The notes beneath the pieces are model-generated. The model was not told the DNA's origin. It searched no databases and saw only the letters and a program-made list of their open reading frames with translations. A stretch of DNA of 64,000 bases from Butyrivibrio sp. (lineage in GTDB: Bacteria > Bacillota > Clostridia > Lachnospirales > Lachnospiraceae). Every line of letters begins with the position of its first letter. Within the stretch, counting starts at the first letter, position 1. Position numbers and translations under genes: made by a program. The DNA lies in contig JAFUYO010000010.1 in assembly GCA_017470505.1 (NCBI GenBank), positions 1 to 64,000 on the forward strand, written 5' to 3'. Below are positions 1-64,000 of this stretch, piece after piece.

Positions 1-120
1 AACTGAACATTTTACGCAGAATGATTTTTCAAAGGCAAGGAAGAAAACGCAGACAATGCGGGCATTGTCGAGGCTTTCTGACGCAGCATTTGGGAAATCA
101 GGCAAGTAAAATGTTCAAGT
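1..120. repeat. Imperfect inverted-repeat element at window edge
   Basis: GAACATTTTAC at 5-15 is perfectly complementary to GTAAAATGTTC at 106-116, and the match continues outward with one inserted base. Near the centre, GACAATG (52-58) and CATTGTC (63-69) form a seven-pair hairpin with a CGGG loop. The element therefore folds as a long interrupted stem of about 115 bases. It carries no convincing gene; the short open frame across it is not supported by a ribosome site. It could be a MITE-like or other dispersed palindromic element, or a small RNA. It may extend left of the window. The remainder of 1-259 holds only AT-rich sequence and the tandem repeat at 195-241. Confidence 0.5.
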
Positions 121-194
121 TATTTCGCTACAGTTCCTTAGTATTTAATTACCATACATCTATTTATTTTATTTTGCTGCACACCTTTTGTCAA

Positions 195-241
195 GCCAGC
201 CGGCTCTGAGCTTTTTGCCAGCCGGCTCTGAGCTTTTTGCC
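195..241. repeat. 22-bp tandem direct repeat, 2.1 copies
   Basis: Two identical 22-base units (each containing AGCCGGCT and CTCTGAGC) lie head to tail at 195-216 and 217-238, followed by GCC. They sit just downstream of the mntP stop codon on the minus strand. The unit contains a short self-complementary core (AGCCGGCT) and a run of five T on the plus strand, so a weak terminator role is possible but not shown. Confidence 0.6.
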
Positions 242-259
242 AAAATACGCATCTGCCGC

Positions 260-898
260 TCAGATAAGCCCCTTTATACAGATCTCAATCCCGATTCCCA
301 CCAGTATGATCCCGCCGATGATCTTGGCGTTACCTGAGAACCTGGTGCCGAATTTCGTTCCGATCTTAAGCCCCAAAAAGCACACAACATGGGTCACTGC
401 CCCGATGATGAGGGCGGACAGTATCACCATCAAAAAGTCAAGGCCCTCGATCGTAAAGCCGACTGAGAGCGCATCTATCGAGGTTGCAACCCCCTGCATG
501 AAAATCTCTCTGTTTGAGATCTTTTCTTTTCCTATGGTTCCTCTTATGTCGCAGTCAGAGTTTGGACAGTCCTCGCACTTACCCTCCATTTTGCACTTTT
601 TAGACCTTACCCCTTCAATTATCAGTTTGATCCCGATATAGGATAACAACACGAGCGATATGTAGGGAATGAATTTGGAAAAGCCACCGTAAAACGTCAC
701 GGCGAAGTGAACCAGGACCCATCCGATCACGGGCATCACAAACTGAAAACAGGCGTAGACCCCCGATATGGTGATCATACGCCTCCCGGTCATCGACCTC
801 TCTGCAAAGCCGTTTGCCAGCGACACCGAAAACGCGTCCATGGCAAGGCCAAAGCCCAGTAAAATGCTGTTAAATACCAGCCACAATATAAGCGCCAT
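260..898 (-). CDS. mntP: Putative manganese efflux pump MntP
   Basis: A 212-residue, six-helix membrane protein of the MntP family, which exports Mn(II) from the cytoplasm. The first helix carries the family pattern GLAMDAFSVSLANG (about residues 17-30) and the second half repeats it as SIDALSVGFT (about 139-148); the paired Asp residues in these two helices are the ones known to be needed for transport. A cysteine-rich loop near residues 101-113 (KCKMEGKCEDCPNSDC) lies between the halves and could bind metal, which is an inference. The ATG start follows GGAGATTATT. It is the last gene of its minus-strand run, with the upstream GGDEF gene 21 bp away, so the two may be cotranscribed. Confidence 0.9.
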   Translation of the reverse strand: MALILWLVFNSILLGFGLAMDAFSVSLANGFAERSMTGRRMITISGVYACFQFVMPVIGWVLVHFAVTFYGGFSKFIPYISLVLLSYIGIKLIIEGVRSKKCKMEGKCEDCPNSDCDIRGTIGKEKISNREIFMQGVATSIDALSVGFTIEGLDFLMVILSALIIGAVTHVVCFLGLKIGTKFGTRFSGNAKIIGGIILVGIGIEICIKGLI

Positions 899-919
899 AA
901 TAATCTCCGAAAAAGCTCA

Positions 920-2662
920 TCACTCCAGGGAATAAAGTGCAAGGACATCCGCAAAGGCCCTGTAGTACTTGAACTGCATCTGATTCCACTGAGTGTACTT
1001 GCCTACACTCGAGATTATCATTATACACTCCCTGCCATCTTTGTCAAAAAACCTCATAAGTATATAGGAGAACACCCCTGATTCCCTCAGGAAATTCTTG
1101 ATGCTGCCCGCCTGCGGAGGAAGTGTGTCTATCCTGTTGACCACGATGAAATCCCTTTCTGCGATATACCTCTCCTTGGTGTCGGAATTCATTATACCCA
1201 GCATCATATCAACGGCGTGGCTGTCCTTTATCGCATCTGGTCCCGATGAGTGCCTGAACACAAAGGGATTCCCCACAAAAAGACATACATGCTGCAGATT
1301 AAAGCTCTCGGCAAATTCATCCATCAGTATTTCAACAGATGCACCCAACCCGTGGAGAGTGACGTCGAACATCTTGACTATGACATCACCCGGAGATAAT
1401 TCCCCGCGCTCATTTATCTTCTTTTTGGTCATGCTGCTCTCCCTGATTGTCTCAAGGCTGCCGTGCTTCTCCTCCGAGTATATGATGTACCTGTTCCTGC
1501 CCTTCTCCTTGGCAATGTAGAGGCAGTGGTCAGCGACCATGAAAAGATCCTCGTAGTTCTCGGCGTCATTCGGATAGACCGCAGCCCCTATTGACACCGA
1601 AAGAGGCGTGTTCTCATCAATCCCCCTGTCGGAGAAGGTAGAGCTGACCGTGTTCTTGATGCTGCGAAGATGCTGCCTTAGCTCATCCTCGCCCTTTATA
1701 TTGTCAAAGACAATGAGGAACTCATCTCCGCCGAATCTCCCTGCGACGCCCTTGTTCCCTACAACAGTCGATATGATGTCCGCCGTTCTCTTTATCACGG
1801 TATCCCCGAACTGATGGCCGTAGGTGTCGTTTATGCTCTTAAAGAAATCAATATCCACTATAGCGAGAGTCGTCCCCTCAAGAGACCTGTCATCAATCCT
1901 CTCCTGCGCTATTCTCATGATATCCGACTTGTCTACAAGCCCCGTCAGAGAGTCGTGCTTGATACTCGATGGTGCCGCCTTGCCGGACTTGGTGTCCAGG
2001 TGGATGTGCCCGACAACGCTCTCGGTGTTCTTGTAGTAAAAGACATAAGCTCCATCAAGAAGACTTGACGTAAAAGCGGGATCGTCATTTACCAGATTCC
2101 CGTCGACCCTCACGGAAAACCTCCCTGTCTTTGCCTTCATCTGCCCGATAAACGACCTCACACTGCTCTGTCCCTTTTTCCCGAGGCCCTTGCAGAGCAT
2201 ATTCTCAAAATCATCCACATCGTAGTCCCCCGAATCAAACCTTGCATTCTGGGTGTTGTAGACTTTGACAACGCTTATCTCGGGGTCATACTCAAAAAAG
2301 ACATCCTCAAAGAGCTGCAGCTGTGCCCTGTAGGTCGCGACATCCCTTATAAGCTCATTGTGCGTCAATAAAAGCTCATCAATGCTGACAATGATGAGTC
2401 TTATCATATTCGTGTTAAGCTTCCTGGCTGCCCTTACATAATATAAAGGCGCATCATCGCCGTTTAATATCCTCGTCGGGAACCATGTGTCGTCGGCGCG
2501 CTCTATATTTTCCAGGAACTCCTCCCTGTAATCCTCCGAGACATACTCCTCAAAGGCCGTTAATGTGTCGCTTCCGATTATTCCGTAGGCACGTGAGTCC
2601 GCCGATATGAGCGAGTGATTTTCACCTGAAATAACAAATTCAAGAAAGCTGATATCCTTCAA
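920..2662 (-). CDS. Diguanylate cyclase with N-terminal sensor-like and C-terminal GAF-like regions
   Basis: A 580-residue cytoplasmic protein. Residues 1-230 resemble a PAS-type sensor region, a GGDEF domain follows (about 235-395) with the starting pattern HDSLTGL and an intact GGDEF signature (GRFGGDEFLIVFD), and the last 170 residues look GAF-like. It should make cyclic-di-GMP from two GTP. The position where the RxxD inhibitory site normally sits reads GNKG, so product inhibition is not expected. Translation must start at a TTG: a stop codon lies immediately upstream in frame and AAGGAG sits eight bases before the TTG. The architecture is the same as the protein at 5901-7280, which suggests paralogues. 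The input signal is unknown. Confidence 0.88.
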   Translation of the reverse strand: MKDISFLEFVISGENHSLISADSRAYGIIGSDTLTAFEEYVSEDYREEFLENIERADDTWFPTRILNGDDAPLYYVRAARKLNTNMIRLIIVSIDELLLTHNELIRDVATYRAQLQLFEDVFFEYDPEISVVKVYNTQNARFDSGDYDVDDFENMLCKGLGKKGQSSVRSFIGQMKAKTGRFSVRVDGNLVNDDPAFTSSLLDGAYVFYYKNTESVVGHIHLDTKSGKAAPSSIKHDSLTGLVDKSDIMRIAQERIDDRSLEGTTLAIVDIDFFKSINDTYGHQFGDTVIKRTADIISTVVGNKGVAGRFGGDEFLIVFDNIKGEDELRQHLRSIKNTVSSTFSDRGIDENTPLSVSIGAAVYPNDAENYEDLFMVADHCLYIAKEKGRNRYIIYSEEKHGSLETIRESSMTKKKINERGELSPGDVIVKMFDVTLHGLGASVEILMDEFAESFNLQHVCLFVGNPFVFRHSSGPDAIKDSHAVDMMLGIMNSDTKERYIAERDFIVVNRIDTLPPQAGSIKNFLRESGVFSYILMRFFDKDGRECIMIISSVGKYTQWNQMQFKYYRAFADVLALYSLE

Positions 2663-2720
2663 CTATTCATCTCCTTAATTCGTTCACTGTAGGTTTATGA
2701 TTTTATTATAATAGAAAAAA

Positions 2721-2750
2721 TTGCTCTAAACTACAATTAAATGTTATGAT
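2721..2750 (+). promoter_or_regulatory. Candidate promoter for degV
   Basis: TTGCTC at 2721-2726 and TATGAT at 2745-2750 are separated by 18 bases and lie 35 bases before the degV start codon. The match to the vegetative consensus is moderate. The AT-rich gap also contains TATAAT on the minus strand (2704-2709) that may serve the divergent GGDEF gene. Confidence 0.4.
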
Positions 2751-2784
2751 ATAAAAAAACTAAAGTAACTCAGGAGATGAAAAA

Positions 2785-3669
2785 ATGGATTATGTAATCA
2801 GCTGCTGTTCCACTGCGGATCTCACAGCAGAACATTTTAAGGAACGCGATATCAAATATGTATGTTTTCACTTCAACATAGACGGCAAGGACTATCCTGA
2901 CGATCTTGGCGTCTCATATCCCTTTAAGGAATTCTACGCCGCCATGGCAAAGGGTGCGATGACCAAGACCTCCCAGGTGAGTGTCGGCGAATATATCACC
3001 TATTTCGAGCAGTTCCTCTCAGATGGCAAAGATATCCTCCACATGACGCTCTCATCCGGTATCTCAGGGACTCTCAACTCTGCGACCATCGCAAGAGACC
3101 AGCTCCTCGAAAAATATCCCGACAGAAAGATCTATGTTGTAGATTCACTTGCAGCCTCCGCGGGCTTCGGACTTCTCATGAACAAGCTCGCCGACCTTCG
3201 CGATGAGGGCCGCACAATAGATGAGCTCTATGAGTGGGTTATCGAGAACAGACTTAAACTTCAGCACTGGTTCTTTGTGACTGACCTCCACTATCTCGTG
3301 AGGGGCGGCCGTGTCTCCAAGGCAGCAGGACTCATCGGCGGAGCGCTCAAGATCTGTCCCCTTTTAAACGTCGACTATCAGGGCAAGCTCATCGCCAGAT
3401 CCAAGCACCGCGGCGTAAACGCAGTCATGAAGGCCCAGGTAGAAAAGATGGCAGAGCTGGCCCAAAACGGTCTTGACTACGACGGCGACTGCTACATCTC
3501 AAACTCAGACTGCTACGACTACGCAATGCAGGTCGCTGACATGATCGAGGACAAGTTCCACAACCTGAAGGGCAGGGTAAAGATAGTTTCAATCGGAACC
3601 ACAATCGGGAGCCACACAGGTCCCGGAACCGTCGCACTCTTCTTCTGGGGATCAAAGAGGGTCGACTGA
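2785..3669 (+). CDS. DegV family fatty-acid-binding protein
   Basis: A 294-residue protein covering the whole DegV fold. The N-terminal pattern CCSTADLT, the serine-rich SSGISGTLNSA (about residues 91-101) and RGGRVSKAAGLIG (about 173-185) are the family hallmarks that cradle a fatty-acid carboxylate. Family members act as FakB-type proteins that present fatty acids to the FakA kinase; no fakA is present in this window. GGAGATGAAAAA precedes the ATG. It is a single-gene unit, divergent from the GGDEF gene and ended by the hairpin at 3693-3722. Confidence 0.88.
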   Translation: MDYVISCCSTADLTAEHFKERDIKYVCFHFNIDGKDYPDDLGVSYPFKEFYAAMAKGAMTKTSQVSVGEYITYFEQFLSDGKDILHMTLSSGISGTLNSATIARDQLLEKYPDRKIYVVDSLAASAGFGLLMNKLADLRDEGRTIDELYEWVIENRLKLQHWFFVTDLHYLVRGGRVSKAAGLIGGALKICPLLNVDYQGKLIARSKHRGVNAVMKAQVEKMAELAQNGLDYDGDCYISNSDCYDYAMQVADMIEDKFHNLKGRVKIVSIGTTIGSHTGPGTVALFFWGSKRVD

Positions 3670-3692
3670 TTTTCCATCAATACACACACGAA

Positions 3693-3722
3693 AAAGGCAG
3701 AAGATTAAACTCTTCTGCCTTT
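3693..3722. terminator. Bidirectional terminator between degV and GGDEF-EAL gene
   Basis: A perfect 12-pair stem (AAAGGCAGAAGA with TCTTCTGCCTTT, six-base loop) lies between two converging genes. It overlaps the stop codon of the minus-strand gene. Short T runs occur on both sides. Confidence 0.8.
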
Positions 3723-5383
3723 CATTCGTCATAGACACCCTTTTCAAGTCTCTTTTCAAAATCTGAGGCCGGCATGGGATTGTCGTACAAAAATCCCTGT
3801 ACCACGTGACAGCCCACACTCTCAAGGAGCCTGGTCTGATCGGGTCTCTCGACTCCCTCCGTGATAACTCCTATCCCAAGCTCTTTCGCCATGGTGATGA
3901 TGTTCCGAAGAACGATCTCATCGCTCTTACTGAGCTGGTCATTGTTTATAAAAGACCTGTCTATCTTGATCACTGAAACAGGAAAATCGCGGAGTGTCGA
4001 CAACGATGAATATCCTGTTCCAAAGTCGTCAATGGCCGTCGCTATGCTCTCATCCTTGAGCCTTGATAAGAACTTCGTCATCAGGATCCTCTCGTCCTCG
4101 CTGGCCGTCTCTGTGACCTCAATCTCTATATATTTCCTCTCTATTCCGTATTCGTCTATTATCCTTGTTATATTGCCTGCAAGGTCCTTGTTGGAGAGGT
4201 CGCGCCTTGAGAAGTTGACTGACACCTGCACCGGTTCGATTCCCTTGTCTATCCAGCTTTTGATGTACTCACAGGTCTTTTTGAGGACAAAAAGATCGAG
4301 CGATGCGACCATACCCTCTCTCTCAAGGATTGGCACGAACTCCGTGGGATACAGGACAAGCCCCTGACAGAACCACCTGGCCAGAGATTCAGCCCCGACT
4401 ATCCTGCCCGTTGTGGTCTCAACCTTGGGCTGGAGATATATCTTGAATTCGTTGTTCGCCAGTGCTTCCTCGTATCTGTCCTCTATCTGCTTCTGCCTGT
4501 AGATTCTGGTGCTCATGGCCTTATTGACAAATACGTAAGGTTTGTTGGCAACATTCTTGGCGTAGTTGCAGGCCATTGATGACCTGGATATCACCTGCTC
4601 AGGGGTCTTGAGCGACTCATCTACAGCGTATATTCCGGCGACAGCCTGAACCTCAACCTCTTCGAGCCTGTCATTTTTCATGGCGTGAACGGTTATGGAG
4701 GAAATATACGAAAGAAACTTTCTGGTCCTCTCCTTCCTGATAAGGGCCGTGTAATTGTCGCCGCCAAAGTGGGCAACTATCTCTCCCTCTTCGCAGAACT
4801 CGTTGAGCTTTTTGGCGTAGCGCTTCATTATCTCGTCGCCCTCACGTATCCCGTATTTCCTGCTGATGAGCCCGAAGCTCTTAAGGTTGATATAGAAGGC
4901 GTCATATCCAAGGAGCTGTCCCTTCTCGAACTTGTCCTTGACAAAGGCTATGTATCCTCCGGAATTGGGAAGGCCTGTGAGGTACTGGGTGAGTGCACTC
5001 TTTCTGACCACGCCCGCAAGCAAAAACCTCTCCATGTGGAAGGATAATACATCAACGACTATCGAAAAAGCCTTGTACTCCTCATCTGTCCACTTCCTGC
5101 CGGCGGAAAGGAATATATAATAGCTCACCGTCCGCTCCCCCGACAAATTGCTCCTGAACTTGTAATCAGGATTCTCATTCTCGGGTCTCGGACCAAAAAG
5201 AGGAAAAACAGTGCTGGGTTCACCTGCCCTGTCTGAGTACTTTTTGTAAGAGACAACCGAAACAAGCGAACGCAAACCGAACTCCTTGGCGATATCTGAC
5301 AGCGCACTGGGGCAGATCTCGGGAGTCACTTCTTCTTCAGACAATATTTGAACAAAATTTTCAAAACATCTCTCAAATGTCAT
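3722..5383 (-). CDS. Cyclic-di-GMP phosphodiesterase with degenerate GGDEF and intact EAL domain
   Basis: A 553-residue protein. Residues 1-130 are an unassigned sensor-like region, about 135-300 are a GGDEF domain with an altered signature (HFGGDNYTAL, so E to N and F to Y), and about 310-545 are an EAL domain. The EAL catalytic set is all visible: ESLARW, VNFSRRD, EVTETA, IDDFGTGYSS, IKIDRSF, EGVE and QGF. The protein should therefore hydrolyse c-di-GMP to pGpG, with the GGDEF domain perhaps sensing GTP, as in related hybrid proteins. No strong ribosome site precedes the ATG. It lies between degV and hup as a lone gene and could be the off-switch for the Pel-type polysaccharide operon at 17-31 kb; this link is inference. 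Confidence 0.88.
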   Translation of the reverse strand: MTFERCFENFVQILSEEEVTPEICPSALSDIAKEFGLRSLVSVVSYKKYSDRAGEPSTVFPLFGPRPENENPDYKFRSNLSGERTVSYYIFLSAGRKWTDEEYKAFSIVVDVLSFHMERFLLAGVVRKSALTQYLTGLPNSGGYIAFVKDKFEKGQLLGYDAFYINLKSFGLISRKYGIREGDEIMKRYAKKLNEFCEEGEIVAHFGGDNYTALIRKERTRKFLSYISSITVHAMKNDRLEEVEVQAVAGIYAVDESLKTPEQVISRSSMACNYAKNVANKPYVFVNKAMSTRIYRQKQIEDRYEEALANNEFKIYLQPKVETTTGRIVGAESLARWFCQGLVLYPTEFVPILEREGMVASLDLFVLKKTCEYIKSWIDKGIEPVQVSVNFSRRDLSNKDLAGNITRIIDEYGIERKYIEIEVTETASEDERILMTKFLSRLKDESIATAIDDFGTGYSSLSTLRDFPVSVIKIDRSFINNDQLSKSDEIVLRNIITMAKELGIGVITEGVERPDQTRLLESVGCHVVQGFLYDNPMPASDFEKRLEKGVYDE

Positions 5384-5464
5384 AACACTGTTATTTTATA
5401 AAATATTTATAATATTTTCAACATTTTATAGCCTTTTTGGACAACAAACATAAAAAGACACAAA

Positions 5465-5491
5465 AAAAGCTGTGCAATATGCACAGCTTTT
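5465..5491 (-). terminator. Rho-independent terminator of hup
   Basis: AAAAGCTGTGCA pairs with TGCACAGCTTTT over 12 positions with a three-base loop. On the minus strand it is followed by a run of seven T and sits 25 bases after the hup stop. Confidence 0.85.
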
Positions 5492-5515
5492 CCTGCTTTA
5501 TAGAAATAAGCTTAA

Positions 5516-5794
5516 TTATTTCTTGTTTACAAGATCCTTAAGAGCCTTACCAGCCTTGAACTTGGGAGCTACAGATGCAGGAATCTTGATAGCCTCTCCG
5601 GTCTGAGGGTTCTTACCTGTTCTTGCTGCTCTCTTTGTTGTCTCGAATGTACCGAAACCTACGAGCTGAACCTTGCCCTTCTTCTTGAGCTCCTTGGTTA
5701 CTGTGTCTGTGAATGCATTCAGTGCTGCAGTTGCATCCTTCTTGGAAAGGTTAGCTTCCTTTGCAATTGCATCGATAAGTTCTGTCTTGTTCAT
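5516..5794 (-). CDS. hup: HU family DNA-binding protein
   Basis: A 92-residue histone-like protein spanning the complete HU/IHF fold. It begins MNKTELIDAIAKEA, has the core GFGTFETTKRAARTGKNPQTG (about residues 46-66) that forms the DNA-gripping beta arm, and ends with a lysine-rich tail. It bends and compacts DNA as a dimer. GGAGGAAAACCAAA precedes the ATG. The gene stands alone between two c-di-GMP genes and has its own terminator, as is usual for hup. Confidence 0.96.
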   Translation of the reverse strand: MNKTELIDAIAKEANLSKKDATAALNAFTDTVTKELKKKGKVQLVGFGTFETTKRAARTGKNPQTGEAIKIPASVAPKFKAGKALKDLVNKK

Positions 5795-5900
5795 TTTGGT
5801 TTTCCTCCAATAAGAAAATTATTTACTACATTGCCTATTCTACTACTATTTTTTTTACTTAACAACCTCAAAATGCCGAAAAAAAGCCATTTTTTGTTAA

Positions 5901-7280
5901 TTAACGTGTTTTTAATGCTATTTCTGTCATTTTGCTGAGATAAGTCAGGTCTGTAATATCGGGCTGCGGGAATTTCCTGGAAAGTTCCCTCGTGTTGTAC
6001 AGCGCGATATAGCCGTCAAAGGGCACAGACTGCATCTTGTACAAAAAGGCGTGCTTTATCCCGTTCTCCTCAAAGAACCTGAGAGGCTCCTTTGTCCTGG
6101 AGAGCTGCGTCTGCGGCGTGTCTATGACGAGAACGCCGTTTGCGTTGAATTTCGACTCAAACCCGGGCTCTGTAATGTATGAAAGCGAAGATATGCTGTC
6201 CACGATCTTGGGTATATTGGTGTTGGTTGATGACCCTGAATCTGCCACCCTCTTGTAGCCATGAAAGCTCTTTGATATATCCTTGTAAAAGATATATGCC
6301 TCATCGAGATCATAGGTGGCTGCAATCTTCATAAGAAGCGTTGTAATCGCCTCGTTCATGCTGCCAAAAAACCCGTCAATGGTATCGAGGACGAGCTTTG
6401 TCTTGTCAAGGACTGTGGCGCTATTTATCTTAACCGTGCTCTCATCCAGCTCCCCGTTTACGACCTTGCCGTGTATATCGGGATTGTAGATGACATAGCG
6501 GTTCTTGCCTCTGTTCTTGGCTCTGTAGAGCATCCTGTCCGCCAGGTTAAAGAGATCCTCATAGTTATCAACATAGCTGGGATAGGTTCCTAATCCCATC
6601 GAAACAGTGACCTGCGGAAAGCCGTTCTGATCGATGTGCGTGGCCTCAACCCTCTCCCTTATGCCCTTTAAGTAGACACGCAGGTCAGACTTGTCCTCGA
6701 TATCGTCAATTATCAGCATGAGCTCGTCGCCGCCGATCCTCCCGGCCCTTCCGTCCTTACCCAGGACCTCCATGATGATGCCGGCAACCTCCCTCAGAAC
6801 CTTGTCGCCAAAGGCGTGGCCGAAAGAGTCATTTATCTGCTTGAAATTGTCTATATCGACTATGCAGAGGTTGACAAAGTGCCTGCTCTGCGAGGTGCAG
6901 AGCTTTTTGGCGTAGTCGGTAATGGCCTTCTTGTTGTAAAGACCTGTCAGGTAATCAATCTCCGTGGCTCTGATGTCGCCCTCAATATGGGCGATGTCCT
7001 GGAAATTGATGTGAATCGTACCGTCATCAGCCTTCTCACACCCTGCCGTCACCCAGCTGTACTCGCCGTTTTTCTTGCACATGCGAAAGCACAAAGACAC
7101 CTTGTCCTGAGAGGACAGCGTCTCCACCATCTCATACAGAAGATGCTGATCATCAGGGTGAACATTCGCGAAGATGGTTTCGGAACCATCCTCGCAAACA
7201 TAATCCCTGTAATTGTCATCCACTGAAATGATATCAAGTTCTGTATTTGCTACGATCAGTCCGTCTTTCAGTGTAGTCAT
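5901..7280 (-). CDS. Diguanylate cyclase with PAS-like N-terminus and GAF-like C-terminus
   Basis: A 459-residue protein. Residues 1-115 are PAS-like (GLIVANTELDIISVDDNY, then NVHPDDQ), about 117-280 are a GGDEF domain (DYLTGLYNKKA, DIDNFKQIND) with signature GGDEL, and the rest is GAF-like. GGDEL variants are usually active, so cyclic-di-GMP synthesis is expected. The RxxD inhibitory position reads GKDG, so feedback control is not expected. The start is set at the ATG reading MTTLKDGLIV because an upstream ATG would lie inside the phosphofructokinase gene; this leaves 22 bases between the two genes, so they are probably one transcript. The layout matches the protein at 920-2662. Confidence 0.85.
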   Translation of the reverse strand: MTTLKDGLIVANTELDIISVDDNYRDYVCEDGSETIFANVHPDDQHLLYEMVETLSSQDKVSLCFRMCKKNGEYSWVTAGCEKADDGTIHINFQDIAHIEGDIRATEIDYLTGLYNKKAITDYAKKLCTSQSRHFVNLCIVDIDNFKQINDSFGHAFGDKVLREVAGIIMEVLGKDGRAGRIGGDELMLIIDDIEDKSDLRVYLKGIRERVEATHIDQNGFPQVTVSMGLGTYPSYVDNYEDLFNLADRMLYRAKNRGKNRYVIYNPDIHGKVVNGELDESTVKINSATVLDKTKLVLDTIDGFFGSMNEAITTLLMKIAATYDLDEAYIFYKDISKSFHGYKRVADSGSSTNTNIPKIVDSISSLSYITEPGFESKFNANGVLVIDTPQTQLSRTKEPLRFFEENGIKHAFLYKMQSVPFDGYIALYNTRELSRKFPQPDITDLTYLSKMTEIALKTR

Positions 7281-7302
7281 TTTAATGCCCTGCAATATTT
7301 TT

Positions 7303-8562
7303 TTACAGAATATCCTGGAATCCGGGTCTGTAGAGATGTCTCGGGATACCATCAACCATGATGGGTCCTACATCGCCCTGGATAAGAGGTCTTACATATG
7401 TAATGAACTCCTGTGTCACATAGGTTCCGTCCTTGCTGATCCACTCTCTCGGAACAGTGCGCTCGTCGTTGGCGATCTTGTGAACATCCTTGACCTCTGT
7501 TCCTGCCTGATAAGGATCGTCGGAAAGTCTCTCGATTACAACCATCTTGCCTGAATCGCCCTCGTCAGCTGCCTTCATGGCTGTACCGCCGACCTCATAT
7601 GCCTCGAGGATATCCACACGTGATGCGCAGTGGCTCGCTGCTCTCTGAAGTGTTGAGAGCTCGATGGCACGTGTCTTGCAACCGCACTCTGTAGAAACAA
7701 CGTTGCAGAGATATCTTGCAGTACCTGTGAGCTGCTTGTGTCCGAATGCATCTACGTACTCAACGGAGTTGTCGAGATCGCTGACATACTTGCCGTCCTT
7801 GGTCCTGATTCCCTCGGAGACAGCGATAACTATTGAAGCCTTGTTCTTCAGAAGAGCCTTGACCTTCTTGAGGAATGCGTCCATATCGAAAGGAATCTCA
7901 GGAAGATAGATCGCGTCAGGTCCGTCGCAGTCCTCGCCCTTTGCAAGAGCTGTCGCACCTGTGAGCCATCCTGCATTTCTTCCCATGACCTCAACGATGA
8001 TAACCTGACCGTGGGTGGTCTCAAGTGACCAGCTGTCTCTGATGATCTCTTTTACAGAAGTTCCGATATACTTGGCTGCTGAGCCGTATCCGGGTGTATG
8101 GTCAGTAAGAGCAAGGTCGTTGTCTATAGTCTTGGGGCAGCCTACAAATCTGATAGCTGAACCTGTTATGATAGCGTAATCAGAGAGCTTCTTGATGGTA
8201 TCCATCGAGTCGTTGCCGCCGATGTAGATGAAGCAGTCGATCTCGAGCTTGTCAAGGATCTGGAAGATCTTCTCATAGATCTCTTTGCTCTCGAAGATCT
8301 CAGGAAGCTTGAATCTGCATGATCCGAGATATGCTGAAGGTGTTCTCTTCAAAAGCTCTATATCCAGACCTGACTGGATGTGATCGGACAGATCGACATA
8401 TCTGCCCTCCATGAGTCCCTGAACACCATGGATCATTCCGTAAACCTTCTTGTATCCACGGTCGATGGCAGTCCTGTAAACACCTGCAAGCGAGGAGTTG
8501 ATGGCCGCTGTAGGGCCTCCTGACTGTCCAACAATTACGTTACGTTTTACCTTGTGTGCCAT
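7303..8562 (-). CDS. pfp: Pyrophosphate-dependent 6-phosphofructokinase
   Basis: A 419-residue phosphofructokinase. It opens with VGQSGGPTAAINSS, has the phosphoryl-donor motif GGNDSMDT (about residues 115-122) and PKTIDND (about 143-149). In this superfamily a Lys in PKTIDND, rather than Gly, marks the PPi-dependent enzymes, so the reaction should be reversible fructose-6-phosphate plus PPi to fructose-1,6-bisphosphate plus phosphate. The substrate motif MGRNAGWL (about 194-201) is present. AAAGGGG precedes the ATG. It is the first gene of a pair with the downstream GGDEF gene, joining a glycolytic step to c-di-GMP synthesis on one likely transcript. Confidence 0.9.
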   Translation of the reverse strand: MAHKVKRNVIVGQSGGPTAAINSSLAGVYRTAIDRGYKKVYGMIHGVQGLMEGRYVDLSDHIQSGLDIELLKRTPSAYLGSCRFKLPEIFESKEIYEKIFQILDKLEIDCFIYIGGNDSMDTIKKLSDYAIITGSAIRFVGCPKTIDNDLALTDHTPGYGSAAKYIGTSVKEIIRDSWSLETTHGQVIIVEVMGRNAGWLTGATALAKGEDCDGPDAIYLPEIPFDMDAFLKKVKALLKNKASIVIAVSEGIRTKDGKYVSDLDNSVEYVDAFGHKQLTGTARYLCNVVSTECGCKTRAIELSTLQRAASHCASRVDILEAYEVGGTAMKAADEGDSGKMVVIERLSDDPYQAGTEVKDVHKIANDERTVPREWISKDGTYVTQEFITYVRPLIQGDVGPIMVDGIPRHLYRPGFQDIL

Positions 8563-8690
8563 ATAAATTAATCCCCTTTCAAATTTATATCGTTTGTCAC
8601 ATAAACTATATTATAAGTGATTAAACGTTTACTGTCACGATTTCATTTAAAACTTTAAGAGCACAAATACGCAATACTTTTTTCTACACA

Positions 8691-8720
8691 AAAAGGGAAC
8701 TTCCTCATCGAAGCCCCCTT
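8691..8720 (-). terminator. Weak terminator after the small membrane protein gene
   Basis: AAGGG...TTC pairs with GAA...CCCTT around a six-base loop, with a three-base internal mismatch on each side. A T run follows on the minus strand. It lies about 20 bases after the stop codon of the gene at 8742-8957. Confidence 0.45.
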
Positions 8721-8741
8721 CACCATACAACAGTATTAAAT

Positions 8742-8957
8742 TCAAAAGTCTTCCTCTTCAATAGCGAGCCTGTATCCCTTCGCCTTGCCAAGACTATATG
8801 CGATGCCGGCAACAGTAGCGAGGCAGACACCTGCAACTGCGCATCCTATAAGAAGCTTCTGCCTGGACTCGTCGAGTCCATCCCACCACTCAGTGACAAG
8901 ATCAATCTTTTCCTTGACACATTCAACAACATTATCGAAAAAACTCATTAAACCCAT
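8742..8957 (-). CDS. Small single-span membrane protein of unknown function
   Basis: A 71-residue protein. An amphipathic N-terminal stretch (FFDNVVECVKEKIDLV) precedes WWDGLDESRQK and one membrane helix at about residues 37-55 (LLIGCAVAGVCLATVAGIAY), with an acidic tail EEEDF. The ATG reading MGLMSFF was chosen because AGGGGGTGA lies five bases upstream; an upstream GTG in the same frame falls inside that ribosome site. It is 23 bases downstream of the AI-2E-family transporter gene, so the two are probably cotranscribed. No family was recognised. Confidence 0.7.
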   Translation of the reverse strand: MGLMSFFDNVVECVKEKIDLVTEWWDGLDESRQKLLIGCAVAGVCLATVAGIAYSLGKAKGYRLAIEEEDF

Positions 8958-8980
8958 TGTAGTCACCCCCTTCTCATATA

Positions 8981-10123
8981 CTATATATTGTACTTCTTAG
9001 CGTGTCGTTCCTCAAGCTTTTTTAGCACAAAATCTCTCCAGGTGAAGTCAATTATTGCCGCAAAGGGTATCGCGAGCAGGATTCCGGCCACTCCGAAGAG
9101 CCTGCCGCCTAAAATAATCGAGATAAGTATCATCAGAGCGGAAACTCCAAGGCTTCCTCCAAAGAGCTTGGGCTTTATCACATAGCCGTCCAGAGTCTGA
9201 AGAATGATAGTGAAAACCAAAAACCAAAGCGCGTACCAGGGATTTACCAAAACCAGGATGAAAGCACCCATCGCTCCGCCAACAATGGGGCCGAAGGTCG
9301 GCGCGAGGTTCGTAACTCCGACGATTACGGATATCAGAACTGCATATGGCATTCCCATCATGAGCATAAAAATGAAGTTGACCACCCCGACGATTATTCC
9401 GTCGACTATATCAACGCTGATGTATCTGATCAGGATGTCGTTGCATCTCCTTAAAAAGGCTGCCGTCTTGTCAAAGGACTCTTTTTTCATAAGGAGTGAG
9501 AAGAACTTCGCGCAGGCGCTCTCAAGAGGCCTCTTGTCCAGCAGAAAATAGATGGCGAGGATCAGGGCTATGACTACGTCAAATACCGCTCTTCCGATAT
9601 CGGCACCCTTAAGGACATACAGATTCATGTTCTCTGAAAGGTCGGTGCCAAGCTTCTCGAACAACATATCTCCAAAGCTTGTAATCCCGGACACGTCAAA
9701 ACCAAAGAACTTGGTGTGTCCGTTGTTCAGGTCATGGATCAGCTCCTGCAGGGATGCCAGATACATGTCCATGTTGCTCGCAAGAGTCATGACGCTCTTA
9801 GATATCTGCGGAACGAGGGCCACACACAGAAGTGTTATGGATGCGACGATAACAAGGATTGAGAGTACGACCGCTATCTTCCATCTCGTTCTGGTGTTTT
9901 TTACTGAAGTCAGAACATTCCTGTCGAGAATGTTGGCGAGGGGATTAAAGATGTAGGCTATGACAATGCCCAAAAGTATCGGTCTCAGGAACGAAAAAAA
10001 CGCCCCAAGTCCCTCAAACATCCAGTCCAGGTTGTAGAGTAATACAAATAAAACAACCGCCGAACACGTCGCGATCGTGTTCGCCACCCACCTTTTTTCA
10101 AGCCACTTGCTGCTCCACTTCAT
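8981..10123 (-). CDS. AI-2E family transporter (PerM/YtvI type)
   Basis: A 380-residue membrane protein with about eight helices. It shows the UPF0118 family layout: two N-terminal helices, a large extracytoplasmic segment (about residues 100-180), then a helix cluster with PTFGPIVGGAMGAF (about 276-289) and a final LAIPFAA segment. Family members export small molecules or act as sodium antiporters, and the autoinducer-2 role applies only to some, so the substrate is open. The ATG reading MKWSSKW is used because AAGGAG is 11 bases upstream and the in-frame GTG upstream overlaps it. Confidence 0.85.
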   Translation of the reverse strand: MKWSSKWLEKRWVANTIATCSAVVLFVLLYNLDWMFEGLGAFFSFLRPILLGIVIAYIFNPLANILDRNVLTSVKNTRTRWKIAVVLSILVIVASITLLCVALVPQISKSVMTLASNMDMYLASLQELIHDLNNGHTKFFGFDVSGITSFGDMLFEKLGTDLSENMNLYVLKGADIGRAVFDVVIALILAIYFLLDKRPLESACAKFFSLLMKKESFDKTAAFLRRCNDILIRYISVDIVDGIIVGVVNFIFMLMMGMPYAVLISVIVGVTNLAPTFGPIVGGAMGAFILVLVNPWYALWFLVFTIILQTLDGYVIKPKLFGGSLGVSALMILISIILGGRLFGVAGILLAIPFAAIIDFTWRDFVLKKLEERHAKKYNI

Positions 10124-10156
10124 TTCAAATGTCACTCCTTATCCAAATTTACATGG

Positions 10157-10184
10157 AAAAAGCAGCCATCGCAATGACTGCTTT
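10157..10184 (-). terminator. Terminator of the 6S-like RNA
   Basis: AAAAGCAGCCAT pairs with ATGACTGCTTTT (one G-T pair on the minus strand) with a four-base loop, followed on the minus strand by TTTTTCC. It closes the RNA gene that starts near 10413. Confidence 0.8.
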
Positions 10185-10413
10185 TACTTCCTTAAAGAAC
10201 CCCAAAATGCCGGTTCCTGTTATTTGACTCCTAGCTATCGCCAGGTGGGTTACCGCAACCTGAAATCCTGTCTTCCTCTCCCATAGCTTAACTGCGCATG
10301 CGCAGGACCGAAGGCGTGACATTCTAACAGATGATGTAGGAGTCCCGTTTAAAGTAATGTAGGTTCAAATTACACAGGAGTTGTCGGACATCCCAGGAGA
10401 GTTTTTAAACTCT
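10157..10413 (-). ncRNA. ssrS: Structured RNA, probably 6S RNA
   Basis: No open frame is credible here, but a strong promoter (10421-10448) and a terminator (10157-10184) frame about 255 bases. On the minus strand the 5' part CCTGGGATGTC pairs with GGCATTTTGGG near the 3' end, the same positions and nearly the same bases as the closing stem of E. coli 6S RNA (GAGATG...GGCATCTC). An inner arm is GACTCCTA with TAGGAGTC, and the apical part contains GAATGT, CGCC and the palindrome TGCGCATGCGCA, again as in 6S RNAs. 6S RNA mimics an open promoter and sequesters sigma-A RNA polymerase in stationary phase. The identification rests on structure seen by eye; an Rfam covariance search was not possible. 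Confidence 0.65.
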
Positions 10414-10420
10414 TAAGATA

Positions 10421-10448
10421 ATTATACTTAATAAAAGCCTTTTTTCAA
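10421..10448 (-). promoter_or_regulatory. Promoter of the 6S-like RNA
   Basis: On the minus strand TTGAAA (10443-10448) and a perfect TATAAT (10421-10426) are 16 bases apart. No gene with a ribosome site follows, so the promoter most simply drives the structured RNA. Confidence 0.7.
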
Positions 10449-10475
10449 GCTTTCGCACCGAATTTAAGAGACTTT

Positions 10476-12308
10476 TTAGAATATGGTTATAGCTCTGGTT
10501 GCTTCTTTGAGCCAACGCTTTATATCCTCATCCTGGATGAGGGGAGCGACTCTTTTGTAAACTTCGGCGTGGTAGGCGTTGAGGGCCTTTATGTCGTCGG
10601 AATTCATGTAGGCGGGGTCGATGCCTTCGAGGTCTATGGGGGCGTAGGTCAGGTGCTCGAAGTGGAGGAACTGGCCGTATCCGTTGGCTTCACCCCTGAC
10701 AACTTCGAGGATGTTCTCAATTCTTATGCCGTGGCTGCCCTCTATATAGACTCCGGGCTCGTCGGAGACGATCATCCCGGGAAGGAGCGGCGCCTCGTAC
10801 TGCCCCTGTGAGAACCTCCAGCGTATGTTCTGCGGTCCCTCGTGGACGTTAAGTATATAGCCGATGCCGTGACCTGTTCCGTGCTTGTAGTCGATTCCCA
10901 TATCCCAGAGAGCACTCCTGGCCAGGATATCGACATTTTTTCCGGTACAGCCCTCAAGGAAGCGCGCCTTTGCAAGGCGAAGCATACCGCAGACGGTCGC
11001 TGTGTAGTGGCGCTTTATCTCATCAGAGATCTCTCCCACAACCATTGTCCTTGTCACATCGGTTGTGCCGCCCATATAGGTTCCGCCTGAATCAACAAGG
11101 AGCATCCCCTCTGCCTTTACCTCGGCGCAGTTATCCTCTGTCGCCTCGTAGTGCGCCATTGCCGCATTTGCGTTGTAGGCACTTATTGTGGGGAAGGACA
11201 GCTCAATAAAGCCGTCAAGCTCTGCCCTCATTGAGTCCAGCTTCATGGCGGCCGAATACTCAGTCATAGGAATCTTTCCCGCGTTTTTCTTTACCCAGTA
11301 GATGAACTCCGTGAGCTTTGCCGAATCGCGCAGGTATACCTCCCTGATGTTCTTAAGCTCGGTCTCATTCTTGCAGGCCTTAAGTGCCTCTGTAGGGTCC
11401 TTTTTGTCAACAAGGCTTACTCCCTCTTCCTTTGCCTTTTTGACAAGGCTCTTGTAGGTCAGGAAATTTGTGTTTCTCTTATCGAAAAGGATGTTTCCGT
11501 CCAGTTTCATGCCAGAGATATATGAAAAGAGCTCCGAATAGTCCCTCAGAGTAATCTTTCTCTCTTCGCAGTAGCTCTTTACTTTATCAGTCACCTCTTT
11601 TTCCTGAACAAACAAGGTAAAGCTGTCCATCGTGATAACTGCATAGCACAGAGCCACGGGATTGCACTCCACATCATCTCCGCGAAGGTTTGTGAGCCAG
11701 CATATGTCATCGAGTTTACTCAGAAGATGCATGCTGCTGCCGTACTCCTTCATCTTATTTCTAACCTGCAAGAGCTTTTCGTCAAATGAGAGCCCGCAGA
11801 GTTCATCCGGCAGTACATACATATCGTGGCAGGGAAGCGCGGGTCTGTCCGTCCACACATCATCAGCAAGGTCCTTGTCTATCTTAAAAGACACCTCGTT
11901 GTCACTGAGCTTTCTTTCAAGCCTCTCTCCTACGCTCGTTGATATGACCCTTCCGTCAAAGCCGAGAGTCTGACCCTTTTTCATGTTCATCTGAAGGTAC
12001 TCCTCGATTGACGGAACGCCCTCTTCCAGCATCCTGTAGAGCTTAACGCCTGTCCCCTCCATCTGGTTCCCAGCCTGGATGAAATACCTTCCGTCAGTCC
12101 ACATCCCTGCCTCGTCATCGCTCACAATTAGGGTCCCGTTTGATCCGTCAAATCCGCAGAAGTACTCCCTCACCTTGAAAAAGTCCGCCGAGTACTCCGA
12201 GTTATGAAAGTCGGATGTCGGCATAATATAGTAGTCGATCCCGCTTTCCTTCATGGCTTTCCTTAAGTTTTTCAGTCTTTCCTGTATAATCAGGTTTTCT
12301 TTACTCAT
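10476..12308 (-). CDS. pepP: Xaa-Pro aminopeptidase (M24B)
   Basis: A 610-residue metallopeptidase, the long form with two creatinase-like N-terminal domains (about 1-300) and a C-terminal pita-bread catalytic domain (about 310-540), then an M24-type C-terminal extension. The dinuclear metal ligands are visible: D in LLVDSGGTYMGG, D in TTDVTRT, H in GTGHGIGY, E in SDEPGVY and E in IRIENI. It releases N-terminal residues that precede proline, in the cytoplasm. AGGAGATAGGT precedes the ATG. Single-gene unit, divergent from deoC. Confidence 0.94.
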   Translation of the reverse strand: MSKENLIIQERLKNLRKAMKESGIDYYIMPTSDFHNSEYSADFFKVREYFCGFDGSNGTLIVSDDEAGMWTDGRYFIQAGNQMEGTGVKLYRMLEEGVPSIEEYLQMNMKKGQTLGFDGRVISTSVGERLERKLSDNEVSFKIDKDLADDVWTDRPALPCHDMYVLPDELCGLSFDEKLLQVRNKMKEYGSSMHLLSKLDDICWLTNLRGDDVECNPVALCYAVITMDSFTLFVQEKEVTDKVKSYCEERKITLRDYSELFSYISGMKLDGNILFDKRNTNFLTYKSLVKKAKEEGVSLVDKKDPTEALKACKNETELKNIREVYLRDSAKLTEFIYWVKKNAGKIPMTEYSAAMKLDSMRAELDGFIELSFPTISAYNANAAMAHYEATEDNCAEVKAEGMLLVDSGGTYMGGTTDVTRTMVVGEISDEIKRHYTATVCGMLRLAKARFLEGCTGKNVDILARSALWDMGIDYKHGTGHGIGYILNVHEGPQNIRWRFSQGQYEAPLLPGMIVSDEPGVYIEGSHGIRIENILEVVRGEANGYGQFLHFEHLTYAPIDLEGIDPAYMNSDDIKALNAYHAEVYKRVAPLIQDEDIKRWLKEATRAITIF

Positions 12309-12458
12309 ACCTATCTCCTTATTTTATTCGTTACTATAATATCACAATAACCTCGCTCTATTTATACACTTTTCTGAAAATTGCTTAATCCCTACTATCT
12401 GTTATAATAAAAATGTCATTCAGATATTTGAGCATAAAATCACATAAGGAGAATCATC

Positions 12459-13118
12459 ATGGAAGAAAAGGATATATTAAAGCTCATTGACCACACACTG
12501 CTGACTGCGGATGCAACATGGGAGGGAATCGTTGCTCTCTGCGACGAGGCCGTTAAGTACGGTACAGCAACCGTCTGCATACCGCCGACATATCTTAAGA
12601 GAGTTCACGATAAGTACGGCGATAACTTGAAGCTCTGCACCGTTATAGGCTTCCCTCTCGGCTACAGCTGCACCGAATCAAAGGTCTGTGAGGCAAAGGT
12701 TGCGATTGCTGACGGCGCATCTGAGATCGACACCGTAGTCAACGTGAGCGATGTCAAGAACCACAGATATAACGAAGTAAAAAAAGAGCTTACCGAGATC
12801 AGAAAGGCCTGCGGAGACAAACTCTTAAAGGTCATCATTGAAACCTGCTACCTCACAGAGGAGGAAAAGATCGAGCTCTGCAAAATCGTAACAGAGGTAA
12901 AGGCTGACTACATCAAGACATCGACAGGCTTCGGCAGCGCAGGTGCTGCTCTCTCCGACATCGAGCTTTTCAAAAAGCACATTGGCCCCGATGTTAAGAT
13001 AAAGGCAGCCGGCGGCATCAGGACAATAGAGGATGCCCTCGCTATGGCAGAGGCGGGCTGCAGCCGCATCGGATCGTCCAAGGTGGCTCCGCTCATTGCC
13101 GCCAAGTACAACCTGTAA
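12459..13118 (+). CDS. deoC: Deoxyribose-phosphate aldolase
   Basis: A 219-residue class I aldolase of the DeoC family that cleaves 2-deoxyribose-5-phosphate to glyceraldehyde-3-phosphate and acetaldehyde in deoxynucleoside breakdown. It begins with the family pattern LIDHTLL. The Schiff-base lysine lies in YIKTSTGFG (about residues 147-155) and the second active-site lysine in KAAGGIRT (about 175-182). AAGGAGAATCATC precedes the ATG. No other deo gene is adjacent. The hairpin at 13192-13231 ends the transcript. Confidence 0.95.
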   Translation: MEEKDILKLIDHTLLTADATWEGIVALCDEAVKYGTATVCIPPTYLKRVHDKYGDNLKLCTVIGFPLGYSCTESKVCEAKVAIADGASEIDTVVNVSDVKNHRYNEVKKELTEIRKACGDKLLKVIIETCYLTEEEKIELCKIVTEVKADYIKTSTGFGSAGAALSDIELFKKHIGPDVKIKAAGGIRTIEDALAMAEAGCSRIGSSKVAPLIAAKYNL

Positions 13119-13191
13119 GGCACTGTAAAGTACATTGCCAGGTATGCTTACACACTTCTCATATAGCGCCAGAGTACCACGCTAAATTAAA

Positions 13192-13231
13192 CAGCAGCTA
13201 CCGGAAATCCACATGATTCCGGCAGCTGCTG
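13192..13231. terminator. Terminator between deoC and citrate synthase
   Basis: AGCAGCT-CCGGAA pairs with TTCCGG-AGCTGCT with one mismatch between the two blocks and a ten-base loop. On the plus strand it is followed by a run of seven T, so it serves deoC; the stem can also act on the converging minus-strand gene. Confidence 0.85.
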
Positions 13232-13238
13232 TATTTTT

Positions 13239-14609
13239 TTACCTATCTCCCATCGGAACATAATCTTTCCTGGGCTCAATTGCCATATAAGCGGGACGGA
13301 TGATCTTGCCGTTGTTGGCGAGTTCCTCCATTCTGTGGGCACTCCAGCCGACGATCCTCGCCATCGCAAAGATTGTGGGATACAGTTCTTCTGGAAGATC
13401 CAGCATCCTGTAAACAAAGCCTGAGTAGAAGTCGACATTCGCGCTGACGCCTTTGTACATCGTGCGCTCGCCGCTGATGATCCTGGGGGCAAGCTTCTCA
13501 ACGAGCTCATATAGCTGGAGCTCATCCTCCCTCCCCTTCTCTGCTGCAAGCTTCTCGACAAAGCTCTTTAAGATGACAGCTCTCGGATCAGACTTTGAGT
13601 AAATGGCGTGTCCTATACCGTATATGAGTCCTGACTTGTCAAAGGCCTCCTTGTTCAGTATCTTGTCAAGGTAGTGCTCGACCTCTTCCTCGTCCTTCCA
13701 GTCCTTAACATTGTCCTCGATGTCGTCAAACATGTGCACAACCTTGATGTTGGCTCCGCCGTGACGAGGTCCCTTAAGTGACCCGATAGCCGCAGCTATA
13801 ACGGAGTATGTGTCCGTCAGAGTTGAGCTCACAACATGGGTCGTGAAGGATGAGTTGTTACCGCCGCCGTGCTCCATGTGAAGCACCAGACAGATGTCGA
13901 GGAGCTTCGCCTCAAGCTCGGTGTACTTGCTGTCGGGACGAAGCAGGTAGAGAATAGTCTCTGCAGTTGAGAGTTCCTCTCTCGGCGGGTGGATCACAAG
14001 GCTGTTGCCCTCGTGGTAGTGATTGTAGGCCTGATAGCCGTAAATTGACAGAAGCGGGAACAGGCTGATGAGCTGAAGTGACTGCCTAAGGACGTTTGGC
14101 AGCGACACATCATCTGCAAGGTCATCATAGGAATAAAGAGTCAGTACGCTCCTGGCAAGTGTGTTCATCATATCGCGGCTCGGCGCCTTCATGATGACAT
14201 CCCGCACAAAGCTCGTGGGGAGTGATCTGTAAAATCCTAAAAGCTCCTCAAACTCAAAGAGCTCCTTGCCCGTTGGAAGCTGATCAAATAACAAAAGATA
14301 TGTAGCTTCCTCAAAGGCGTATCTTTTTTCATCAACCGCAGCCTTTACAAGCTGCTTTACGTCATACCCCCTGAAGTAGATCTCGCCGTCAGCGGGGAGC
14401 TCCTTGCCGTCCACCACCTTCTTGGCTATGATCTCTGAAATCCTGGTAAGTCCTGTCAGAACACCCTTACCGTTTAAGTCTCTTAAGCCCCTCTTTACGT
14501 CATACTTGTAAAAGAGCTCATTTTCAATAATGTCTGCTTCTCTTGAAAGCTTGGAAAGATCAACAATTTCCGGTGTGATTTCCGAATAAATCCCCTTACC
14601 TAAATCCAT
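13239..14609 (-). CDS. Citrate (Si)-synthase family protein
   Basis: A 456-residue citrate synthase-type enzyme that joins acetyl-CoA and oxaloacetate. The active-site regions are present: HMEHGGGNNSSFTTHVV (about residues 248-264), GSLKGPRHGGAN and YGIGHAIYSKSDPRA, the last carrying the second histidine. The catalytic Asp region is near VSANVDFYSG. The start is the ATG reading MDLGKG, with AGGAGGTGCGT directly upstream; the in-frame GTG two codons earlier lies in that ribosome site. It follows thrC by 23 bases, so they are probably cotranscribed. In a fermentative anaerobe it would feed glutamate synthesis. A 2-methylcitrate role is not excluded. Confidence 0.9.
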   Translation of the reverse strand: MDLGKGIYSEITPEIVDLSKLSREADIIENELFYKYDVKRGLRDLNGKGVLTGLTRISEIIAKKVVDGKELPADGEIYFRGYDVKQLVKAAVDEKRYAFEEATYLLLFDQLPTGKELFEFEELLGFYRSLPTSFVRDVIMKAPSRDMMNTLARSVLTLYSYDDLADDVSLPNVLRQSLQLISLFPLLSIYGYQAYNHYHEGNSLVIHPPREELSTAETILYLLRPDSKYTELEAKLLDICLVLHMEHGGGNNSSFTTHVVSSTLTDTYSVIAAAIGSLKGPRHGGANIKVVHMFDDIEDNVKDWKDEEEVEHYLDKILNKEAFDKSGLIYGIGHAIYSKSDPRAVILKSFVEKLAAEKGREDELQLYELVEKLAPRIISGERTMYKGVSANVDFYSGFVYRMLDLPEELYPTIFAMARIVGWSAHRMEELANNGKIIRPAYMAIEPRKDYVPMGDR

Positions 14610-14632
14610 ACGCACCTCCTGTTGTTTGTACT

Positions 14633-16126
14633 CTATACGCCAAGAAAATTCCTGACTGCACCCTCCATCTCGGATCTGTCGACAACCGTAGTGTGTCTGA
14701 CCCTGGCATCCCTTATTGAGCTAACGGCATCCGGAATCTGTACGCCTGAAACTTCAAAGAGCCTGTCTGCAAGCTCAAAGTCGTCTATACCATCGTCGCC
14801 CTTTCCGAGTGCGTTCATGACACTTCTCGTAAACTTGTAGGGACTTGCCGTGGATGCAATAACAGTTACTTTCTTATCACCTGTCTCTTCTTTATACTTC
14901 TCATATACCGATGCTGCCACAGCTGTATGGGTGTCAATCAGATAACCTGCGTTATCAAAAAGTTTTCTGATGGCAGCAAAGGTTTCTTTCTCTGTCGCAA
15001 AGCCTCCGTAGAAATCAGAGAGCTTATTCTTCATCTCATCTGTTATTTCATATCTGCCTTCTTTGGAGAGCTTGTCCATATATTCGGCGTCAACTGTTGT
15101 GCTGTTGCCGGCGATGTGGTAAATGAGTCTCTCGAGATTGGACGAAATGAGGATGTCCATTGACGGCGAGCTTGTCAGCACAAAATCACGGTTTCTGTCA
15201 TACTCTCCGCTCTTAAAGAAATCAAATAACACCTTGTTGGAATTGGATGCGCAGATAAGTCTGTCGATCGGCACTCCCATCTGCTTTGCATAATATGCAG
15301 CGAGGATGTTTCCGAAGTTTCCGGTGGGAACAACCACATTTATCTTCTCTCCGTCTGCTATTCTGGCCTCTTTTAAGAGCTTCGCATAAGAATAAACATA
15401 GTAGACGATCTGCGGAATGAGCCTGCCTATGTTGATGGAGTTTGCAGACGAGAACTGGAATCCCTTTGATTCGAGCTCCTCTTTAAGCGCAGGGTCCGTG
15501 AATATCTTCTTAACTCCTGTCTGGGCGTCGTCGAAGTTCCCCTCTATCCCGATAACGCAGGTGTTGTCACCCGTCTGTGTGACCATCTGCTTTTCCTGAA
15601 TGGGGCTTACGCCGTGCTTTGGATAAAAAACTATGATCTTTGTGCCCGGAACATCAGCAAATCCTGCAAGAGCAGCCTTTCCCGTATCGCCGCTCGTAGC
15701 TGTCAGAATAACTATCTCATTCTTTACGTTGTTCTTCCCCGCTGCTGTTGTCATGAGATACGGAAGGATTGAGAGCGCCATATCCTTGAAGGCTATGGTC
15801 TTGCCGTGATAGAGTTCCAGAAAATACGCTCCGCCCGCCTCTGATAAAGGAGCTATCTCCTCCGTGTCAAACTTTGAATCATAGGCGCTGTTTATGCAGT
15901 ACCTGAGCTCATCCTCAGTGTAATCGGTAAGAAGAAGCTTCATAACTTCAAAAGCCGTCTCCTGATATGAAAGACGCGATATCTCAGGCAGAGTCTTGTT
16001 AAGATGCGGAATATGGTCCGGAACATACAGCCCCCCGTCCGGAGCAAGACCTCTTAAGATTGCCTCAGATGCCCTGATATACCCCTTGTCCCCTCTTGTG
16101 CTGGAATACAATACTTCTTGTGACAT
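14633..16126 (-). CDS. thrC: Threonine synthase
   Basis: A 497-residue PLP enzyme converting O-phosphohomoserine to threonine. It starts MSQEVLYSSTRG, a typical ThrC opening, and carries the PLP lysine in KTIAFKDMALS (about residues 109-119), the phosphate-binding region TATSGDTGKAA (about 142-152) and the glycine loop VPTGNFGNILA (about 266-276). GGAGGAGACAA precedes the ATG. First gene of a likely pair with the citrate synthase gene, linking oxaloacetate-derived amino acid synthesis. Confidence 0.95.
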   Translation of the reverse strand: MSQEVLYSSTRGDKGYIRASEAILRGLAPDGGLYVPDHIPHLNKTLPEISRLSYQETAFEVMKLLLTDYTEDELRYCINSAYDSKFDTEEIAPLSEAGGAYFLELYHGKTIAFKDMALSILPYLMTTAAGKNNVKNEIVILTATSGDTGKAALAGFADVPGTKIIVFYPKHGVSPIQEKQMVTQTGDNTCVIGIEGNFDDAQTGVKKIFTDPALKEELESKGFQFSSANSINIGRLIPQIVYYVYSYAKLLKEARIADGEKINVVVPTGNFGNILAAYYAKQMGVPIDRLICASNSNKVLFDFFKSGEYDRNRDFVLTSSPSMDILISSNLERLIYHIAGNSTTVDAEYMDKLSKEGRYEITDEMKNKLSDFYGGFATEKETFAAIRKLFDNAGYLIDTHTAVAASVYEKYKEETGDKKVTVIASTASPYKFTRSVMNALGKGDDGIDDFELADRLFEVSGVQIPDAVSSIRDARVRHTTVVDRSEMEGAVRNFLGV

Positions 16127-16232
16127 TTGTCTCCTCCATGTTTTGACATGTAACTATTGCTCTTATACAATAAACCTGTAATCATAATTAATAACAACAG
16201 TATAACACAGTTTTTCATCATTCGGGGGAAAA

Positions 16233-17039
16233 ATGAGCAAAAAGAAGTACGTCGGGGTATACAAAACCACGCTAAAAGACGGGACTTTGTCCTACAGAGC
16301 GTCCATAACCTACGATTCGAGGCACATTTCGCTGGGGAGCTTTTCAAAGCCCGCACCGGCAGCAAAGGCTTACAAGGAAGCTGCAAAGATCCTTTCTGAT
16401 GACACCTTTGCCATCCCATCCTACAAGAGCTCCATGGCCCTTCCATTTGAAAAGGTCGTGACTCTTATCAACTACAGGGATAACCGGATGTACATCAAAT
16501 GTCCCATCTACCTCGAAAAGAAATACTTTAAGTACTACTTATCCCCGACCTATGTCCTGACCTTTGACATAGACGATCTCTTCTACTACTCCTCCCACAA
16601 GATCATGCAGCGCGGCTCGCACCTGTTTGTTGCGGACTACGGAAGCCAGCTTTCCGTCCTTCAGAGATACGGGATAAAGAGCTATGCCGTAGAGGGGCGC
16701 GACTACAGATTCGCAAACGGCGATTCCACGGATCTGCGCTACGAGAATATCATCATTTTAAACAGGTACAGGGGAGTAAGACAGTTCGCTGAGAAGGGCT
16801 TTATCAGGTATAAGGCCGTTATTCACATAAAGAGCGATTTTGTGGTTGGCAAGTACGACACCGAGGCAGAGGCCGCAATAGCCTACAACAAGGCGGCTGA
16901 CATCCTGAAGTCCGGCGGCTTTAAGAAAAACTTCCAGCTGAACTATGTGGAGGATATAACCGCCTCGCAGTACGCCGATATATACGTACGCGTCAAGATA
17001 TCGCAGAAGATCTTCGACCTCAGGCCGCCAAAGAGCTGA
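16233..17039 (+). CDS. Protein with two AP2-like domains around a degenerate HNH-like core
   Basis: A 268-residue basic protein. Residues 6-52 (KYVGVYKTTLKDGTLSYRA, then SLGSFSKPAPAAKAYKEAA) and residues 181-228 (YRGVRQF..., then VGKYDTEAEAAIAYNKAA) are AP2/ERF-like DNA-binding folds: three strands and a helix. Between them, VEGRDYRFANGDSTDLRYENI resembles the N-x8-N half of an HNH homing endonuclease, but the first His of a DHxNG motif reads as EGRD, so cleavage is not expected. Bacterial AP2 domains are best known from homing endonucleases and mobile DNA. GGGGGAAAA precedes the ATG. It converges on the pel operon with a seven-base gap. It may be a domesticated DNA-binding protein; the target is unknown. 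Confidence 0.7.
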   Translation: MSKKKYVGVYKTTLKDGTLSYRASITYDSRHISLGSFSKPAPAAKAYKEAAKILSDDTFAIPSYKSSMALPFEKVVTLINYRDNRMYIKCPIYLEKKYFKYYLSPTYVLTFDIDDLFYYSSHKIMQRGSHLFVADYGSQLSVLQRYGIKSYAVEGRDYRFANGDSTDLRYENIIILNRYRGVRQFAEKGFIRYKAVIHIKSDFVVGKYDTEAEAAIAYNKAADILKSGGFKKNFQLNYVEDITASQYADIYVRVKISQKIFDLRPPKS

Positions 17040-17046
17040 CATATCG

Positions 17047-18489
17047 TTACCTCTGCCACAGAAGTGAAAGGCGCCCTTCTCTTACTTCACTCATGGAGAG
17101 GCTCACTTTGGGTTCAGAACTCTTTCCATCCTCTATACCGACGTAGAGCCTTGCGCCCTTATACTCAGTCAGCTGCTTTGGTATCTCTATTTCGCAGCTC
17201 TCACTTTCATCCTGCTGCAGGCTCATAAGGTCTATCGGAAGCTCGAACCTCAGCATTCCCTGCGCCTCAGTCCCCTCTTTTCCAAAACCGTCACAGATGT
17301 CCGCATAATTGTCTATATCCGAGCCTTCAGGCAGGTAAAAATAAAGAACCGCCCTGTTGTCAAAGTATATCGGGCAGACGCCGTCGTTTACCATTATAAC
17401 TGAAAAGGTCACAGTCTTACCAAAAAGAGGCGACTTCATGCCGAGTGAGCTGACTCTGTATCTGTAACCTACTTTTGCAAGTACTTCTTTTGACTGCTTC
17501 TCAATATCCCCGCTCTTTTTGGGCTCGGGAACTTTGGGACCAATGAAGGTCATGTGGGACTTTGAAATCATACTCAGAGTCTCATCAAAGCTTTCCCCGA
17601 GCATCGTGCTGATGGGGATGCTGCTGGTAAACTCACCGCCGACGGGAGCTTTTTTCCATATTTCGGGAGCCGCCTTAAGGCCGTCCTCCTCCCCGGTTTC
17701 GTTGTACTCTCCGCCGTTTTCTATCCATCCAAGCCACGTGTGGGTATCCTGCGCATGCCCTGTCATATCATTAAATACACCAAAGCCCTCCGGGAGCTCT
17801 GCAAAGGGTCTTCTCATCAGGAGCCTTGCGTTTGGAAAAGCTGTCAGATAGGGCTTTACATACTTCTCCCTGATTTCTTTTTCAGGCATTCTCGGTATCC
17901 CTGCGGGGTAATAGGTGTGCCACTCACCCCAGTGCCCGAGACTTCCAAGCTCAACGTATTTCAAAAAATCATCGCCGGAAAAGTGCCTTCCAATCTCGGC
18001 GATCACCTTCTCGTGTTCCTGTATGAACACTTCGTTCCCGTAGTCAGGGCCGTATCCCCTTCCGTACTCTATATCGTAGAACTCTCCGTCACCGGTCTTG
18101 TCGTAGAGCCAATTCGGGATGTCCATGTGCTCCTCATCGGAGGGAAGGTCGCATACAAAGCGAAGGACGAGGTTTTTTCCCTCGGCCCTCCATCTCTTAA
18201 GATCATAGTTTTCTTCAATTTCATCCCATCTGTAGTCCCCCTCATTTGGCTCGAGTTCGCTCCAGAGAAGGTTCATATACACCAGCGTCGCGTTTTCGCA
18301 AAGCGACGTGCTCGTCGATGAAGGTGCATATCCCACATAGGGGTTTAAGAGAAAGCTGTCATCTCTTGCATACTTGTAAGATCTGACAGCAGGTGAAAAG
18401 AAATTCATCTTTATCGCTCCGATTGACAATATTGCCACCACTACTAAAAGAGCAATGGCAACAACTGACCGAATGCCTCTTTTAGCCAT
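17047..18489 (-). CDS. DUF4832-type exported protein, last gene of the pel-type operon
   Basis: A 480-residue protein with an N-terminal membrane anchor (VVAIALLVVVAILSIGAI) and an extracellular TIM-barrel-like region starting LLNPYVGYAPSS, the opening typical of DUF4874/DUF4832 proteins. GSLGHWGEWHTY (about residues 189-200) resembles the active-site strand of glycoside hydrolase-like barrels; the C-terminal 120 residues form a beta-rich domain. I assign the family from these patterns, and any enzymatic activity is unproven. The start is the ATG reading MAKRGIRS with GGAG upstream; it overlaps the preceding gene by eight bases. The position suggests a role in handling the secreted polymer. 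Confidence 0.75.
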   Translation of the reverse strand: MAKRGIRSVVAIALLVVVAILSIGAIKMNFFSPAVRSYKYARDDSFLLNPYVGYAPSSTSTSLCENATLVYMNLLWSELEPNEGDYRWDEIEENYDLKRWRAEGKNLVLRFVCDLPSDEEHMDIPNWLYDKTGDGEFYDIEYGRGYGPDYGNEVFIQEHEKVIAEIGRHFSGDDFLKYVELGSLGHWGEWHTYYPAGIPRMPEKEIREKYVKPYLTAFPNARLLMRRPFAELPEGFGVFNDMTGHAQDTHTWLGWIENGGEYNETGEEDGLKAAPEIWKKAPVGGEFTSSIPISTMLGESFDETLSMISKSHMTFIGPKVPEPKKSGDIEKQSKEVLAKVGYRYRVSSLGMKSPLFGKTVTFSVIMVNDGVCPIYFDNRAVLYFYLPEGSDIDNYADICDGFGKEGTEAQGMLRFELPIDLMSLQQDESESCEIEIPKQLTEYKGARLYVGIEDGKSSEPKVSLSMSEVREGRLSLLWQR

Positions 18490-19153
18490 TATATTCTCCG
18501 TTGTACTGAATGAGGGTAATGTCCTTGACCTTGTCGATGCTCCTGATCTTCTCCTCGAAGAGGAAGTTGTCATCCTTGCAGTAAACCTCGACTGCAAGCT
18601 CAGTTATATCGCCTCTGAGTGTCCTTGACTTTACAACATGTTTCATCTTGCCGAAGGCTCTGAGGACGTCATCTCCTGCATCTGTCCCCTCGTAGTGGAT
18701 GACAGCCACATAGACCTGCCCCTTTGAAGGCCTTGCGTAAAAACAGGCGAGCATGATGATTATGATGAGCGAAGCCGAGAGCGTCAAGATGTACATTCCC
18801 GCTCCCGCAGTGATGCCACCTGTGATAGCCCAGAACAGGTACAACAGATCAAGCGGATCCTTTATCGCTGTCCTGAACCTGACAATAGACAGGGCGCCGA
18901 CCATACCGAGGGAAATCACGATATTGGTGCTGATTGCAAGTGTCACCATGCAGGTCAGAAGGCACATCCCGACAAGTGTCACGGCAAAGCTCTTGGAAAA
19001 GATAACTCCCGCATAGAAATGCCTGTAGACCATGTAGATAAGCAGTCCCAGGACCAGAGCTATCACCATTGAAATGATGATGTTGCCCACATCTGTGGTT
19101 GAATATGCATCTGAATTAAGAATTGAATTTTTGATAAAATCTCTTGCGCTCAT
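18482..19153 (-). CDS. DUF4956 membrane protein
   Basis: A 223-residue protein with about four helices between residues 25 and 140, including the conserved MVGALSIVRFRTAIKDPLD (about residues 92-110), which is the signature of DUF4956. A soluble alpha-beta domain follows. DUF4956 genes are commonly found beside VTC and CotH genes, as here; no biochemical function is established. The start overlaps the VTC stop as ATGA, pointing to translational coupling. Confidence 0.85.
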   Translation of the reverse strand: MSARDFIKNSILNSDAYSTTDVGNIIISMVIALVLGLLIYMVYRHFYAGVIFSKSFAVTLVGMCLLTCMVTLAISTNIVISLGMVGALSIVRFRTAIKDPLDLLYLFWAITGGITAGAGMYILTLSASLIIIIMLACFYARPSKGQVYVAVIHYEGTDAGDDVLRAFGKMKHVVKSRTLRGDITELAVEVYCKDDNFLFEEKIRSIDKVKDITLIQYNGEYNG

Positions 19154-19875
19154 ATAAGGCTCCTCTCATTTACATAATATCCGGGCCCGTGTAAATAGGC
19201 CGTCTTGTCACAACAAATAACATATTTCGATGCCGCCACCATCTCACTTGCATACGGCACAATAAGGTCCTTTACCATCTTTGGCTGGAACTCGGTGTAC
19301 TTAACCTCCAGTATCAGCTTGTCGGATGGAAGTGCGGGAAGTGTGGGAAGATCCGGATCAAAAATATCGTATCCTCCTATCGCCGCTCTGACCTTCTTGT
19401 CAAAGGTTATCCTGACCGTTCCCTCATCCATGATAAAGGGCGTCCTGTCATAGTCGACTATAACTCTAGGCCGCAACATGTTGCTGATACATTCTACGTA
19501 GAACTCCTTTAAAAGGTTCTTTTCGCTGTGCAAAAGAAATTCGTAATCGCCATCAAGTATCCTGTAGAACTCATCCCTTGAAAGAGATGCGGATTCCTTG
19601 TAGATGTACTTGTCGTGTTTGGTCTTCCTCTCAAGCTTTATGGAAGAGTCGGAGTAATTGTATATCCTTATCCGGTATTTTTTGCGGAAATAAATTCCCA
19701 TCTCCTTCTCTTCATAAGCGCTCCCGAAATAGTCGTCAAAATACAGGCTCCTTATCAGGTATTCGCCCCCCTCAGCGTGCGGATCAAGCTGAAAATAAGG
19801 CTGCATCTTTCGCCTTAGGGCCTCGTATTCAGGATAGCTTATGAGATACTTCCACTCGTATCTGAATTTTTTCAT
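19150..19875 (-). CDS. VTC-domain protein (polyphosphate polymerase-like)
   Basis: A 241-residue soluble protein made almost entirely of a VTC tunnel-fold domain. It begins with FRYEWKYLIS and contains the basic stretch FRKKYRIRIYN and KLERKTKHDKYIYKES, then YDRTPFI and LILEVKYTEF; the lysines, arginines and glutamates in these strands match the residues that line the phosphate-polymer tunnel of yeast Vtc4. Bacterial homologues are annotated as polyphosphate polymerases, but activity on polyphosphate has not been shown for this operon type. It has no membrane segment and may sit on the DUF4956 partner. Seven bases separate it from cotH. Confidence 0.85.
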   Translation of the reverse strand: MKKFRYEWKYLISYPEYEALRRKMQPYFQLDPHAEGGEYLIRSLYFDDYFGSAYEEKEMGIYFRKKYRIRIYNYSDSSIKLERKTKHDKYIYKESASLSRDEFYRILDGDYEFLLHSEKNLLKEFYVECISNMLRPRVIVDYDRTPFIMDEGTVRITFDKKVRAAIGGYDIFDPDLPTLPALPSDKLILEVKYTEFQPKMVKDLIVPYASEMVAASKYVICCDKTAYLHGPGYYVNERSLI

Positions 19876-19882
19876 AGGCTCA

Positions 19883-21712
19883 TTAAAACTCTCCTTCTAA
19901 CTGTTCAAGTCTGACTACGCTTCCGTCCTCAAATACATAAAAGCAGACGACGCCGTAGACCTTACTTGAGGTCTCCTCTATTACATAGTAGTCAAATGCC
20001 GGAGTTGTGTGTCCTTCAGAATCGGTAGCCTCAACCTTCAAAAAGTACTGCCCCGGCTCTAAAACTTTTCCCTCATATTTTGCAACCTGACCCTTGTAGC
20101 TGTCAATTACCTCTGTGAAATTATAATCCCTTGAAACCGAAAAAGTATATGTTATATCGTCCTGCTGGAAGTCAAAGGACTGATCCCAGTAATACATAAA
20201 CTTCTCTCTCTCCGGTATAGGTTCCTGGGCGTAAAAAGGCATCGGAAACTGCAGCGTTTCCACATAATTATCATAGTAAAAATCCACAAGGTCGGGAAGT
20301 TTCCCTGCAACAAAGTCGTATTCCTCAGGTGTCAGGGACTCGTTGAAAACATCGGGCTCCCTGAATACATACGGCTCGACAACCTCTCTATACTTTTTAA
20401 CTTCACTTAAAAGCCTCTCCTTTGAGAGGTATTCCTTAAGATCAAGAACCGCGCTGTCAAGCTCTTTTCTGAAGTTCTCTGACTTAAGGCACCTCTGGAA
20501 CAGGACGTTTCCCCAGTAGTTACTGACTCCTCTCTCCCATCCGCCGTAGTCAACGCGGTCTTCCAGTAAAAGCTCATCGTAGTTAAAGCTCGCGTCATAG
20601 TCCCAGGGAAGGAAGTACCATCTCTCGGAATTTTTGGAGCTGTAGAGGTAACAGTTTCTGTTCTGGGTATCGATGTTTCCGGTCAGAATGTTAAAAGCAA
20701 GCCAGTAAGTAATATTCTCCCTGTCAAAGTACTCATCGATGATCTCGTCTATCGGAGTCGAGTAATCATTTACTTTCTCAATCATCTTCAAAAGCTTTCT
20801 GTTGTCCTCATCTCCCTTTATCTCAAGCACGCTCTCAATGGCTCTCCTGTCAAAAGTCGGATCCGAGGTCAGTTTCAGCTTATCCTCATACCTGTAAAAC
20901 TCAAACTCATTAACCTTGTAGAGATGCCCGTACTTGTCCAGTCCGTGGCTCTTAAGGGCAGTTTTGTTGAGCTGCTCAACCTGGGTGTAGAGCCCGTAAT
21001 CCTCAAAACCGCTATCGTCGCCGTCGGTCAGGTCATTTACGTACAGATGAACAAAGTGGGTTCTAAGACTCATCAGCTGATCAATCTCTGACAGAAGTGA
21101 AAAACACATCTTGTTCCTGAATCTGAGTCCGTCTGCCATATGCTTGTTGAGCGCTATGGTGGTCTGCCCGTTCCAGGAGCCCATGTCGTCTTTTAGTTCT
21201 ATCTTGTAATTCTTCTGAACGTAAGCGCTCGACGTCTGACCTCTTATCTGCACCGTCGCATTCGGTGTAACCCTGCCGTAGCCCAGATTCCCGGGCTTTA
21301 TTCCGTTCTCGTCTCCCACCTGCAAAAGACCTTCGACCTTGTATCTGTCTATTCCACGTTCATTGTAGTAGTAGGCCGAGTAGGTGTTTACCTCCTCCCA
21401 GGTGTGGTCCGTTCCGTCGGCGCTGTTCCCTGTCCTGACAGTGAGGTACATTGTCGTCACATCGTTGTTGTCGTCGTATAGAAGTCTCTTATCCCGAAGG
21501 TGCCTTACAGATGATTTATCATCACCCGAAGTATTTACAGTTTCAGTACTGCCGCTCCCCAAAAGATCGATATTGCCCTGATCGGAATCTTCTTCCCTGG
21601 TCAGGCTGATCCCCATATATTCTTTCAGTATAACCTCATAATTTGCGCCGATCACAATAACTGCGAGGAGCAAAATCGTAATCAGTACGAGCTTTATAGT
21701 ACCCTTTTTCAT
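19883..21712 (-). CDS. CotH kinase-like exported protein
   Basis: A 609-residue protein with an N-terminal membrane anchor (LVLITILLLAVIVIGANY) and an extracytoplasmic CotH domain. The kinase-like pattern is visible: RGQTSSAYVQKNYKIEL (about residues 153-169, with the nucleotide-binding Lys), FRNKMCFSL, and the catalytic LPWDYDASFNYDE (about 363-375). CotH of Bacillus spores phosphorylates coat proteins, so this enzyme may phosphorylate a protein or glycan at the cell surface. The C-terminal 100 residues are beta-rich. The ATG overlaps the pelG stop as ATGA. Its place directly after pelG suggests it acts on the polymer or its anchor; this is inference. Confidence 0.85.
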   Translation of the reverse strand: MKKGTIKLVLITILLLAVIVIGANYEVILKEYMGISLTREEDSDQGNIDLLGSGSTETVNTSGDDKSSVRHLRDKRLLYDDNNDVTTMYLTVRTGNSADGTDHTWEEVNTYSAYYYNERGIDRYKVEGLLQVGDENGIKPGNLGYGRVTPNATVQIRGQTSSAYVQKNYKIELKDDMGSWNGQTTIALNKHMADGLRFRNKMCFSLLSEIDQLMSLRTHFVHLYVNDLTDGDDSGFEDYGLYTQVEQLNKTALKSHGLDKYGHLYKVNEFEFYRYEDKLKLTSDPTFDRRAIESVLEIKGDEDNRKLLKMIEKVNDYSTPIDEIIDEYFDRENITYWLAFNILTGNIDTQNRNCYLYSSKNSERWYFLPWDYDASFNYDELLLEDRVDYGGWERGVSNYWGNVLFQRCLKSENFRKELDSAVLDLKEYLSKERLLSEVKKYREVVEPYVFREPDVFNESLTPEEYDFVAGKLPDLVDFYYDNYVETLQFPMPFYAQEPIPEREKFMYYWDQSFDFQQDDITYTFSVSRDYNFTEVIDSYKGQVAKYEGKVLEPGQYFLKVEATDSEGHTTPAFDYYVIEETSSKVYGVVCFYVFEDGSVVRLEQLEGEF

Positions 21713-23184
21713 TGTCTTACCTCTCTGCCGGTCAGGTATTTCTTTTCTTTCTCAAGAATCTTTTCGTAGAGCCTTGTCGCAATGCCGTATTTGGGCTCTG
21801 CGAGCATAGGCTGGGTGCTGAGTATGTGGTACGGAAGCCTCTTTGTAAAGCTTGCGAGCATCCATATCCCCGCAACCAGATAGATGATAGAGGCAAACGC
21901 GAAGGCAAAGCCGTAAAACCTCATCTCGAACCGGAGCGAGAAAAGGCAGCCTGCTGTTGAGAGAATCGCAAAAATAAGCGTTGCTGTCAGGGTGTCTCTG
22001 TAGTCAGTAAAATACATGAGTATCATGATTATCACATTCCCGACCGCGTAGGCTCCGTACCCCACGCACAGTATCCTGAAGTACCCCTCCATCATCGCAT
22101 CAAATCCGAGCGGAAGCCGGCTTAAGACAACCAGTCCCACAGAGAGCATTATAGCTGTCGCATAGAGTTGTCTCCTTGCGGTGTAGATGAGCTCGTGCTC
22201 GAGAACGGTCAGCATCTCGCTCTCCGCCTGTTCAATCTCCACAATGGAGCCCTTCCCGTTAAAGAGATCGTAGTACTTCCTGTACTTCGGGTAGAGATTG
22301 ACCTCCACGGAGACAACGAAGTTGATTGTGGTTATCAGTATCGTCATGAAGGCAAAGAGCGCAGCTATATCATGCTGCGGCGCCGCATAGAACAATCCCT
22401 TTATACATCTTCCGATGGACGAAAACCACGCTATCACCAGATGTGAAAAGAGTCCCACATTGGTAAAAAAGCTTATTATAACAAGCTCCCTGTACTCGTC
22501 GAACCAGGGCAGAAAATCAAAATGCCTCTGATTGGAGTTTGGAAAAAACCTGTACAAGAGCGCCATATCAACAGCCATCATGACTCCGTATCCCATGACT
22601 ATTCCAAACATCATGACTTCCAATGAGCCGCCGGCAAGATAAGTCCCGATAAAGGCTGTCGCTGTCGATGTCAGGATTGCTGCGACATACGACATTACGA
22701 TTCCCTTGTAGTCCTTGATCGCCGAGAGGTAGTTCATCTGTGTCCACACAGTCAGAAGCTCCATAAACAGCACAAAAACGAGAAAACAGAGCCTTACTGA
22801 AAGCCCCGAAAAAAACAGAAATACTACCCACAACACTGCCCCTGTCGGCAATATAAACCATAAGACGCCCTCGAGTGAGGGGAGAATGTCCTCGTCCTTT
22901 CCCGCATACAGAAGATCCGCGACAAACCTCGTCATTACCATCGAAAAAATGCTGGTGTGCATCATCGACCCCAGAAGCGAATACGTGATGATGCTGACCA
23001 TCAGATCCGTATCTGCTTCAGATACCCCCGCCCATTTTGCAACTGCGCTGATCGTGAGAAGGAACGACACCCCCAAAAGCATCGGGCCTGCAGTAACCAT
23101 GCCCGTGTAGCCGTAGGCGCGAAGTCTCGACAAAATGCCGGTCGCACTAAAAAGTTTTTTTAGTTCAAATCCTATTCCTGCCAT
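21709..23184 (-). CDS. pelG: PelG-type exopolysaccharide transporter
   Basis: A 491-residue protein with about twelve membrane helices. It begins MAGIGFELKKLF, the opening that typifies PelG, and contains the long cytoplasmic loop VNLYPKYRKYYDLFNGKGS (about residues 295-313). PelG belongs to the MOP/MATE-like flippase group and carries the growing Pel polymer across the membrane. It overlaps pelF by 13 bases and cotH by four, so the genes are translationally coupled. No PelB or PelC outer-membrane partner is present, as expected for a Gram-positive cell. Confidence 0.92.
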   Translation of the reverse strand: MAGIGFELKKLFSATGILSRLRAYGYTGMVTAGPMLLGVSFLLTISAVAKWAGVSEADTDLMVSIITYSLLGSMMHTSIFSMVMTRFVADLLYAGKDEDILPSLEGVLWFILPTGAVLWVVFLFFSGLSVRLCFLVFVLFMELLTVWTQMNYLSAIKDYKGIVMSYVAAILTSTATAFIGTYLAGGSLEVMMFGIVMGYGVMMAVDMALLYRFFPNSNQRHFDFLPWFDEYRELVIISFFTNVGLFSHLVIAWFSSIGRCIKGLFYAAPQHDIAALFAFMTILITTINFVVSVEVNLYPKYRKYYDLFNGKGSIVEIEQAESEMLTVLEHELIYTARRQLYATAIMLSVGLVVLSRLPLGFDAMMEGYFRILCVGYGAYAVGNVIIMILMYFTDYRDTLTATLIFAILSTAGCLFSLRFEMRFYGFAFAFASIIYLVAGIWMLASFTKRLPYHILSTQPMLAEPKYGIATRLYEKILEKEKKYLTGREVRQ

Positions 23185-24587
23185 TTACTTGCTGCCTCAC
23201 AGTACAGATCGTTGTAGCGCTTCATCATAAACGGATGCTGATAGAAGGTTTTTACCCTCAGCTTTCCTACTTCACCCATCTTTATCCTCTCATCCTTCTC
23301 TCTGCACATCTTCTCCATCGCCTTTGCAAGGCCCTCCCTGTGCATAGGAGGAACGCAGTAGCCCGCGATTCCAAAAAGGTCGCCCTCCTCGCCCTCGATC
23401 AGCTGCCTGCAGCATCCGACGTCTGTCGTCACCGCGGGGCGCCCTGCCGCAAAGGACTCGAGGACAGATAGAGGCTGTCCTTCAGATATGCTTGTAAGGA
23501 CCGTGAAGTCCAGTTTTTTCATGTATTCAATGACATTTACCTGTCCGACAAATTTAAGGTTCTTCAGCCCGAGCTGGTCTGTGAGCTCGTAACACTCCCT
23601 GGCGTATTCCTCATCGTCAACTCCACCCATGATGTGGAGTCTTACATTCGGGAATTTGCTTGTAAGCTCGTGGAAGGCGTAGATAAGCGTCTTTACGTCT
23701 TTTATCTGGGCGAGTCTTATGACCGCTCCGATATCGACATAGCCATCGTCCTCCTTTGGCGGTATGTCACAGAATTTCTCATAGTGGATGCCGTTTGGTA
23801 TGACATGGCATCTCTCTTTTGCCGCACCCAGGTCCTGCTGGATCTTGCTTGCATTTCCAAAAAGACAGGTGATAAATCTCGACCTCGAATAGGCTGCGTC
23901 CGAGAGCATATAAAAGAACTTTATCCACTGCCTCTTAAACGCAGGTATGACCCACTGCGCCCTTATGATCTCCTCTTCCCTCTCTCTGGAGTAAATGCCG
24001 TGTTCCGTCAGGATCAAAGGCTTCCCCGTCTTGAAGTGCCCAAGCGCACCCAGAAGACCGCCGTAGCCGGTACAGATGGTGTGGTAAACGTCTGCCTCGG
24101 GGACCCTGCTCCCTATAAGGTGAAGTACAGGCAGCATCATCGACCTCATGGTGTGGAAGGTGTCGGCAAATGCTACATAGGGGTACTTCTCCTTGCAGAG
24201 TTCTATCAGAATGTCGAGGAACTCCTCGCTCATAAGAAAGCTCGCGGGATTGTATCTCTTGTTCTGGTACATGTTAAAGAGCTCGTCCCAGTCCGGTCTC
24301 TCACAGTCGATAAAATCTGTGAGAGCCTCCATCTCATTGTCTGAAAGCGAAAATCTGGCTCCTCTCTTTGCACGTATCTTAAGCGCATCGTCGAGGAACA
24401 CCTCACGCACTTCTGTCACGTTTTCCGGAAGCTCGTACTTGAAATTCCCCTTATCGGCAGCCTTTGCTGCGATGACCCACAGCACAAACTCATGCTGCGG
24501 ACAGGCCTTTATGAAGTTGTGAGCCCAGGATGAGACGCCGCCGAATGTGTACGGGTAGCTCCCCTCCAGGATCATGCAGATCCTCAT
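23172..24587 (-). CDS. pelF: PelF-type GT4 glycosyltransferase
   Basis: A 471-residue cytoplasmic GT-B glycosyltransferase. It opens MRICMILEGSYPYTFGGVSSW, the signature of PelF, and the nucleotide-sugar side shows EGQPLSVLESFAAGRP (about residues 372-387) with the two glutamates of GT4 enzymes. PelF of Pseudomonas uses UDP-sugars to build the Pel backbone. It has no membrane segment and is expected to dock on PelD, PelE and PelG. A three-base gap separates it from the upstream deacetylase-like gene. Confidence 0.93.
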   Translation of the reverse strand: MRICMILEGSYPYTFGGVSSWAHNFIKACPQHEFVLWVIAAKAADKGNFKYELPENVTEVREVFLDDALKIRAKRGARFSLSDNEMEALTDFIDCERPDWDELFNMYQNKRYNPASFLMSEEFLDILIELCKEKYPYVAFADTFHTMRSMMLPVLHLIGSRVPEADVYHTICTGYGGLLGALGHFKTGKPLILTEHGIYSREREEEIIRAQWVIPAFKRQWIKFFYMLSDAAYSRSRFITCLFGNASKIQQDLGAAKERCHVIPNGIHYEKFCDIPPKEDDGYVDIGAVIRLAQIKDVKTLIYAFHELTSKFPNVRLHIMGGVDDEEYARECYELTDQLGLKNLKFVGQVNVIEYMKKLDFTVLTSISEGQPLSVLESFAAGRPAVTTDVGCCRQLIEGEEGDLFGIAGYCVPPMHREGLAKAMEKMCREKDERIKMGEVGKLRVKTFYQHPFMMKRYNDLYCEAASKWQE

Positions 24588-24590
24588 ATT

Positions 24591-26411
24591 TTATCTCCTG
24601 ACTATTACAACCTTGGGCGACTTGACTTTGAGAAGGTAGAGCGTGTCATTTAACTTTGTGAGATCACCGCCGTAGCAGTTGCCCAGAACGCCCTCATTTG
24701 CCCTCACAAAATAGTAAGCCGTATCAATAAGCCCCTGATTTTCAAGTGTCACGGAATTATAGTCGTATTTAAGTTCAGGTATCAGATTGACATATCTCTG
24801 AACTGCGCCGCCCATGCCGGAACCCGTGAGATTGCGTATCTGGCCCTTGGATGATTCGTCGAGCCAGGTCATGTATTCATCGAGCCTTTTGCTGTACTTC
24901 TCCCAGCCGAGCTCCGCACCTCTGTCCTCATCGAGGAGGTCATCGGGATGCATGAAGTGGCTGCTCACATAGTGGAAATTGAGCTCGGAGAAAGCCGCCA
25001 GCGTCATATAGTCGTCTATGATGCCTCCCGATACTATTCTCGGCGTCTCAACTATGCCGTCATCAGCCACGGTAAACTCCTGAAAGTACTCGTCAACTCC
25101 GTGAAAATAAATACTTGCGATGGCCTTGATGTCACTGCTGCTGCCAAGTATGGCCCTGCCCTCCATCGACAATACATCTGATGGCGGAACATACACCGCA
25201 AATTCCTGATTCGGGAAGATGCTCTTTGAAAATCTCGAAAGCTCCGTAATAGCCTCACTTATCTTCTCATTGCTCTCCCAGGTCTTGTAGCCGAGGTCCT
25301 CGTGATACATAAAATCCGGGCCGCATAGCGGCTGGTGGTTGTATCCGTGAAAGCCCAGCTCTCCTCCCTTATTCAGCAGCATATTTCCAAAGTAGTAATA
25401 ATCTGCCGTGCTGTCATTTGGCGGGAGCTCTCCGTAGGTCTTATCTTCATAGTTTTCGATGATAAGACCCGTGTACCTGATCCCGTGCTTATCACCGAGC
25501 TTAAGTACGTCAGGCCACCACACCGATGAGTAGAAATCAGCGATTCCCATCCCGTAGTCGCGCATTATGTACTCGCCGTTTCCGCTCGGAACGGGTGACG
25601 GAAAGTCGTCCAGGTAATAGGTCGAGGCATTTATGACGGGGTACGCAAAGATATCGTCAAGAAGCGTATAGCTGCTTGCAAATATCCCACGGTAGGCCTT
25701 CTCTGCGTACCCGAAATTACAGACAACGAATCTCCCTTCCTTGTAGTTTCGCTGCCATATAAGAGGAAGATTTTTTTCGGCTGTGTGGGCAACGACCTTG
25801 CACTGATCATCGAGTTCAACTACAAGCGATGATTCATACGGGTCAGTTATCACGTAGGCCTGCTGCGCCCCAAGCATAAAGCCGGGGTCCGATACAAATG
25901 AGGCAACCTCTCCAAAGTCGTACTGCGAGCTTATGATCCCCATCTTGCCCGCGATGTAGTCAAAGTACTCCGACTTATCAGGTGTCATCCCCAGCAGCAT
26001 TCTGCCGCCCTCTCCGACCCAGGAGGATATGTCAAAGATCTTTTCTTCGAACACATCATAATTCCCTATCACAAACACGGCGGATTCATATCTGCCGAGC
26101 ATAATATCAAATCCTTTTATACCTTCACTCCCGACATCGTAGGAGTCGAAGGGGACGCGCATATCCTTCAGCACCTGGTCATAGATTTCCATCGCGTGAA
26201 AAGAGTTATCTTCACCGGAGTCATATACCATGAGGCAGGTTTTTTCCCGCCTGCTCTTTTTGACATTCATCACCTGGTCGGGCGGAAGAAGGCTTACTGT
26301 CTCACTTCTCTTCTCATAGCTTATGCCCATGCTCTCCAGAAAAAGAACCACGAACATTCCGACAAAGCCCAGGACAACCCTGATGAGCGCGGCAAATCTC
26401 CTTTTCTTCAT
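24591..26411 (-). CDS. DUF2194 deacetylase-like protein (PelA counterpart)
   Basis: A 606-residue protein with one N-terminal membrane helix (residues 8-28) and a large extracellular part. Residues 40-260 resemble a glutamine amidotransferase-like or sugar-hydrolase fold. From about residue 262 there is a NodB-type polysaccharide deacetylase pattern: the paired aspartates in YYLDDFPSP and the metal-binding HGYNH near residue 355. The family name DUF2194 is my assignment from this layout. In Gram-negative bacteria PelA deacetylates the polymer; this protein would do so outside the membrane. It overlaps the pelE-like gene by ATGA. Confidence 0.8.
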   Translation of the reverse strand: MKKRRFAALIRVVLGFVGMFVVLFLESMGISYEKRSETVSLLPPDQVMNVKKSRREKTCLMVYDSGEDNSFHAMEIYDQVLKDMRVPFDSYDVGSEGIKGFDIMLGRYESAVFVIGNYDVFEEKIFDISSWVGEGGRMLLGMTPDKSEYFDYIAGKMGIISSQYDFGEVASFVSDPGFMLGAQQAYVITDPYESSLVVELDDQCKVVAHTAEKNLPLIWQRNYKEGRFVVCNFGYAEKAYRGIFASSYTLLDDIFAYPVINASTYYLDDFPSPVPSGNGEYIMRDYGMGIADFYSSVWWPDVLKLGDKHGIRYTGLIIENYEDKTYGELPPNDSTADYYYFGNMLLNKGGELGFHGYNHQPLCGPDFMYHEDLGYKTWESNEKISEAITELSRFSKSIFPNQEFAVYVPPSDVLSMEGRAILGSSSDIKAIASIYFHGVDEYFQEFTVADDGIVETPRIVSGGIIDDYMTLAAFSELNFHYVSSHFMHPDDLLDEDRGAELGWEKYSKRLDEYMTWLDESSKGQIRNLTGSGMGGAVQRYVNLIPELKYDYNSVTLENQGLIDTAYYFVRANEGVLGNCYGGDLTKLNDTLYLLKVKSPKVVIVRR

Positions 26412-27307
26412 GCCGGTGCCTCCCCGCTCTCAGGCTCCCAGAAGTCCATTATCTGCCTCATGCTCCTCGATATGTACTCGCCGCTCCTCTTTTTGCTCCT
26501 GATCATCTCTTTGGCCTTGTCGCCGGCGCCGCTCTCAACATAGTACCTGAATCTGAGGGGCCAGTTTCTCTCATCGTCAGGCCATCTTGCTTCCATTGCA
26601 GAAAGAGCCGCATCTGCCCTTGTCAGCTGCCCCGAGGCAAAAAAGCTCTTTACCAGTCTCTCGTAGTCGTCTATATTGGGATTTTTCGTGACCTTTTCTA
26701 TCAGCATCTGCTCATAGGTACTTCTCTGGATTTCAAGGAGCTGCCCCTGGATCATTCCGCTTGATATGTACTGCTCAAGGAAATCCGTGTATTCATCAAG
26801 GAGCCCTTCCCTACCTGGGTTTTGTGCATATTCCGCGCTGTACTCCTGCAGCTTTAAATCGTACTCCTTGGACAGCTCGACCATAGCCGTTGTCGCATAG
26901 TGTACAACCTCAACGTCGTCGTTCATCCTTGCCTGGTTTATGACCGGCATGTAACCGTGCGCGTCGCTCATGAGAACGTCCATCATGACAGACCTTCTGA
27001 CAGACGCCTCGTTCATGATAAGGGCATCCTCCAAAGGCACGATGTTGTCTGACTCAGCAGCCTGGATCGGAAGCTCCGATGAACCCTGAATATTGCCTTT
27101 GAGGCTCTCAAGGTCCTCATTTTTAACGCCTGTTTTCCCTCTGTTTATCAGGAAAGTAATGAGAAACGCACAGATAACACCCCAGAGGGGAATGAGGCCA
27201 ACAAGAATGAACATCGGCTCATCTATCTTGAGATACCCAAGTCCCGTTAAGACGTACACCAACATCACTATTAAGATATGGAAGATCAAAATAAAAAAAT
27301 AAATCAT
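26408..27307 (-). CDS. pelE: PelE-like membrane scaffold protein
   Basis: A 299-residue protein with two N-terminal helices (about residues 4-24 and 30-52) followed by a helical, TPR-like cytoplasmic part (about 95-285; repeats include DYERLVKSFFASGQLTRADAA). The size and layout match Pseudomonas PelE (two helices plus TPR), which links PelD, PelF and PelG. Sequence identity to known PelE is not obvious by eye, so the name rests on layout and gene order. Four-base overlaps join it to both neighbours. Confidence 0.78.
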   Translation of the reverse strand: MIYFFILIFHILIVMLVYVLTGLGYLKIDEPMFILVGLIPLWGVICAFLITFLINRGKTGVKNEDLESLKGNIQGSSELPIQAAESDNIVPLEDALIMNEASVRRSVMMDVLMSDAHGYMPVINQARMNDDVEVVHYATTAMVELSKEYDLKLQEYSAEYAQNPGREGLLDEYTDFLEQYISSGMIQGQLLEIQRSTYEQMLIEKVTKNPNIDDYERLVKSFFASGQLTRADAALSAMEARWPDDERNWPLRFRYYVESGAGDKAKEMIRSKKRSGEYISRSMRQIMDFWEPESGEAPA

Positions 27308-29415
27308 GCAACATTCTCCACAATATCGCAGATAAGGCCCATATTCCTGAATCTCCTGAGGACAATGTCCTGGCTCGACTCATCGACCTGGGATGCAAGA
27401 AGATAGATATTCCCGTCATCACCAAGCCCCAAAATGTCGTTGTTTCTGATCTTGGACTGGAACATTTCGTCGAGCTCTGAAAGGCTCCTGTCCTCGCGCA
27501 TTATCCTGAAGAGCCTGTAGCTGGTCAGTTTGTTTGCTGCCATCTCCTTCTGTATCTCAAGCTGCTGCTTGAAGTGATCCCATCTGGTGATTGCTGTTCC
27601 CTCTACATAGGTCTCCTCGGCCACGGCCTTCTGGTAATCCCAGGCCTTTAGGAGGAAGTTCTCCATGAGACCTGTCAGTATCCTTATCAGGTTCATGTAG
27701 TAGGTTCCCATCTGGTGGTAATTTACGCGGTAAATGAGGATGAGAACCAGGAGTTCTCCCTCTGACCTTATGCCCGACACATAAGTCGGGTGCCCCTCCT
27801 TTATATCCGAATTGAACCAGATGTCCTTCTCTTTTACTATCTCAAGGACCTCCCTGTTATCATCGAGACTGAGGGATTTATTGATCGATTTGCTTATCTG
27901 CCCGGACGAAACGCTCAGCCTTGCAAAGCGCGCATTTTTGTCATTTATCGTGTAAATAGCGATAGAGTTATTGTCAAGGACATCCTCCATCACAGGGATA
28001 GACTCCGCAAATATCTCCTCCGGCACCGTGGTCGAGAGCTTTTTTACTACATCAAAGATGCGCCCGAAGCCGTCACGGCTCCCGATGAGGTCCTGTTTGT
28101 ACTGGTTCTTGTACTCCATCGCCTCCTTGTAGAGCTCGGAGATGAACACATTCTGCGATTTTATTACCTTGTTCTCCTCCCTGACAAAGCCGATGTCCTC
28201 AACAGTCTTCTGTTTTGCGTAGCCGCAGACCGCAGCCGCCACCATCAGGAGGATAAAGGGAATCCAGTTTCCGGGATCATAGAAAAGAAGCTGGGCGTTG
28301 GTTCCCTGCCTGAAATAGGCGTAGTTAAGCGATGCTATCTCGATAAACGCGGTTATAACGCCCACGCTCGTCCCGTAGATCGACGACATGAGGACCACGA
28401 ACAGTAGCCTTACATCTATCATCCTGAACTGGACGCTGCCGCCGGAATAACGGTTGTATATTTCAACAAGCAGCGTTCCGAGGACAAGCTCCAAAACCAT
28501 CATAAATCTGCTGTTTAAACGAAGCTTTTGCCTGATCCTCTCGCGAAGGGTCGGCTTTTCACAGAAGCTCTGCCTGTACTCTTCAATGTACTCTCCAAAG
28601 TGCTGGCAGGCATCAACCTTGGCAAACCAGCCGTACTCATTCCTCGCCTTGTCCTCTCCGTAAATCATCCTGCCCTTTATGCCCGACTTGATAAAGCTGA
28701 TCTTGGCTCCGGGGTAGTATCTTAGTATCTCCTTGTGGATCTCTCCGTAGGTGGTCCTTGCTCCGCTCCTTAAATAAATCTTGGTAACTCCGTATCCCAG
28801 AGAGTTCTTTTCATCGAGTTCCCAGTTCTCACAGAGCCTCTTTAAAAAGAGCGCAAGGTCAGGGACAGACAGGAAGGAAGCAATCTCTCCCTCTAATGCC
28901 TTGACCTCAACCCTCTCTGACCTGTCCAGTCTTGCAAAGATCTTACTGAAGTAGTCATCTTTGTAAGTCGCGTTTATGAGATGCGGCGTGTATATGACCC
29001 TCACATCGATATTGTAGCTTGATGAGTAGTAATTGCAGAGATTCTCTGCCGAATCAAAGATGATAGACGCACTGTTTGTCGCATCAAGCAGCGCTTCGTC
29101 AGATGTAACGTAAATAAACTGTCTTATCTGTGACTTCTGAGTCATCGAAAAGACAGTCCTGAGATTTTCTATTTCACCCAGGCCCTTGCTATCCTTGGTG
29201 ATAAAGTGTGACATGAAGACAACTCTTTCAAATCCATAGGTCGCAAAGAGCATCCGAAACTCTTCGCTCATGATGGGCTGGTTCACCCATCTGATACTGC
29301 CGTCCCTCTCATTTTCGTGAGATGATCCGCACACAACCACGGTATCACCAGGAAATGCTTCCAATATGGTTTCTTTGGTAAAGTAACCGACATTTCCAAC
29401 CAGCAAAACATCCAT
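27304..29415 (-). CDS. pelD: PelD-like c-di-GMP receptor fused to an SDR-like domain
   Basis: A 703-residue protein. Residues 1-270 are a Rossmann, epimerase-like domain (MDVLLVGNVGYFTK; the catalytic YxxxK position reads IFDSA, so it is probably non-catalytic). About 305-400 hold three or four membrane helices, 440-590 a GAF domain, and 600-703 a degenerate GGDEF domain. In that last domain the active-site loop reads GDDGN instead of GGDEF, but an RxxD inhibitory-site motif, RNND at 657-660, stands four residues before it. That is how PelD binds c-di-GMP and switches on polymer synthesis. The SDR fusion is known in Gram-positive PelD proteins. GGAGTACTTGA precedes the ATG. Confidence 0.88.
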   Translation of the reverse strand: MDVLLVGNVGYFTKETILEAFPGDTVVVCGSSHENERDGSIRWVNQPIMSEEFRMLFATYGFERVVFMSHFITKDSKGLGEIENLRTVFSMTQKSQIRQFIYVTSDEALLDATNSASIIFDSAENLCNYYSSSYNIDVRVIYTPHLINATYKDDYFSKIFARLDRSERVEVKALEGEIASFLSVPDLALFLKRLCENWELDEKNSLGYGVTKIYLRSGARTTYGEIHKEILRYYPGAKISFIKSGIKGRMIYGEDKARNEYGWFAKVDACQHFGEYIEEYRQSFCEKPTLRERIRQKLRLNSRFMMVLELVLGTLLVEIYNRYSGGSVQFRMIDVRLLFVVLMSSIYGTSVGVITAFIEIASLNYAYFRQGTNAQLLFYDPGNWIPFILLMVAAAVCGYAKQKTVEDIGFVREENKVIKSQNVFISELYKEAMEYKNQYKQDLIGSRDGFGRIFDVVKKLSTTVPEEIFAESIPVMEDVLDNNSIAIYTINDKNARFARLSVSSGQISKSINKSLSLDDNREVLEIVKEKDIWFNSDIKEGHPTYVSGIRSEGELLVLILIYRVNYHQMGTYYMNLIRILTGLMENFLLKAWDYQKAVAEETYVEGTAITRWDHFKQQLEIQKEMAANKLTSYRLFRIMREDRSLSELDEMFQSKIRNNDILGLGDDGNIYLLASQVDESSQDIVLRRFRNMGLICDIVENVA

Positions 29416-29432
29416 TCAAGTACTCCTAAATA

Positions 29433-30725
29433 TCAATTACCCTGAGATATCTGATCGACCTTGTCGGAGTATTTGACCCGAAAGATCCTCTTAAGCGACT
29501 CATCTATCCTCGCTTCGCTGACTGAACCGCTCTGCACGGCGGCCAACACCCCCTCATAGGCCTCTGAAAAATTCTCGGGGATATAGACCATGTCCGCCCC
29601 TGCCTTTATCGCTTCCACAGCCGCCTCACCTGATGTGTAATACTCAGTTATAGCGCCATCCGTGAAGGCCGATGTGATTATTATACCATCAAATCCAAGT
29701 GTTCCCCTTAGCTCATCGGTAATTACCTTTTCAGAAACTGAGGATGGTGTGTTGTCACCTGAAAGTGAGGGAACTGATACATTGGATACCATGACAGCCT
29801 GCAGATTTCCGCTGTCGAAAGCAGCCTTAAATGCCTCAAATTCATTTACGACGATGTCATCCCTCTCCTTATCGTTTGTCGCCATGCCTGTGAGTGAATC
29901 GCCGTTCATCGGAAAGCTGTAAGCACAGGCCAAAACGCCTGATCCCTTTAGTCCCTCTGCAAAAGAGTTCGTGATCTCTTTTACCTTGTCGGGCTCTGTC
30001 CCGTAAGGGCCGCTCTCCGAAAGGTCAACTAAAGGCGCCACAGCAAAGTTAAAGCCGTACTTAAAAAGGGCCGTTCCCTCTGCAGTTCCCGCTTCAAATG
30101 CAGATTCCGCATCGGTTATCTCAGTCTCATCCGTTATCCCTATCACTTCCCTGACCTGGTCTGACTCCATGCTCTGACTTGACATAACTGTAAAGAGCGG
30201 GTACTTGCTCATGGAAACCGTGGTCCCGAGCATCGACGAAATCTGCTCTCCACTCTTGATGTTCTTGGGCGAATAGGTGATGCCGCCGACAGCATAGCTT
30301 GTCAGCGCTTCCTGTGTCCCTGCCCCCGCTTTGACAGCTGTCTCAACTCCTGTCAGCTGCTCGGGAGTGACAATGAAAAGACCTGCAACCTTGTCCTCGA
30401 CAGACATCTCGGAAAGAACTGTACCGACTATCTCATCGAGCATATCCTCCTCGGTGTACTCCTCGACTACGGTCTCCTCCTCAGGGCTCTCTATAACGGC
30501 AGCCTCTTCGGCTTCCTCAGAGATTTCCTCCGAAGCCTGCGCGGCAGCCTTATCGCTCCTGTTCAGGATAACGCCGCTGACCAGATACACCGAAGCCACA
30601 GCGATGCCTGCGATCAGGATCACAAGGACCACCAGCGTTATATAAGCTGCCAGCTCCGCCTTCTTCCTCTTCTGCCTGCGCTCCAATCTCTTCTCATCCA
30701 GATCCTGTTCGTCCAAACGTGCCAT
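29433..30725 (-). CDS. GH3-like membrane-anchored protein, predicted inactive
   Basis: A 430-residue protein: charged cytoplasmic N-terminus, one helix (about residues 28-53), a glutamate-rich stalk (about 64-100), then a GH3 N-terminal barrel (about 105-425). Active NagZ-type enzymes have KHFPGHG...DSH and a nucleophile in TDALxM. Here the matching places read YSFPMNGDSLTG and TSAFTDGAI, so the catalytic His-Asp pair and the nucleophile are missing. I infer a binding or structural role rather than hydrolysis. It heads the ten-gene operon, 17 bases before pelD, with AAAGG before the ATG. The stop-to-start spacing and common strand put it on the same transcript. Confidence 0.8.
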   Translation of the reverse strand: MARLDEQDLDEKRLERRQKRKKAELAAYITLVVLVILIAGIAVASVYLVSGVILNRSDKAAAQASEEISEEAEEAAVIESPEEETVVEEYTEEDMLDEIVGTVLSEMSVEDKVAGLFIVTPEQLTGVETAVKAGAGTQEALTSYAVGGITYSPKNIKSGEQISSMLGTTVSMSKYPLFTVMSSQSMESDQVREVIGITDETEITDAESAFEAGTAEGTALFKYGFNFAVAPLVDLSESGPYGTEPDKVKEITNSFAEGLKGSGVLACAYSFPMNGDSLTGMATNDKERDDIVVNEFEAFKAAFDSGNLQAVMVSNVSVPSLSGDNTPSSVSEKVITDELRGTLGFDGIIITSAFTDGAITEYYTSGEAAVEAIKAGADMVYIPENFSEAYEGVLAAVQSGSVSEARIDESLKRIFRVKYSDKVDQISQGN

Positions 30726-30780
30726 ATATGTAAACCTTTTCCCCGTACAAACTTTTTAGCGCCAAATATTGATATACCTA

Positions 30781-30810
30781 ATAATACCACATATAGTAGT
30801 TGCAACACAA
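30781..30810 (-). promoter_or_regulatory. Candidate promoter of the pel-type operon
   Basis: On the minus strand TTGTGT (30805-30810) and TATTAT (30781-30786) are 18 bases apart and lie 56 bases before the start codon of the first operon gene. The elements are moderate matches. Both are covered by the palindromic sites at 30784-30820. Confidence 0.5.
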
Positions 30811-30820
30811 TATATTGTGG
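30784..30820. promoter_or_regulatory. Tandem NrdR-like operator over the pel promoter
   Basis: ACACAATATATTGTGG at 30805-30820 matches 15 of 16 positions of the NrdR box (ACACWATATATWGTGT). A weaker site at 30784-30799 matches 11 of 16. They are 21 bp apart, two helical turns, and cover the -35 and -10 elements respectively. NrdR binds paired boxes and represses ribonucleotide reductase genes, as at 37749-37796 in this window. Another palindrome-binding regulator is possible. Confidence 0.55.
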
Positions 30821-30844
30821 TTGCTTATTTTTGCGCAAAATATC

Positions 30845-30882
30845 AGGGCAGAAGCTTCATCGATTTAACCTGCTTCTGCCCT
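30845..30882. terminator. Hairpin, possible terminator
   Basis: AGGGCAGAAGC pairs perfectly with GCTTCTGCCCT around a 16-base loop. On the minus strand it directly overlaps the stop codon of a short coding-like frame and is followed by TGATATTTTG, a poor T run. It may end the minus-strand transcript that starts near 31430. Confidence 0.5.
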
Positions 30883-31432
30883 CATGCCGAGTACTCATCT
30901 AATTCTGTTGTCGTCTTGTCCAACGGACCTTCCTCCAATTTCCCAGCCTCATCTTTCCATTCACTTTTGCATTCATATGCTGTGGTTGCAAGCTGCTGAT
31001 ATTGTCATACCCACCAATCATGTACTTGAAGTGCTGTAATCTTAAATCCCAATCCTTATTCTGATATTATATATATCGTTTTCTTGAAAATCTTCTCTCT
31101 AAGATTTTCTATAGACTACGTTTCCAGATTCTCTTTATACGATTTTATAAGATTATCTCTGGAATGTCTCTTCTGAACCTCTTCCTGAGATCTGTCTCAG
31201 GTATTTCCTGCTAATACATTTTTGAGCAACTGCTCTTCAAAATCACTTCTGAAAAGACTTTAAAAAGATTAAACTGCTAAACTTAATTGTATGTTGGACC
31301 GTACCATCCTTTCCCTGAATATTTTAATTAACTATCCCTTTGGAGTATACCTGCCTTTCTTTCTCCCCGGCTATGTTTGCTCTATTTACCGAGTGGAGAA
31401 GTATTTGTGTATCTTGTATTTCTCTGTTCATG
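30882..31432 (-). pseudogene. Decayed gene or untranslated RNA behind a consensus promoter
   Basis: No intact gene fills this stretch. Transcription from 31438-31466 would first read a 35-codon frame beginning MNREIQDTQILLHSVNRA (no ribosome site visible). Further on, minus-strand frames interrupted by stops look coding-like, for example NLIKSYKENLET and SIENLREKIFKKT near 31100-31180, and the last 40 codons (30882-31004) read YECKSEWKDEAGKLEEGPLD and end at the hairpin. A second frame over the same bases (30899-31069) is also open for 56 codons. CCTGAG-CTCAGG near 31185-31202 is a clean hairpin. The pattern fits a frameshifted, dying gene; a structured RNA is the alternative. I recognise no family. 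Confidence 0.35.
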
Positions 31433-31437
31433 TTTTT

Positions 31438-31466
31438 ATTATATGCATCCGGTTCTGATTTGTCAA
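31438..31466 (-). promoter_or_regulatory. Perfect consensus sigma-A promoter
   Basis: On the minus strand TTGACA (31461-31466) and TATAAT (31438-31443) are exactly 17 bases apart. It points towards the decayed-gene region and, beyond it, the pel-type operon. No intact gene begins within 700 bases downstream. Confidence 0.75.
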
Positions 31467-31688
31467 CACATTTTTTAAAAAACTTTTGATTATTTTGAAT
31501 ACGGTTGTATTTCGTCACTATATTCTGTTATTAGTGCAAATTGTATATTCATTACATGCAATTCCTATAACTCCGCTCTTCTCCTCCCTCCGCCTCATAA
31601 ATCCGTACTTCCCAGCCAACAAATTCACACACAATTCTCCAAAATCCGTTAATTTGTGTGTCACTTCGTAAATAATTTTCAAGACGAA

Positions 31689-31746
31689 AAAAGAAGCAAA
31701 TGCCGATTGCTCTGAGCAACGTCGAAATGAGGCATTTGCTTCTTTT
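31689..31746. terminator. Long terminator after glyA
   Basis: AAAAGAAGCAAATGCC pairs perfectly with GGCATTTGCTTCTTTT over 16 positions. The loop itself contains a small hairpin (TTGCT...AGCAA). On the minus strand a run of six T follows; it lies about 90 bases after the glyA stop. The stretch 31467-31688 holds no gene I can support. Confidence 0.85.
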
Positions 31747-31834
31747 TGAGTCTATGAAAATCACACCGCAGACGAACTAAGCATTTCAAAGCAGATGCCT
31801 TGCACGCCGTCCTATGGTAAATCTGCGTACCAGA

Positions 31835-33073
31835 TCATGAAAGCGGATACTTGTCGGTGAGGCTCTTTATGATGGCTCTGGCCTCATCGTTCTTCTCGCC
31901 CTTGTTCTTTATGACAATCGAGATTGCCTCCGCAATCCTGTCCATGTCCTCTGTGTTCATTCCCCTTGTGGTTACTGCAGGTGTTCCGAGACGGATTCCG
32001 CTCGTCACAAAAGGTGACTGTTTCTCGTTTGGAATCGTATTCTTGTTGGCTGTAATGTGCGCATCGTCAAGCCACGCCTCGACCTCCTTTCCTGTGAGGC
32101 CAAAGTTGGTGAGGTCAACGAGCATCAGGTGGTTGTCGGTGCCGCCTGATACGATCTTAATCTCGCGGCTCATAAGACCGTCGCAGAGTGCCTTGGCGTT
32201 GTCGATGATGTTCTGAGCGTAGGTCTTGAACTCAGGAGAGAGAGCTTCCTTAAAGCAGATTGCCTTTGCTGCTACAACGTGTTCAAGAGGGCCGCCCTGT
32301 ATTCCGGGGAATACTGCCTTGTTGAACTTGTACTTATCCTGTGCCTCCTGATTCCAGAGGATGAGTCCGCCTCTTGGTCCGCGGAGAGTCTTGTGCGTAG
32401 TTGTTGTTACGACATCCGCATAAGGGAAGGGACTTGGATGAAGTCCTGCAGCCACAAGTCCCGCAATGTGGGCCATATCGACCATAAGGACTGCTCCGCA
32501 GGCATTTGCTGCCTCCCTGAACTTCTTAAAATCTATTGTCCTGCAGTAAGCTGACGCACCTGCAATGATGAGCTTGGGCTTGTGCTCCACAGCGAGCCTG
32601 TACATCTCATCGTAGTCAAGCACACCGTTGTCATCTACTCCGTAGGGAACAATGTTGTAATATGTTCCTGATATATTGGCCGGGCTTCCGTGTGTTAAGT
32701 GTCCGCCCTGCTCAAGGTTCATTCCCATGATTGTATCGCCGGGCTTGCATATTGCGAACTGCACCGCAAGATTGGCCTGGGCACCTGAATGGGGCTGAAC
32801 GTTGGCATAGTCGCAGTGGAACAGCTCTTTTGCCCTGTCTCTGGCGATATTCTCAACCTTGTCTACAACGTAGCAGCCGCCGTAGTATCTTTTTCCCGGA
32901 AGACCCTCGGCATATTTGTTGGTCAGCGGACTTCCCATGGCCGACATAACAGCCTTGCTGGTCCAGTTTTCTGACGCGATCAGCTCAATGTGATTGTTCT
33001 GACGCTCTACTTCCTCCTCAATGAGCGAAGCAATCTCGGGGTCAACCTTCCTAACTTCTTCCAATGAATACAT
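31835..33073 (-). CDS. glyA: Serine hydroxymethyltransferase
   Basis: A 412-residue PLP enzyme interconverting serine and glycine with tetrahydrofolate as one-carbon carrier. It has the family patterns [14 protein letters not shown] (about residues 32-45), [15 protein letters not shown] (about 51-65), [10 protein letters not shown] and the PLP lysine in [15 protein letters not shown] (about 220-234). Length and spacing are normal. GAGGAGGACAGGGTAG precedes the ATG. A single-gene unit with its own terminator; no folate or purine gene is adjacent. Confidence 0.97.
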
Positions 33074-33183
33074 CTACCCTGTCCTCCTCAAATTTTGCTG
33101 TATAATCCGCACTTCCAATTTAGTGCGTTAAAGCAACATCCTGCTTATAGTAACATACTCTCTGCAAAATTTCCATACTAAAA

Positions 33184-33214
33184 ATGCGCAGGTCCATTTT
33201 TCGGATCTGCGCAT
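33184..33214 (-). terminator. Terminator after the PAP2 gene
   Basis: ATGCGCAGGTCC pairs with GGATCTGCGCAT (one G-T pair) around a seven-base loop, followed on the minus strand by TTTTTAG. It lies eight bases after the stop codon of the gene at 33222. Confidence 0.85.
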
Positions 33215-33221
33215 CTGTCTT

Positions 33222-33932
33222 TTATTCATATCTCAGAGAGAGCTTCGCAACCTGCCTCGAGCAGAAATTCTCAAGAAGAGATGTGTGGTAAAACAAAAGG
33301 TAACAAATGATTGCCATTATAAACGCTGTTATCACATCGTATACCGAGTGCTGCTTTATAAACATGGTCGAGAGTATGATCGACAATCCGATGAAATCAC
33401 TAATCAGCTTGCCGACACGGTTAAATCTCCTGCTGTGGTGAACCGCAATCATGGTCCCGATTGAGTTGTAAACATGTATGCTGGGCCACAGATTAGCCGC
33501 AGTGTCGTGGTTGTATATAACCTGCACAAGTGCAGTAAATACATTGTCCCTTGGCATAACATCCGGTCTCAAATAATGGCAGTTGGGGAACAGCGTCGAT
33601 ATCACAAGGAACACCGTCATCCCCGTTGCCAGGAATATAAAGTTCTTGTAGTAGTCCTCAAGGTCAAACGAGAACAAAAAGAACAGAAGTATCACAGAGA
33701 CATACAAAAACCACATGTAATACGGCAGCACAAAGATCTCTTTGAACGGTATCATGTCGTCGATTGCCGTGTGTATGACTGAGTAATGTGAAAAGGTATG
33801 CTTTTCGATGCACACAAACCATATCAGGTAAAACGGCGCATATAACAGAACCGGCAATGCAAGATGAAAGAGATCTCTTACAAGGCTCTTGTCCACAGTC
33901 CTTCCTATCCAGTTTTCATATTTCTTTTTCAT
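33222..33932 (-). CDS. PAP2-family membrane phosphatase
   Basis: A 236-residue protein with about six helices. The acid-phosphatase motifs are recognisable in variant form: WPSIHVYNSIG (about residues 151-161) with its catalytic His, and KQHSVYDVITAFIMA (about 195-209) with the second His and an Asp, as in inositol-phosphoceramide synthase-like and PAP2 proteins. The first KxxxxxxRP motif is not evident. Substrate is probably a lipid phosphate. The ATG reading MKKKYENW is used, with GAGG nine bases upstream; the upstream in-frame GTG lies in the ribosome site. It follows a GT2 gene by about 160 bases in the same direction. Confidence 0.8.
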   Translation of the reverse strand: MKKKYENWIGRTVDKSLVRDLFHLALPVLLYAPFYLIWFVCIEKHTFSHYSVIHTAIDDMIPFKEIFVLPYYMWFLYVSVILLFFLFSFDLEDYYKNFIFLATGMTVFLVISTLFPNCHYLRPDVMPRDNVFTALVQVIYNHDTAANLWPSIHVYNSIGTMIAVHHSRRFNRVGKLISDFIGLSIILSTMFIKQHSVYDVITAFIMAIICYLLFYHTSLLENFCSRQVAKLSLRYE

Positions 33933-34095
33933 AAAATAATCCCTCACTGGAACCTATTCTAACACCAAAAAAATAGAAGTAAAGTAACATAATCACCATA
34001 AAATTTACGTTTTAGCGCAAATTATTGACAATTTGTAACTATTAAGCAAAGGCTGCCTTTCGCCGACACGGTACATTATGCACGAATCATCGTTG

Positions 34096-35121
34096 CTAGT
34101 TAAAATGGAAAATCTTCTGCAGTAGCTTATAGCCAGCAAGCGTTATCTTCCTTCCGCCCTTGCCGGGAAGATAGATATAGGTTCCCTCTATGCTGTATCT
34201 GATCTTGATGTACAGAAGGAAGTTCTTTTCCTTGATATACTCAAGAAGCGCTTTTCTCTTGGCGAGGTTCTCCTCGGTATCATCCGTTATCAAAAGAACC
34301 GATGAAATCGCGGTGATTATCTCGAGGTAGTTGAACATGTACTTGTGGCGCTCCTTCTGGGAGCGGATCATACCGTAGTTCTCAACGTAGTAGTCCACCA
34401 TCAGCTTGTTGACCTTGATCTGCTGGTCTATCCTGGAGAGCATGATCTGCTGGTTGACGGACTGGTCCTGCCTTCCAATGTAGTAGTAATAGAAATTCAC
34501 GTCAAGATAGTACATGTACTTGACGAAGGGAAGCGGATTGAACACGTAAATATTGTCCACATAGAAGGTGTGTTCAGGGAGCCGCAGTCCGCACTGGCGC
34601 AGGAGCTTGGTCCGGTAGATCGCCGAGTGCATGAGGATATAGTGTCCCTTGGGAATCCTCTTCACATCCTTCCAGGTAAAGAGCTCCTCAATGGGGAACA
34701 TGCTGTTGTAGCGCATTACCTTGTGACGCTTCTCCCCCACCTTGTTGTAAACAAAGTTGCTGATGAGAAGATCGAGCTGCTTCTCGCCTCCTGCAAGATC
34801 CTGAAGTGTCGAAAGTATCTTCCTGTAGGCGATTTCCTTTACCCAGTCATCAGAGTCGACAACCTTGAAATAAAGGCCCGTTGCGTTCTCAATTCCTGTG
34901 TTCACCGCAGAACCGTGACCACCGTTCTCCTTGTGGATTGCTCTGCAGATCGTCGGGTACTTCGCCTCGTAGGCATCTGCGATCTCGGCCGTCCTGTCCT
35001 TGGAGCCGTCGTCAACGATGAGGATTTCAACCTCTTCTCCGCCCACGAGCAGGGAATCAATGCACTTCTCCATGTAGTCCTGGGAATTGTAACAGGGTAC
35101 TGCTATCGATAATAGTTTCAT
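34096..35121 (-). CDS. GT2 family glycosyltransferase
   Basis: A 341-residue GT-A glycosyltransferase. It begins LLSIAVPCYNSQDYMEKC and has LIVDDGSKDRT (about residues 34-44) and the metal-binding VVDSDDW (about 87-93), all standard for family 2. There are no clear membrane helices, so it should work at the inner face of the membrane on lipid-linked sugars or cell-surface polymers. The acceptor is not deducible. AAGGAGCTAAAACTG precedes the ATG. Five bases separate it from the DUF1653 gene upstream, so they form a pair. Confidence 0.9.
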   Translation of the reverse strand: MKLLSIAVPCYNSQDYMEKCIDSLLVGGEEVEILIVDDGSKDRTAEIADAYEAKYPTICRAIHKENGGHGSAVNTGIENATGLYFKVVDSDDWVKEIAYRKILSTLQDLAGGEKQLDLLISNFVYNKVGEKRHKVMRYNSMFPIEELFTWKDVKRIPKGHYILMHSAIYRTKLLRQCGLRLPEHTFYVDNIYVFNPLPFVKYMYYLDVNFYYYYIGRQDQSVNQQIMLSRIDQQIKVNKLMVDYYVENYGMIRSQKERHKYMFNYLEIITAISSVLLITDDTEENLAKRKALLEYIKEKNFLLYIKIRYSIEGTYIYLPGKGGRKITLAGYKLLQKIFHFN

Positions 35122-35126
35122 CAGTT

Positions 35127-35804
35127 TTAGCTCCTTAATCTGGTACTCTCAAATTTTTCTATTGCATTCAGGCAGTTCCTTAAGTCGTTATACCTGTCGT
35201 ACACATCGCCCTCGCCTACGACAACACCCAGGGACATTGCCATGATGTCGATCATATCATTTGTTATCGTGGGGCGCAGTCTTGAGAGGATCGCATTCTT
35301 TTCAGAGGCGAGGTCCGCATCCATGAATTTAATAACAAGCGGATCCATTCCAAGCTCCTCAGCTTCCTCATCTACCGTCTTACTCATATACGAGGACTTC
35401 TTTGGCTGCACCGGCTCAGGCCTCTTGTATCCGGACTTCTCATCCACTACAGGTTTCGTAATTTCACTCTGAGGTCTTATGATATTCAGATTCAGCCCTG
35501 AATCCGACCGCTTTTCTTTTATATCGACATCTCTGTGAGCATCCGGAGTTTTCTTATCTTCCGGAAGGCTCTCCGGCAAAACCCTCTCAAATCTCATATT
35601 CTGCGCAGCATCCGGGTACTTTCTTCTGTCGACCTCCGACATGAACATATCAAGAGGCCTTACATATACCCGATAGTCCCCGTAGAGCGCCTGGTAGACG
35701 ACCAGGTCCTGTCTCGTCTCAGAATCTGTGGCCAGAGTAACTATCTGGTAGAGATTTCCCTTAAAATGTCTGTAAAGTTCCTGTGGTCTCGGATTATCTC
35801 TCAT
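35127..35804 (-). CDS. DUF1653-domain protein
   Basis: A 225-residue protein. Residues 8-60 are a DUF1653 domain (LYRHFKGNLYQIVTLA, VVYQALYGDYRVYVRPLDMF). Residues 75-150 are low-complexity and charged, and the C-terminal 70 residues are helical (VIKFMDADLASEKNAIL). DUF1653 has no established function. It is cotranscribed with the GT2 gene downstream. GAAAGAGGTATTT precedes the ATG. The C-terminal part is not recognised. Confidence 0.82.
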   Translation of the reverse strand: MRDNPRPQELYRHFKGNLYQIVTLATDSETRQDLVVYQALYGDYRVYVRPLDMFMSEVDRRKYPDAAQNMRFERVLPESLPEDKKTPDAHRDVDIKEKRSDSGLNLNIIRPQSEITKPVVDEKSGYKRPEPVQPKKSSYMSKTVDEEAEELGMDPLVIKFMDADLASEKNAILSRLRPTITNDMIDIMAMSLGVVVGEGDVYDRYNDLRNCLNAIEKFESTRLRS

Positions 35805-35882
35805 AAATACCTCTTTCGTTTCAAATGTATCTGCATAGTATATAACATCGCCCCGAATATTACAATTCAGTACCCGGTGTGG

Positions 35883-36905
35883 TCAACTGTATTGTAACGA
35901 AGTACATCCTATTATTACAGTCTCAACACTGATGTACTGATCAAGTTTTCCCTTCTTGACGGCGTCATCACTGTCTATGCACAGCGTCAGTGCGCTCTTT
36001 AGCTGCTCGAAGGAAAAGCGCCTTGCCCAGTTCTGGTACTTGGTAACAAAATACGGGTTTATCCCGACAGCTGATGCGATTTCCTGCCTCGAGCGGTTGT
36101 TTTTAGTCATCTCTTCAACCTGCAGCATAATATTGAACTGCCTCGTTATGAGGGATAGTATCTTCTGTGCAGGCTCCTTGAGCGATAAGAGGTCATAATA
36201 AAGGTCCATCGCCCTCTTACGGTTCTGCTCGGAGATAGCATCTGTCATCGCAAATATCCTGCTGACAAGGTACCCTGCGCAGACCGCCTCGATATCAGCC
36301 TCTGTTATCTCCTCCCTGTCAAGGCAGTAGCAGATGAGCTTCTCGATCTCGTTTGAGATATTGGACATGTCAGTCCCTACACGGTCGATGAAAAAAACTG
36401 CAGCCTTCTGGGTAATCCTCTTACCCTCAGCGCCAAACTTCCCCGCAATCCACTTAAGAAGCGTCTGCTCATCCTGGGGAGTACACTCCATCTCAAATCC
36501 CGCCTTTGAAGCGGCCTTGTAGAGGTCCTTCCTCTTGTCCACTTCCTTCTCGACAAAGATAAGAACGCAGCTCTCAGAAGGACTTTTGAGATATGCTGAA
36601 AGCTCCGGACACCCCTCCTTGAAAAGCCCCGTATCCTGCATGAGGATAACTCTTCTTTCTGCAAGAAACGGCATGGTCTCTGCCATATCGATGACTTCAC
36701 CGGGGGATACGTTTGCGCCCTCATACCTGTTAAAGTTCATTGATGATGAGTCACAATTAAGGGCCTTTAAGAGCTTGTCCCTGTTCTGGAGCCGCAGGTA
36801 CGCCTCCTCGCCATATAGCAGATAGCTCCTCTGAAAGCTGCCGTGTTTTATATCCTCGTTAAGTTGTCTCTGTTTTGCGGAAAAATCGCTTGCCTTCTGT
36901 GCCAT
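35883..36905 (-). CDS. holA: DNA polymerase III subunit delta
   Basis: A 340-residue clamp-loader subunit. It shows SYLLYGEEAYLRLQNRDKL (about residues 21-39), MPFLAERRVILMQD (about 79-92), which are typical of HolA, and the C-terminal helical domain SLKEPAQKILSLITRQF (about 242-258). It opens the beta clamp as part of the clamp loader. The ATG reading MAQKASDF is used because GAGG lies upstream and the longer frame has no ribosome site. It stands alone, divergent from nrdG. Confidence 0.92.
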   Translation of the reverse strand: MAQKASDFSAKQRQLNEDIKHGSFQRSYLLYGEEAYLRLQNRDKLLKALNCDSSSMNFNRYEGANVSPGEVIDMAETMPFLAERRVILMQDTGLFKEGCPELSAYLKSPSESCVLIFVEKEVDKRKDLYKAASKAGFEMECTPQDEQTLLKWIAGKFGAEGKRITQKAAVFFIDRVGTDMSNISNEIEKLICYCLDREEITEADIEAVCAGYLVSRIFAMTDAISEQNRKRAMDLYYDLLSLKEPAQKILSLITRQFNIMLQVEEMTKNNRSRQEIASAVGINPYFVTKYQNWARRFSFEQLKSALTLCIDSDDAVKKGKLDQYISVETVIIGCTSLQYS

Positions 36906-37001
36906 AACTTCGCACCTCGCTATATATGTTAACATTAAATAGCTTTTTTTGATATACTATATAGGCGAATATTTTAAAAAAATCCCAATTGGAGACACAA
37001 A

Positions 37002-37691
37002 ATGTTGATTAATGGCCTTCAGAAAATGACCCTGCTGGATTTCCCGGGGAAGGTAGCCTGCACCGTGTTCTTAGCCGGGTGTGATTTTCGCTGCCCATAC
37101 TGCCACAACTATGAGCTTGTCACGGGAAATGAACAGGTATACATGACAGATGATGAGTTTTTTTCATTTCTAAGAGGGAGGGTTCATCTCCTCGACGGCG
37201 TTGCGATAACAGGGGGCGAGCCGCTGATGCGAAAATACCTCCCTGGCTTTATCGCAAAGATCCGTGACCTTGGCTTTTTGGTAAAGCTCGACACCAACGG
37301 CTATCACCCTGACAGGTTAAAAGAACTCTTAGATGAGAGGCTCATTGACTATATCGCAATGGACATAAAGAACTCACCTGAGAAGTACCAGCTTACAGCA
37401 GGAATAAAGGATCCTGATCTTTCTTTAATTAAAAAAAGCATATCCCTCATAATGGAGAGCGGAGTCGACTATGAGTTTCGGACTACCGTTGTAAAGGAGT
37501 TTCACTCTCCATCCGACTTCGAAGCCATCGGACAACTAATTGTTGGGGCAAAAAGATACTACCTACAACAATTTGTGGATAGGGACACGGTCCCGGACAG
37601 GCACCTGACCTCTCCAAGTACCGATGAAATGAGCAATTACCTTGGCACCGTTCAAAAATATGTAGCAAATGCCGAGCTCAGAGGCGTTTAA
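37002..37691 (+). CDS. nrdG: Anaerobic ribonucleotide reductase activating protein
   Basis: A 229-residue radical-SAM enzyme. The cluster motif CDFRCPYCHN (about residues 28-37) and the GGEPL motif (about 71-75) are intact. It cleaves S-adenosylmethionine to place the glycyl radical on NrdD. The opening GLQKMTLLDFPGKVACTVF is the clostridial form. TTGGAGACACAAA precedes the ATG. It lies 173 bases before nrdD but upstream of the NrdR boxes, so it is transcribed separately or by readthrough into nrdD. Confidence 0.92.
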   Translation: MLINGLQKMTLLDFPGKVACTVFLAGCDFRCPYCHNYELVTGNEQVYMTDDEFFSFLRGRVHLLDGVAITGGEPLMRKYLPGFIAKIRDLGFLVKLDTNGYHPDRLKELLDERLIDYIAMDIKNSPEKYQLTAGIKDPDLSLIKKSISLIMESGVDYEFRTTVVKEFHSPSDFEAIGQLIVGAKRYYLQQFVDRDTVPDRHLTSPSTDEMSNYLGTVQKYVANAELRGV

Positions 37692-37748
37692 GGGTCGTTT
37701 AACCCACTCCCCGCACGGTTTGTCTGAGTTTTGTCAAAAAATCATTCA

Positions 37749-37796
37749 CCACAATATCTTGTGCCTTGTAATTAAACAACTAACTATATCTTGACT
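37749..37796. promoter_or_regulatory. Tandem NrdR boxes upstream of nrdD
   Basis: CCACAATATCTTGTGC (37749-37764) matches 14 of 16 positions of the NrdR consensus and TAACTATATCTTGACT (37781-37796) matches 12. They are 32 bp apart, three helical turns, the standard NrdR arrangement. The second box overlaps the -35 element of the nrdD promoter, so NrdR should repress nrdD when deoxynucleotides are plentiful. Confidence 0.8.
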
Positions 37797-37819
37797 TTGA
37801 TCCCCCCTTATGTTAAAGT
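37791..37819 (+). promoter_or_regulatory. Promoter of nrdD
   Basis: TTGACT (37791-37796) and TAAAGT (37814-37819) are 17 bases apart, 45 bases before the nrdD start codon. The -35 lies within the second NrdR box. Confidence 0.65.
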
Positions 37820-37864
37820 GTAATTTATCGAAAAAGCCGCAAAACGGCACAAGGGGGATTATTT

Positions 37865-40270
37865 ATGTACCAGGTAGTAAAGAGGGACGGCGCGGTTGCA
37901 GACTTTAACATTTCCAAGATCTCATCCGCAATAACAAAGGCATTTGTAGCACTTGAGAAGGATTATCACTCAAGTGTTATTGATCTTATTTCTCTCAGGG
38001 TAGCATCTGATTTTGAAACCAAGATTCACGACGGCAAGGTCACAGTCGAAGAGATTCAGGACAGTGTTGAGAAGGTATTGTCCGAGTCCGGATACTCCGA
38101 TGTTGCCAAGGCTTATATTCTCTACCGCAAACAGCGTGAAAAGGTCAGGAATGTCAACTCTGCCCTTCTTAATTATAAGGATATTGTCGACGACTATCTC
38201 AAGATAAACGACTGGCGCGTCAAAGAAAATTCAACTGTTACTTATTCTGTAGGCGGACTTATCCTCTCCAACTCCGGGGCAATAACAGCCAATTACTGGC
38301 TCTCCGAGGTCTATGACGAAGAAGTTGCCCAGGCGCACAGAAGTGCCGCCATACATATCCACGACCTGGCCATGCTCACAGGCTACTGCGCAGGCTGGAG
38401 TCTCAAGCAGCTGATTCAGGAGGGTCTCGGCGGAGTTCCGGGCAAGATCACATCTTCGCCCGCATGCCACCTCTCCACCCTCTGTAATCAGATGGTCAAC
38501 TTCCTGGGTATCATGCAGAACGAGTGGGCAGGCGCACAGGCATTCTCTTCCTTTGATACCTATCTCGCTCCTTTTGTCAAGGTAGATAATCTCTCACAGG
38601 ATGAGGTCAAGCAGTGCATACAGTCCTTTGTCTACGGTGTGAATACTCCTTCGCGCTGGGGGACACAGGCTCCTTTTTCCAACATAACACTTGATTGGAC
38701 CGTTCCCGCCGACCTTAAGAATTTAAACTGCATTGTCGGCGGCAAAGAGCTCGACTTCACCTACGGCGACTGCCAGAAGGAAATGGATATGGTGAACAAG
38801 GCCTTCATCGAGATCATGATCGAGGGCGATGCAAACGGACGCGGATTCCAGTATCCCATCCCCACATATTCCATAACACGCGATTTCGACTGGAGCGAAA
38901 CAGAGAACAACAAGCTCCTTTTTGAGATGACTGCCAAGTACGGCACACCTTATTTTTCCAATTACATAAACTCCGATATGGAACCCAGCGATGTGCGCTC
39001 AATGTGCTGCAGGCTTCGCCTGGATCTTCGTGAACTCCGTAAGAAATCAGGCGGTTTCTTTGGCTCGGGTGAGTCGACAGGATCTATCGGCGTTGTCACT
39101 ATCAATATGCCAAGGATTGCATACCTCTCCAAAGATGAGAAGGACTTCTACTCAAAACTTGACCACCTCATGGACGTAGCTGCAAGAAGCCTTAACACCA
39201 AGAGACAGGTCATCACCAAGCTTTTGGATCAGGGTCTCTACCCTTACACCAGGAGGTACCTCGGAACCTTTGCAAACCACTTCTCCACCATCGGCCTCAT
39301 CGGCATGAACGAGGTTGGGCTGAACGCAAAGTGGCTTGGGAAGGATATGACCAATCCCGAGACCGTAGAGTTCTCGAAAGCGGTTCTGAACCACATGAGG
39401 GAGCGCCTCTCCGACTATCAGGAGAAGTACGGCGATCTCTACAACCTCGAGGCTACACCTGCAGAGTCCACAACCTACCGCTTTGCCAAACATGACAAGG
39501 AACTCTATCCCGACATCATCACAGCAAACATGAACGGAACTCCTTATTACACCAACTCATCCCATCTTCCTGTAGGATACACTGAGGACATTTTCTCAGC
39601 GCTTGACATCCAGGATGAGCTTCAGACGCTTTACACCTCCGGAACCGTATTCCACGCGTTCCTCGGCGAGAAGCTCCCCGACTGGAAGGCTGCCGCAACA
39701 CTTGTCCGCAAGATTGCAGAGAACTACAAGCTTCCCTACTACACCATGTCTCCTACTTACTCGGTATGCAAGGAGCACGGATACCTCACAGGTGAGCAGA
39801 CTCTTTGTCCTCACTGCGGTCAGAAAACCGAGGTGTACAGCCGTATAACCGGCTACTACCGCCCTGTTGCCAACTGGAACGACGGTAAGGCCCAGGAGTA
39901 CAGGGACAGACTTGTATACGACATCGGCCACTCACGCCTCACCCACGAAGGTCCGAAAAAAGTCAGCTTCGTAGAGGCAGCTGTCAAAAAGGCAAACAGA
40001 GAGTCAGGCGATGGCACGGTATATGTAGATGACGGGACAATTATGCTGTTCAAGACAACCACCTGCCCCAACTGCAAGATTGCAGGATCACTTCTCGACA
40101 AGGCAGGAGTTCAGTACAAGCTGATGGACGCCAACGAAAATCCCGACCTCGTGGAGAGATTCGGTATCATGCAGGCTCCTACCCTTGTAATATCCTCCGG
40201 CAACTCCTTTGAGAAGTTCGGTGGAGTATCAGACATCAAGAGCTGGATACAGAGTTCCCAGGTCTCATAA
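37865..40270 (+). CDS. nrdD: Anaerobic ribonucleoside-triphosphate reductase with fused C-terminal redoxin
   Basis: An 801-residue class III ribonucleotide reductase. Residues 1-95 are an ATP-cone (MYQVVKRDGAVADFNISKI). The barrel holds active-site cysteine regions HLSTLCNQMVNFLG and RSMCCRLRLD. Near residue 640-660 are the zinc cysteines (VCKEHGY, LCPHCG) and the glycyl-radical site SRITGYYRP. Unusually, the last 75 residues (from TIMLFKTTTCPNCKIAG) are a thioredoxin/glutaredoxin-like domain with CPNC. Some NrdD groups use a redoxin instead of formate as reductant, so the fused domain is probably the electron donor. It is controlled by the NrdR boxes upstream. GGGGG precedes the start. Confidence 0.95.
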   Translation: MYQVVKRDGAVADFNISKISSAITKAFVALEKDYHSSVIDLISLRVASDFETKIHDGKVTVEEIQDSVEKVLSESGYSDVAKAYILYRKQREKVRNVNSALLNYKDIVDDYLKINDWRVKENSTVTYSVGGLILSNSGAITANYWLSEVYDEEVAQAHRSAAIHIHDLAMLTGYCAGWSLKQLIQEGLGGVPGKITSSPACHLSTLCNQMVNFLGIMQNEWAGAQAFSSFDTYLAPFVKVDNLSQDEVKQCIQSFVYGVNTPSRWGTQAPFSNITLDWTVPADLKNLNCIVGGKELDFTYGDCQKEMDMVNKAFIEIMIEGDANGRGFQYPIPTYSITRDFDWSETENNKLLFEMTAKYGTPYFSNYINSDMEPSDVRSMCCRLRLDLRELRKKSGGFFGSGESTGSIGVVTINMPRIAYLSKDEKDFYSKLDHLMDVAARSLNTKRQVITKLLDQGLYPYTRRYLGTFANHFSTIGLIGMNEVGLNAKWLGKDMTNPETVEFSKAVLNHMRERLSDYQEKYGDLYNLEATPAESTTYRFAKHDKELYPDIITANMNGTPYYTNSSHLPVGYTEDIFSALDIQDELQTLYTSGTVFHAFLGEKLPDWKAAATLVRKIAENYKLPYYTMSPTYSVCKEHGYLTGEQTLCPHCGQKTEVYSRITGYYRPVANWNDGKAQEYRDRLVYDIGHSRLTHEGPKKVSFVEAAVKKANRESGDGTVYVDDGTIMLFKTTTCPNCKIAGSLLDKAGVQYKLMDANENPDLVERFGIMQAPTLVISSGNSFEKFGGVSDIKSWIQSSQVS

Positions 40271-40331
40271 AGAAACATTCTCAAATATCGTAGGAACAAT
40301 CATTTTTCCGGTCAGGTGGTGCAATAGACAT

Positions 40332-41990
40332 ATGATAAAAGAATATACTTTTGAAAATGACAGAACAAAGATTCCACAGGTTCTCGATTTCATAAAAAAC
40401 ACCCTGTACGAAAAAAAGATGACAAGGAAGAACTCTGTTGCCCCGCTCCTTACCGCAGAGGAAATCCTTGAAAACATATGCAAGGCTGCCGACAAAAACT
40501 CCCTCATCCGCGTGAGCGTGGTTGGGCGCCTTAGCAATGTCACGATCAAATATAGCGCTGTCGGCGGCGAGTTCACACTCGAAGACGTCCAGCAGGTACT
40601 TCTTTTCGACAAAACGTCCTCTCTTGATTCTGATAAAAAAGATGCGATGAACACCCTCATGGAGAAGCTGTTCGGATCGAATCTCAGCATCAAGTGCGAC
40701 CACGGAAAGATCCATGTACGGCAGGATGTAAGAAAATCAGCCTACTCAGGACTTATCGCAACACTTGCATCCCTCATCCTCGGCATCATAACAGGGCTCA
40801 TCCTTCAGAATATGGTCTCTTTTGAAGCCGCCTCATTTATCAGCGAAAATATCTTCTCACCCATCTACTCAGTTCTCATGAATGCGCTGAAGATGATCGT
40901 GGCTCCGCTGGTATTCTTCTCAATCGCGAGCAGCATTGCTGAGTTTTCTGACATAAGGGCTCTTGGAAGAATTGCTGGCAAGGTTGTCACCATGTATATA
41001 ATCACTTCCATTCTTGCGATTGGAGTAGGTCTTTTGACCTATCAGATTTTTCCCATAGGCAATCCCGCTCTTGCAGAGGCTGTGGACGCCAATGCTGCGG
41101 CAGCTACCATTGCAAAAGGTGAATCAGCTGCCATATCCATAATTGATACACTTGTAGAGATAGTACCGACAGATATCGTTACGCCTTTTCAGAAATCGGA
41201 TATGCTGCAGATCATATTTATGGCAGTATGCCTTGGACTTGCTGCTGCCTCATTATCAAAGACAGCTCCTGTTGTAAAAGACCTTGCCGGCGGGCTGAAC
41301 AAAGCTTTTTCCAAGATAACCGGAGTGATTGTATCGTTTATGCCTTTAATGGTCTTCTGCTCAATGGCAAAAATGATGCTCAATATGAACCTGACATCAT
41401 TCATGGATGTGATAACATGGCTGCCGGTTGTGTACATTGGCGACGTGTTCATGATCATCGTTTATATGATCCTGCTCCTTGTATTTGCGCAGCTAAACCC
41501 AATCAAATTCCTTGGCAAGTACTACCCCGCCATGATCTCTGCATTTATCCTGTCATCGAGTAACGCTTCTCTTCCGACTTCTATAAAGCAGTGTAAAAAG
41601 CTTGGCATTTCAGAGAAAATCTACTCCTTCTCACTGCCACTTGGAGCGGCCATCAACATGGACGGAAACTGTATTACACTTATAATTTCAGCTCTGTTCT
41701 TTGCTAAAATCTACCAGCTTCCAATGACAGGCGCTATGCTGCTGCAGCTCTTTATCGCGATCATAGTCCTCTCCGTCGGAGCACCCGGCGTTCCCAGCGG
41801 AAACCTCGTGTGCCTGACTCTCCTTATACCCCAGATCGGAGTTCCGGCTGAGGCAATAAGCCTTCTCATCGGTCTCTACCCGATAATCTCGATGATGCAG
41901 ACCTTGACAAACGTGACAGGAGACGCCGTGGTGACGTGTATTGCCGCAAAGAGTGAAAAAATGCTTGATAAGGCCGAATTCAACAAATAA
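40332..41990 (+). CDS. Dicarboxylate/amino acid:cation symporter with N-terminal ATPase-like domain
   Basis: A 552-residue protein. Residues 135-545 are a DAACS (SLC1-type) transporter: SSSNASLPTSIKQCKK is the serine-rich hairpin motif and GAAINMDGNC the cation site, so glutamate, aspartate or a dicarboxylate is imported with Na+ or H+. Residues 1-130 are an extra cytoplasmic domain; LLTAEEILENICKAA then VSVVGRLSNVTIKYSA resembles the N box and following strands of a HATPase fold, though the G1 aspartate seems lost. The ATG at 40332 is used, with AGGTGG upstream; a longer open frame would run into nrdD. It starts 61 bases after nrdD and may share its transcript. Confidence 0.85.
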   Translation: MIKEYTFENDRTKIPQVLDFIKNTLYEKKMTRKNSVAPLLTAEEILENICKAADKNSLIRVSVVGRLSNVTIKYSAVGGEFTLEDVQQVLLFDKTSSLDSDKKDAMNTLMEKLFGSNLSIKCDHGKIHVRQDVRKSAYSGLIATLASLILGIITGLILQNMVSFEAASFISENIFSPIYSVLMNALKMIVAPLVFFSIASSIAEFSDIRALGRIAGKVVTMYIITSILAIGVGLLTYQIFPIGNPALAEAVDANAAAATIAKGESAAISIIDTLVEIVPTDIVTPFQKSDMLQIIFMAVCLGLAAASLSKTAPVVKDLAGGLNKAFSKITGVIVSFMPLMVFCSMAKMMLNMNLTSFMDVITWLPVVYIGDVFMIIVYMILLLVFAQLNPIKFLGKYYPAMISAFILSSSNASLPTSIKQCKKLGISEKIYSFSLPLGAAINMDGNCITLIISALFFAKIYQLPMTGAMLLQLFIAIIVLSVGAPGVPSGNLVCLTLLIPQIGVPAEAISLLIGLYPIISMMQTLTNVTGDAVVTCIAAKSEKMLDKAEFNK

Positions 41991-41991
41991 A

Positions 41992-42056
41992 AAAGACAGG
42001 AGGACGGTTCTTTTGACTGATTTAAAAAACAGTCAAAAGAACCGCCCCCTGTCTTT
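41992..42056. terminator. Very long bidirectional terminator
   Basis: AAAGACAGG and CGGTTCTTTTGACTG on the left pair with CAGTCAAAAGAACCG and CTGTCTTT on the right, interrupted by a four-base internal loop. It lies directly after the symporter stop and before the converging gene at 42066. Confidence 0.85.
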
Positions 42057-42065
42057 CCGGCCTGC

Positions 42066-42461
42066 TTATCTCATCATAGCCTTGATGGGATTTATTGCTG
42101 ATGCAATCTTTTTGAGCATATCGAGATTCTGCTTCATGTAGAACTCAAGGCCTGCAACTTCTTTCTCGGAAAAGCCCTCGCTTTTGTTTATCCTGCAGGT
42201 TGGGATCTCGCCTTCCGCAACTCTCTTTCCTTCGGAAAAAGTGACATAGGCAACCTTCCGTCCACCCTTTTTACAGACTCCGGAGACCTGCATACGAAGC
42301 TCTGCTGACGCATCGGCACTATCACCATTGTCTGAATGCTCACTCCCGGAATTCTTTCCCTGTTTATCAAGGCTGCCCTGGCTGCCGGTACTGGCATCGC
42401 CGCTTAGTGTGGATTTCCCGTCATCAGTTCTTTTGCCAAAAATAATATCAAAATTCTGCAT
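42066..42461 (-). CDS. Conserved-looking small protein of unknown function
   Basis: A 131-residue protein. Residues 1-50 are low-complexity (serine, glycine, aspartate), and residues 55-131 form an ordered part (VSGVCKKGGRKVAYVTFSEG, then an acidic stretch and a helical tail LEFYMKQNLDMLKKI). The pattern resembles a widespread Lachnospiraceae hypothetical, but I know no function. The ATG reading MQNFDIIFG has AGGTAG upstream; the longer frame overlaps the rubredoxin gene. It lies 16 bases after rubredoxin, so the two are cotranscribed and a redox role is possible. Confidence 0.65.
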   Translation of the reverse strand: MQNFDIIFGKRTDDGKSTLSGDASTGSQGSLDKQGKNSGSEHSDNGDSADASAELRMQVSGVCKKGGRKVAYVTFSEGKRVAEGEIPTCRINKSEGFSEKEVAGLEFYMKQNLDMLKKIASAINPIKAMMR

Positions 42462-42477
42462 CACTCTGCTACCTGAT

Positions 42478-42636
42478 TTACTCCTGAGCTGTGAAGTCTT
42501 CCTTGCCAACGCTGCAAAGAGGACACTTGAAATCCTCGGGGAGCTCCTCCCACCTGGTGCCTGCCTCTATCCCGTTATCGGGATCGCCTGCTGCTTCGTC
42601 ATAGACATAGCCACATACATTACATACATACTTCAT
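42478..42636 (-). CDS. Rubredoxin
   Basis: A 52-residue one-iron redox protein. The four iron-binding cysteines are in CNVCGY (residues 5-8 region) and CPLCSVGK near residue 38-41, with YVYDEAAGDPDNGI between, a textbook rubredoxin. It carries electrons in anaerobic peroxide and oxygen defence. The start is the ATG reading MKYVCNVCG, with AGGAGGCAGATCTT upstream. Confidence 0.97.
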   Translation of the reverse strand: MKYVCNVCGYVYDEAAGDPDNGIEAGTRWEELPEDFKCPLCSVGKEDFTAQE

Positions 42637-42748
42637 AAGATCTGCCTCCTTTATTATTGGGTACGCCCGCAAAACCATTTGCCTACGGGCTTCACATATC
42701 TCAATTATGAGGCATAGCCGCCCTTAACACCAGTAAAAATAATATAAA

Positions 42749-43672
42749 TTACATTTTCGTGTTCTCAGGCTTTTTCCCAATACGCTCATAGAGCGGAAAT
42801 GCCATTGGATATACCCCCGTCACAAGGAACATGGTTATTGCATACCTCCCAGTCCTTACAAGAAGCGCCAAGAAGTTTGCACCTGCGAGAAAATCCCTGT
42901 CAAAAGGAAGCTTTAACAGCTCATTCACTGCAAGATATATAATGAAAGCACCCGCTACACGCAAAAACATTGCAGGTACACTCCGCGTTTCCTGATAATT
43001 TACATATTTTCGCTCAAAATATATTGCCGCTATTACACCCGTAAGACAACCAACCGCAGTAAAAAAATCACTAGTACGCACATAGAAAAGCCCCGGAACG
43101 GCGGACACAATAAGGATTGCATGGTATTGCCACTCCTTCTGAACATACTTATCAAGCAGAGCAAATATGCCGATAACCACAAATCCAAGTATCCATCCGA
43201 CCAGCACATCCGTCGGATAGTGCATTCCGGCCACTACTCTTGAAACGCCTACCAATACGGTCAGTATTGCAGCAAGCACAAAGAGCCATTTCTTTTTGGC
43301 CTCATTTGCCAGCACAAAGTAAAGCGCCGGGATTGACGCACTGTGCATACTTGGAAAAGAATAGCCCTGGGCAACCACACCTTTTTCAGCAGCATCTTTT
43401 CCGGCAAGTGTCAGCGCCTCCACTCTGTCGGGATAATCCATATAGGGTCTTGGCCTTAGCACTACCGCTTTGATCATCGGCAGCCACATATTCACGCAGA
43501 CAGTAACCAGTGCCAGCTTCTGTCCCGTCTCCTTTTTCCAGCAGAACATCACAATCAGCACCACCATCATCAGCCCTGATTCCGCTCCCAGAAAAGCCAG
43601 CAATTTCACAATGCTGCCCAGACTGCTGAAATTTGCCTGAAGCCATTCGATCAAACTAACTTCCCATTCCAT
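42749..43672 (-). CDS. PAP2-family membrane phosphatase
   Basis: A 307-residue protein with about eight helices. All three acid-phosphatase motifs are visible: KAVVLRPRPY (about residues 68-77), YSFPSMHSASIP (about 104-115) and SRVVAGMHYPTDVLVG (about 144-159). Such enzymes dephosphorylate undecaprenyl pyrophosphate or phosphatidic acid at the outer face of the membrane. It could recycle lipid carrier for cell-wall synthesis, which is inference. AGAGGTGGAACTACT precedes the ATG. The palindromic array lies directly upstream, from about 100 bases before its start. Confidence 0.9.
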   Translation of the reverse strand: MEWEVSLIEWLQANFSSLGSIVKLLAFLGAESGLMMVVLIVMFCWKKETGQKLALVTVCVNMWLPMIKAVVLRPRPYMDYPDRVEALTLAGKDAAEKGVVAQGYSFPSMHSASIPALYFVLANEAKKKWLFVLAAILTVLVGVSRVVAGMHYPTDVLVGWILGFVVIGIFALLDKYVQKEWQYHAILIVSAVPGLFYVRTSDFFTAVGCLTGVIAAIYFERKYVNYQETRSVPAMFLRVAGAFIIYLAVNELLKLPFDRDFLAGANFLALLVRTGRYAITMFLVTGVYPMAFPLYERIGKKPENTKM

Positions 43673-43768
43673 AGTAGTTCCACCTCTCTTTCTCTCATGA
43701 TTAATTGTTCCTTACTCTTGCTATTTGATCTTTTGCACGTTTAAGCAGTAATGATACAACAGCTCGAT

Positions 43769-43966
43769 TTACTGTTGAAATATGTATTTCTCTCTTTTCA
43801 ACAGTAATTCTGCAGTGCTACTTACTGTTGAAATATGCATTTCTCACTTTTCAACAGTAATTCCACACAGCTACGTACTGTTGAAATATGTATTTGTCAC
43901 TTTTCAACAGTAATTCCACACAGCTACGTACTGTTAGAATATGCATTTCTCACTTTTCAACAGTAA
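43769..43966. repeat. Palindromic repeat array 1 (four units, 53-bp period)
   Basis: Four hairpin units begin at about 43769, 43822, 43875 and 43929. Each has TTACTGTTGAAA on the left and TTTTCAACAGTAA on the right around a 14-15-base AT-rich loop (TATGNATTTCTCAC-like). Units are joined by 14-base spacers, three of which are nearly identical (TTCCACACAGCTACG). The units match those of the array at 45221-45807. Confidence 0.9.
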
Positions 43967-44103
43967 ACAATTGCATGCATATCTGACACATGCTAATGCC
44001 TTAGCAATAACTATCATACTACCTACCAGACAACTCACTCAACAACTATAATGTAGGCCTTATCAGAAACTGCTTTGTTGCTGTCCGATTCCAGACCAGT
44101 AAC

Positions 44104-44301
44104 ATGCAATTTGGGCATCATAATCGCATCGAGGTGGCCCAAATTGCATACTGAATCATTTTCTTACTCAGCCAGCAGCGTAGTGCCGGCTGCTGACTGA
44201 TTAGTAATGCTGTTTTCAACATTAAAGAAATGTATCAGCCCCAAAGATATCTGAATATTTCGAATATTCATAACAATCTAATTATTCTATATAGTTCGAA
44301 C
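44104..44301. other. Cluster of further palindromes between array 1 and the nuclease-like gene
   Basis: A perfect 13-pair inverted repeat ATGCAATTTGGGC/GCCCAAATTGCAT (44104-44149, 20-base loop), a 12-pair hairpin around CAGCAGC (44168-44200), a palindrome TGAATATT-TCG-AATATTCA (44252-44270) and GTTCGAAC (44294-44301) lie in 200 bases. None is followed by a T run on the minus strand. The stretch 43967-44332 holds no gene. The hairpins could be processed RNA ends, protein-binding sites or relics of mobile DNA. Confidence 0.6.
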
Positions 44302-44332
44302 AATCTGAACATAAACCACAAAACTACGCTTG

Positions 44333-45136
44333 TTATAATAAGTACTCCCTGATATACTGTTCTGCCACCGACGTATTCAGTGCGTAAGAAGACGATTCAT
44401 ACGTAACAATAAGACGCCGCCCGGGAATGATGTTATTTTTGATGTATTGATCAATCTTTCTTATTGCTTTTTCCACATACTCAGGGTCTCCCATTCTTCC
44501 GTCATGCTCCCAATATATTTCTTCATATGTCTTTTTACTCAAAAATGTGAAGTCCGGATAAACAATACCATATCCCTTAAGGTGCAACGGGCACTCGTAC
44601 TTATATTCAATTCCGTAATCATAAAACATATCTGCCAGAATCTTTTCAGATTTAGATCTTACACGCTCTCCCTTCTTGGTGTAAATCTCAACTTGTCCTT
44701 CTTTAAATTCTTTACCATTATAAGGAGTTGCTTTCCACAGGGCTAGCCTTTGCTCCCAGGTCTCTTCTACAGGGTTAACAAGTCCCCTTCTTATCTGATG
44801 AAGTCCTAAATATATCTCTTCGATCTCGTCATCCTCATATTCTTTGATCAGCCTATCGAATTGCCCGCACCTTTTGTCTACAATCTTTTTAACTTTTTGA
44901 TCATAGTTTTTTTGAGCCAATTGCCTGACCATTGGAAGGTCATCTTTCCTGATATATCTAAGCTTACCACCGGATTTATCGCTATTTTCAACACAACGAA
45001 CATACTGAACTTTGTTATTAGACGTAGTAATCCTGAGTGTTCCCTGCGGAACATCTGTGAGCCGCTCATCAACAATTGTTTTAATTCTCTTTAATCTTTT
45101 CTCTTCTTCGAGTAGTAGTCCTTTTAATCCATACAT
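44333..45136 (-). CDS. PD-(D/E)XK-like nuclease flanked by palindromic arrays
   Basis: A 267-residue protein. Residues 1-130 are helical and basic (EEEKRLKRIKTIV, KIVDKRCGQFDRLI). Residues 160-267 match the fold seen in stand-alone or helicase-linked nucleases: VRSKSEKILADMFYDYGIEY, then VYPDFTFL and IYWEHDG, then YVEKAIRKIDQYIKNNIIPG. In PD-(D/E)XK terms the first Glu is in RSKSE, the Asp in PDF, and the E-x-H in YWEH replaces E-x-K. I infer DNA cleavage or binding; the partner and target are unknown. AGGAGG lies 13 bases before the ATG, a rather long gap. AT-rich codon use stands out from its neighbours, suggesting transfer. The flanking arrays may be its substrate. Confidence 0.65.
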   Translation of the reverse strand: MYGLKGLLLEEEKRLKRIKTIVDERLTDVPQGTLRITTSNNKVQYVRCVENSDKSGGKLRYIRKDDLPMVRQLAQKNYDQKVKKIVDKRCGQFDRLIKEYEDDEIEEIYLGLHQIRRGLVNPVEETWEQRLALWKATPYNGKEFKEGQVEIYTKKGERVRSKSEKILADMFYDYGIEYKYECPLHLKGYGIVYPDFTFLSKKTYEEIYWEHDGRMGDPEYVEKAIRKIDQYIKNNIIPGRRLIVTYESSSYALNTSVAEQYIREYLL

Positions 45137-45220
45137 AGTGTTTTTCTATCCTCCTCTATAAACGCATATTTTTTCCTGTTTATATCTGACCATACAGATG
45201 AGAATCTATATGGCTAACTT

Positions 45221-45807
45221 TTTTACTGTTTCAATCTTAATTTCTACTATCTTAATTTCTACTATTTTCAACAGTAACGCTATCAAAGAGCGTACTGTTA
45301 AATTCTACATATTTACAATTCCAACAGTAACGCCTACCTGAGACTTACTGTTGAAATCAATGAATTCTCAATTTCAACAGTAACGCCACCTTGAGACTTA
45401 CTTCTGGATTCTGATAATTCCAATTTTCAACAGTAGCAACACCCTGAGACTTACTGTTAAAATCTACGAATTCTCAATTTCAACAGTAGCGCCACCTTGA
45501 GACTTACTGTTGGATTCTGCAAATTCCAAATTCCAACAGTAGCGACCCCCTGGGACTTACTGTTGATATTTACGAATCCTCAATTTCAACAGTAACACTA
45601 CCACGAATCTTACTGTTGGATTCTAATAATTCCAAATTCCAACAGTAGCGACCCCCTGGGACTTACTGTTGATATTTACGAATCCTCAATTCCAACAGTA
45701 ACACCACCACGAATCTTACTGTTGAAATCTACGAATTCTCTATTTCACCAGTAACACCATCACGAATCTTTCTGTTGAAATCCACGAATTCTCAATTCCA
45801 ACAGTAA
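45221..45807. repeat. Palindromic repeat array 2 (eleven units, 53-bp period)
   Basis: Left half-sites (TTACTGTTGAAAT or variants with GGAT, GATAT) start at about 45221, 45293, 45346, 45399, 45451, 45504, 45558, 45610, 45663, 45717 and 45770; steps are 52-54 bases apart from the first. Each ends in CAACAGTAA or CAACAGTAG. Two unit types alternate in the middle, so 45504-45609 and 45610-45716 are copies of a 106-bp dimer. The array ends 38 bases from the comEC stop codon. Outside the repeats, 45137-45220 holds no gene. Confidence 0.92.
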
Positions 45808-45844
45808 CCTCGTCTCGAACATTGGCGCTGCTGCCTGTTATGTC

Positions 45845-48793
45845 CTACTTATCATCGAGATACTCCTCCACTTTTAGCGTATCGCCGCCATCTAGGACCT
45901 CCACTGTAATTGCTCCGCCCAAATCCGTGCGGTACACTCTTGCTCCGACGCTCTCAAGGCGCTCTAATACTTCCTCGTGGGGATGGCCGTAGGTATTGTT
46001 TCGTCCGCAGGAAACAAGAGCCACCCTGGGAGTTATCATCGCAAGAAACTCTTCGTCCGTCGTGTAGCGGGAGCCGTGATGCGCGACCTTGAGAAGCGAG
46101 AGATTTCCATATACATCAGGGTTTGCAGCGATTATATCCCGGATGTCCTCCTGCCCTTCTCCTTCCACATCCCCTGTGAAAAGAGCCGTGAACCTTCCGT
46201 ACTTCATAAACAAAACGGTGGAATACTCATTTGCACCATCTGTCTTCATGTTCAGCACAGGATTGAGGCAGGTAAATTCGGCCTTTCCAACATTAAACCT
46301 CTCCCCTCTATTGATGTAGGATATCGGAATTCCAAGGTCATTAGCTCTACCAGCAAGCTTTTGGTAGTTGTTTCCTCTGCTCGATGCGTCAACCTCAGGA
46401 AGTATCAGCTCGTCAACCCATATTCCGCCCTTCTCCATGTCATCGAGCACGTCCATAATTCCGCTTAAGTGGTCCTCATCCTCATGCGTCAGAATAATTG
46501 CTCTCAGTCTCCCAATCCCCTTATACTTTAAAAAAGGGATTATCTGGTACCTGCCAACATTCTTCTTACTCGTGCTGCCTCCGTCGATCATGATATTGCT
46601 TCTGCCGCTCGATATCACAATTCCGTCACCCTGGCCCACATCTATCATGTTGATCTCCATCTGCGGCTTTATGTGAAACGTAAGAATAAATACAGCTACG
46701 AGCAGTATCACTATCCGCAACAAGCGGAAATCTCTTCTTCCTCCGTAAAATACGGCACTAACCGGCATCTCATTTACTGAGTTAAAATAAGCAGGCTCTG
46801 TCCTGCCGTCCGAAGCAATCTCACTTCCTCTCTTGACATCAAGACATCCAATATCTTTGGCCTCAGGATGTTTGGAGCCTTCACTTCTCTGACTATCAGC
46901 CTCTTCATCTCTGTTTCCAGAGCCAACCGAGAATAAGACAAATGCTCCCATAAGCATCAGATACGCAAGGACCTGCCATTTCTCAGAATGCCCCAGGAAC
47001 CATGTCATATTGCGTGTAATTAATGCAGATGAGCATAGAGCCCTGTAAAGCCACAATATGAGATGCACAGGAAGACCGAGAAGATGGATAGCTTCTTCCG
47101 CCGCCATCCCTCTCTCGCTCAAAGCACTGCCAACCTGTATAGCAGAGGTACCAAATGAAGCTGCTGATGCTTTGCCCAAAACTCCTCTATCCTGAAGCAA
47201 CAGCGATGAAGTCGCTATTGCTGTAGCAGATGAAGGAAATATTCCTCCCCCCGCCACTGCAGATATAACACTTCCTGCGACCATGGTCCCGATCCCTGCG
47301 ATCATCAGAATCCCCATAAGTGGTATCACCACCAGATTTAAGAAGATGGAATGTACGGGGTATGTGTAGTAATAAAGACTGTAGACAGGAAGCGTCGAAA
47401 GGGCTATGCCAGCGCCTGAGGTTAGCCCCGACAGCAGCGCTCCGATAATCTTCTGTAGCATCGTTGTCTTATCGTCAACGAACCTCATCCTGAACGGATC
47501 ATCTGCTGCAGCTTCTGATGGCGGGATAAGTCCGCGGTCTGCCAGAAACCTTTCAAGCCCGGTGATATGAAGGTGCGGCGCGATAACCGACGCCCCGATC
47601 ACAGCCCCAAAGGAGAACAGGAACCCGCTGTTATAAAGGTACAGCGGCTGATCCAGCAAAAGAAGCATCTCCGAAAAAGCCAGCGCCGAAAGAAGGTCGT
47701 AGGTCCTCCCAAATAGGGGCGCCATAATCCTTAGGACAAACATGCAGATTGCCCTGAAAGAGGACGAGCTCATTCCGCACATAACTCCGTAGGAGTACAT
47801 GAAAAGAACGGATATCAAAACAGGCACAGATCTGTATATTAATGCCATTAGTATCTTCTTTGATCCCTGTTCCTGCTTCTTTCTGTATCTTCCTTTCCCC
47901 GCAGCAGCTGTTTCCAATTTACCACTCCTCAATCTGATCCGTGAAATAAAGTCTGCTGCCCTGTCCATAAGCCTTCGTAAAAGCTCATATATCCCCATAC
48001 CTATGATAGATATGTGAAGCCCCGAGACCGCCAGTATATGCATTATTCCCCCGGCCATGTACAGGTCCCTGGTCTCTGCGTCCATGAAGGCTTTGTCACC
48101 GAGGAGCATCGCCTTCATGACGCCGGAATCGTCCTCATTAAGGACAACGTCCAAAGCTCCTTCCAAAAACAGTCTGAGCCTGAAAAGGCTCTCTTTATAG
48201 GGGCTCTTGCTTCCGCCCCTTTTTGTGATGTTGCAATCACTCAACCTGTATGAAATTTTTAATGTCTGATAATAAAGACGACTGTCAAACTCCCCGGGAT
48301 TTGTCGGAGACAAAAAATTCCTGACCCTGCCGTGTATTTCCACATATTCGCCGGTTGACGGAAGGCCAACTGAGGATGACGCTGTGCTGCGATATCCCAT
48401 TACAGGAAAGTCGGCTGCAGATGACGCTGTGCTGCGGTATCCCATTGCAGGAAAGTCCGCTGCGGATGATGCTGTGCTGCGATATCCAGTTACAGAAATA
48501 GCTGCAACCGATGGCGCTATGCTGCTCTCTCCCACATCATCATCCTGCTCCTTAATATAGCACTGCACCATCTCCGAATCCGCTTTTGCATCTGTCGGCG
48601 CAATGTAGATAACTGGCACAAAGCCTCCATCATAGCTCTTTTTGAATTCTTTGTCCTCTACCGTTCCTACGATGGTAACCTCTTCACCGTCGGAATACTC
48701 ATATAAACTACTATCCAGGGGATTATTTATTTCAAGAAACACAAAGACAGCCGCCGTCAAAAGAATTGCCAAAAGGCATAACGGCCTCTTCAT
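45845..48793 (-). CDS. comEC: ComEC/Rec2 DNA uptake channel
   Basis: A 982-residue membrane protein. An N-terminal OB-like domain (about residues 35-190), the competence domain with about ten helices (about 230-640, including LGDKAFMD and MHILAVSGLHISIIG), and a C-terminal metallo-beta-lactamase domain (about 715-975; LTHEDEDHLSG holds the metal ligands, VAHHGSRY follows). It would carry one DNA strand across the membrane and degrade the other. A tandem peptide repeat lies inside the OB domain (48363-48497). The region about 650-700 is a poorly conserved linker. GGGAG precedes the ATG. It is the last gene of the comEA operon. Confidence 0.93.
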   Translation of the reverse strand: MKRPLCLLAILLTAAVFVFLEINNPLDSSLYEYSDGEEVTIVGTVEDKEFKKSYDGGFVPVIYIAPTDAKADSEMVQCYIKEQDDDVGESSIAPSVAAISVTGYRSTASSAADFPAMGYRSTASSAADFPVMGYRSTASSSVGLPSTGEYVEIHGRVRNFLSPTNPGEFDSRLYYQTLKISYRLSDCNITKRGGSKSPYKESLFRLRLFLEGALDVVLNEDDSGVMKAMLLGDKAFMDAETRDLYMAGGIMHILAVSGLHISIIGMGIYELLRRLMDRAADFISRIRLRSGKLETAAAGKGRYRKKQEQGSKKILMALIYRSVPVLISVLFMYSYGVMCGMSSSSFRAICMFVLRIMAPLFGRTYDLLSALAFSEMLLLLDQPLYLYNSGFLFSFGAVIGASVIAPHLHITGLERFLADRGLIPPSEAAADDPFRMRFVDDKTTMLQKIIGALLSGLTSGAGIALSTLPVYSLYYYTYPVHSIFLNLVVIPLMGILMIAGIGTMVAGSVISAVAGGGIFPSSATAIATSSLLLQDRGVLGKASAASFGTSAIQVGSALSERGMAAEEAIHLLGLPVHLILWLYRALCSSALITRNMTWFLGHSEKWQVLAYLMLMGAFVLFSVGSGNRDEEADSQRSEGSKHPEAKDIGCLDVKRGSEIASDGRTEPAYFNSVNEMPVSAVFYGGRRDFRLLRIVILLVAVFILTFHIKPQMEINMIDVGQGDGIVISSGRSNIMIDGGSTSKKNVGRYQIIPFLKYKGIGRLRAIILTHEDEDHLSGIMDVLDDMEKGGIWVDELILPEVDASSRGNNYQKLAGRANDLGIPISYINRGERFNVGKAEFTCLNPVLNMKTDGANEYSTVLFMKYGRFTALFTGDVEGEGQEDIRDIIAANPDVYGNLSLLKVAHHGSRYTTDEEFLAMITPRVALVSCGRNNTYGHPHEEVLERLESVGARVYRTDLGGAITVEVLDGGDTLKVEEYLDDK
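48363..48497 (-). repeat. 45-bp coding minisatellite in comEC
   Basis: Three 45-base units (period marked by GATATCC/GGTATCC at 48391, 48436 and 48481) encode the 15-residue peptide GYRSTASSAADFPAM with small changes. They lie within the N-terminal OB-like domain. The frame is kept, so copy-number change would add or remove 15 residues. Confidence 0.85.
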
Positions 48794-48872
48794 AGAAAAC
48801 TCCCAATCCGTGACTGATCAGAGCCGCGCAAATGCAAAAGCTGCAAATGCAGGGCTACTCTGAATCGTCACC

Positions 48873-49811
48873 TTATTCAATAATATCCAGATTCCTCTCG
48901 TAGGGAGAGGTTATTGTTGTATCCATAAATGAAAAACCTGATTCGCCGTTCACCGAAAATGCAACCTTGTTGATATCAGGAAGCTCAGCGACGGTATTTA
49001 CCAGGGAATATATCGCCACATCAGCAGTGACGCTGTAGGGGTCGCTCTGGAAAGCCGGATCAAGGTCAAGGTAGCAGACTCCGTCCCTGACGTTTACCGA
49101 ATTGATCTTGATATCCTTCGATACCGTGGGAAAACAGATGTCTGTGTTCGGTCCGCTTATGACCTGTTCTATCGCAAGCCTCTCCATCGAGATATTGCTG
49201 TTGTAGACAACAGAGCGGTAAACCGGCACCAGCTTGTCTCCTGCCTCGTTGGCAAAATAGAGCTTCAGCTCAACCTTCTCATAGGTATTTATCTCATTTC
49301 CCACATTGAAAATGAAGGTGTCCGCAGACATATTGCCGATGACATGCCCGTAGTGGTCAGTGAGGGGCTGCCCCTCCACCTGAAAGCTGACATAGTCAAT
49401 GAAATCCAGCTGTGTAAAAGTCCTGACAACCGCAGCCCTGTCCAGAATCTCAATGGTTCCCTGTATCTGTGAATAGGAGCTGTCGAAGTTGAAGGTCAGT
49501 ACCTTGTCGCTGAGAAAATAATCCAGCAGGTTGACCTCTCCCGTGAGCGGCGCCTCGTACTGACGTCTTTCAGGCATGGTGCCCAGCTGCTCAAGGAGCT
49601 CAGGTATCACCGCGTCAGGGTCATCTTTTTGGGCCCTGATCTCGTAGTCCACCGCCATGATACCGGTCTCTGAGTTGTTGACATAGTATATCTTAAAAGA
49701 GCCCGTCCCGGCCCCCGGCTTTCTCTCGCACCCTGAGAGATATATGAGCATCACAGCCGCTATGAGAAAAAATAATAATCTTTTTTTAAAAATCTGATTT
49801 ACTCGCTTCAT
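48873..49811 (-). CDS. GerMN-domain lipoprotein
   Basis: A 312-residue lipoprotein: signal peptide with lipobox LSGC (LLFFLIAAVMLIYLSGC), then two GerMN domains (about residues 35-160 and 165-300), as in GerM and LpqB. The second repeat includes VDLDPAFQSD-like YLDLDPAFQS. It sits on the outer face of the membrane. The ATG reading MKRVNQIF is used; a TTG six codons upstream overlaps the kinase gene. Its place directly after a WalK-like kinase suggests that it modulates the sensor, in the way LpqB does for MtrB; this is inference. Confidence 0.85.
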   Translation of the reverse strand: MKRVNQIFKKRLLFFLIAAVMLIYLSGCERKPGAGTGSFKIYYVNNSETGIMAVDYEIRAQKDDPDAVIPELLEQLGTMPERRQYEAPLTGEVNLLDYFLSDKVLTFNFDSSYSQIQGTIEILDRAAVVRTFTQLDFIDYVSFQVEGQPLTDHYGHVIGNMSADTFIFNVGNEINTYEKVELKLYFANEAGDKLVPVYRSVVYNSNISMERLAIEQVISGPNTDICFPTVSKDIKINSVNVRDGVCYLDLDPAFQSDPYSVTADVAIYSLVNTVAELPDINKVAFSVNGESGFSFMDTTITSPYERNLDIIE

Positions 49812-49825
49812 ATCATGTCCACATA

Positions 49826-51334
49826 TCAATTTCCCTTTATCGCCGCGCTCGTCGCTATGAGCGGTATCTTAACGGTAAAGGTTGTGCCCTCATCCACCTT
49901 GCTCTCAACATCGATTGAACCCCTGTGCATCAGCACAGCGCTCCTGACAATAGCAAGGCCCAGGCCTGTCCCGCCGATCTCTCTGGATCTGGATTTGTCG
50001 ACCCTGTAGAACCTCTCGTAGATGTGATCCAGCGACTCCTCTGGAATACCAAACCCCGAATCCATGACTTTCACATAAAAATACTGGTGATCCGCATCGA
50101 GCTCAACTCTGACCCAGCCCTCTTCCTTGTTGTACTTGATGGCATTCTCCACGAGGTTCATGATGACAAGAGATATCTTGACCTCGTCGATCTCCGCAGT
50201 GATAGCTCTTTTGCTCTCAAGTGTCAGCTCAATATTGTGTTTCCTCGCAATTGGCCTCATGCGCTTTAGGACGATCTCGGTCATGTTCACAACATCAACA
50301 GATGTGATGTTAAGGCCAGATGCTTTTTTATCCATCTTGACGAGTGATAACAGGTCGTTGATGATCTTGTCCTCCCTGTCGATCTCTTCACCAATATCCG
50401 TCATGAAATCCCTGTAGACTTCATTCGGCACTTCCTCCATGGCAAGGAGCGAGTCAGCCAGAACCTTCATCGAGGTTATCGGCGTCTTGAGCTCATGTGA
50501 GACATTTGAGACAAACTCCTGTCTCGAGTCATCCAAAACCTTCATCCTTCTAAGGAGCGCGTTGAAGGCATTTATGATCTGCTCCGTCTCAAGGTAGTTG
50601 GGGCCAACAATCGGCTCATCGGTGTAGCCTGCCTTAACGTCGTTTATTGCAGTCGTGATGCGGTCGAACGGTTTAAGAAGTGTAAATGCTACCAGTGCGG
50701 CAAATATCAGGATAAAAATAATGATGATAGCCTCAAGCGTCTGGGCGCGGCGGCTCAGGATTTCAAGCGTCGTGGCTATCGTATCGGTTGAGACAGACGT
50801 AAGCAGCACTCCTCTCACCACTTCGCCGCTCCTGCCAGATACCGAAACATCCTCCTCCTCGATAACTTCACTCTCGATGATGGGTGTCACGATCTCGATG
50901 TATCCGTTGGCAGAGTCGTACTTGGATACCGTTCCTTTTGAACCCGTCTTCAAGCAGTTCACCACCTCCTCGGAGATGATGGTTTTTCCCTGGCTGATGT
51001 TGTAGGTGTCCTTCACAACCTTAAGATCGTCGTTGATAACGATAACGCGGCCGTCATAGAGATTGGCCAGCATATCGAGCTCAGCGTTTATCACTTCCGA
51101 TGAGGTGTCCAGAAGATAGTTTGATACGATGAGGTGATTGGCAAGAATGCGCAGCTGTGTCTGCACCTCAGTTGACCTTACATTGATCGCACGGTCCTCA
51201 TAGCTCTCCAGAATCAGGGCATGCATGCCCAGACAGGATATGAGTCCTGTCAGAAAGACGATCACAAAGAACCTTGCTTTTAGACTTTTAAAGATATTCT
51301 TTATGTTAAAAAATCTGTTAATATCCATAATCAT
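49826..51334 (-). CDS. Sensor histidine kinase (WalK/PhoR-like)
   Basis: A 502-residue sensor kinase: two membrane helices (about residues 22-42 and 190-210) around an extracellular region, HAMP (about 212-263), HisKA with phospho-acceptor in VSNVSHELKTPITS (about 278-291) and a HATPase domain with NLVENAIKYNKE, DSGFGIPEE and GGTGLGLAIV. The ATG overlaps the response-regulator stop as ATGA, so translation is coupled. The signal is unknown; the layout is that of the cell-wall-sensing group. Confidence 0.92.
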   Translation of the reverse strand: MIMDINRFFNIKNIFKSLKARFFVIVFLTGLISCLGMHALILESYEDRAINVRSTEVQTQLRILANHLIVSNYLLDTSSEVINAELDMLANLYDGRVIVINDDLKVVKDTYNISQGKTIISEEVVNCLKTGSKGTVSKYDSANGYIEIVTPIIESEVIEEEDVSVSGRSGEVVRGVLLTSVSTDTIATTLEILSRRAQTLEAIIIIFILIFAALVAFTLLKPFDRITTAINDVKAGYTDEPIVGPNYLETEQIINAFNALLRRMKVLDDSRQEFVSNVSHELKTPITSMKVLADSLLAMEEVPNEVYRDFMTDIGEEIDREDKIINDLLSLVKMDKKASGLNITSVDVVNMTEIVLKRMRPIARKHNIELTLESKRAITAEIDEVKISLVIMNLVENAIKYNKEEGWVRVELDADHQYFYVKVMDSGFGIPEESLDHIYERFYRVDKSRSREIGGTGLGLAIVRSAVLMHRGSIDVESKVDEGTTFTVKIPLIATSAAIKGN

Positions 51335-52011
51335 GCCTGAAAGTAATAGCCGGCGCCCCACTTGGTCCTGACGTACCTGGGCTCAGAGGGATTTACTTCG
51401 AGCTTCTCACGAAGTCTTCTGATATGAACATCAACAGTCCTCTCATCTCCGGGATAGTCTCTTCCCCAGATGGTCTCGAGAAGCTCTTCTCTTGAATAGG
51501 TCTTCCCGGGTGTGGATGCAAGGAGCTCCAAAAGCTCGTACTCTCTGCTTGTAACGTTGATCTCCCTGTCCTTGACGAACACTCTCCTGTATTCCTCGTT
51601 GAGCTTGAGATCGCCGAAGGTCATGACCTTCATGGTCTCGGGAGTCCTGCCGGTTCTCCTGATGATGGCTTTTATCCTGGCCTTGACCTCCAGAATATTG
51701 AAGGGCTTGGTGATGTAGTCGTCAGCGCCGTAGTCGAGTCCTAGGATCTTGTCCATGTCGTCGCCCTTGGCCGTCAGCATGATGATCGGGACATTGGAAA
51801 ATTCCCTGATCTGCTGGCACACCTCAAACCCCGTGAGCCCCGGAAGCATGACATCCAAAAGAATGATGTCATAATCCGCAGCCCTTGCCATTTCAAGCGC
51901 TTCCTGACCGTCATAGGCGCAGTCCACAACAATGTCGTCCTGCTCGAGACTGAACTTTATTCCCTTTACGATTGCCTTCTCATCATCAACTACAAGTGCC
52001 TTCTTGCTCAT
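51331..52011 (-). CDS. OmpR-family response regulator (WalR-like)
   Basis: A 226-residue regulator. The receiver has VVDDEKA, phospho-acceptor Asp in LLDVMLPG (about residue 52), TAKGDD and the Lys of YITKPF. The winged-helix domain (about 130-226) contains VTSREYELLELLA, GRDYPGDERTVDVHIRRLREK, and ends KWGAGYYFQ. It binds direct-repeat DNA sites when phosphorylated by the coupled kinase. GGTGAGATA precedes the ATG. It is 16 bases after comEA. Confidence 0.94.
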   Translation of the reverse strand: MSKKALVVDDEKAIVKGIKFSLEQDDIVVDCAYDGQEALEMARAADYDIILLDVMLPGLTGFEVCQQIREFSNVPIIMLTAKGDDMDKILGLDYGADDYITKPFNILEVKARIKAIIRRTGRTPETMKVMTFGDLKLNEEYRRVFVKDREINVTSREYELLELLASTPGKTYSREELLETIWGRDYPGDERTVDVHIRRLREKLEVNPSEPRYVRTKWGAGYYFQA

Positions 52012-52027
52012 TATCTCACCGTTCCTG

Positions 52028-52849
52028 CTAAACTGTTATGTAATCCCTGATCTTGGAAAAGAGCTTGTCCTTGATCCCGGAAACCTTCTTTATATCTTCA
52101 ATACTTGCAAAATTGCCGTTCTCCTCGCGGTACCTGATTATCTTGTCCGCCGTCACATCTCCTATACCCGGAACCTTTGTAAGCTCCTGTTTAGATGCCC
52201 TGTTTATGTTTACAAGACCGCTTCCGGATGATAAACCTGCTCCGCCCGATGAAGCCGCATCCCCTGCATCTGCGCTTTCTGATGCATCATAGGAATCATA
52301 TGTTTCAAGCTGTGCCTGCGCCCCTGCCTTGTCGATTCCCGTCTCCTCGGTTGTCGGAATATAGAGCTTCATCCCGTCGCTGACCTTAGCCGCAAGATTA
52401 ACATAGGCTTCATCTGCATCCGCAGAAAAACCTCCCGCCGCATCAACTGCGTTATCGATTCTGCTGCCCTCACTGAGCTCGTACACGCCGGGGCTGACCA
52501 CCGCACCGCAGACATACACATAGCATGTTGCCTCAAAAGCGGCGCCCACAGCGCTGCCATCGATATCTGCTCCGCCGCTCTGCCCTGAAGACATTTCATC
52601 TGGCGCAGCCAAAGCCACAGCAGTATTTCCTGAGCCTTCAGAATACATGTCCTGCGATGCACCGCTGCTACTTCCATGAGCTGCATTTTCTCCTGCCCCG
52701 GTAGCTGTTTTTTTATCAGAGAGTTCTGTCGGCTCTCCTGTTCCCGCTTCTGTAGCTCCATCCGAGAGTTCTATTATTTCTCCCGTCCTGCTGCACCCTG
52801 AAAGCACAAGTGCCGCCATAATCATTACTAAAAAAAATGTTCTTCGCAT
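52028..52849 (-). CDS. comEA: ComEA-type DNA-binding lipoprotein
   Basis: A 273-residue lipoprotein. The signal peptide ends at lipobox VLSGC (MRRTFFLVMIMAALVLSGC). A serine/glycine-rich linker (about 20-115) leads to an SLBB domain (about 118-180; VYVCGAVVSPGVYEL) and a double helix-hairpin-helix (about 205-273; VNINRASKQELTKVPGIG, KKVSGIKDKLFSKI) that binds double-stranded DNA. It should hand DNA to ComEC. AAAGGAGGAAC precedes the ATG that reads MRRTFFL, so the longer frame upstream is not used. Head of the comEA-RR-HK-GerMN-comEC operon. Most ComEA proteins have a membrane helix, not a lipobox. Confidence 0.9.
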   Translation of the reverse strand: MRRTFFLVMIMAALVLSGCSRTGEIIELSDGATEAGTGEPTELSDKKTATGAGENAAHGSSSGASQDMYSEGSGNTAVALAAPDEMSSGQSGGADIDGSAVGAAFEATCYVYVCGAVVSPGVYELSEGSRIDNAVDAAGGFSADADEAYVNLAAKVSDGMKLYIPTTEETGIDKAGAQAQLETYDSYDASESADAGDAASSGGAGLSSGSGLVNINRASKQELTKVPGIGDVTADKIIRYREENGNFASIEDIKKVSGIKDKLFSKIRDYITV

Positions 52850-52991
52850 GTTCCTCCTTTTCAAGAGGACCCCACCATGCATATATAAAGGTCTGGCATG
52901 AGCAAAAATTGTGCATTTTGCTCCCGCTGTCCACCGAGTCGGACTTTTGACTTTTGACTCTTACCTATTGTATGTGAAACTCCGGTTTATT

Positions 52992-54509
52992 TCAATCATC
53001 ACCTTCTGTCAGTCCCGCTGTTATATCGTCGTCATTCGGGTCAGGCAGAATATCCTCGGTGTAGGGCGAGCCTGTCACCTGGGTCATGATGTTCTCTGAA
53101 ACCTGCCTCAGAGTCGAGTTACAGTCGCTTCCGTTCCAGATGTTGGTGAATGCTATCTCCAGCTCCATCCAGAGGTTGCTGGTCTCTATCGTCTTGGGCA
53201 TCGGAACCGAATCCGCGTAGACCGAGACGAAGGTATCGATGTTCTTGTTGTTGTAATTGACGCCTGCCCTCGACGATATCTTCTGGCTCATCCTGTAGAT
53301 ATCACCCGAGCTGTCGCTGCACAGAAACCTCGCTACCGCATTGGCTTCTTTTGCGTGCTCTGAGTAGCCGTTAACGACAAGGCACTCTGTGACCGACATC
53401 GTCCTTGAGCCAAATTCGCTCGTGAGCCCGGGCATGTCAGCGACTTCAAACTCAAAGTCGCACTCGCCGCTGTCCCTGGCCTCCTGTATCTTGGCGATTA
53501 TATCTGTTGTTGCGATCGTAAATACCACCTTGCCGTCTATGAAATCCTGCACCGTCCTGTCGTAGTCGATCTGCGATGCATCGATGGCAAAAAACTGGTT
53601 GAGCCTCTGGTAGATTTTCATGCAGCTGATGGTATCAGGGTTGTAGATGTCAATCCGGCTGACATCATCTCCCGCATCACCGCCCACGTTCATATAGTTT
53701 CCTACAAAGAAATAGTTGTAGAAGATATCAGTCACATCCCACTCAAAGACGGACTCAACCTGATCGGGGGCGTTGTAATTGTCAGCAAAGCTCAGGATAT
53801 CGGAGATAGTCAGGGGAAGCGTATCTGCCACGACCTCGTCGATCATGCCCTGGGTGATTTTCTCTCCCTCATCCTCATCTTCACTCTCATCATCCGATGA
53901 GCCTTCCTCCGACTCATTTTCATCAGGAGGCCCCTGCTCATCTATTTCTGTCTGTGCTGCCTGACCCTCAGCCTCATCAATCTCTGACTGCAGATTCTCA
54001 GTCGCCATGTTCTCGAGATAGGTCTTGTTGTAGATGAGGGAACTCGTCTCAAAATAAAAGGGATAGGCGATCTGCTTTCCACGGTAGGTCACGGAATTGA
54101 TCGCAGCGGTCGGAAATCTGCTCTCTGAAAGATAAGAATCGCCTGCGTCAATCTGGCTCGCAAGCCCGGCTAGATAAGCCTTTTCAAGCGAATCATTGGT
54201 TATTATATAGATATCGGGATAGGCGTCCTCCTCAACGGAGGCCTTGTTCACAGCCTCGAGGTACTCAAGCCCCGATACCAGGACAGGCTCCACGCGGACC
54301 GCGTTGTTGGTTTCCGTGTACGCCACCGCCCTCATCTGAAGATAGGGCGTCAGCGCATCATCGGTGTACCAGAGCCTTACAGTTGTTCTGTTCCTGGAAA
54401 AAATGGAATACTCCTCAAAGATGTTCCTGTCTGAGCGGGCATAGACAAAAGTGCCCGCCAGCACACAGGCCAAAAGTATTATAGAAAAAATCCTGGTTCT
54501 TAACTTCAT
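52992..54509 (-). CDS. Extracellular solute-binding-like protein in the arg operon
   Basis: A 505-residue protein with a signal or anchor segment (IFSIILLACVLAGTFVYA) but no lipobox cysteine. The rest resembles a family 1 ABC solute-binding protein: RLWYTDDALTPYLQ, then YPDIYIITNDS, with a later FWM-like region. Residues 185-225 are a long acidic insert (DDESEDEDEGEK). No permease or ATPase gene is nearby. The ATG overlaps the argD stop as ATGA, so it is translated with argD. It may be a transport, sensor or cell-surface protein; function unknown. Coupling to an arginine gene is unusual. Confidence 0.75.
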   Translation of the reverse strand: MKLRTRIFSIILLACVLAGTFVYARSDRNIFEEYSIFSRNRTTVRLWYTDDALTPYLQMRAVAYTETNNAVRVEPVLVSGLEYLEAVNKASVEEDAYPDIYIITNDSLEKAYLAGLASQIDAGDSYLSESRFPTAAINSVTYRGKQIAYPFYFETSSLIYNKTYLENMATENLQSEIDEAEGQAAQTEIDEQGPPDENESEEGSSDDESEDEDEGEKITQGMIDEVVADTLPLTISDILSFADNYNAPDQVESVFEWDVTDIFYNYFFVGNYMNVGGDAGDDVSRIDIYNPDTISCMKIYQRLNQFFAIDASQIDYDRTVQDFIDGKVVFTIATTDIIAKIQEARDSGECDFEFEVADMPGLTSEFGSRTMSVTECLVVNGYSEHAKEANAVARFLCSDSSGDIYRMSQKISSRAGVNYNNKNIDTFVSVYADSVPMPKTIETSNLWMELEIAFTNIWNGSDCNSTLRQVSENIMTQVTGSPYTEDILPDPNDDDITAGLTEGDD

Positions 54510-55705
54510 ACAGACTCCAGACATGAATCCAGTATGGAAATCATGTCATCAACATTATCCTTATTGATCACAAGCGGCGGAACAAATCTTATGATATTCG
54601 CACCTGCATTTATCAGAATGAGGCCCTTTGAAAGCGCCATATTTATAACATCACCCACCGGGCGGTTCAGCACAAGTCCCTGCATGAGCCCCATTCCGCG
54701 CCTGTCAGTGATGAAATCATATTTCTCTTTAAGCTTATCAAGCTGCTCCTCAAGATATGGTGCCACCTGATTCACATTTTCTATTATATTGTCCTCTTTG
54801 AATAAATCAAGGACTTTGTTGATAGCCGCGCAGGCAAAAGGATTGCCGCCGTAGGTTGTCCCGTGGTCTCCTGCGACAAGGGAATGTGCGCCCACCTTCT
54901 CATTTAAAAGAAATGCTCCGACCGGAACTCCGCATCCAAGTGCCTTGGCAGTCGTCAGGATATCGGGCTTTATGCCGTACTTCTGGAAGGCGTACATGTA
55001 GCCTGTCCGCCCCATACCGCACTGTATCTCATCAAGTATGAGAAGAATATCCCTCTCATCGCAGAGTTGTCTCACCTTCCCAAGGAACTCCTCAGTTGCA
55101 GGGAAGATACCGCCCTCTCCCTGTACTGTCTCCATGATTATTGCGCATGTCCTGTCAGTGACACAGTCAAGAACCGACTCAAAGTCATTTAAATCCGCAA
55201 ACTTTATATTCCCTATCATTGGCTCAAAGGCCTCACGGTAGTGCGGATTTCCTGTGACAGACAGCGCGCCGAACGTCCTTCCGTGGAAGGAGTGGTTCAT
55301 GGCAATTATCTCATGGTCTGTTCTGCCGTCCTTAAGATAGGCGTATTTCCTGGCCGCCTTCAGTGCCCCCTCAACAGCCTCAGCTCCGCTGTTTGTAAAG
55401 AACACGCGGTCCATTCCTGACACTTCTTTTATCTTGCGCGCAGCGTCTATAGCAGGCACGTTGTAATAGTAGTTTGAGGTGTGCAGGAGCTTGTCAATCT
55501 GCGCCTTCAGGGCATCATTGTACTTCTTGTTGTTATACCCAAGGGCAAATACCGCAATTCCAGACACGAAGTCGAGATATTTTTTTCCGTCAAGGTCATA
55601 CAGATACACCCCGTCGCCCTTATCCAGCACTATCTGGTACCTGTTGTAGGTGTGCAAAAGATCTTTTTCCGCTTCTTCTATATATTTCTTCATCAAATCG
55701 CTCAT
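54506..55705 (-). CDS. argD: Acetylornithine aminotransferase
   Basis: A 399-residue class III aminotransferase. NSGAEAVEGALKAARKY (about residues 105-121), the dimer motif FHGRTFG and LILDEIQCGMGRTG (about 217-230) are present; the PLP lysine is in TTAKALGCGVP. It converts N-acetylglutamate semialdehyde to N-acetylornithine with glutamate. AGGAGACTTAAG precedes the ATG. It is the last biosynthetic gene of the argC-GNAT-argJ-argB-argD run, 55 bases after argB. Confidence 0.95.
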   Translation of the reverse strand: MSDLMKKYIEEAEKDLLHTYNRYQIVLDKGDGVYLYDLDGKKYLDFVSGIAVFALGYNNKKYNDALKAQIDKLLHTSNYYYNVPAIDAARKIKEVSGMDRVFFTNSGAEAVEGALKAARKYAYLKDGRTDHEIIAMNHSFHGRTFGALSVTGNPHYREAFEPMIGNIKFADLNDFESVLDCVTDRTCAIIMETVQGEGGIFPATEEFLGKVRQLCDERDILLILDEIQCGMGRTGYMYAFQKYGIKPDILTTAKALGCGVPVGAFLLNEKVGAHSLVAGDHGTTYGGNPFACAAINKVLDLFKEDNIIENVNQVAPYLEEQLDKLKEKYDFITDRRGMGLMQGLVLNRPVGDVINMALSKGLILINAGANIIRFVPPLVINKDNVDDMISILDSCLESV

Positions 55706-55760
55706 CTTAAGTCTCCTGATAAGTTTTTATTAATATTGCTGCAAAAGGCGCGACAAAATA

Positions 55761-56666
55761 TCAACCGTTACCCGTACTTCCTGCAAGGTCATCGTTGTCA
55801 GCCATGAACATCGTCCCGATACCTTTGTTGGTAAAGATCTCCAGAAGCAGGCAGTGGGGAATCCTTCCATCGAGTATATGAACCCTGTTTACGCCCTCTC
55901 TTATGGCATCCGTGCAGTTGCCGAGTTTGGGAAGCATTCCGCCTCCGATGTTGCCGCTTGCGATCAGTTCATCCGCCTCAGAGCAGGTAAGTCTTGATAT
56001 AAATGTCGAGGGGTCGTGTATATCCCTGTAGACACCCTCTATGTCAGTCAGGAACGCGAGCTTGTCCGCTCCGACAGCCTTGGCTATTGCGCAGGCCGCA
56101 TCGTCTGCGTTTATATTGTAGGTGTCAAAGTTGTCATCTAACCCGATAGGCGCTACTATCGGCAGATAGTCGTTGTCGAGAAGATCGTAGAGAACCTTTG
56201 GCTCAACCTTGTCGACCTGCCCCACATACCCTATGTCCTTGCCGTCTGAGTACTTCTTGGTCACATGCAGAAGCCCCGAGTCCTTGCCGCTTATACCAAT
56301 GGCCTTTACGCCCAGCTCCTGTACCATTGTGACGAGCTGCTTGTTAACTCTTCCAAGGACCATCTCAGCTATCTCCATGGTCTCCGCGTCGGTGACCCTG
56401 AGGCCGTTTACAAACTCAGCCTCCTTGCCAACCTTGGTGACCCATGAGCTTATTGCCTTTCCTCCGCCGTGGACGATGATCGGCTTAAAGCCTACGAGCT
56501 TTAAAAGAGTGACATCCGTTATGACGTTCTTTTGGAGCTCTGCGTTACTCATGGCAGATCCGCCGTACTTCACAACGATTATCTTCCTGTTAAACTTCTG
56601 TATATACGGGAGAGCCTCTACGAGAACCTCCGCTTTTTTGAGTACTTCCTGCATGTCCTTATCCAT
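55761..56666 (-). CDS. argB: Acetylglutamate kinase
   Basis: A 301-residue amino-acid kinase that phosphorylates N-acetylglutamate. It shows [11 protein letters not shown] (about residues 27-37), [12 protein letters not shown] (about 62-73), GISGKDSG and [14 protein letters not shown] (about 180-193). The N-terminal extension with [15 protein letters not shown] is the form that makes hexamers inhibited by arginine, so feedback control is likely. AGGAGCTGAAAA precedes the ATG, three bases after argJ's stop. Confidence 0.95.
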
Positions 56667-56669
56667 TTT

Positions 56670-57905
56670 TCAGCTCCTGTAATCTGCATTTATTTTCACG
56701 TAGTCATAAGTGAGGTCACACCCCCAGGCGGTTGCGCTCTCTTTCCCCTCATTCATGTTGACGAAAACCGTAACCGCGTCGGCCTTCATGATATCAAGCG
56801 CCTTATCCTCATCGAAATCAAGCGGCACTCCCCTGTCAAAGACCTTGAGTTTTCCTTTTTCGCTCTCAAAGTAGAGCTCGACATCCCTCTCGTCAAATTC
56901 CGAGCCGGAGTATCCCATCGCGCACAGGAACCTGCCAAAATTGGCGTCGCACCCGAAAATAGCTGCCTTTGAGAGGTTAGAGCCAACGATTGCCCTTGAG
57001 AGGGTCCTTGCATCGTCTTTGGTCTTTGCGTTTATAACTTTCGCTTCAAACAGCTTTGTTGCGCCCTCCCCGTCTGATGCCATCCTCTTTGCAAGGAAGG
57101 TGCAGACATACAAAAGAGCCTCTTTAAATGTGTCAAAGTCCTTTCCCTCTGAGTCTATAAGTTCGTTCCCCGCCTCTGCGTTTGACAGGCACAGGAGCGT
57201 GTCGTTTGTAGAGGTATCTCCGTCAACCGTTATCATGTTGAAGGTATCCCTGACCACCTCTGATACCGCCTTCTGCAAAAGATCCTTGGATATGGCGACG
57301 TCCGTAGTAAGGAATGCGAGCATCGTGCACATATTGGGATGTATCATCCCGGAGCCCTTGCTCATTCCGCCGAGAGTAACTTTCCTGCCGCCACAGGTAA
57401 AGGTAACCGCGATCTCCTTGTTGACAGTATCTGTCGTCATGATGGCCTTCGACGCTGCGGTCCCTGCTTCTGTCGTATCCGACAGGCTCCCCGCCATCAT
57501 CTTAACGCCTCCTGTAAGCTTATCCACGGGAAGCTGCATTCCGATAACTCCTGTCGAAGCTACTAATGCTGATGACTTCGGAACACCCAGCGCTTCTTCC
57601 ACGGCCGCTGCGGTCTTATCGCACGCTACAAAGCCCTCTTCTCCCGTGCAGGCGTTGGCTATTCCTGAATTGATGACAACCGCGTGCACAGGATCATTTG
57701 AATAAACTATTTTCTGGTCCCACTTTACACAGGCTGCCTTGACCACGTTGGAAGTGAAGGTCCCTGCGCTGACACACGGGCTTTTCGAAAAAACCATAGC
57801 CATGTCAGTCCTTCCCTGATACTTGATGCCGGCCGCGCAGCTTGCCGCCTTAAATCCACCGGCAGCTGTGACGCCGCCCTCTGTCTCTTTTATCAGACTC
57901 TCCAT
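56670..57905 (-). CDS. argJ: Bifunctional ornithine acetyltransferase / N-acetylglutamate synthase
   Basis: A 411-residue ArgJ. It moves the acetyl group from acetylornithine to glutamate and is cut into two chains at MCTMLAFLTTD (about residue 190), where the Thr after Cys is the nucleophile. GGMSKGSGMIHPN and TVDGDTSTNDTLL are family motifs. The ATG reading MESLIKET is used because GGAGG is five bases upstream. The next gene upstream, a GNAT protein, ends 42 bases before it. Whether it is mono- or bifunctional cannot be read from sequence alone. Confidence 0.94.
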   Translation of the reverse strand: MESLIKETEGGVTAAGGFKAASCAAGIKYQGRTDMAMVFSKSPCVSAGTFTSNVVKAACVKWDQKIVYSNDPVHAVVINSGIANACTGEEGFVACDKTAAAVEEALGVPKSSALVASTGVIGMQLPVDKLTGGVKMMAGSLSDTTEAGTAASKAIMTTDTVNKEIAVTFTCGGRKVTLGGMSKGSGMIHPNMCTMLAFLTTDVAISKDLLQKAVSEVVRDTFNMITVDGDTSTNDTLLCLSNAEAGNELIDSEGKDFDTFKEALLYVCTFLAKRMASDGEGATKLFEAKVINAKTKDDARTLSRAIVGSNLSKAAIFGCDANFGRFLCAMGYSGSEFDERDVELYFESEKGKLKVFDRGVPLDFDEDKALDIMKADAVTVFVNMNEGKESATAWGCDLTYDYVKINADYRS

Positions 57906-57946
57906 ATAAACCTCCATGCAATTTCTGCGGATTGTTCCGTGCTCCG

Positions 57947-58390
57947 TCACTTGTTGAAAATCGTCAGATTCTCAGGATTAAGCGTAAAATCGTAATAGTT
58001 CATGTCGTCTCTAAGTGTCCAGCCCATCTTCTGCCAGAAGCGGTTTCCCACTGTGTTGGTGACAAAGGCATTCAGGCACACCTTGTTTATCTGCTCTTTT
58101 TGTAGCTGCTCGCAGCAGAACTCAACCATCCTGCCGCCAATTCCCTGTTTGCGATACTCCTCGCTCACGCACACGTGGTACAGACAGGCCCTTCTTCCGT
58201 CGTGTCCGCACAGTATTGCGCCGACGATCTTTCCGTCCTTTTCATATACCGCGCTGGTTTCGGGGTTCCTGTCAAGGAACCTCTCAATCCCCTCCCTCGA
58301 GTCGTCTAAAGACCTTATTCCAAAGCCGTGTATCGACATCCACAAATCGTGTACAGCGTCGTAATCATCAATTGTCATTGCACGAACCAT
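57947..58390 (-). CDS. GNAT acetyltransferase in the arg operon
   Basis: A 147-residue single-domain GNAT. The acetyl-CoA loop is EEYRKQGIGGRMVEF (about residues 77-91) and the catalytic-side strand CLYHVCVS precedes it. The ATG reading MVRAMTIDDY is used, with AGAGG seven bases upstream. It lies between argC and argJ, where some clostridia carry a short N-acetylglutamate synthase, so it may supply the first acetyl group. The substrate is inferred from location only; a generic acetyltransferase is possible. Confidence 0.85.
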   Translation of the reverse strand: MVRAMTIDDYDAVHDLWMSIHGFGIRSLDDSREGIERFLDRNPETSAVYEKDGKIVGAILCGHDGRRACLYHVCVSEEYRKQGIGGRMVEFCCEQLQKEQINKVCLNAFVTNTVGNRFWQKMGWTLRDDMNYYDFTLNPENLTIFNK

Positions 58391-58424
58391 AATAAACCTC
58401 TGAAATAAATCGTTTTCTATCAAC

Positions 58425-59477
58425 TTACGGGAAAAGAGGTACTATCTCAAGTCCCATGCTCTCATCAAGGCCGAACATGATGTTCATGTTCTGGACAGCC
58501 TGACCTGCAGCGCCCTTGACAAGGTTGTCGATTGCGCCCATCATGATGACTCTCCCTGTCCTCTCATCGATCTTAAAGCCTATGTCCACATAGTTTGAGC
58601 CCTCAACCCATCTGGTCTCGGGATATACATTGTCATCAAGAAGCCTTATGAACTTCTCTCCACCATAGTACTTCTCGTAAGCCTTCCTTATATCAGATGC
58701 ATCCGCAAGATGCCCGTCCTTCTTAACAAGGCTCGCGTACTCGGTTGCAAGGATTCCTCTGTTCATCGGAACGAGGTGAGGCGTAAAGTTTATCACCATT
58801 TCCTTTCCTGCGGCGTATGAGAGCTGCTCCTCGATCTCGGGCGTGTGGCGGTGGTTTGCCACGCCGTAGGGCTTTGCTGACTCATTTACTTCGCAGTAGA
58901 GGTTTGCAACCTTGGCTCCTCTCCCCGCTCCGGATACGCCTGAGAGCGCATCTACAATGAGAGTGTCCGGATCGATCAGTCCCTCTTTTATAAGAGGATA
59001 TGCGGTAAGAATCGAGCAGGTCGTGTAGCACCCCGGATTGGCTACGAGCCTTGCGCTCTTCACCTTGTCCCTGTTTATCTCGCAGAGCCCGTAGACAGCT
59101 TCTTTAATATACTCAGGAGCCTTGTGCTCTATCTTGTACCACTTCTCATAGACTGACACGTCCTTTAATCTGAAGTCAGCAGAGAGATCGATTATCTTCA
59201 CCCTGCTCAGAATGTCCTCATTTACAAGTGATGCGCATAGCCCCTGGGGAGTCGCCGTGAATATTACATCGGCCTGTCTTGACAGCTCATCCATGTTGTC
59301 ATCAAGACACTTTGCATCAATCAGTTTAAAAAGATTTCCATATTGAGAAGCAAATCTGTCGTCAATATAGCTTCTTGATCCGTACCACACAACCTCAGCC
59401 TCAGGGTGCGAGTACAAAAGCCTTGCTATCTCAGCTCCCGCATAGCCGGTCGCTCCAATTATTCCAACTTTAATCAT
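58425..59477 (-). CDS. argC: N-acetyl-gamma-glutamyl-phosphate reductase
   Basis: A 350-residue NADP-dependent reductase making N-acetylglutamate semialdehyde. It has the Rossmann opening VGIIGATGYAGAEIARLL, the active-site Cys in VANPGCYTTCS (about residues 142-152) and GVSGAGRGAKVA (about 180-191). AAAGGC precedes the ATG. It is the first gene of the operon, controlled from the promoter at 59522-59550. Confidence 0.96.
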   Translation of the reverse strand: MIKVGIIGATGYAGAEIARLLYSHPEAEVVWYGSRSYIDDRFASQYGNLFKLIDAKCLDDNMDELSRQADVIFTATPQGLCASLVNEDILSRVKIIDLSADFRLKDVSVYEKWYKIEHKAPEYIKEAVYGLCEINRDKVKSARLVANPGCYTTCSILTAYPLIKEGLIDPDTLIVDALSGVSGAGRGAKVANLYCEVNESAKPYGVANHRHTPEIEEQLSYAAGKEMVINFTPHLVPMNRGILATEYASLVKKDGHLADASDIRKAYEKYYGGEKFIRLLDDNVYPETRWVEGSNYVDIGFKIDERTGRVIMMGAIDNLVKGAAGQAVQNMNIMFGLDESMGLEIVPLFP

Positions 59478-59521
59478 TTTTCAGCCTTTCTTTGGGCCTT
59501 AAAGGACCCTGAATAGTTAAC

Positions 59522-59550
59522 AGTATAAGACCAACGAATGAATAATGCAA
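59522..59550 (-). promoter_or_regulatory. Promoter of the argC operon
   Basis: On the minus strand TTGCAT (59545-59550) and TATACT (59522-59527) are 17 bases apart. ArgR-type boxes lie just upstream. Confidence 0.7.
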
Positions 59551-59556
59551 GCATAA

Positions 59557-59626
59557 TATAAATATTTATGCATAAAATACCTTAAATTTAAATATTTATG
59601 CATTAGCCACTTGCAATTTATGCATT
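59557..59626. promoter_or_regulatory. ArgR-type boxes between argC and argG
   Basis: ATTTATGCA occurs three times in direct orientation, at 59564-59572, 59594-59602 and 59616-59624; the first two share AAATATTTATGCAT and are 30 bp apart, three helical turns. With the inverted half (TGCATAA...) the first copy forms an ARG-box-like palindrome. The third lies inside the argG promoter spacer. An ArgR/AhrC repressor is expected to act here; its gene is not in the window. Confidence 0.7.
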
Positions 59627-59639
59627 TTTGGTTTATATT
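59611..59639 (+). promoter_or_regulatory. Promoter of argG
   Basis: TTGCAA (59611-59616) and TATATT (59634-59639) are 17 bases apart, 90 bases before the argG start. The third ArgR-type box lies in the spacer. Confidence 0.6.
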
Positions 59640-59729
59640 ATCTCTCAGGGCGCACTCATGTAAAAGCGCGCCAGGTAAAGTATATCATAAAAAGCAAATA
59701 TATTATAAAGAAAGAATGAGGATCATAAC

Positions 59730-60953
59730 ATGGCAAAAGAAAAAGTAATTCTTGCATATTCCGGCGGACTTGATACAACTGCTATCATCCCGTGGCTCAA
59801 GGAGAACTTCGACTACGAAGTAATCTGTGTCTGCATCGACTGTGGACAGGAAGAGGAACTGGACGGACTTAACGAGAGAGCCATCAGCTGCGGAGCCAGC
59901 AAGCTCTACATCCTCGATGTTGTCGACGAGTTCTGCGATGAATATGTTGTTCCCTGCGTAATGGCACACGCTGTGTATGAGAACAAGTATCTTCTGGGAA
60001 CCTCTATGGCACGTCCTCTCATCGCCAAGAAGCTCGTTGAGATTGCGAGGAAGGAAGGCGCCGTAGCGATCTGCCACGGAGCTACAGGAAAGGGCAACGA
60101 CCAGATCAGGTTTGAGCTCGGCATCAAGGCTCTCGCTCCCGACATCAGGATCATCGCCGCATGGAGAAATGACAAGTGGACACTCGACTCCCGCGAATCT
60201 GAGATCGAGTACTGCAAGCAGCACGGCATCAATCTTCCCTTCTCTGCAGATTCCAGCTACAGCCGTGACCGCAACCTCTGGCACATCTCCCACGAGGGAC
60301 TTGAGCTCGAGGACCCTTCACTTGAGCCCAACTACAAGCACCTTCTGGTACTCGGAAAGACACCCGAGGATGCTCCCGATGAACCCACAACTGTCACAAT
60401 GACGTTCGAAGGCGGAATCCCCAAGTCAGTAAACGGCAAAGAGATGAAGGTCTCAGACATCATACGCACCCTCAACAAGCTCGGCGGTGAAAACGGCATC
60501 GGAATCGTCGATATCGTCGAGAACCGCGTTGTAGGCATGAAATCCAGAGGCGTGTATGAGACACCCGGAGGAACTATCCTCTACGAGGCTCATCAGCAGC
60601 TCGAGGAGTTGATTTTGGACCGCGATACCTATACAATGAAGAAGGATATGGGCAACAAGTTTGCCGATCTAGTATATGAAGGGAAATGGTTCACTCCTCT
60701 TCGCGAGGCCGAGCAGGCATTTATCGAATCAACCCAGAAATACGTCACCGGTGAAGTTACCATGAAGCTCTACAAGGGCAACATCATCAAGGCAGGCACC
60801 AAGTCTCCTTACTCTCTCTACAACGAGAGCATTGCTTCCTTCAAGACCGGAGATCTCTACGACCACCACGACGCAGAAGGGTTCATCAATCTCTTTGGCC
60901 TCTCATCCAAGGTTCGCGCCTTAAAGATGCAGGAAGTTGAAAATAATAAGTAA
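59730..60953 (+). CDS. argG: Argininosuccinate synthase
   Basis: A 407-residue enzyme joining citrulline and aspartate with ATP. It has the P-loop-like [17 protein letters not shown] (about residues 7-23), [12 protein letters not shown] (about 117-128) and [11 protein letters not shown] (about 271-281). GAGG lies eight bases before the ATG. Divergent from the argC operon with shared boxes. argH and argF are not in the window. Confidence 0.97.
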
Positions 60954-60956
60954 AGA

Positions 60957-61250
60957 ATGCAGTCCGCTTTTTTCATAGTGATATATTTTGTTGCAATTAA
61001 TATTCTGGGGTTTGCCTTAATGGGAAGCGATAAACGGAGGGCCATGCGAAGGGCCTTCCGTATTCCTGAGGCAACCCTTTTTGCTGTCTCGATAATAGGC
61101 GGCAGTATCGGCACGACCCTTGGGATGTTCGTATTCAGACACAAGACCAAACACTGGTACTTCAGGTTTGGACTTCCTCTCATTCTAATACTGCAGATAC
61201 TGCTGCTCTTTTTCTTTAAGCTTGGTCCCTTTGAGTTCAGTTTCATGTAA
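60957..61250 (+). CDS. DUF1294 small membrane protein
   Basis: A 97-residue protein with three helices and the DUF1294 pattern: FALMGSDKRRAMRRAFRIPE (about residues 20-39), GGSIGTTLGMFVFRHKTKHWYFRFG (about 48-72, given here as family core). Function unknown. It starts three bases after argG ends, so it is cotranscribed, and is followed 15 bases later by the LytTR gene. Confidence 0.85.
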   Translation: MQSAFFIVIYFVAINILGFALMGSDKRRAMRRAFRIPEATLFAVSIIGGSIGTTLGMFVFRHKTKHWYFRFGLPLILILQILLLFFFKLGPFEFSFM

Positions 61251-61265
61251 AAAAAGGAGAAATCT

Positions 61266-62000
61266 ATGCACCTGGCAGTTTGTGACGACAATATAGCCGA
61301 CAGAAAACAGACCGAAAGACTTCTTGGAAGGCAGTCGGACAGATTATTCAAGGAGTGCGGTGAGAGGCTCTACATCGACTCTTACGGAAACGTCGAGGCC
61401 TTTATGCAAAAGCCCCAGATGTATCACGGCCTTTTCATCGACATGGTAAACGGGGAGTATAACGGATTTGATGTCCTTAAAATGCTGCTATACGCCAACA
61501 TCACAAGGCCCATCATCATGTGCTCCTCTTCAATCGACTACAGGTCACTTGCCGAAAAAGAAAACATAACTGCGGATAATATCATTTACATAGATAAGCC
61601 CATAAAGGTAGCCGAGCTCACAGATGTGATAGACAGACTAAAAGCCCTCTGCGGAAAAGAGGAGCCTACTTTGGAACTTCGCGACCAGAATGAGACCATC
61701 TACGCAAAGGGCGATGATATAATTTACGCCAGATCCGCCCGCTCTTCCGAGGTCGAGATCTTTTTGACCGGCGCCCGAAAGGTTGTTGTCATTGACGATA
61801 TTGTGAACTTCTTTGGCCAGTGCAATGCCTTCCCACAGATCACTCCTGTCAACGACAACTGTATAATCAACGTCAATCACATTGACAGGACATCATTTAT
61901 GAAGGTGATAATGGACGACGGCACGCCTGTTCGTGTGGGCTTTTCTTACAGGCACCACATCGAAAACACCCTGAAGAAGCTCAAGGAGCTGGCTACATAA
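61266..62000 (+). CDS. LytTR-type response regulator
   Basis: A 244-residue regulator. The receiver has VCDDNIAD, phospho-acceptor Asp in LFIDMVNG (about residue 59) and the Lys of IYIDKPIK (about 107). The C-terminal LytTR domain (about 130-240) contains ITPVNDNCIINVNHIDR. Such regulators control bacteriocins, adhesion or secreted peptides. There is no adjacent histidine kinase, so it is an orphan. AAAAGGAGAAATCT precedes the ATG. It converges with the LacI gene, overlapping by eight bases. Confidence 0.9.
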   Translation: MHLAVCDDNIADRKQTERLLGRQSDRLFKECGERLYIDSYGNVEAFMQKPQMYHGLFIDMVNGEYNGFDVLKMLLYANITRPIIMCSSSIDYRSLAEKENITADNIIYIDKPIKVAELTDVIDRLKALCGKEEPTLELRDQNETIYAKGDDIIYARSARSSEVEIFLTGARKVVVIDDIVNFFGQCNAFPQITPVNDNCIINVNHIDRTSFMKVIMDDGTPVRVGFSYRHHIENTLKKLKELAT

Positions 62001-63015
62001 TATTCCTAACTGTCTCGCCTTCTATAAGGTTTCCGGCGAGTGTCATAACTCCGTGGTGATACCGCTCCCTCCCTATCTTGCGTATGAGGTTTTCAACTGC
62101 GCTGCGCCCCAGCTCATAGCTGTCAACGGCGTAGGTCGTGACCTTTTTATCGGAAATATCCGATCGGCTGCAGTTGCCGTATCCGACTACCGAAACATCA
62201 TCAGGAACGCTGTAACCGCTCTCAGAGAGTTTTTTGATGAGCATACCTGCAGCTATGTCGCTTGAGCAGATAAATGCAGTCGGCATCTCCTCAGGAAGAT
62301 TAAAAAACTTATCAGGATCCGGCACGTTTATGTCGGGATCCCTGTCATCGATCACCCAGTCCTGCCTGAAATCAATATTGTTTAAAAGAAGTGCCTTCCT
62401 GTATCCGAAGTACCTGTCGGTTATGGAGTCTGTCGCAAGGACCGTTCCGACAAAACCGATCCTGCTGTGGCCTTTTCCGATCAGATATTCTGTCATAAGG
62501 CATGCACCGCTATAGCTGTCGCAGGTAACTGCATCCTCACTTATATAGTGGTCATAAAAATCAAGATAGATCACCGGGATCGATGACGATGCGCGGATGT
62601 TTTCAAGGTACTTCCCCGGCAGGCGCCCCAGGATAAGGGCGCCATCCACCTTGTTGTCGGATATTATCCTCGGCAGCGTAAGTCTCTTAATGCTGTCACC
62701 TGATATGACCTCAAGCATGGTGAAGCTCCCCTTCTCCATCGCAAGCTGGGATATCTGCTGGTGAAGCCTGTTGTAATATGCGTCGTACTCACCCATGTAC
62801 GCCTCAGAAATAATAACTCCTATAGTGTAGCTCTTGCCCATGTTCTCGAGTTTCCTGGAGACGGATGGAATGTATCCCATCTCATTGGCGAGGGCGTGGA
62901 TCTTCTTCCTGACCTCCTCGCTCATACCCTTCTGTCCGGATAAGGCTTTGGACACCGTAACTGTACTAACCCCCAGCTTTTCCGCAATATCCTTAAGTCT
63001 CACACTTTTAGCCAT
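61993..63015 (-). CDS. LacI-family transcriptional regulator
   Basis: A 340-residue repressor: helix-turn-helix VRLKDIAEKLGVSTVTVSKAL (residues 4-24), hinge MGYIPSVSRKLE, then a periplasmic-binding-protein-like effector domain with SDIAAGML and VGYGNCS. The ATG reading MAKSVRLKD has GGAG six bases upstream; an upstream TTG is part of that ribosome site. No sugar gene is adjacent, so the effector and target are unknown. Confidence 0.92.
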   Translation of the reverse strand: MAKSVRLKDIAEKLGVSTVTVSKALSGQKGMSEEVRKKIHALANEMGYIPSVSRKLENMGKSYTIGVIISEAYMGEYDAYYNRLHQQISQLAMEKGSFTMLEVISGDSIKRLTLPRIISDNKVDGALILGRLPGKYLENIRASSSIPVIYLDFYDHYISEDAVTCDSYSGACLMTEYLIGKGHSRIGFVGTVLATDSITDRYFGYRKALLLNNIDFRQDWVIDDRDPDINVPDPDKFFNLPEEMPTAFICSSDIAAGMLIKKLSESGYSVPDDVSVVGYGNCSRSDISDKKVTTYAVDSYELGRSAVENLIRKIGRERYHHGVMTLAGNLIEGETVRNIM

Positions 63016-63164
63016 TGCAATCTCCAATCAATGTATTAATATTATATATGCTGATTTAATGCTATTTTTGCTCACAGAGCCATGCATAATTATAAATCCA
63101 TATTAGCACATACTAAATTAAACTTCATCAACTATTTTTTATTATTTTTGTGGGAGAACAGAAA

Positions 63165-63665
63165 ATGATCGCAATCAAGATAACCGGTCAGAAAAGCTTT
63201 ATGGCAAAGCTCTTGACCACCGACTGCTTCGACCTTTTCGAGCTGGAAGAAGCTGACATAGAAACCTTCAACACCTTTAAGATCGACGGCCGGATCAACA
63301 AAGATTTTTATAAAAATGCAGGCACTGACCAGGCAGAAATCCCAAAAGGCCTGTTCAGCTCCTGGTCAAAGATCCGTCCTATCTGTTTTGATTTGATAAA
63401 AGGAAAGCAGACTCCTCTTTCTTTTAAGTTTATATTAAGGCCGAATGATGAGCTAAAGAAAAAGATTTTTGGAGACTTAAATCTACCGCTCTCCCCCGAT
63501 CAGTTCTTTCCCTGCATCAACATAAGATTTGCACAGGGAGAAGTTGTCATAATAACAGGCATGTCCACAAGTGTCTTCACTCTTGACAAAGACACAGAAA
63601 AAGCCTGGGACAGCTTCATCCCGGGCTTTTTGGAATCAAAAGACATAAATGCGCAGATCACATGA
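63165..63665 (+). CDS. DUF5721 protein
   Basis: A 166-residue soluble protein. ITGQKSFMAKLLTTDCFD, FKIDGRINKDFY and INIRFAQGEVVIITGMS are the family pattern I associate with DUF5721, a clostridial family of unknown role. The ATG reading MIAIKITG is used, with GGGAG nine bases upstream; the in-frame GTG five codons earlier is inside that ribosome site. Single gene between LacI and the Hpt gene. Confidence 0.8.
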   Translation: MIAIKITGQKSFMAKLLTTDCFDLFELEEADIETFNTFKIDGRINKDFYKNAGTDQAEIPKGLFSSWSKIRPICFDLIKGKQTPLSFKFILRPNDELKKKIFGDLNLPLSPDQFFPCINIRFAQGEVVIITGMSTSVFTLDKDTEKAWDSFIPGFLESKDINAQIT

Positions 63666-63670
63666 TCAAA

Positions 63671-64000
63671 TCAGGTCTTGTACTTGTTGAGAATTATAAT
63701 GAGCTGGTCATATTTGGGCTTGATCTGGTCGTACTTCTCCTTGTAGCCTTCCATAGAACCTGCGCGGAGGATCTCCGTGAGCTCACATACAGGAGTAAGG
63801 AACCCCTTAAGTCCAAGGTTCGCTCCTACACCCTTGAGAGTGTGGACAGCCTTAAAAGCCTCGGAGACGTTGCCCTCAGCAAGATAAGCCGTCAGATCGT
63901 TCATACTCTGATCGTTCAGGAACTTGAACATAAACCTGGCGATCAGATCCTCGTTCCCCATGAACCTGTCAAGAATTTCGTCCCAGTCTACACCCCATTC
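63671..64000 (-). CDS. Hpt phosphotransfer-domain protein, 5' end outside the window
   Basis: The open frame runs to the window edge, reading back through VDWDEILDRFMGNEDLIARF. The phospho-accepting histidine is in AVHTLKGVGANLGLKG. The visible part is a whole Hpt domain of about 108 residues, used to pass phosphate in multistep relays. A short stand-alone Hpt or the C-terminus of a hybrid kinase are both possible because the true start is not seen. It ends five bases from the converging DUF5721 gene. Confidence 0.85.
   Translation of the reverse strand, partial: EWGVDWDEILDRFMGNEDLIARFMFKFLNDQSMNDLTAYLAEGNVSEAFKAVHTLKGVGANLGLKGFLTPVCELTEILRAGSMEGYKEKYDQIKPKYDQLIIILNKYKT

Follow-up and report, generated by a model that had tools for sequence, protein, structure and literature searches.

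Tandem repeats placed 5' of a nuclease-like gene are found in type III toxin-antitoxin systems of the ToxIN type. Palindromic repeats with a cognate protein are known from REPIN/RAYT elements. In the passages of PMC3116915 that describe these elements, the RAYT gene is flanked by its own palindromic repeats and gene-less copies lie elsewhere. Each RAYT protein has its own repeat type, the genes are single-copy and largely vertically inherited, and REP tandem arrays, i.e., GI/GIII arrays, have spacings of 112 and 72 bp. The parS site of plasmid F, i.e., sopC, is given in the corresponding part of PMC6238139 as twelve tandem repeats of 43 bp, with inverted motifs of 16 bp.

In the window, i.e., the whole 64,000-nt stretch of a Butyrivibrio sp. 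contig that was analysed, a gene for a PD-(D/E)XK-like protein is enclosed by two arrays of palindromic repeats (Table 1). The nuclease-like family is one of gut and rumen Clostridia, often with several copies per genome, and an array often lies just ahead of the gene. A description of such a nuclease-array module was not found in the open-access literature, preprints being outside its scope, and no open-access paper was found for PDC-S68 or PDC-S69, the related PADLOC profiles.

Table 1. Coordinates of the nuclease-like gene and its arrays in the window
Feature	Position	Strand	Description
PD-(D/E)XK-like protein gene	44333..45136	-	267 aa, intact ORF; PADLOC PDC-S68 C-terminal domain E 2.1e-24
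N-terminal half, residues 1-143	44708..45136	-	divergence tracks arm sequence; probable DNA-reading part
C-terminal nuclease-like domain, residues 144-267	44336..44707	-	invariant residues and PADLOC matches
3' array	43769..43966	.	four 39-nt units, starts 43769, 43822, 43875, 43928; 53-bp step
5' array	45292..45807	.	ten 39-nt inverted-repeat units, exact 53-bp step
5' array unit starts	45292, 45345, 45398, 45451, 45504, 45557, 45610, 45663, 45716, 45769		
Degenerate outermost unit of 5' array	45223..45277	.	right arm 45266-45277 in register; nearest left arm at 45223, shifted 16 bp too far left

The palindrome arrays and the enclosed gene

The unit of both arrays is a 39-nt inverted repeat, i.e., TTACTGTTG-N21-CAACAGTAA, matched with at most 4 mismatches over 18 arm positions. 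Four full copies lie 3' of the gene and ten lie 5' of it. The original prediction had counted fifteen units, i.e., four and eleven, at steps of 52-54 bp. The four and ten full units and a fixed period stand, but the eleventh right-hand unit is degenerate, and the step is exactly 53 bp throughout both arrays without the 52-54-bp spread. The 5' array does adjoin comEC as had been stated, and the gap between its end (45807) and the comEC ORF start (45845) measures 37 bp. The 12-mer arm, with at most 2 mismatches, was matched 32 times in the window against 5.87 expected (100 shuffles, maximum 12). The 5' array alternates partly between two unit types, seen as a 106-bp superperiod with a Tandem Repeats Finder (TRF) match of 83%, compared with 74% at 53 bp. 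The promoter scan gave 7 sites against 7.4 expected, and no site on the gene's strand was found in the 5' array or in the gap ahead of the gene.

The single PD-(D/E)XK-like gene that had been predicted between the arrays is supported by the intact ORF, the PADLOC nuclease-domain matches and invariant putative catalytic residues. In an alignment of 37 members, R160, S161, K162, E164, P194, D195, E210, H211 and G213 were among 18 invariant columns, with E164, P194, D195 and E210 invariant in 37/37. The PD-(D/E)XK catalytic motif appears as a variant, i.e., E210-H-x-G, in which the usual K position is otherwise occupied. The C-terminal part was matched by PDC-S68 in all 37 members (E 2.1e-24 for the window protein) and by PDC-S69, a profile of 289 positions, in 35 (E 2.5e-5), and similarity to PADLOC HEAT_CxxC_PDDEXK was found in 29. 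The Holliday junction resolvase family of PHROG was weakly matched by three of the 37 (best E 0.001). Pfam and NCBIfam gave no convincing match for any member. The best match in a PDB sequence search, a carbon-nitrogen hydrolase (E 0.0067), was judged to be due to chance.

Three more relatives with 34-44% identity are encoded in the same genome, one of them a C-terminal fragment. The paralogue L047 (contig C16, 9305-10084) has its own 5' array, with the arm CAGATAAA and a period of 63-64 bp. Since this arm and period differ from those of the window, two different modules are present in one genome.

Linkage, helical period and half-sites among relatives

The proposal of a repeat-plus-nuclease module was borne out across species. 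With a detector of free period (25-140 bp), arrays of at least three inverted-repeat units were found in 112 of 215 upstream regions, versus one of 202 windows taken from other parts of these loci and none of 58 comEC-locus ends. The far windows are mostly coding, unlike the upstream regions, and the downstream control is better matched. In the latter comparison (period 50-57 bp, at least two units), arrays were detected in 73/119 upstream, 7/119 downstream and 0/119 block-shuffled sequences. The 215 regions and 112 arrays include some genes fetched twice, and 91 arrays were left after merging of similar upstream sequences. No array of at least three units was detected in 103 of the 215 regions.

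In 62 loci, TRF found 50 arrays of period at least 25 within 1.2 kb of the gene; 27 of them have a period of 53 or 54, and all 27 are on the 5' side. At least 2 kb from the gene, the period was 52-53 in two of ten TRF arrays. Among 80 named loci, which overlap partly with the 62, a period of 52-54 was found in 41/59 arrays on the 5' side within 1 kb, in 3/8 on the 3' side and in 1/14 beyond 1.5 kb. The arrays of homologues carry other arm sequences than the window array, lie mostly 5' of the gene, and in some cases end about 20 bp before its start.

Some loci are arranged differently. Period-53 arrays flank the gene on both sides in three Mediterraneibacter loci (L142, L144, and L145), like in the window. 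For one distant homologue, a tandem array with a period of 86 bp lies directly on the 3' side of the gene rather than the 5' side (L105, 4680-5151). At L085 (8036-8304), a second array, with the arm GCACCGCCT and a step of 52-53 bp, is separated from one nuclease gene by about 2.4 kb, and it resembles the arms of the array of another paralogue in the same genome (L243, CGCACCGC).

The array periods are quantised. The mean periods of the 91 merged arrays fell at 42 (1 array), 51-55 (69), 61-64 (9), 73-75 (6), 83-85 (3), 94-95 (2) and 108 bp (1), and the ranges between the classes of about 42, 53, 63, 74, 84 and 95 bp were empty. The 108-bp array (L075), probably a double 54-bp step, was kept among the 91, and nine of the 112 arrays, whose solved inverted-pair spacing is close to the period, were retained in the period count. 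The mean resultant length (Rayleigh R) of the 91 arrays was 0.88 at 10.5 bp, and the best pitch was 10.56. For the 22 arrays outside 50-56 bp, R was 0.86 at 10.5 and 0.87 at the best pitch, which 0 of 5000 uniform simulations reached (largest 0.72). With a free period of 35-130 bp, a search at 96 genes, many of which are distant, gave 42 arrays, and 192 shuffles gave none. In the longer-period arrays, one gap is mostly 24-35 bp and the other is 32-38, 42-50, 48-56 or 59-64 bp, i.e., the extra length falls in the linker, by whole turns; in 53-bp arrays, the labelling of the two gaps as pair or linker is arbitrary.

The original prediction that all units face the same side of the helix is thereby extended from the window to the family, with period classes at whole turns. 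The quantised period may reflect proteins stacked on one duplex face. The physical rule, i.e., a unit length of 4 to 9 full helical turns, makes such a protein-DNA assembly directly testable.

Base pairing of the arms was analysed in the 95 arrays left after removal of identical ones (950 columns, 4068 cells). The paired fraction was 0.900, compared with 0.902 +/- 0.0014 after partners were reshuffled within arrays, and 5 of 24 cells changed on both sides pair, versus 11.7 +/- 2.8 expected. Because the units were detected by their arms, with at most one mismatch per 8-mer arm, arm identity is inflated and strongly changed pairs are under-sampled in this test. In the 41 units of this genome, positions 10 and 30 combined as A-T 12, G-C 9, G-T 9, A-C 8 and other 3, as expected of independent half-sites. 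On the gene strand, G.U was in slight excess over A.C at most (200 vs 166; 31 loci vs 24). The absence of base-pair covariation together with whole-turn periods points to half-site recognition on duplex DNA, not to hairpins or RNA, and the palindrome is best read as two copies of a half-site and not as a selected hairpin.

Two readings based on folded strands were weighed on these data. The palindromes might form cruciforms or single-strand hairpins and be cut by the nuclease in the manner of a junction resolvase. Such a role would suit the perfect or near-perfect arms and the weak PHROG matches, but covariation is absent from the arms of 95 arrays and positions 10 and 30 behave like independent half-sites, so that we consider it very improbable, and the hairpin as a selected feature is argued against by the same absence. 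The array might instead be transcribed to repeat RNAs that neutralise the nuclease, as in type III toxin-antitoxin systems. The tandem arrays lie directly 5' of the nuclease-like gene, at times ending close to its start, and the small G.U excess is in favour; however, the periods are quantised in turns of the DNA helix, stem covariation is absent, and there was no Rfam match at gathering score in 43000-46500 (three matches below this score were judged to be chance). A structured array RNA is thus not indicated by the sequences, an RNA antitoxin array was rejected as the main reading, and we regard the type III-like role as very improbable.

Half-site recognition agrees with how arms and proteins vary together. 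The 102 arrays compared (5151 pairs) are the 112 without the nine that have a pair spacing close to the period and one with a short or missing protein. The share of pairs with half-site similarity above 0.6 rose from about 2% at 20-40% protein identity to 12% at 50-60%, 50% at 70-80% and 88% at 80-95%; arms are mostly dissimilar already at 50-60% identity. In a Mantel test, 0 of 999 permutations were as high as the observed value, and the correlation is weak (Spearman 0.18). The partial correlation was 0.157 for the N-terminal half given the C-terminal half, and -0.005 for the C-terminal half given the N-terminal half. Because it sits in the N-terminal half, this half is likely the DNA reader. 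The many divergent protein-array pairs would then form a natural collection of DNA-recognition modules whose half-sites can be read.

Gene-less arrays, genomic homes and distribution

The arm pattern was searched in the whole genome with at most 3 mismatches, giving 47 forward matches and 44 reverse ones; the reversed control gave 11 and 8, respectively. Four further arrays with the same arms were found, with 8 units on contig C25, 7 on C28, 5 on C38 and 7 on C39 (9, 8, 7 and 8 under a looser rule), at 53-bp steps except for one 105 gap in C38. These arrays sit between likely genes, and a relative of the nuclease is absent from all four stretches. The expected co-occurrence of repeats and gene therefore holds in part: homologues often carry arrays, but the arms also occur without the gene in these four arrays, and nearly half of the upstream regions, as given above, have no detected array.

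In 41 units from six arrays of this genome, arm identity was 0.95 both within and between arrays, a value inflated by arm-based selection. Loops were 0.74 identical within and 0.47 between arrays, and spacers 0.72 and 0.33. Since arms are alike everywhere and loops and spacers mainly within arrays, the pattern fits arrays that grow locally while something in trans keeps the arms constant. Spacers that are alike within arrays are not those of CRISPR-Cas, and no cas genes were noticed on reading the ORFs at 40000-50000; the original exclusion of CRISPR was supported.

Two arm patterns were searched in 18 genomes, with matches in 14 and none for the control. In five of the 14 (G005, G008, G019, G035, and G036), matches were confined to the gene-linked array. 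Of 18 stretches away from the gene, 16 had arrays of at least four half-sites, and none had a nuclease relative. One of the 16 (L326), close to the end of its contig, is probably a gene-linked array that was cut off, and another (L315) starts at a contig start. Seven other genomes had 15 gene-less arrays (at least four half-sites) whose arms are those of the resident gene. By our reading of the flanking genes, the 19 gene-less arrays comprise 4 convergent, 2 divergent, 11 codirectional and 2 undetermined cases. This lack of a clear promoter-side preference is unlike a set of operators or a regulon. One gene-less array (L044, 6404-6706) lies beside a gene read as encoding a metallo-beta-lactamase-fold protein that resembles the ComEC C-terminus; that the window array also adjoins comEC is probably a coincidence.

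Neighbour genes were clustered in 62 loci and named by our reading of their sequences. An RNA-methyltransferase-like gene is upstream in 21 loci and a UvrD/PcrA-like helicase gene in 13; L13-like and S9-like ribosomal protein genes recur in 8 and 7, and a Rho-like gene in 6, i.e., the largest clusters read as housekeeping genes. The arms differ among species at one and the same home. Recurrent homes with species-specific arms suggest that the module is inherited vertically, gene and array diverging together. Mobility of the module is possible; neither an empty site at base level nor a target duplication was obtained.

The gene-less arrays may be viewed as products of a PD-(D/E)XK counterpart of REPIN/RAYT, in which the nuclease would spread or expand arrays in trans from the gene-linked array as source population. 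The 4 arrays of this genome and the 15 in seven others, the likeness of loops and spacers mainly within arrays and of arms also between them, and the fixed places of the modules, e.g., beside the RNA-methyltransferase-like gene, are in line with it, and in the passages concerned of PMC3116915, the phylogeny of RAYTs, too, is reported to follow that of the species for the most part. However, gene-less arrays are few per genome and lacking in five of the 14 genomes, no empty site or target duplication was seen, a nuclease alone has no joining activity, and a transposition substrate has no obvious need of helical quantisation. We therefore hold this reading to be unlikely.

The clusters also bear on a centromere-like or chromosome-organising site as in parS of plasmid F, where the array would nucleate a large nucleoprotein complex and the nuclease domain would be accessory. 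Tandem inverted-pair units adjoining the gene of the presumed binder, and their helical phasing, would be expected of such a site. It is nevertheless quite improbable, because no partner gene is common to all loci (the largest cluster covers 21/62), the 15 largest clusters, as read from their sequences, include no ParA or ParB, up to nine gene copies occur per genome, and the putative catalytic residues are conserved.

A link to comEC or DNA uptake, raised in the original prediction, did not hold. The comEC C-terminus was found in 75 of the 79 genomes analysed from the genus, this one among them. The nuclease follows comEC in 0 of 29 relatives' loci (stretch up to 1.5 kb; two are short, i.e., L283 with 40 bp and L286 with 364 bp), and other modules adjoin other housekeeping-like genes. 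The first ORF after comEC was read as delta-subunit (HolA)-like in 11 of the 29 and NrdD-like in 3. The NrdD-like gene is directly after comEC in L294, L302, and L304 and 5.6 kb away in the window (40271-45844), so the stretch between is variable.

Of the 145 genomes searched, 78 encode relatives (this genome included), with one to nine per genome. A class-wide draw (E 1e-10) gave relatives in 38/391 genomes, many via the C-terminal domain only, and a phylum-wide draw (E 1e-20) in 9/398, the three matches outside the class being C-terminal only. The named genomes gave 557 stretches encoding a relative, of which 80 were kept for analysis. As for carriage by phages or plasmids, there was one relative among 79 candidate stretches of viral contigs, three plasmid records matched in the C-terminal part only, and three unannotated faecal phage records matched, the best with 36% identity over 78% of the protein. 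The only pointer to a possible defence role is the relationship of the nuclease domain to PADLOC candidates.

Proposed mechanism and known systems

The computations gave linkage of gene and array, a bias to the 5' side, a quantised period, conservation of half-sites rather than hairpins, covariation of arm and protein, gene-less arrays and conserved putative catalytic residues; from these we infer binding, cooperativity, autoregulation or sequestration, and cleavage. It is somewhat probable, in our judgement, that the nuclease-like protein binds its own phased array cooperatively and so restrains or autoregulates itself. The module would be self-contained and made of two parts, i.e., a PD-(D/E)XK-like protein that stands alone and the array of paired half-sites that belongs to it. 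The N-terminal half would read the half-site, and every inverted pair would be occupied by a dimer. Since full helical turns separate one pair from the next, the dimers would align on one duplex face and may come together cooperatively immediately 5' of the gene that encodes them. Such an assembly would autoregulate the gene and sequester the nuclease on the array, and gene-less arrays with the same arms would be secondary docking sites or by-products of array spread. Among the main weaknesses are the 103 upstream regions without a detected array and the lack of a promoter-like match on the gene's strand.

A stronger form, conceivable though doubtful, is a DNA 'leash', in which a phased array of cognate half-sites holds the nuclease in check as a one-faced ordered complex, i.e., a new class of element. 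If so, divergent and possibly mutually orthogonal nuclease-array pairs would coexist in one genome, and the leash would be the DNA counterpart of RNA-array toxin-antitoxin systems.

The module can be compared with known systems as follows. Like type III systems of the ToxIN type, it has an array ahead of a nuclease-like gene, but the constraint appears to act on the sequence of the half-sites and their phase along duplex DNA, and not on RNA structure. With the phage-defence candidates PDC-S68 and PDC-S69 of PADLOC it has a related C-terminal nuclease-like domain in common, although only approximately the last 120 residues match, and the PDC-S68 profiles are about 1200 positions long. As in REPIN/RAYT, to the extent described in PMC3116915, cognate palindromic repeats are placed beside the gene and dispersed, each protein has its own type of repeat, and inheritance looks largely vertical. 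Unlike REPIN/RAYT, the protein is no recognisable HUH/Y1 transposase (the Y1 family is absent among its Pfam matches, and an H-hydrophobic-H motif occurs in 1/37 members), the arrays are helically phased tandem units, and gene-less arrays are few. Like sopC with ParB/SopB, as given in the part of PMC6238139 on this site, it has tandem inverted-motif units, and the 43 bp of sopC are close to four turns. Unlike sopC and ParABS, it is chromosomal, encodes a nuclease-like protein in several divergent copies per genome, and has no conserved ParA/ParB-like partner in the 15 largest clusters of 62 loci; the ParB family is absent among the Pfam matches of its protein. The module is a member of neither ParB/parS nor RAYT/REPIN, as the proteins that define these systems were not found. 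In the best-supported reading, it would resemble ParB on parS in its assembly and RAYT/REPIN in its gene-plus-repeats ecology.
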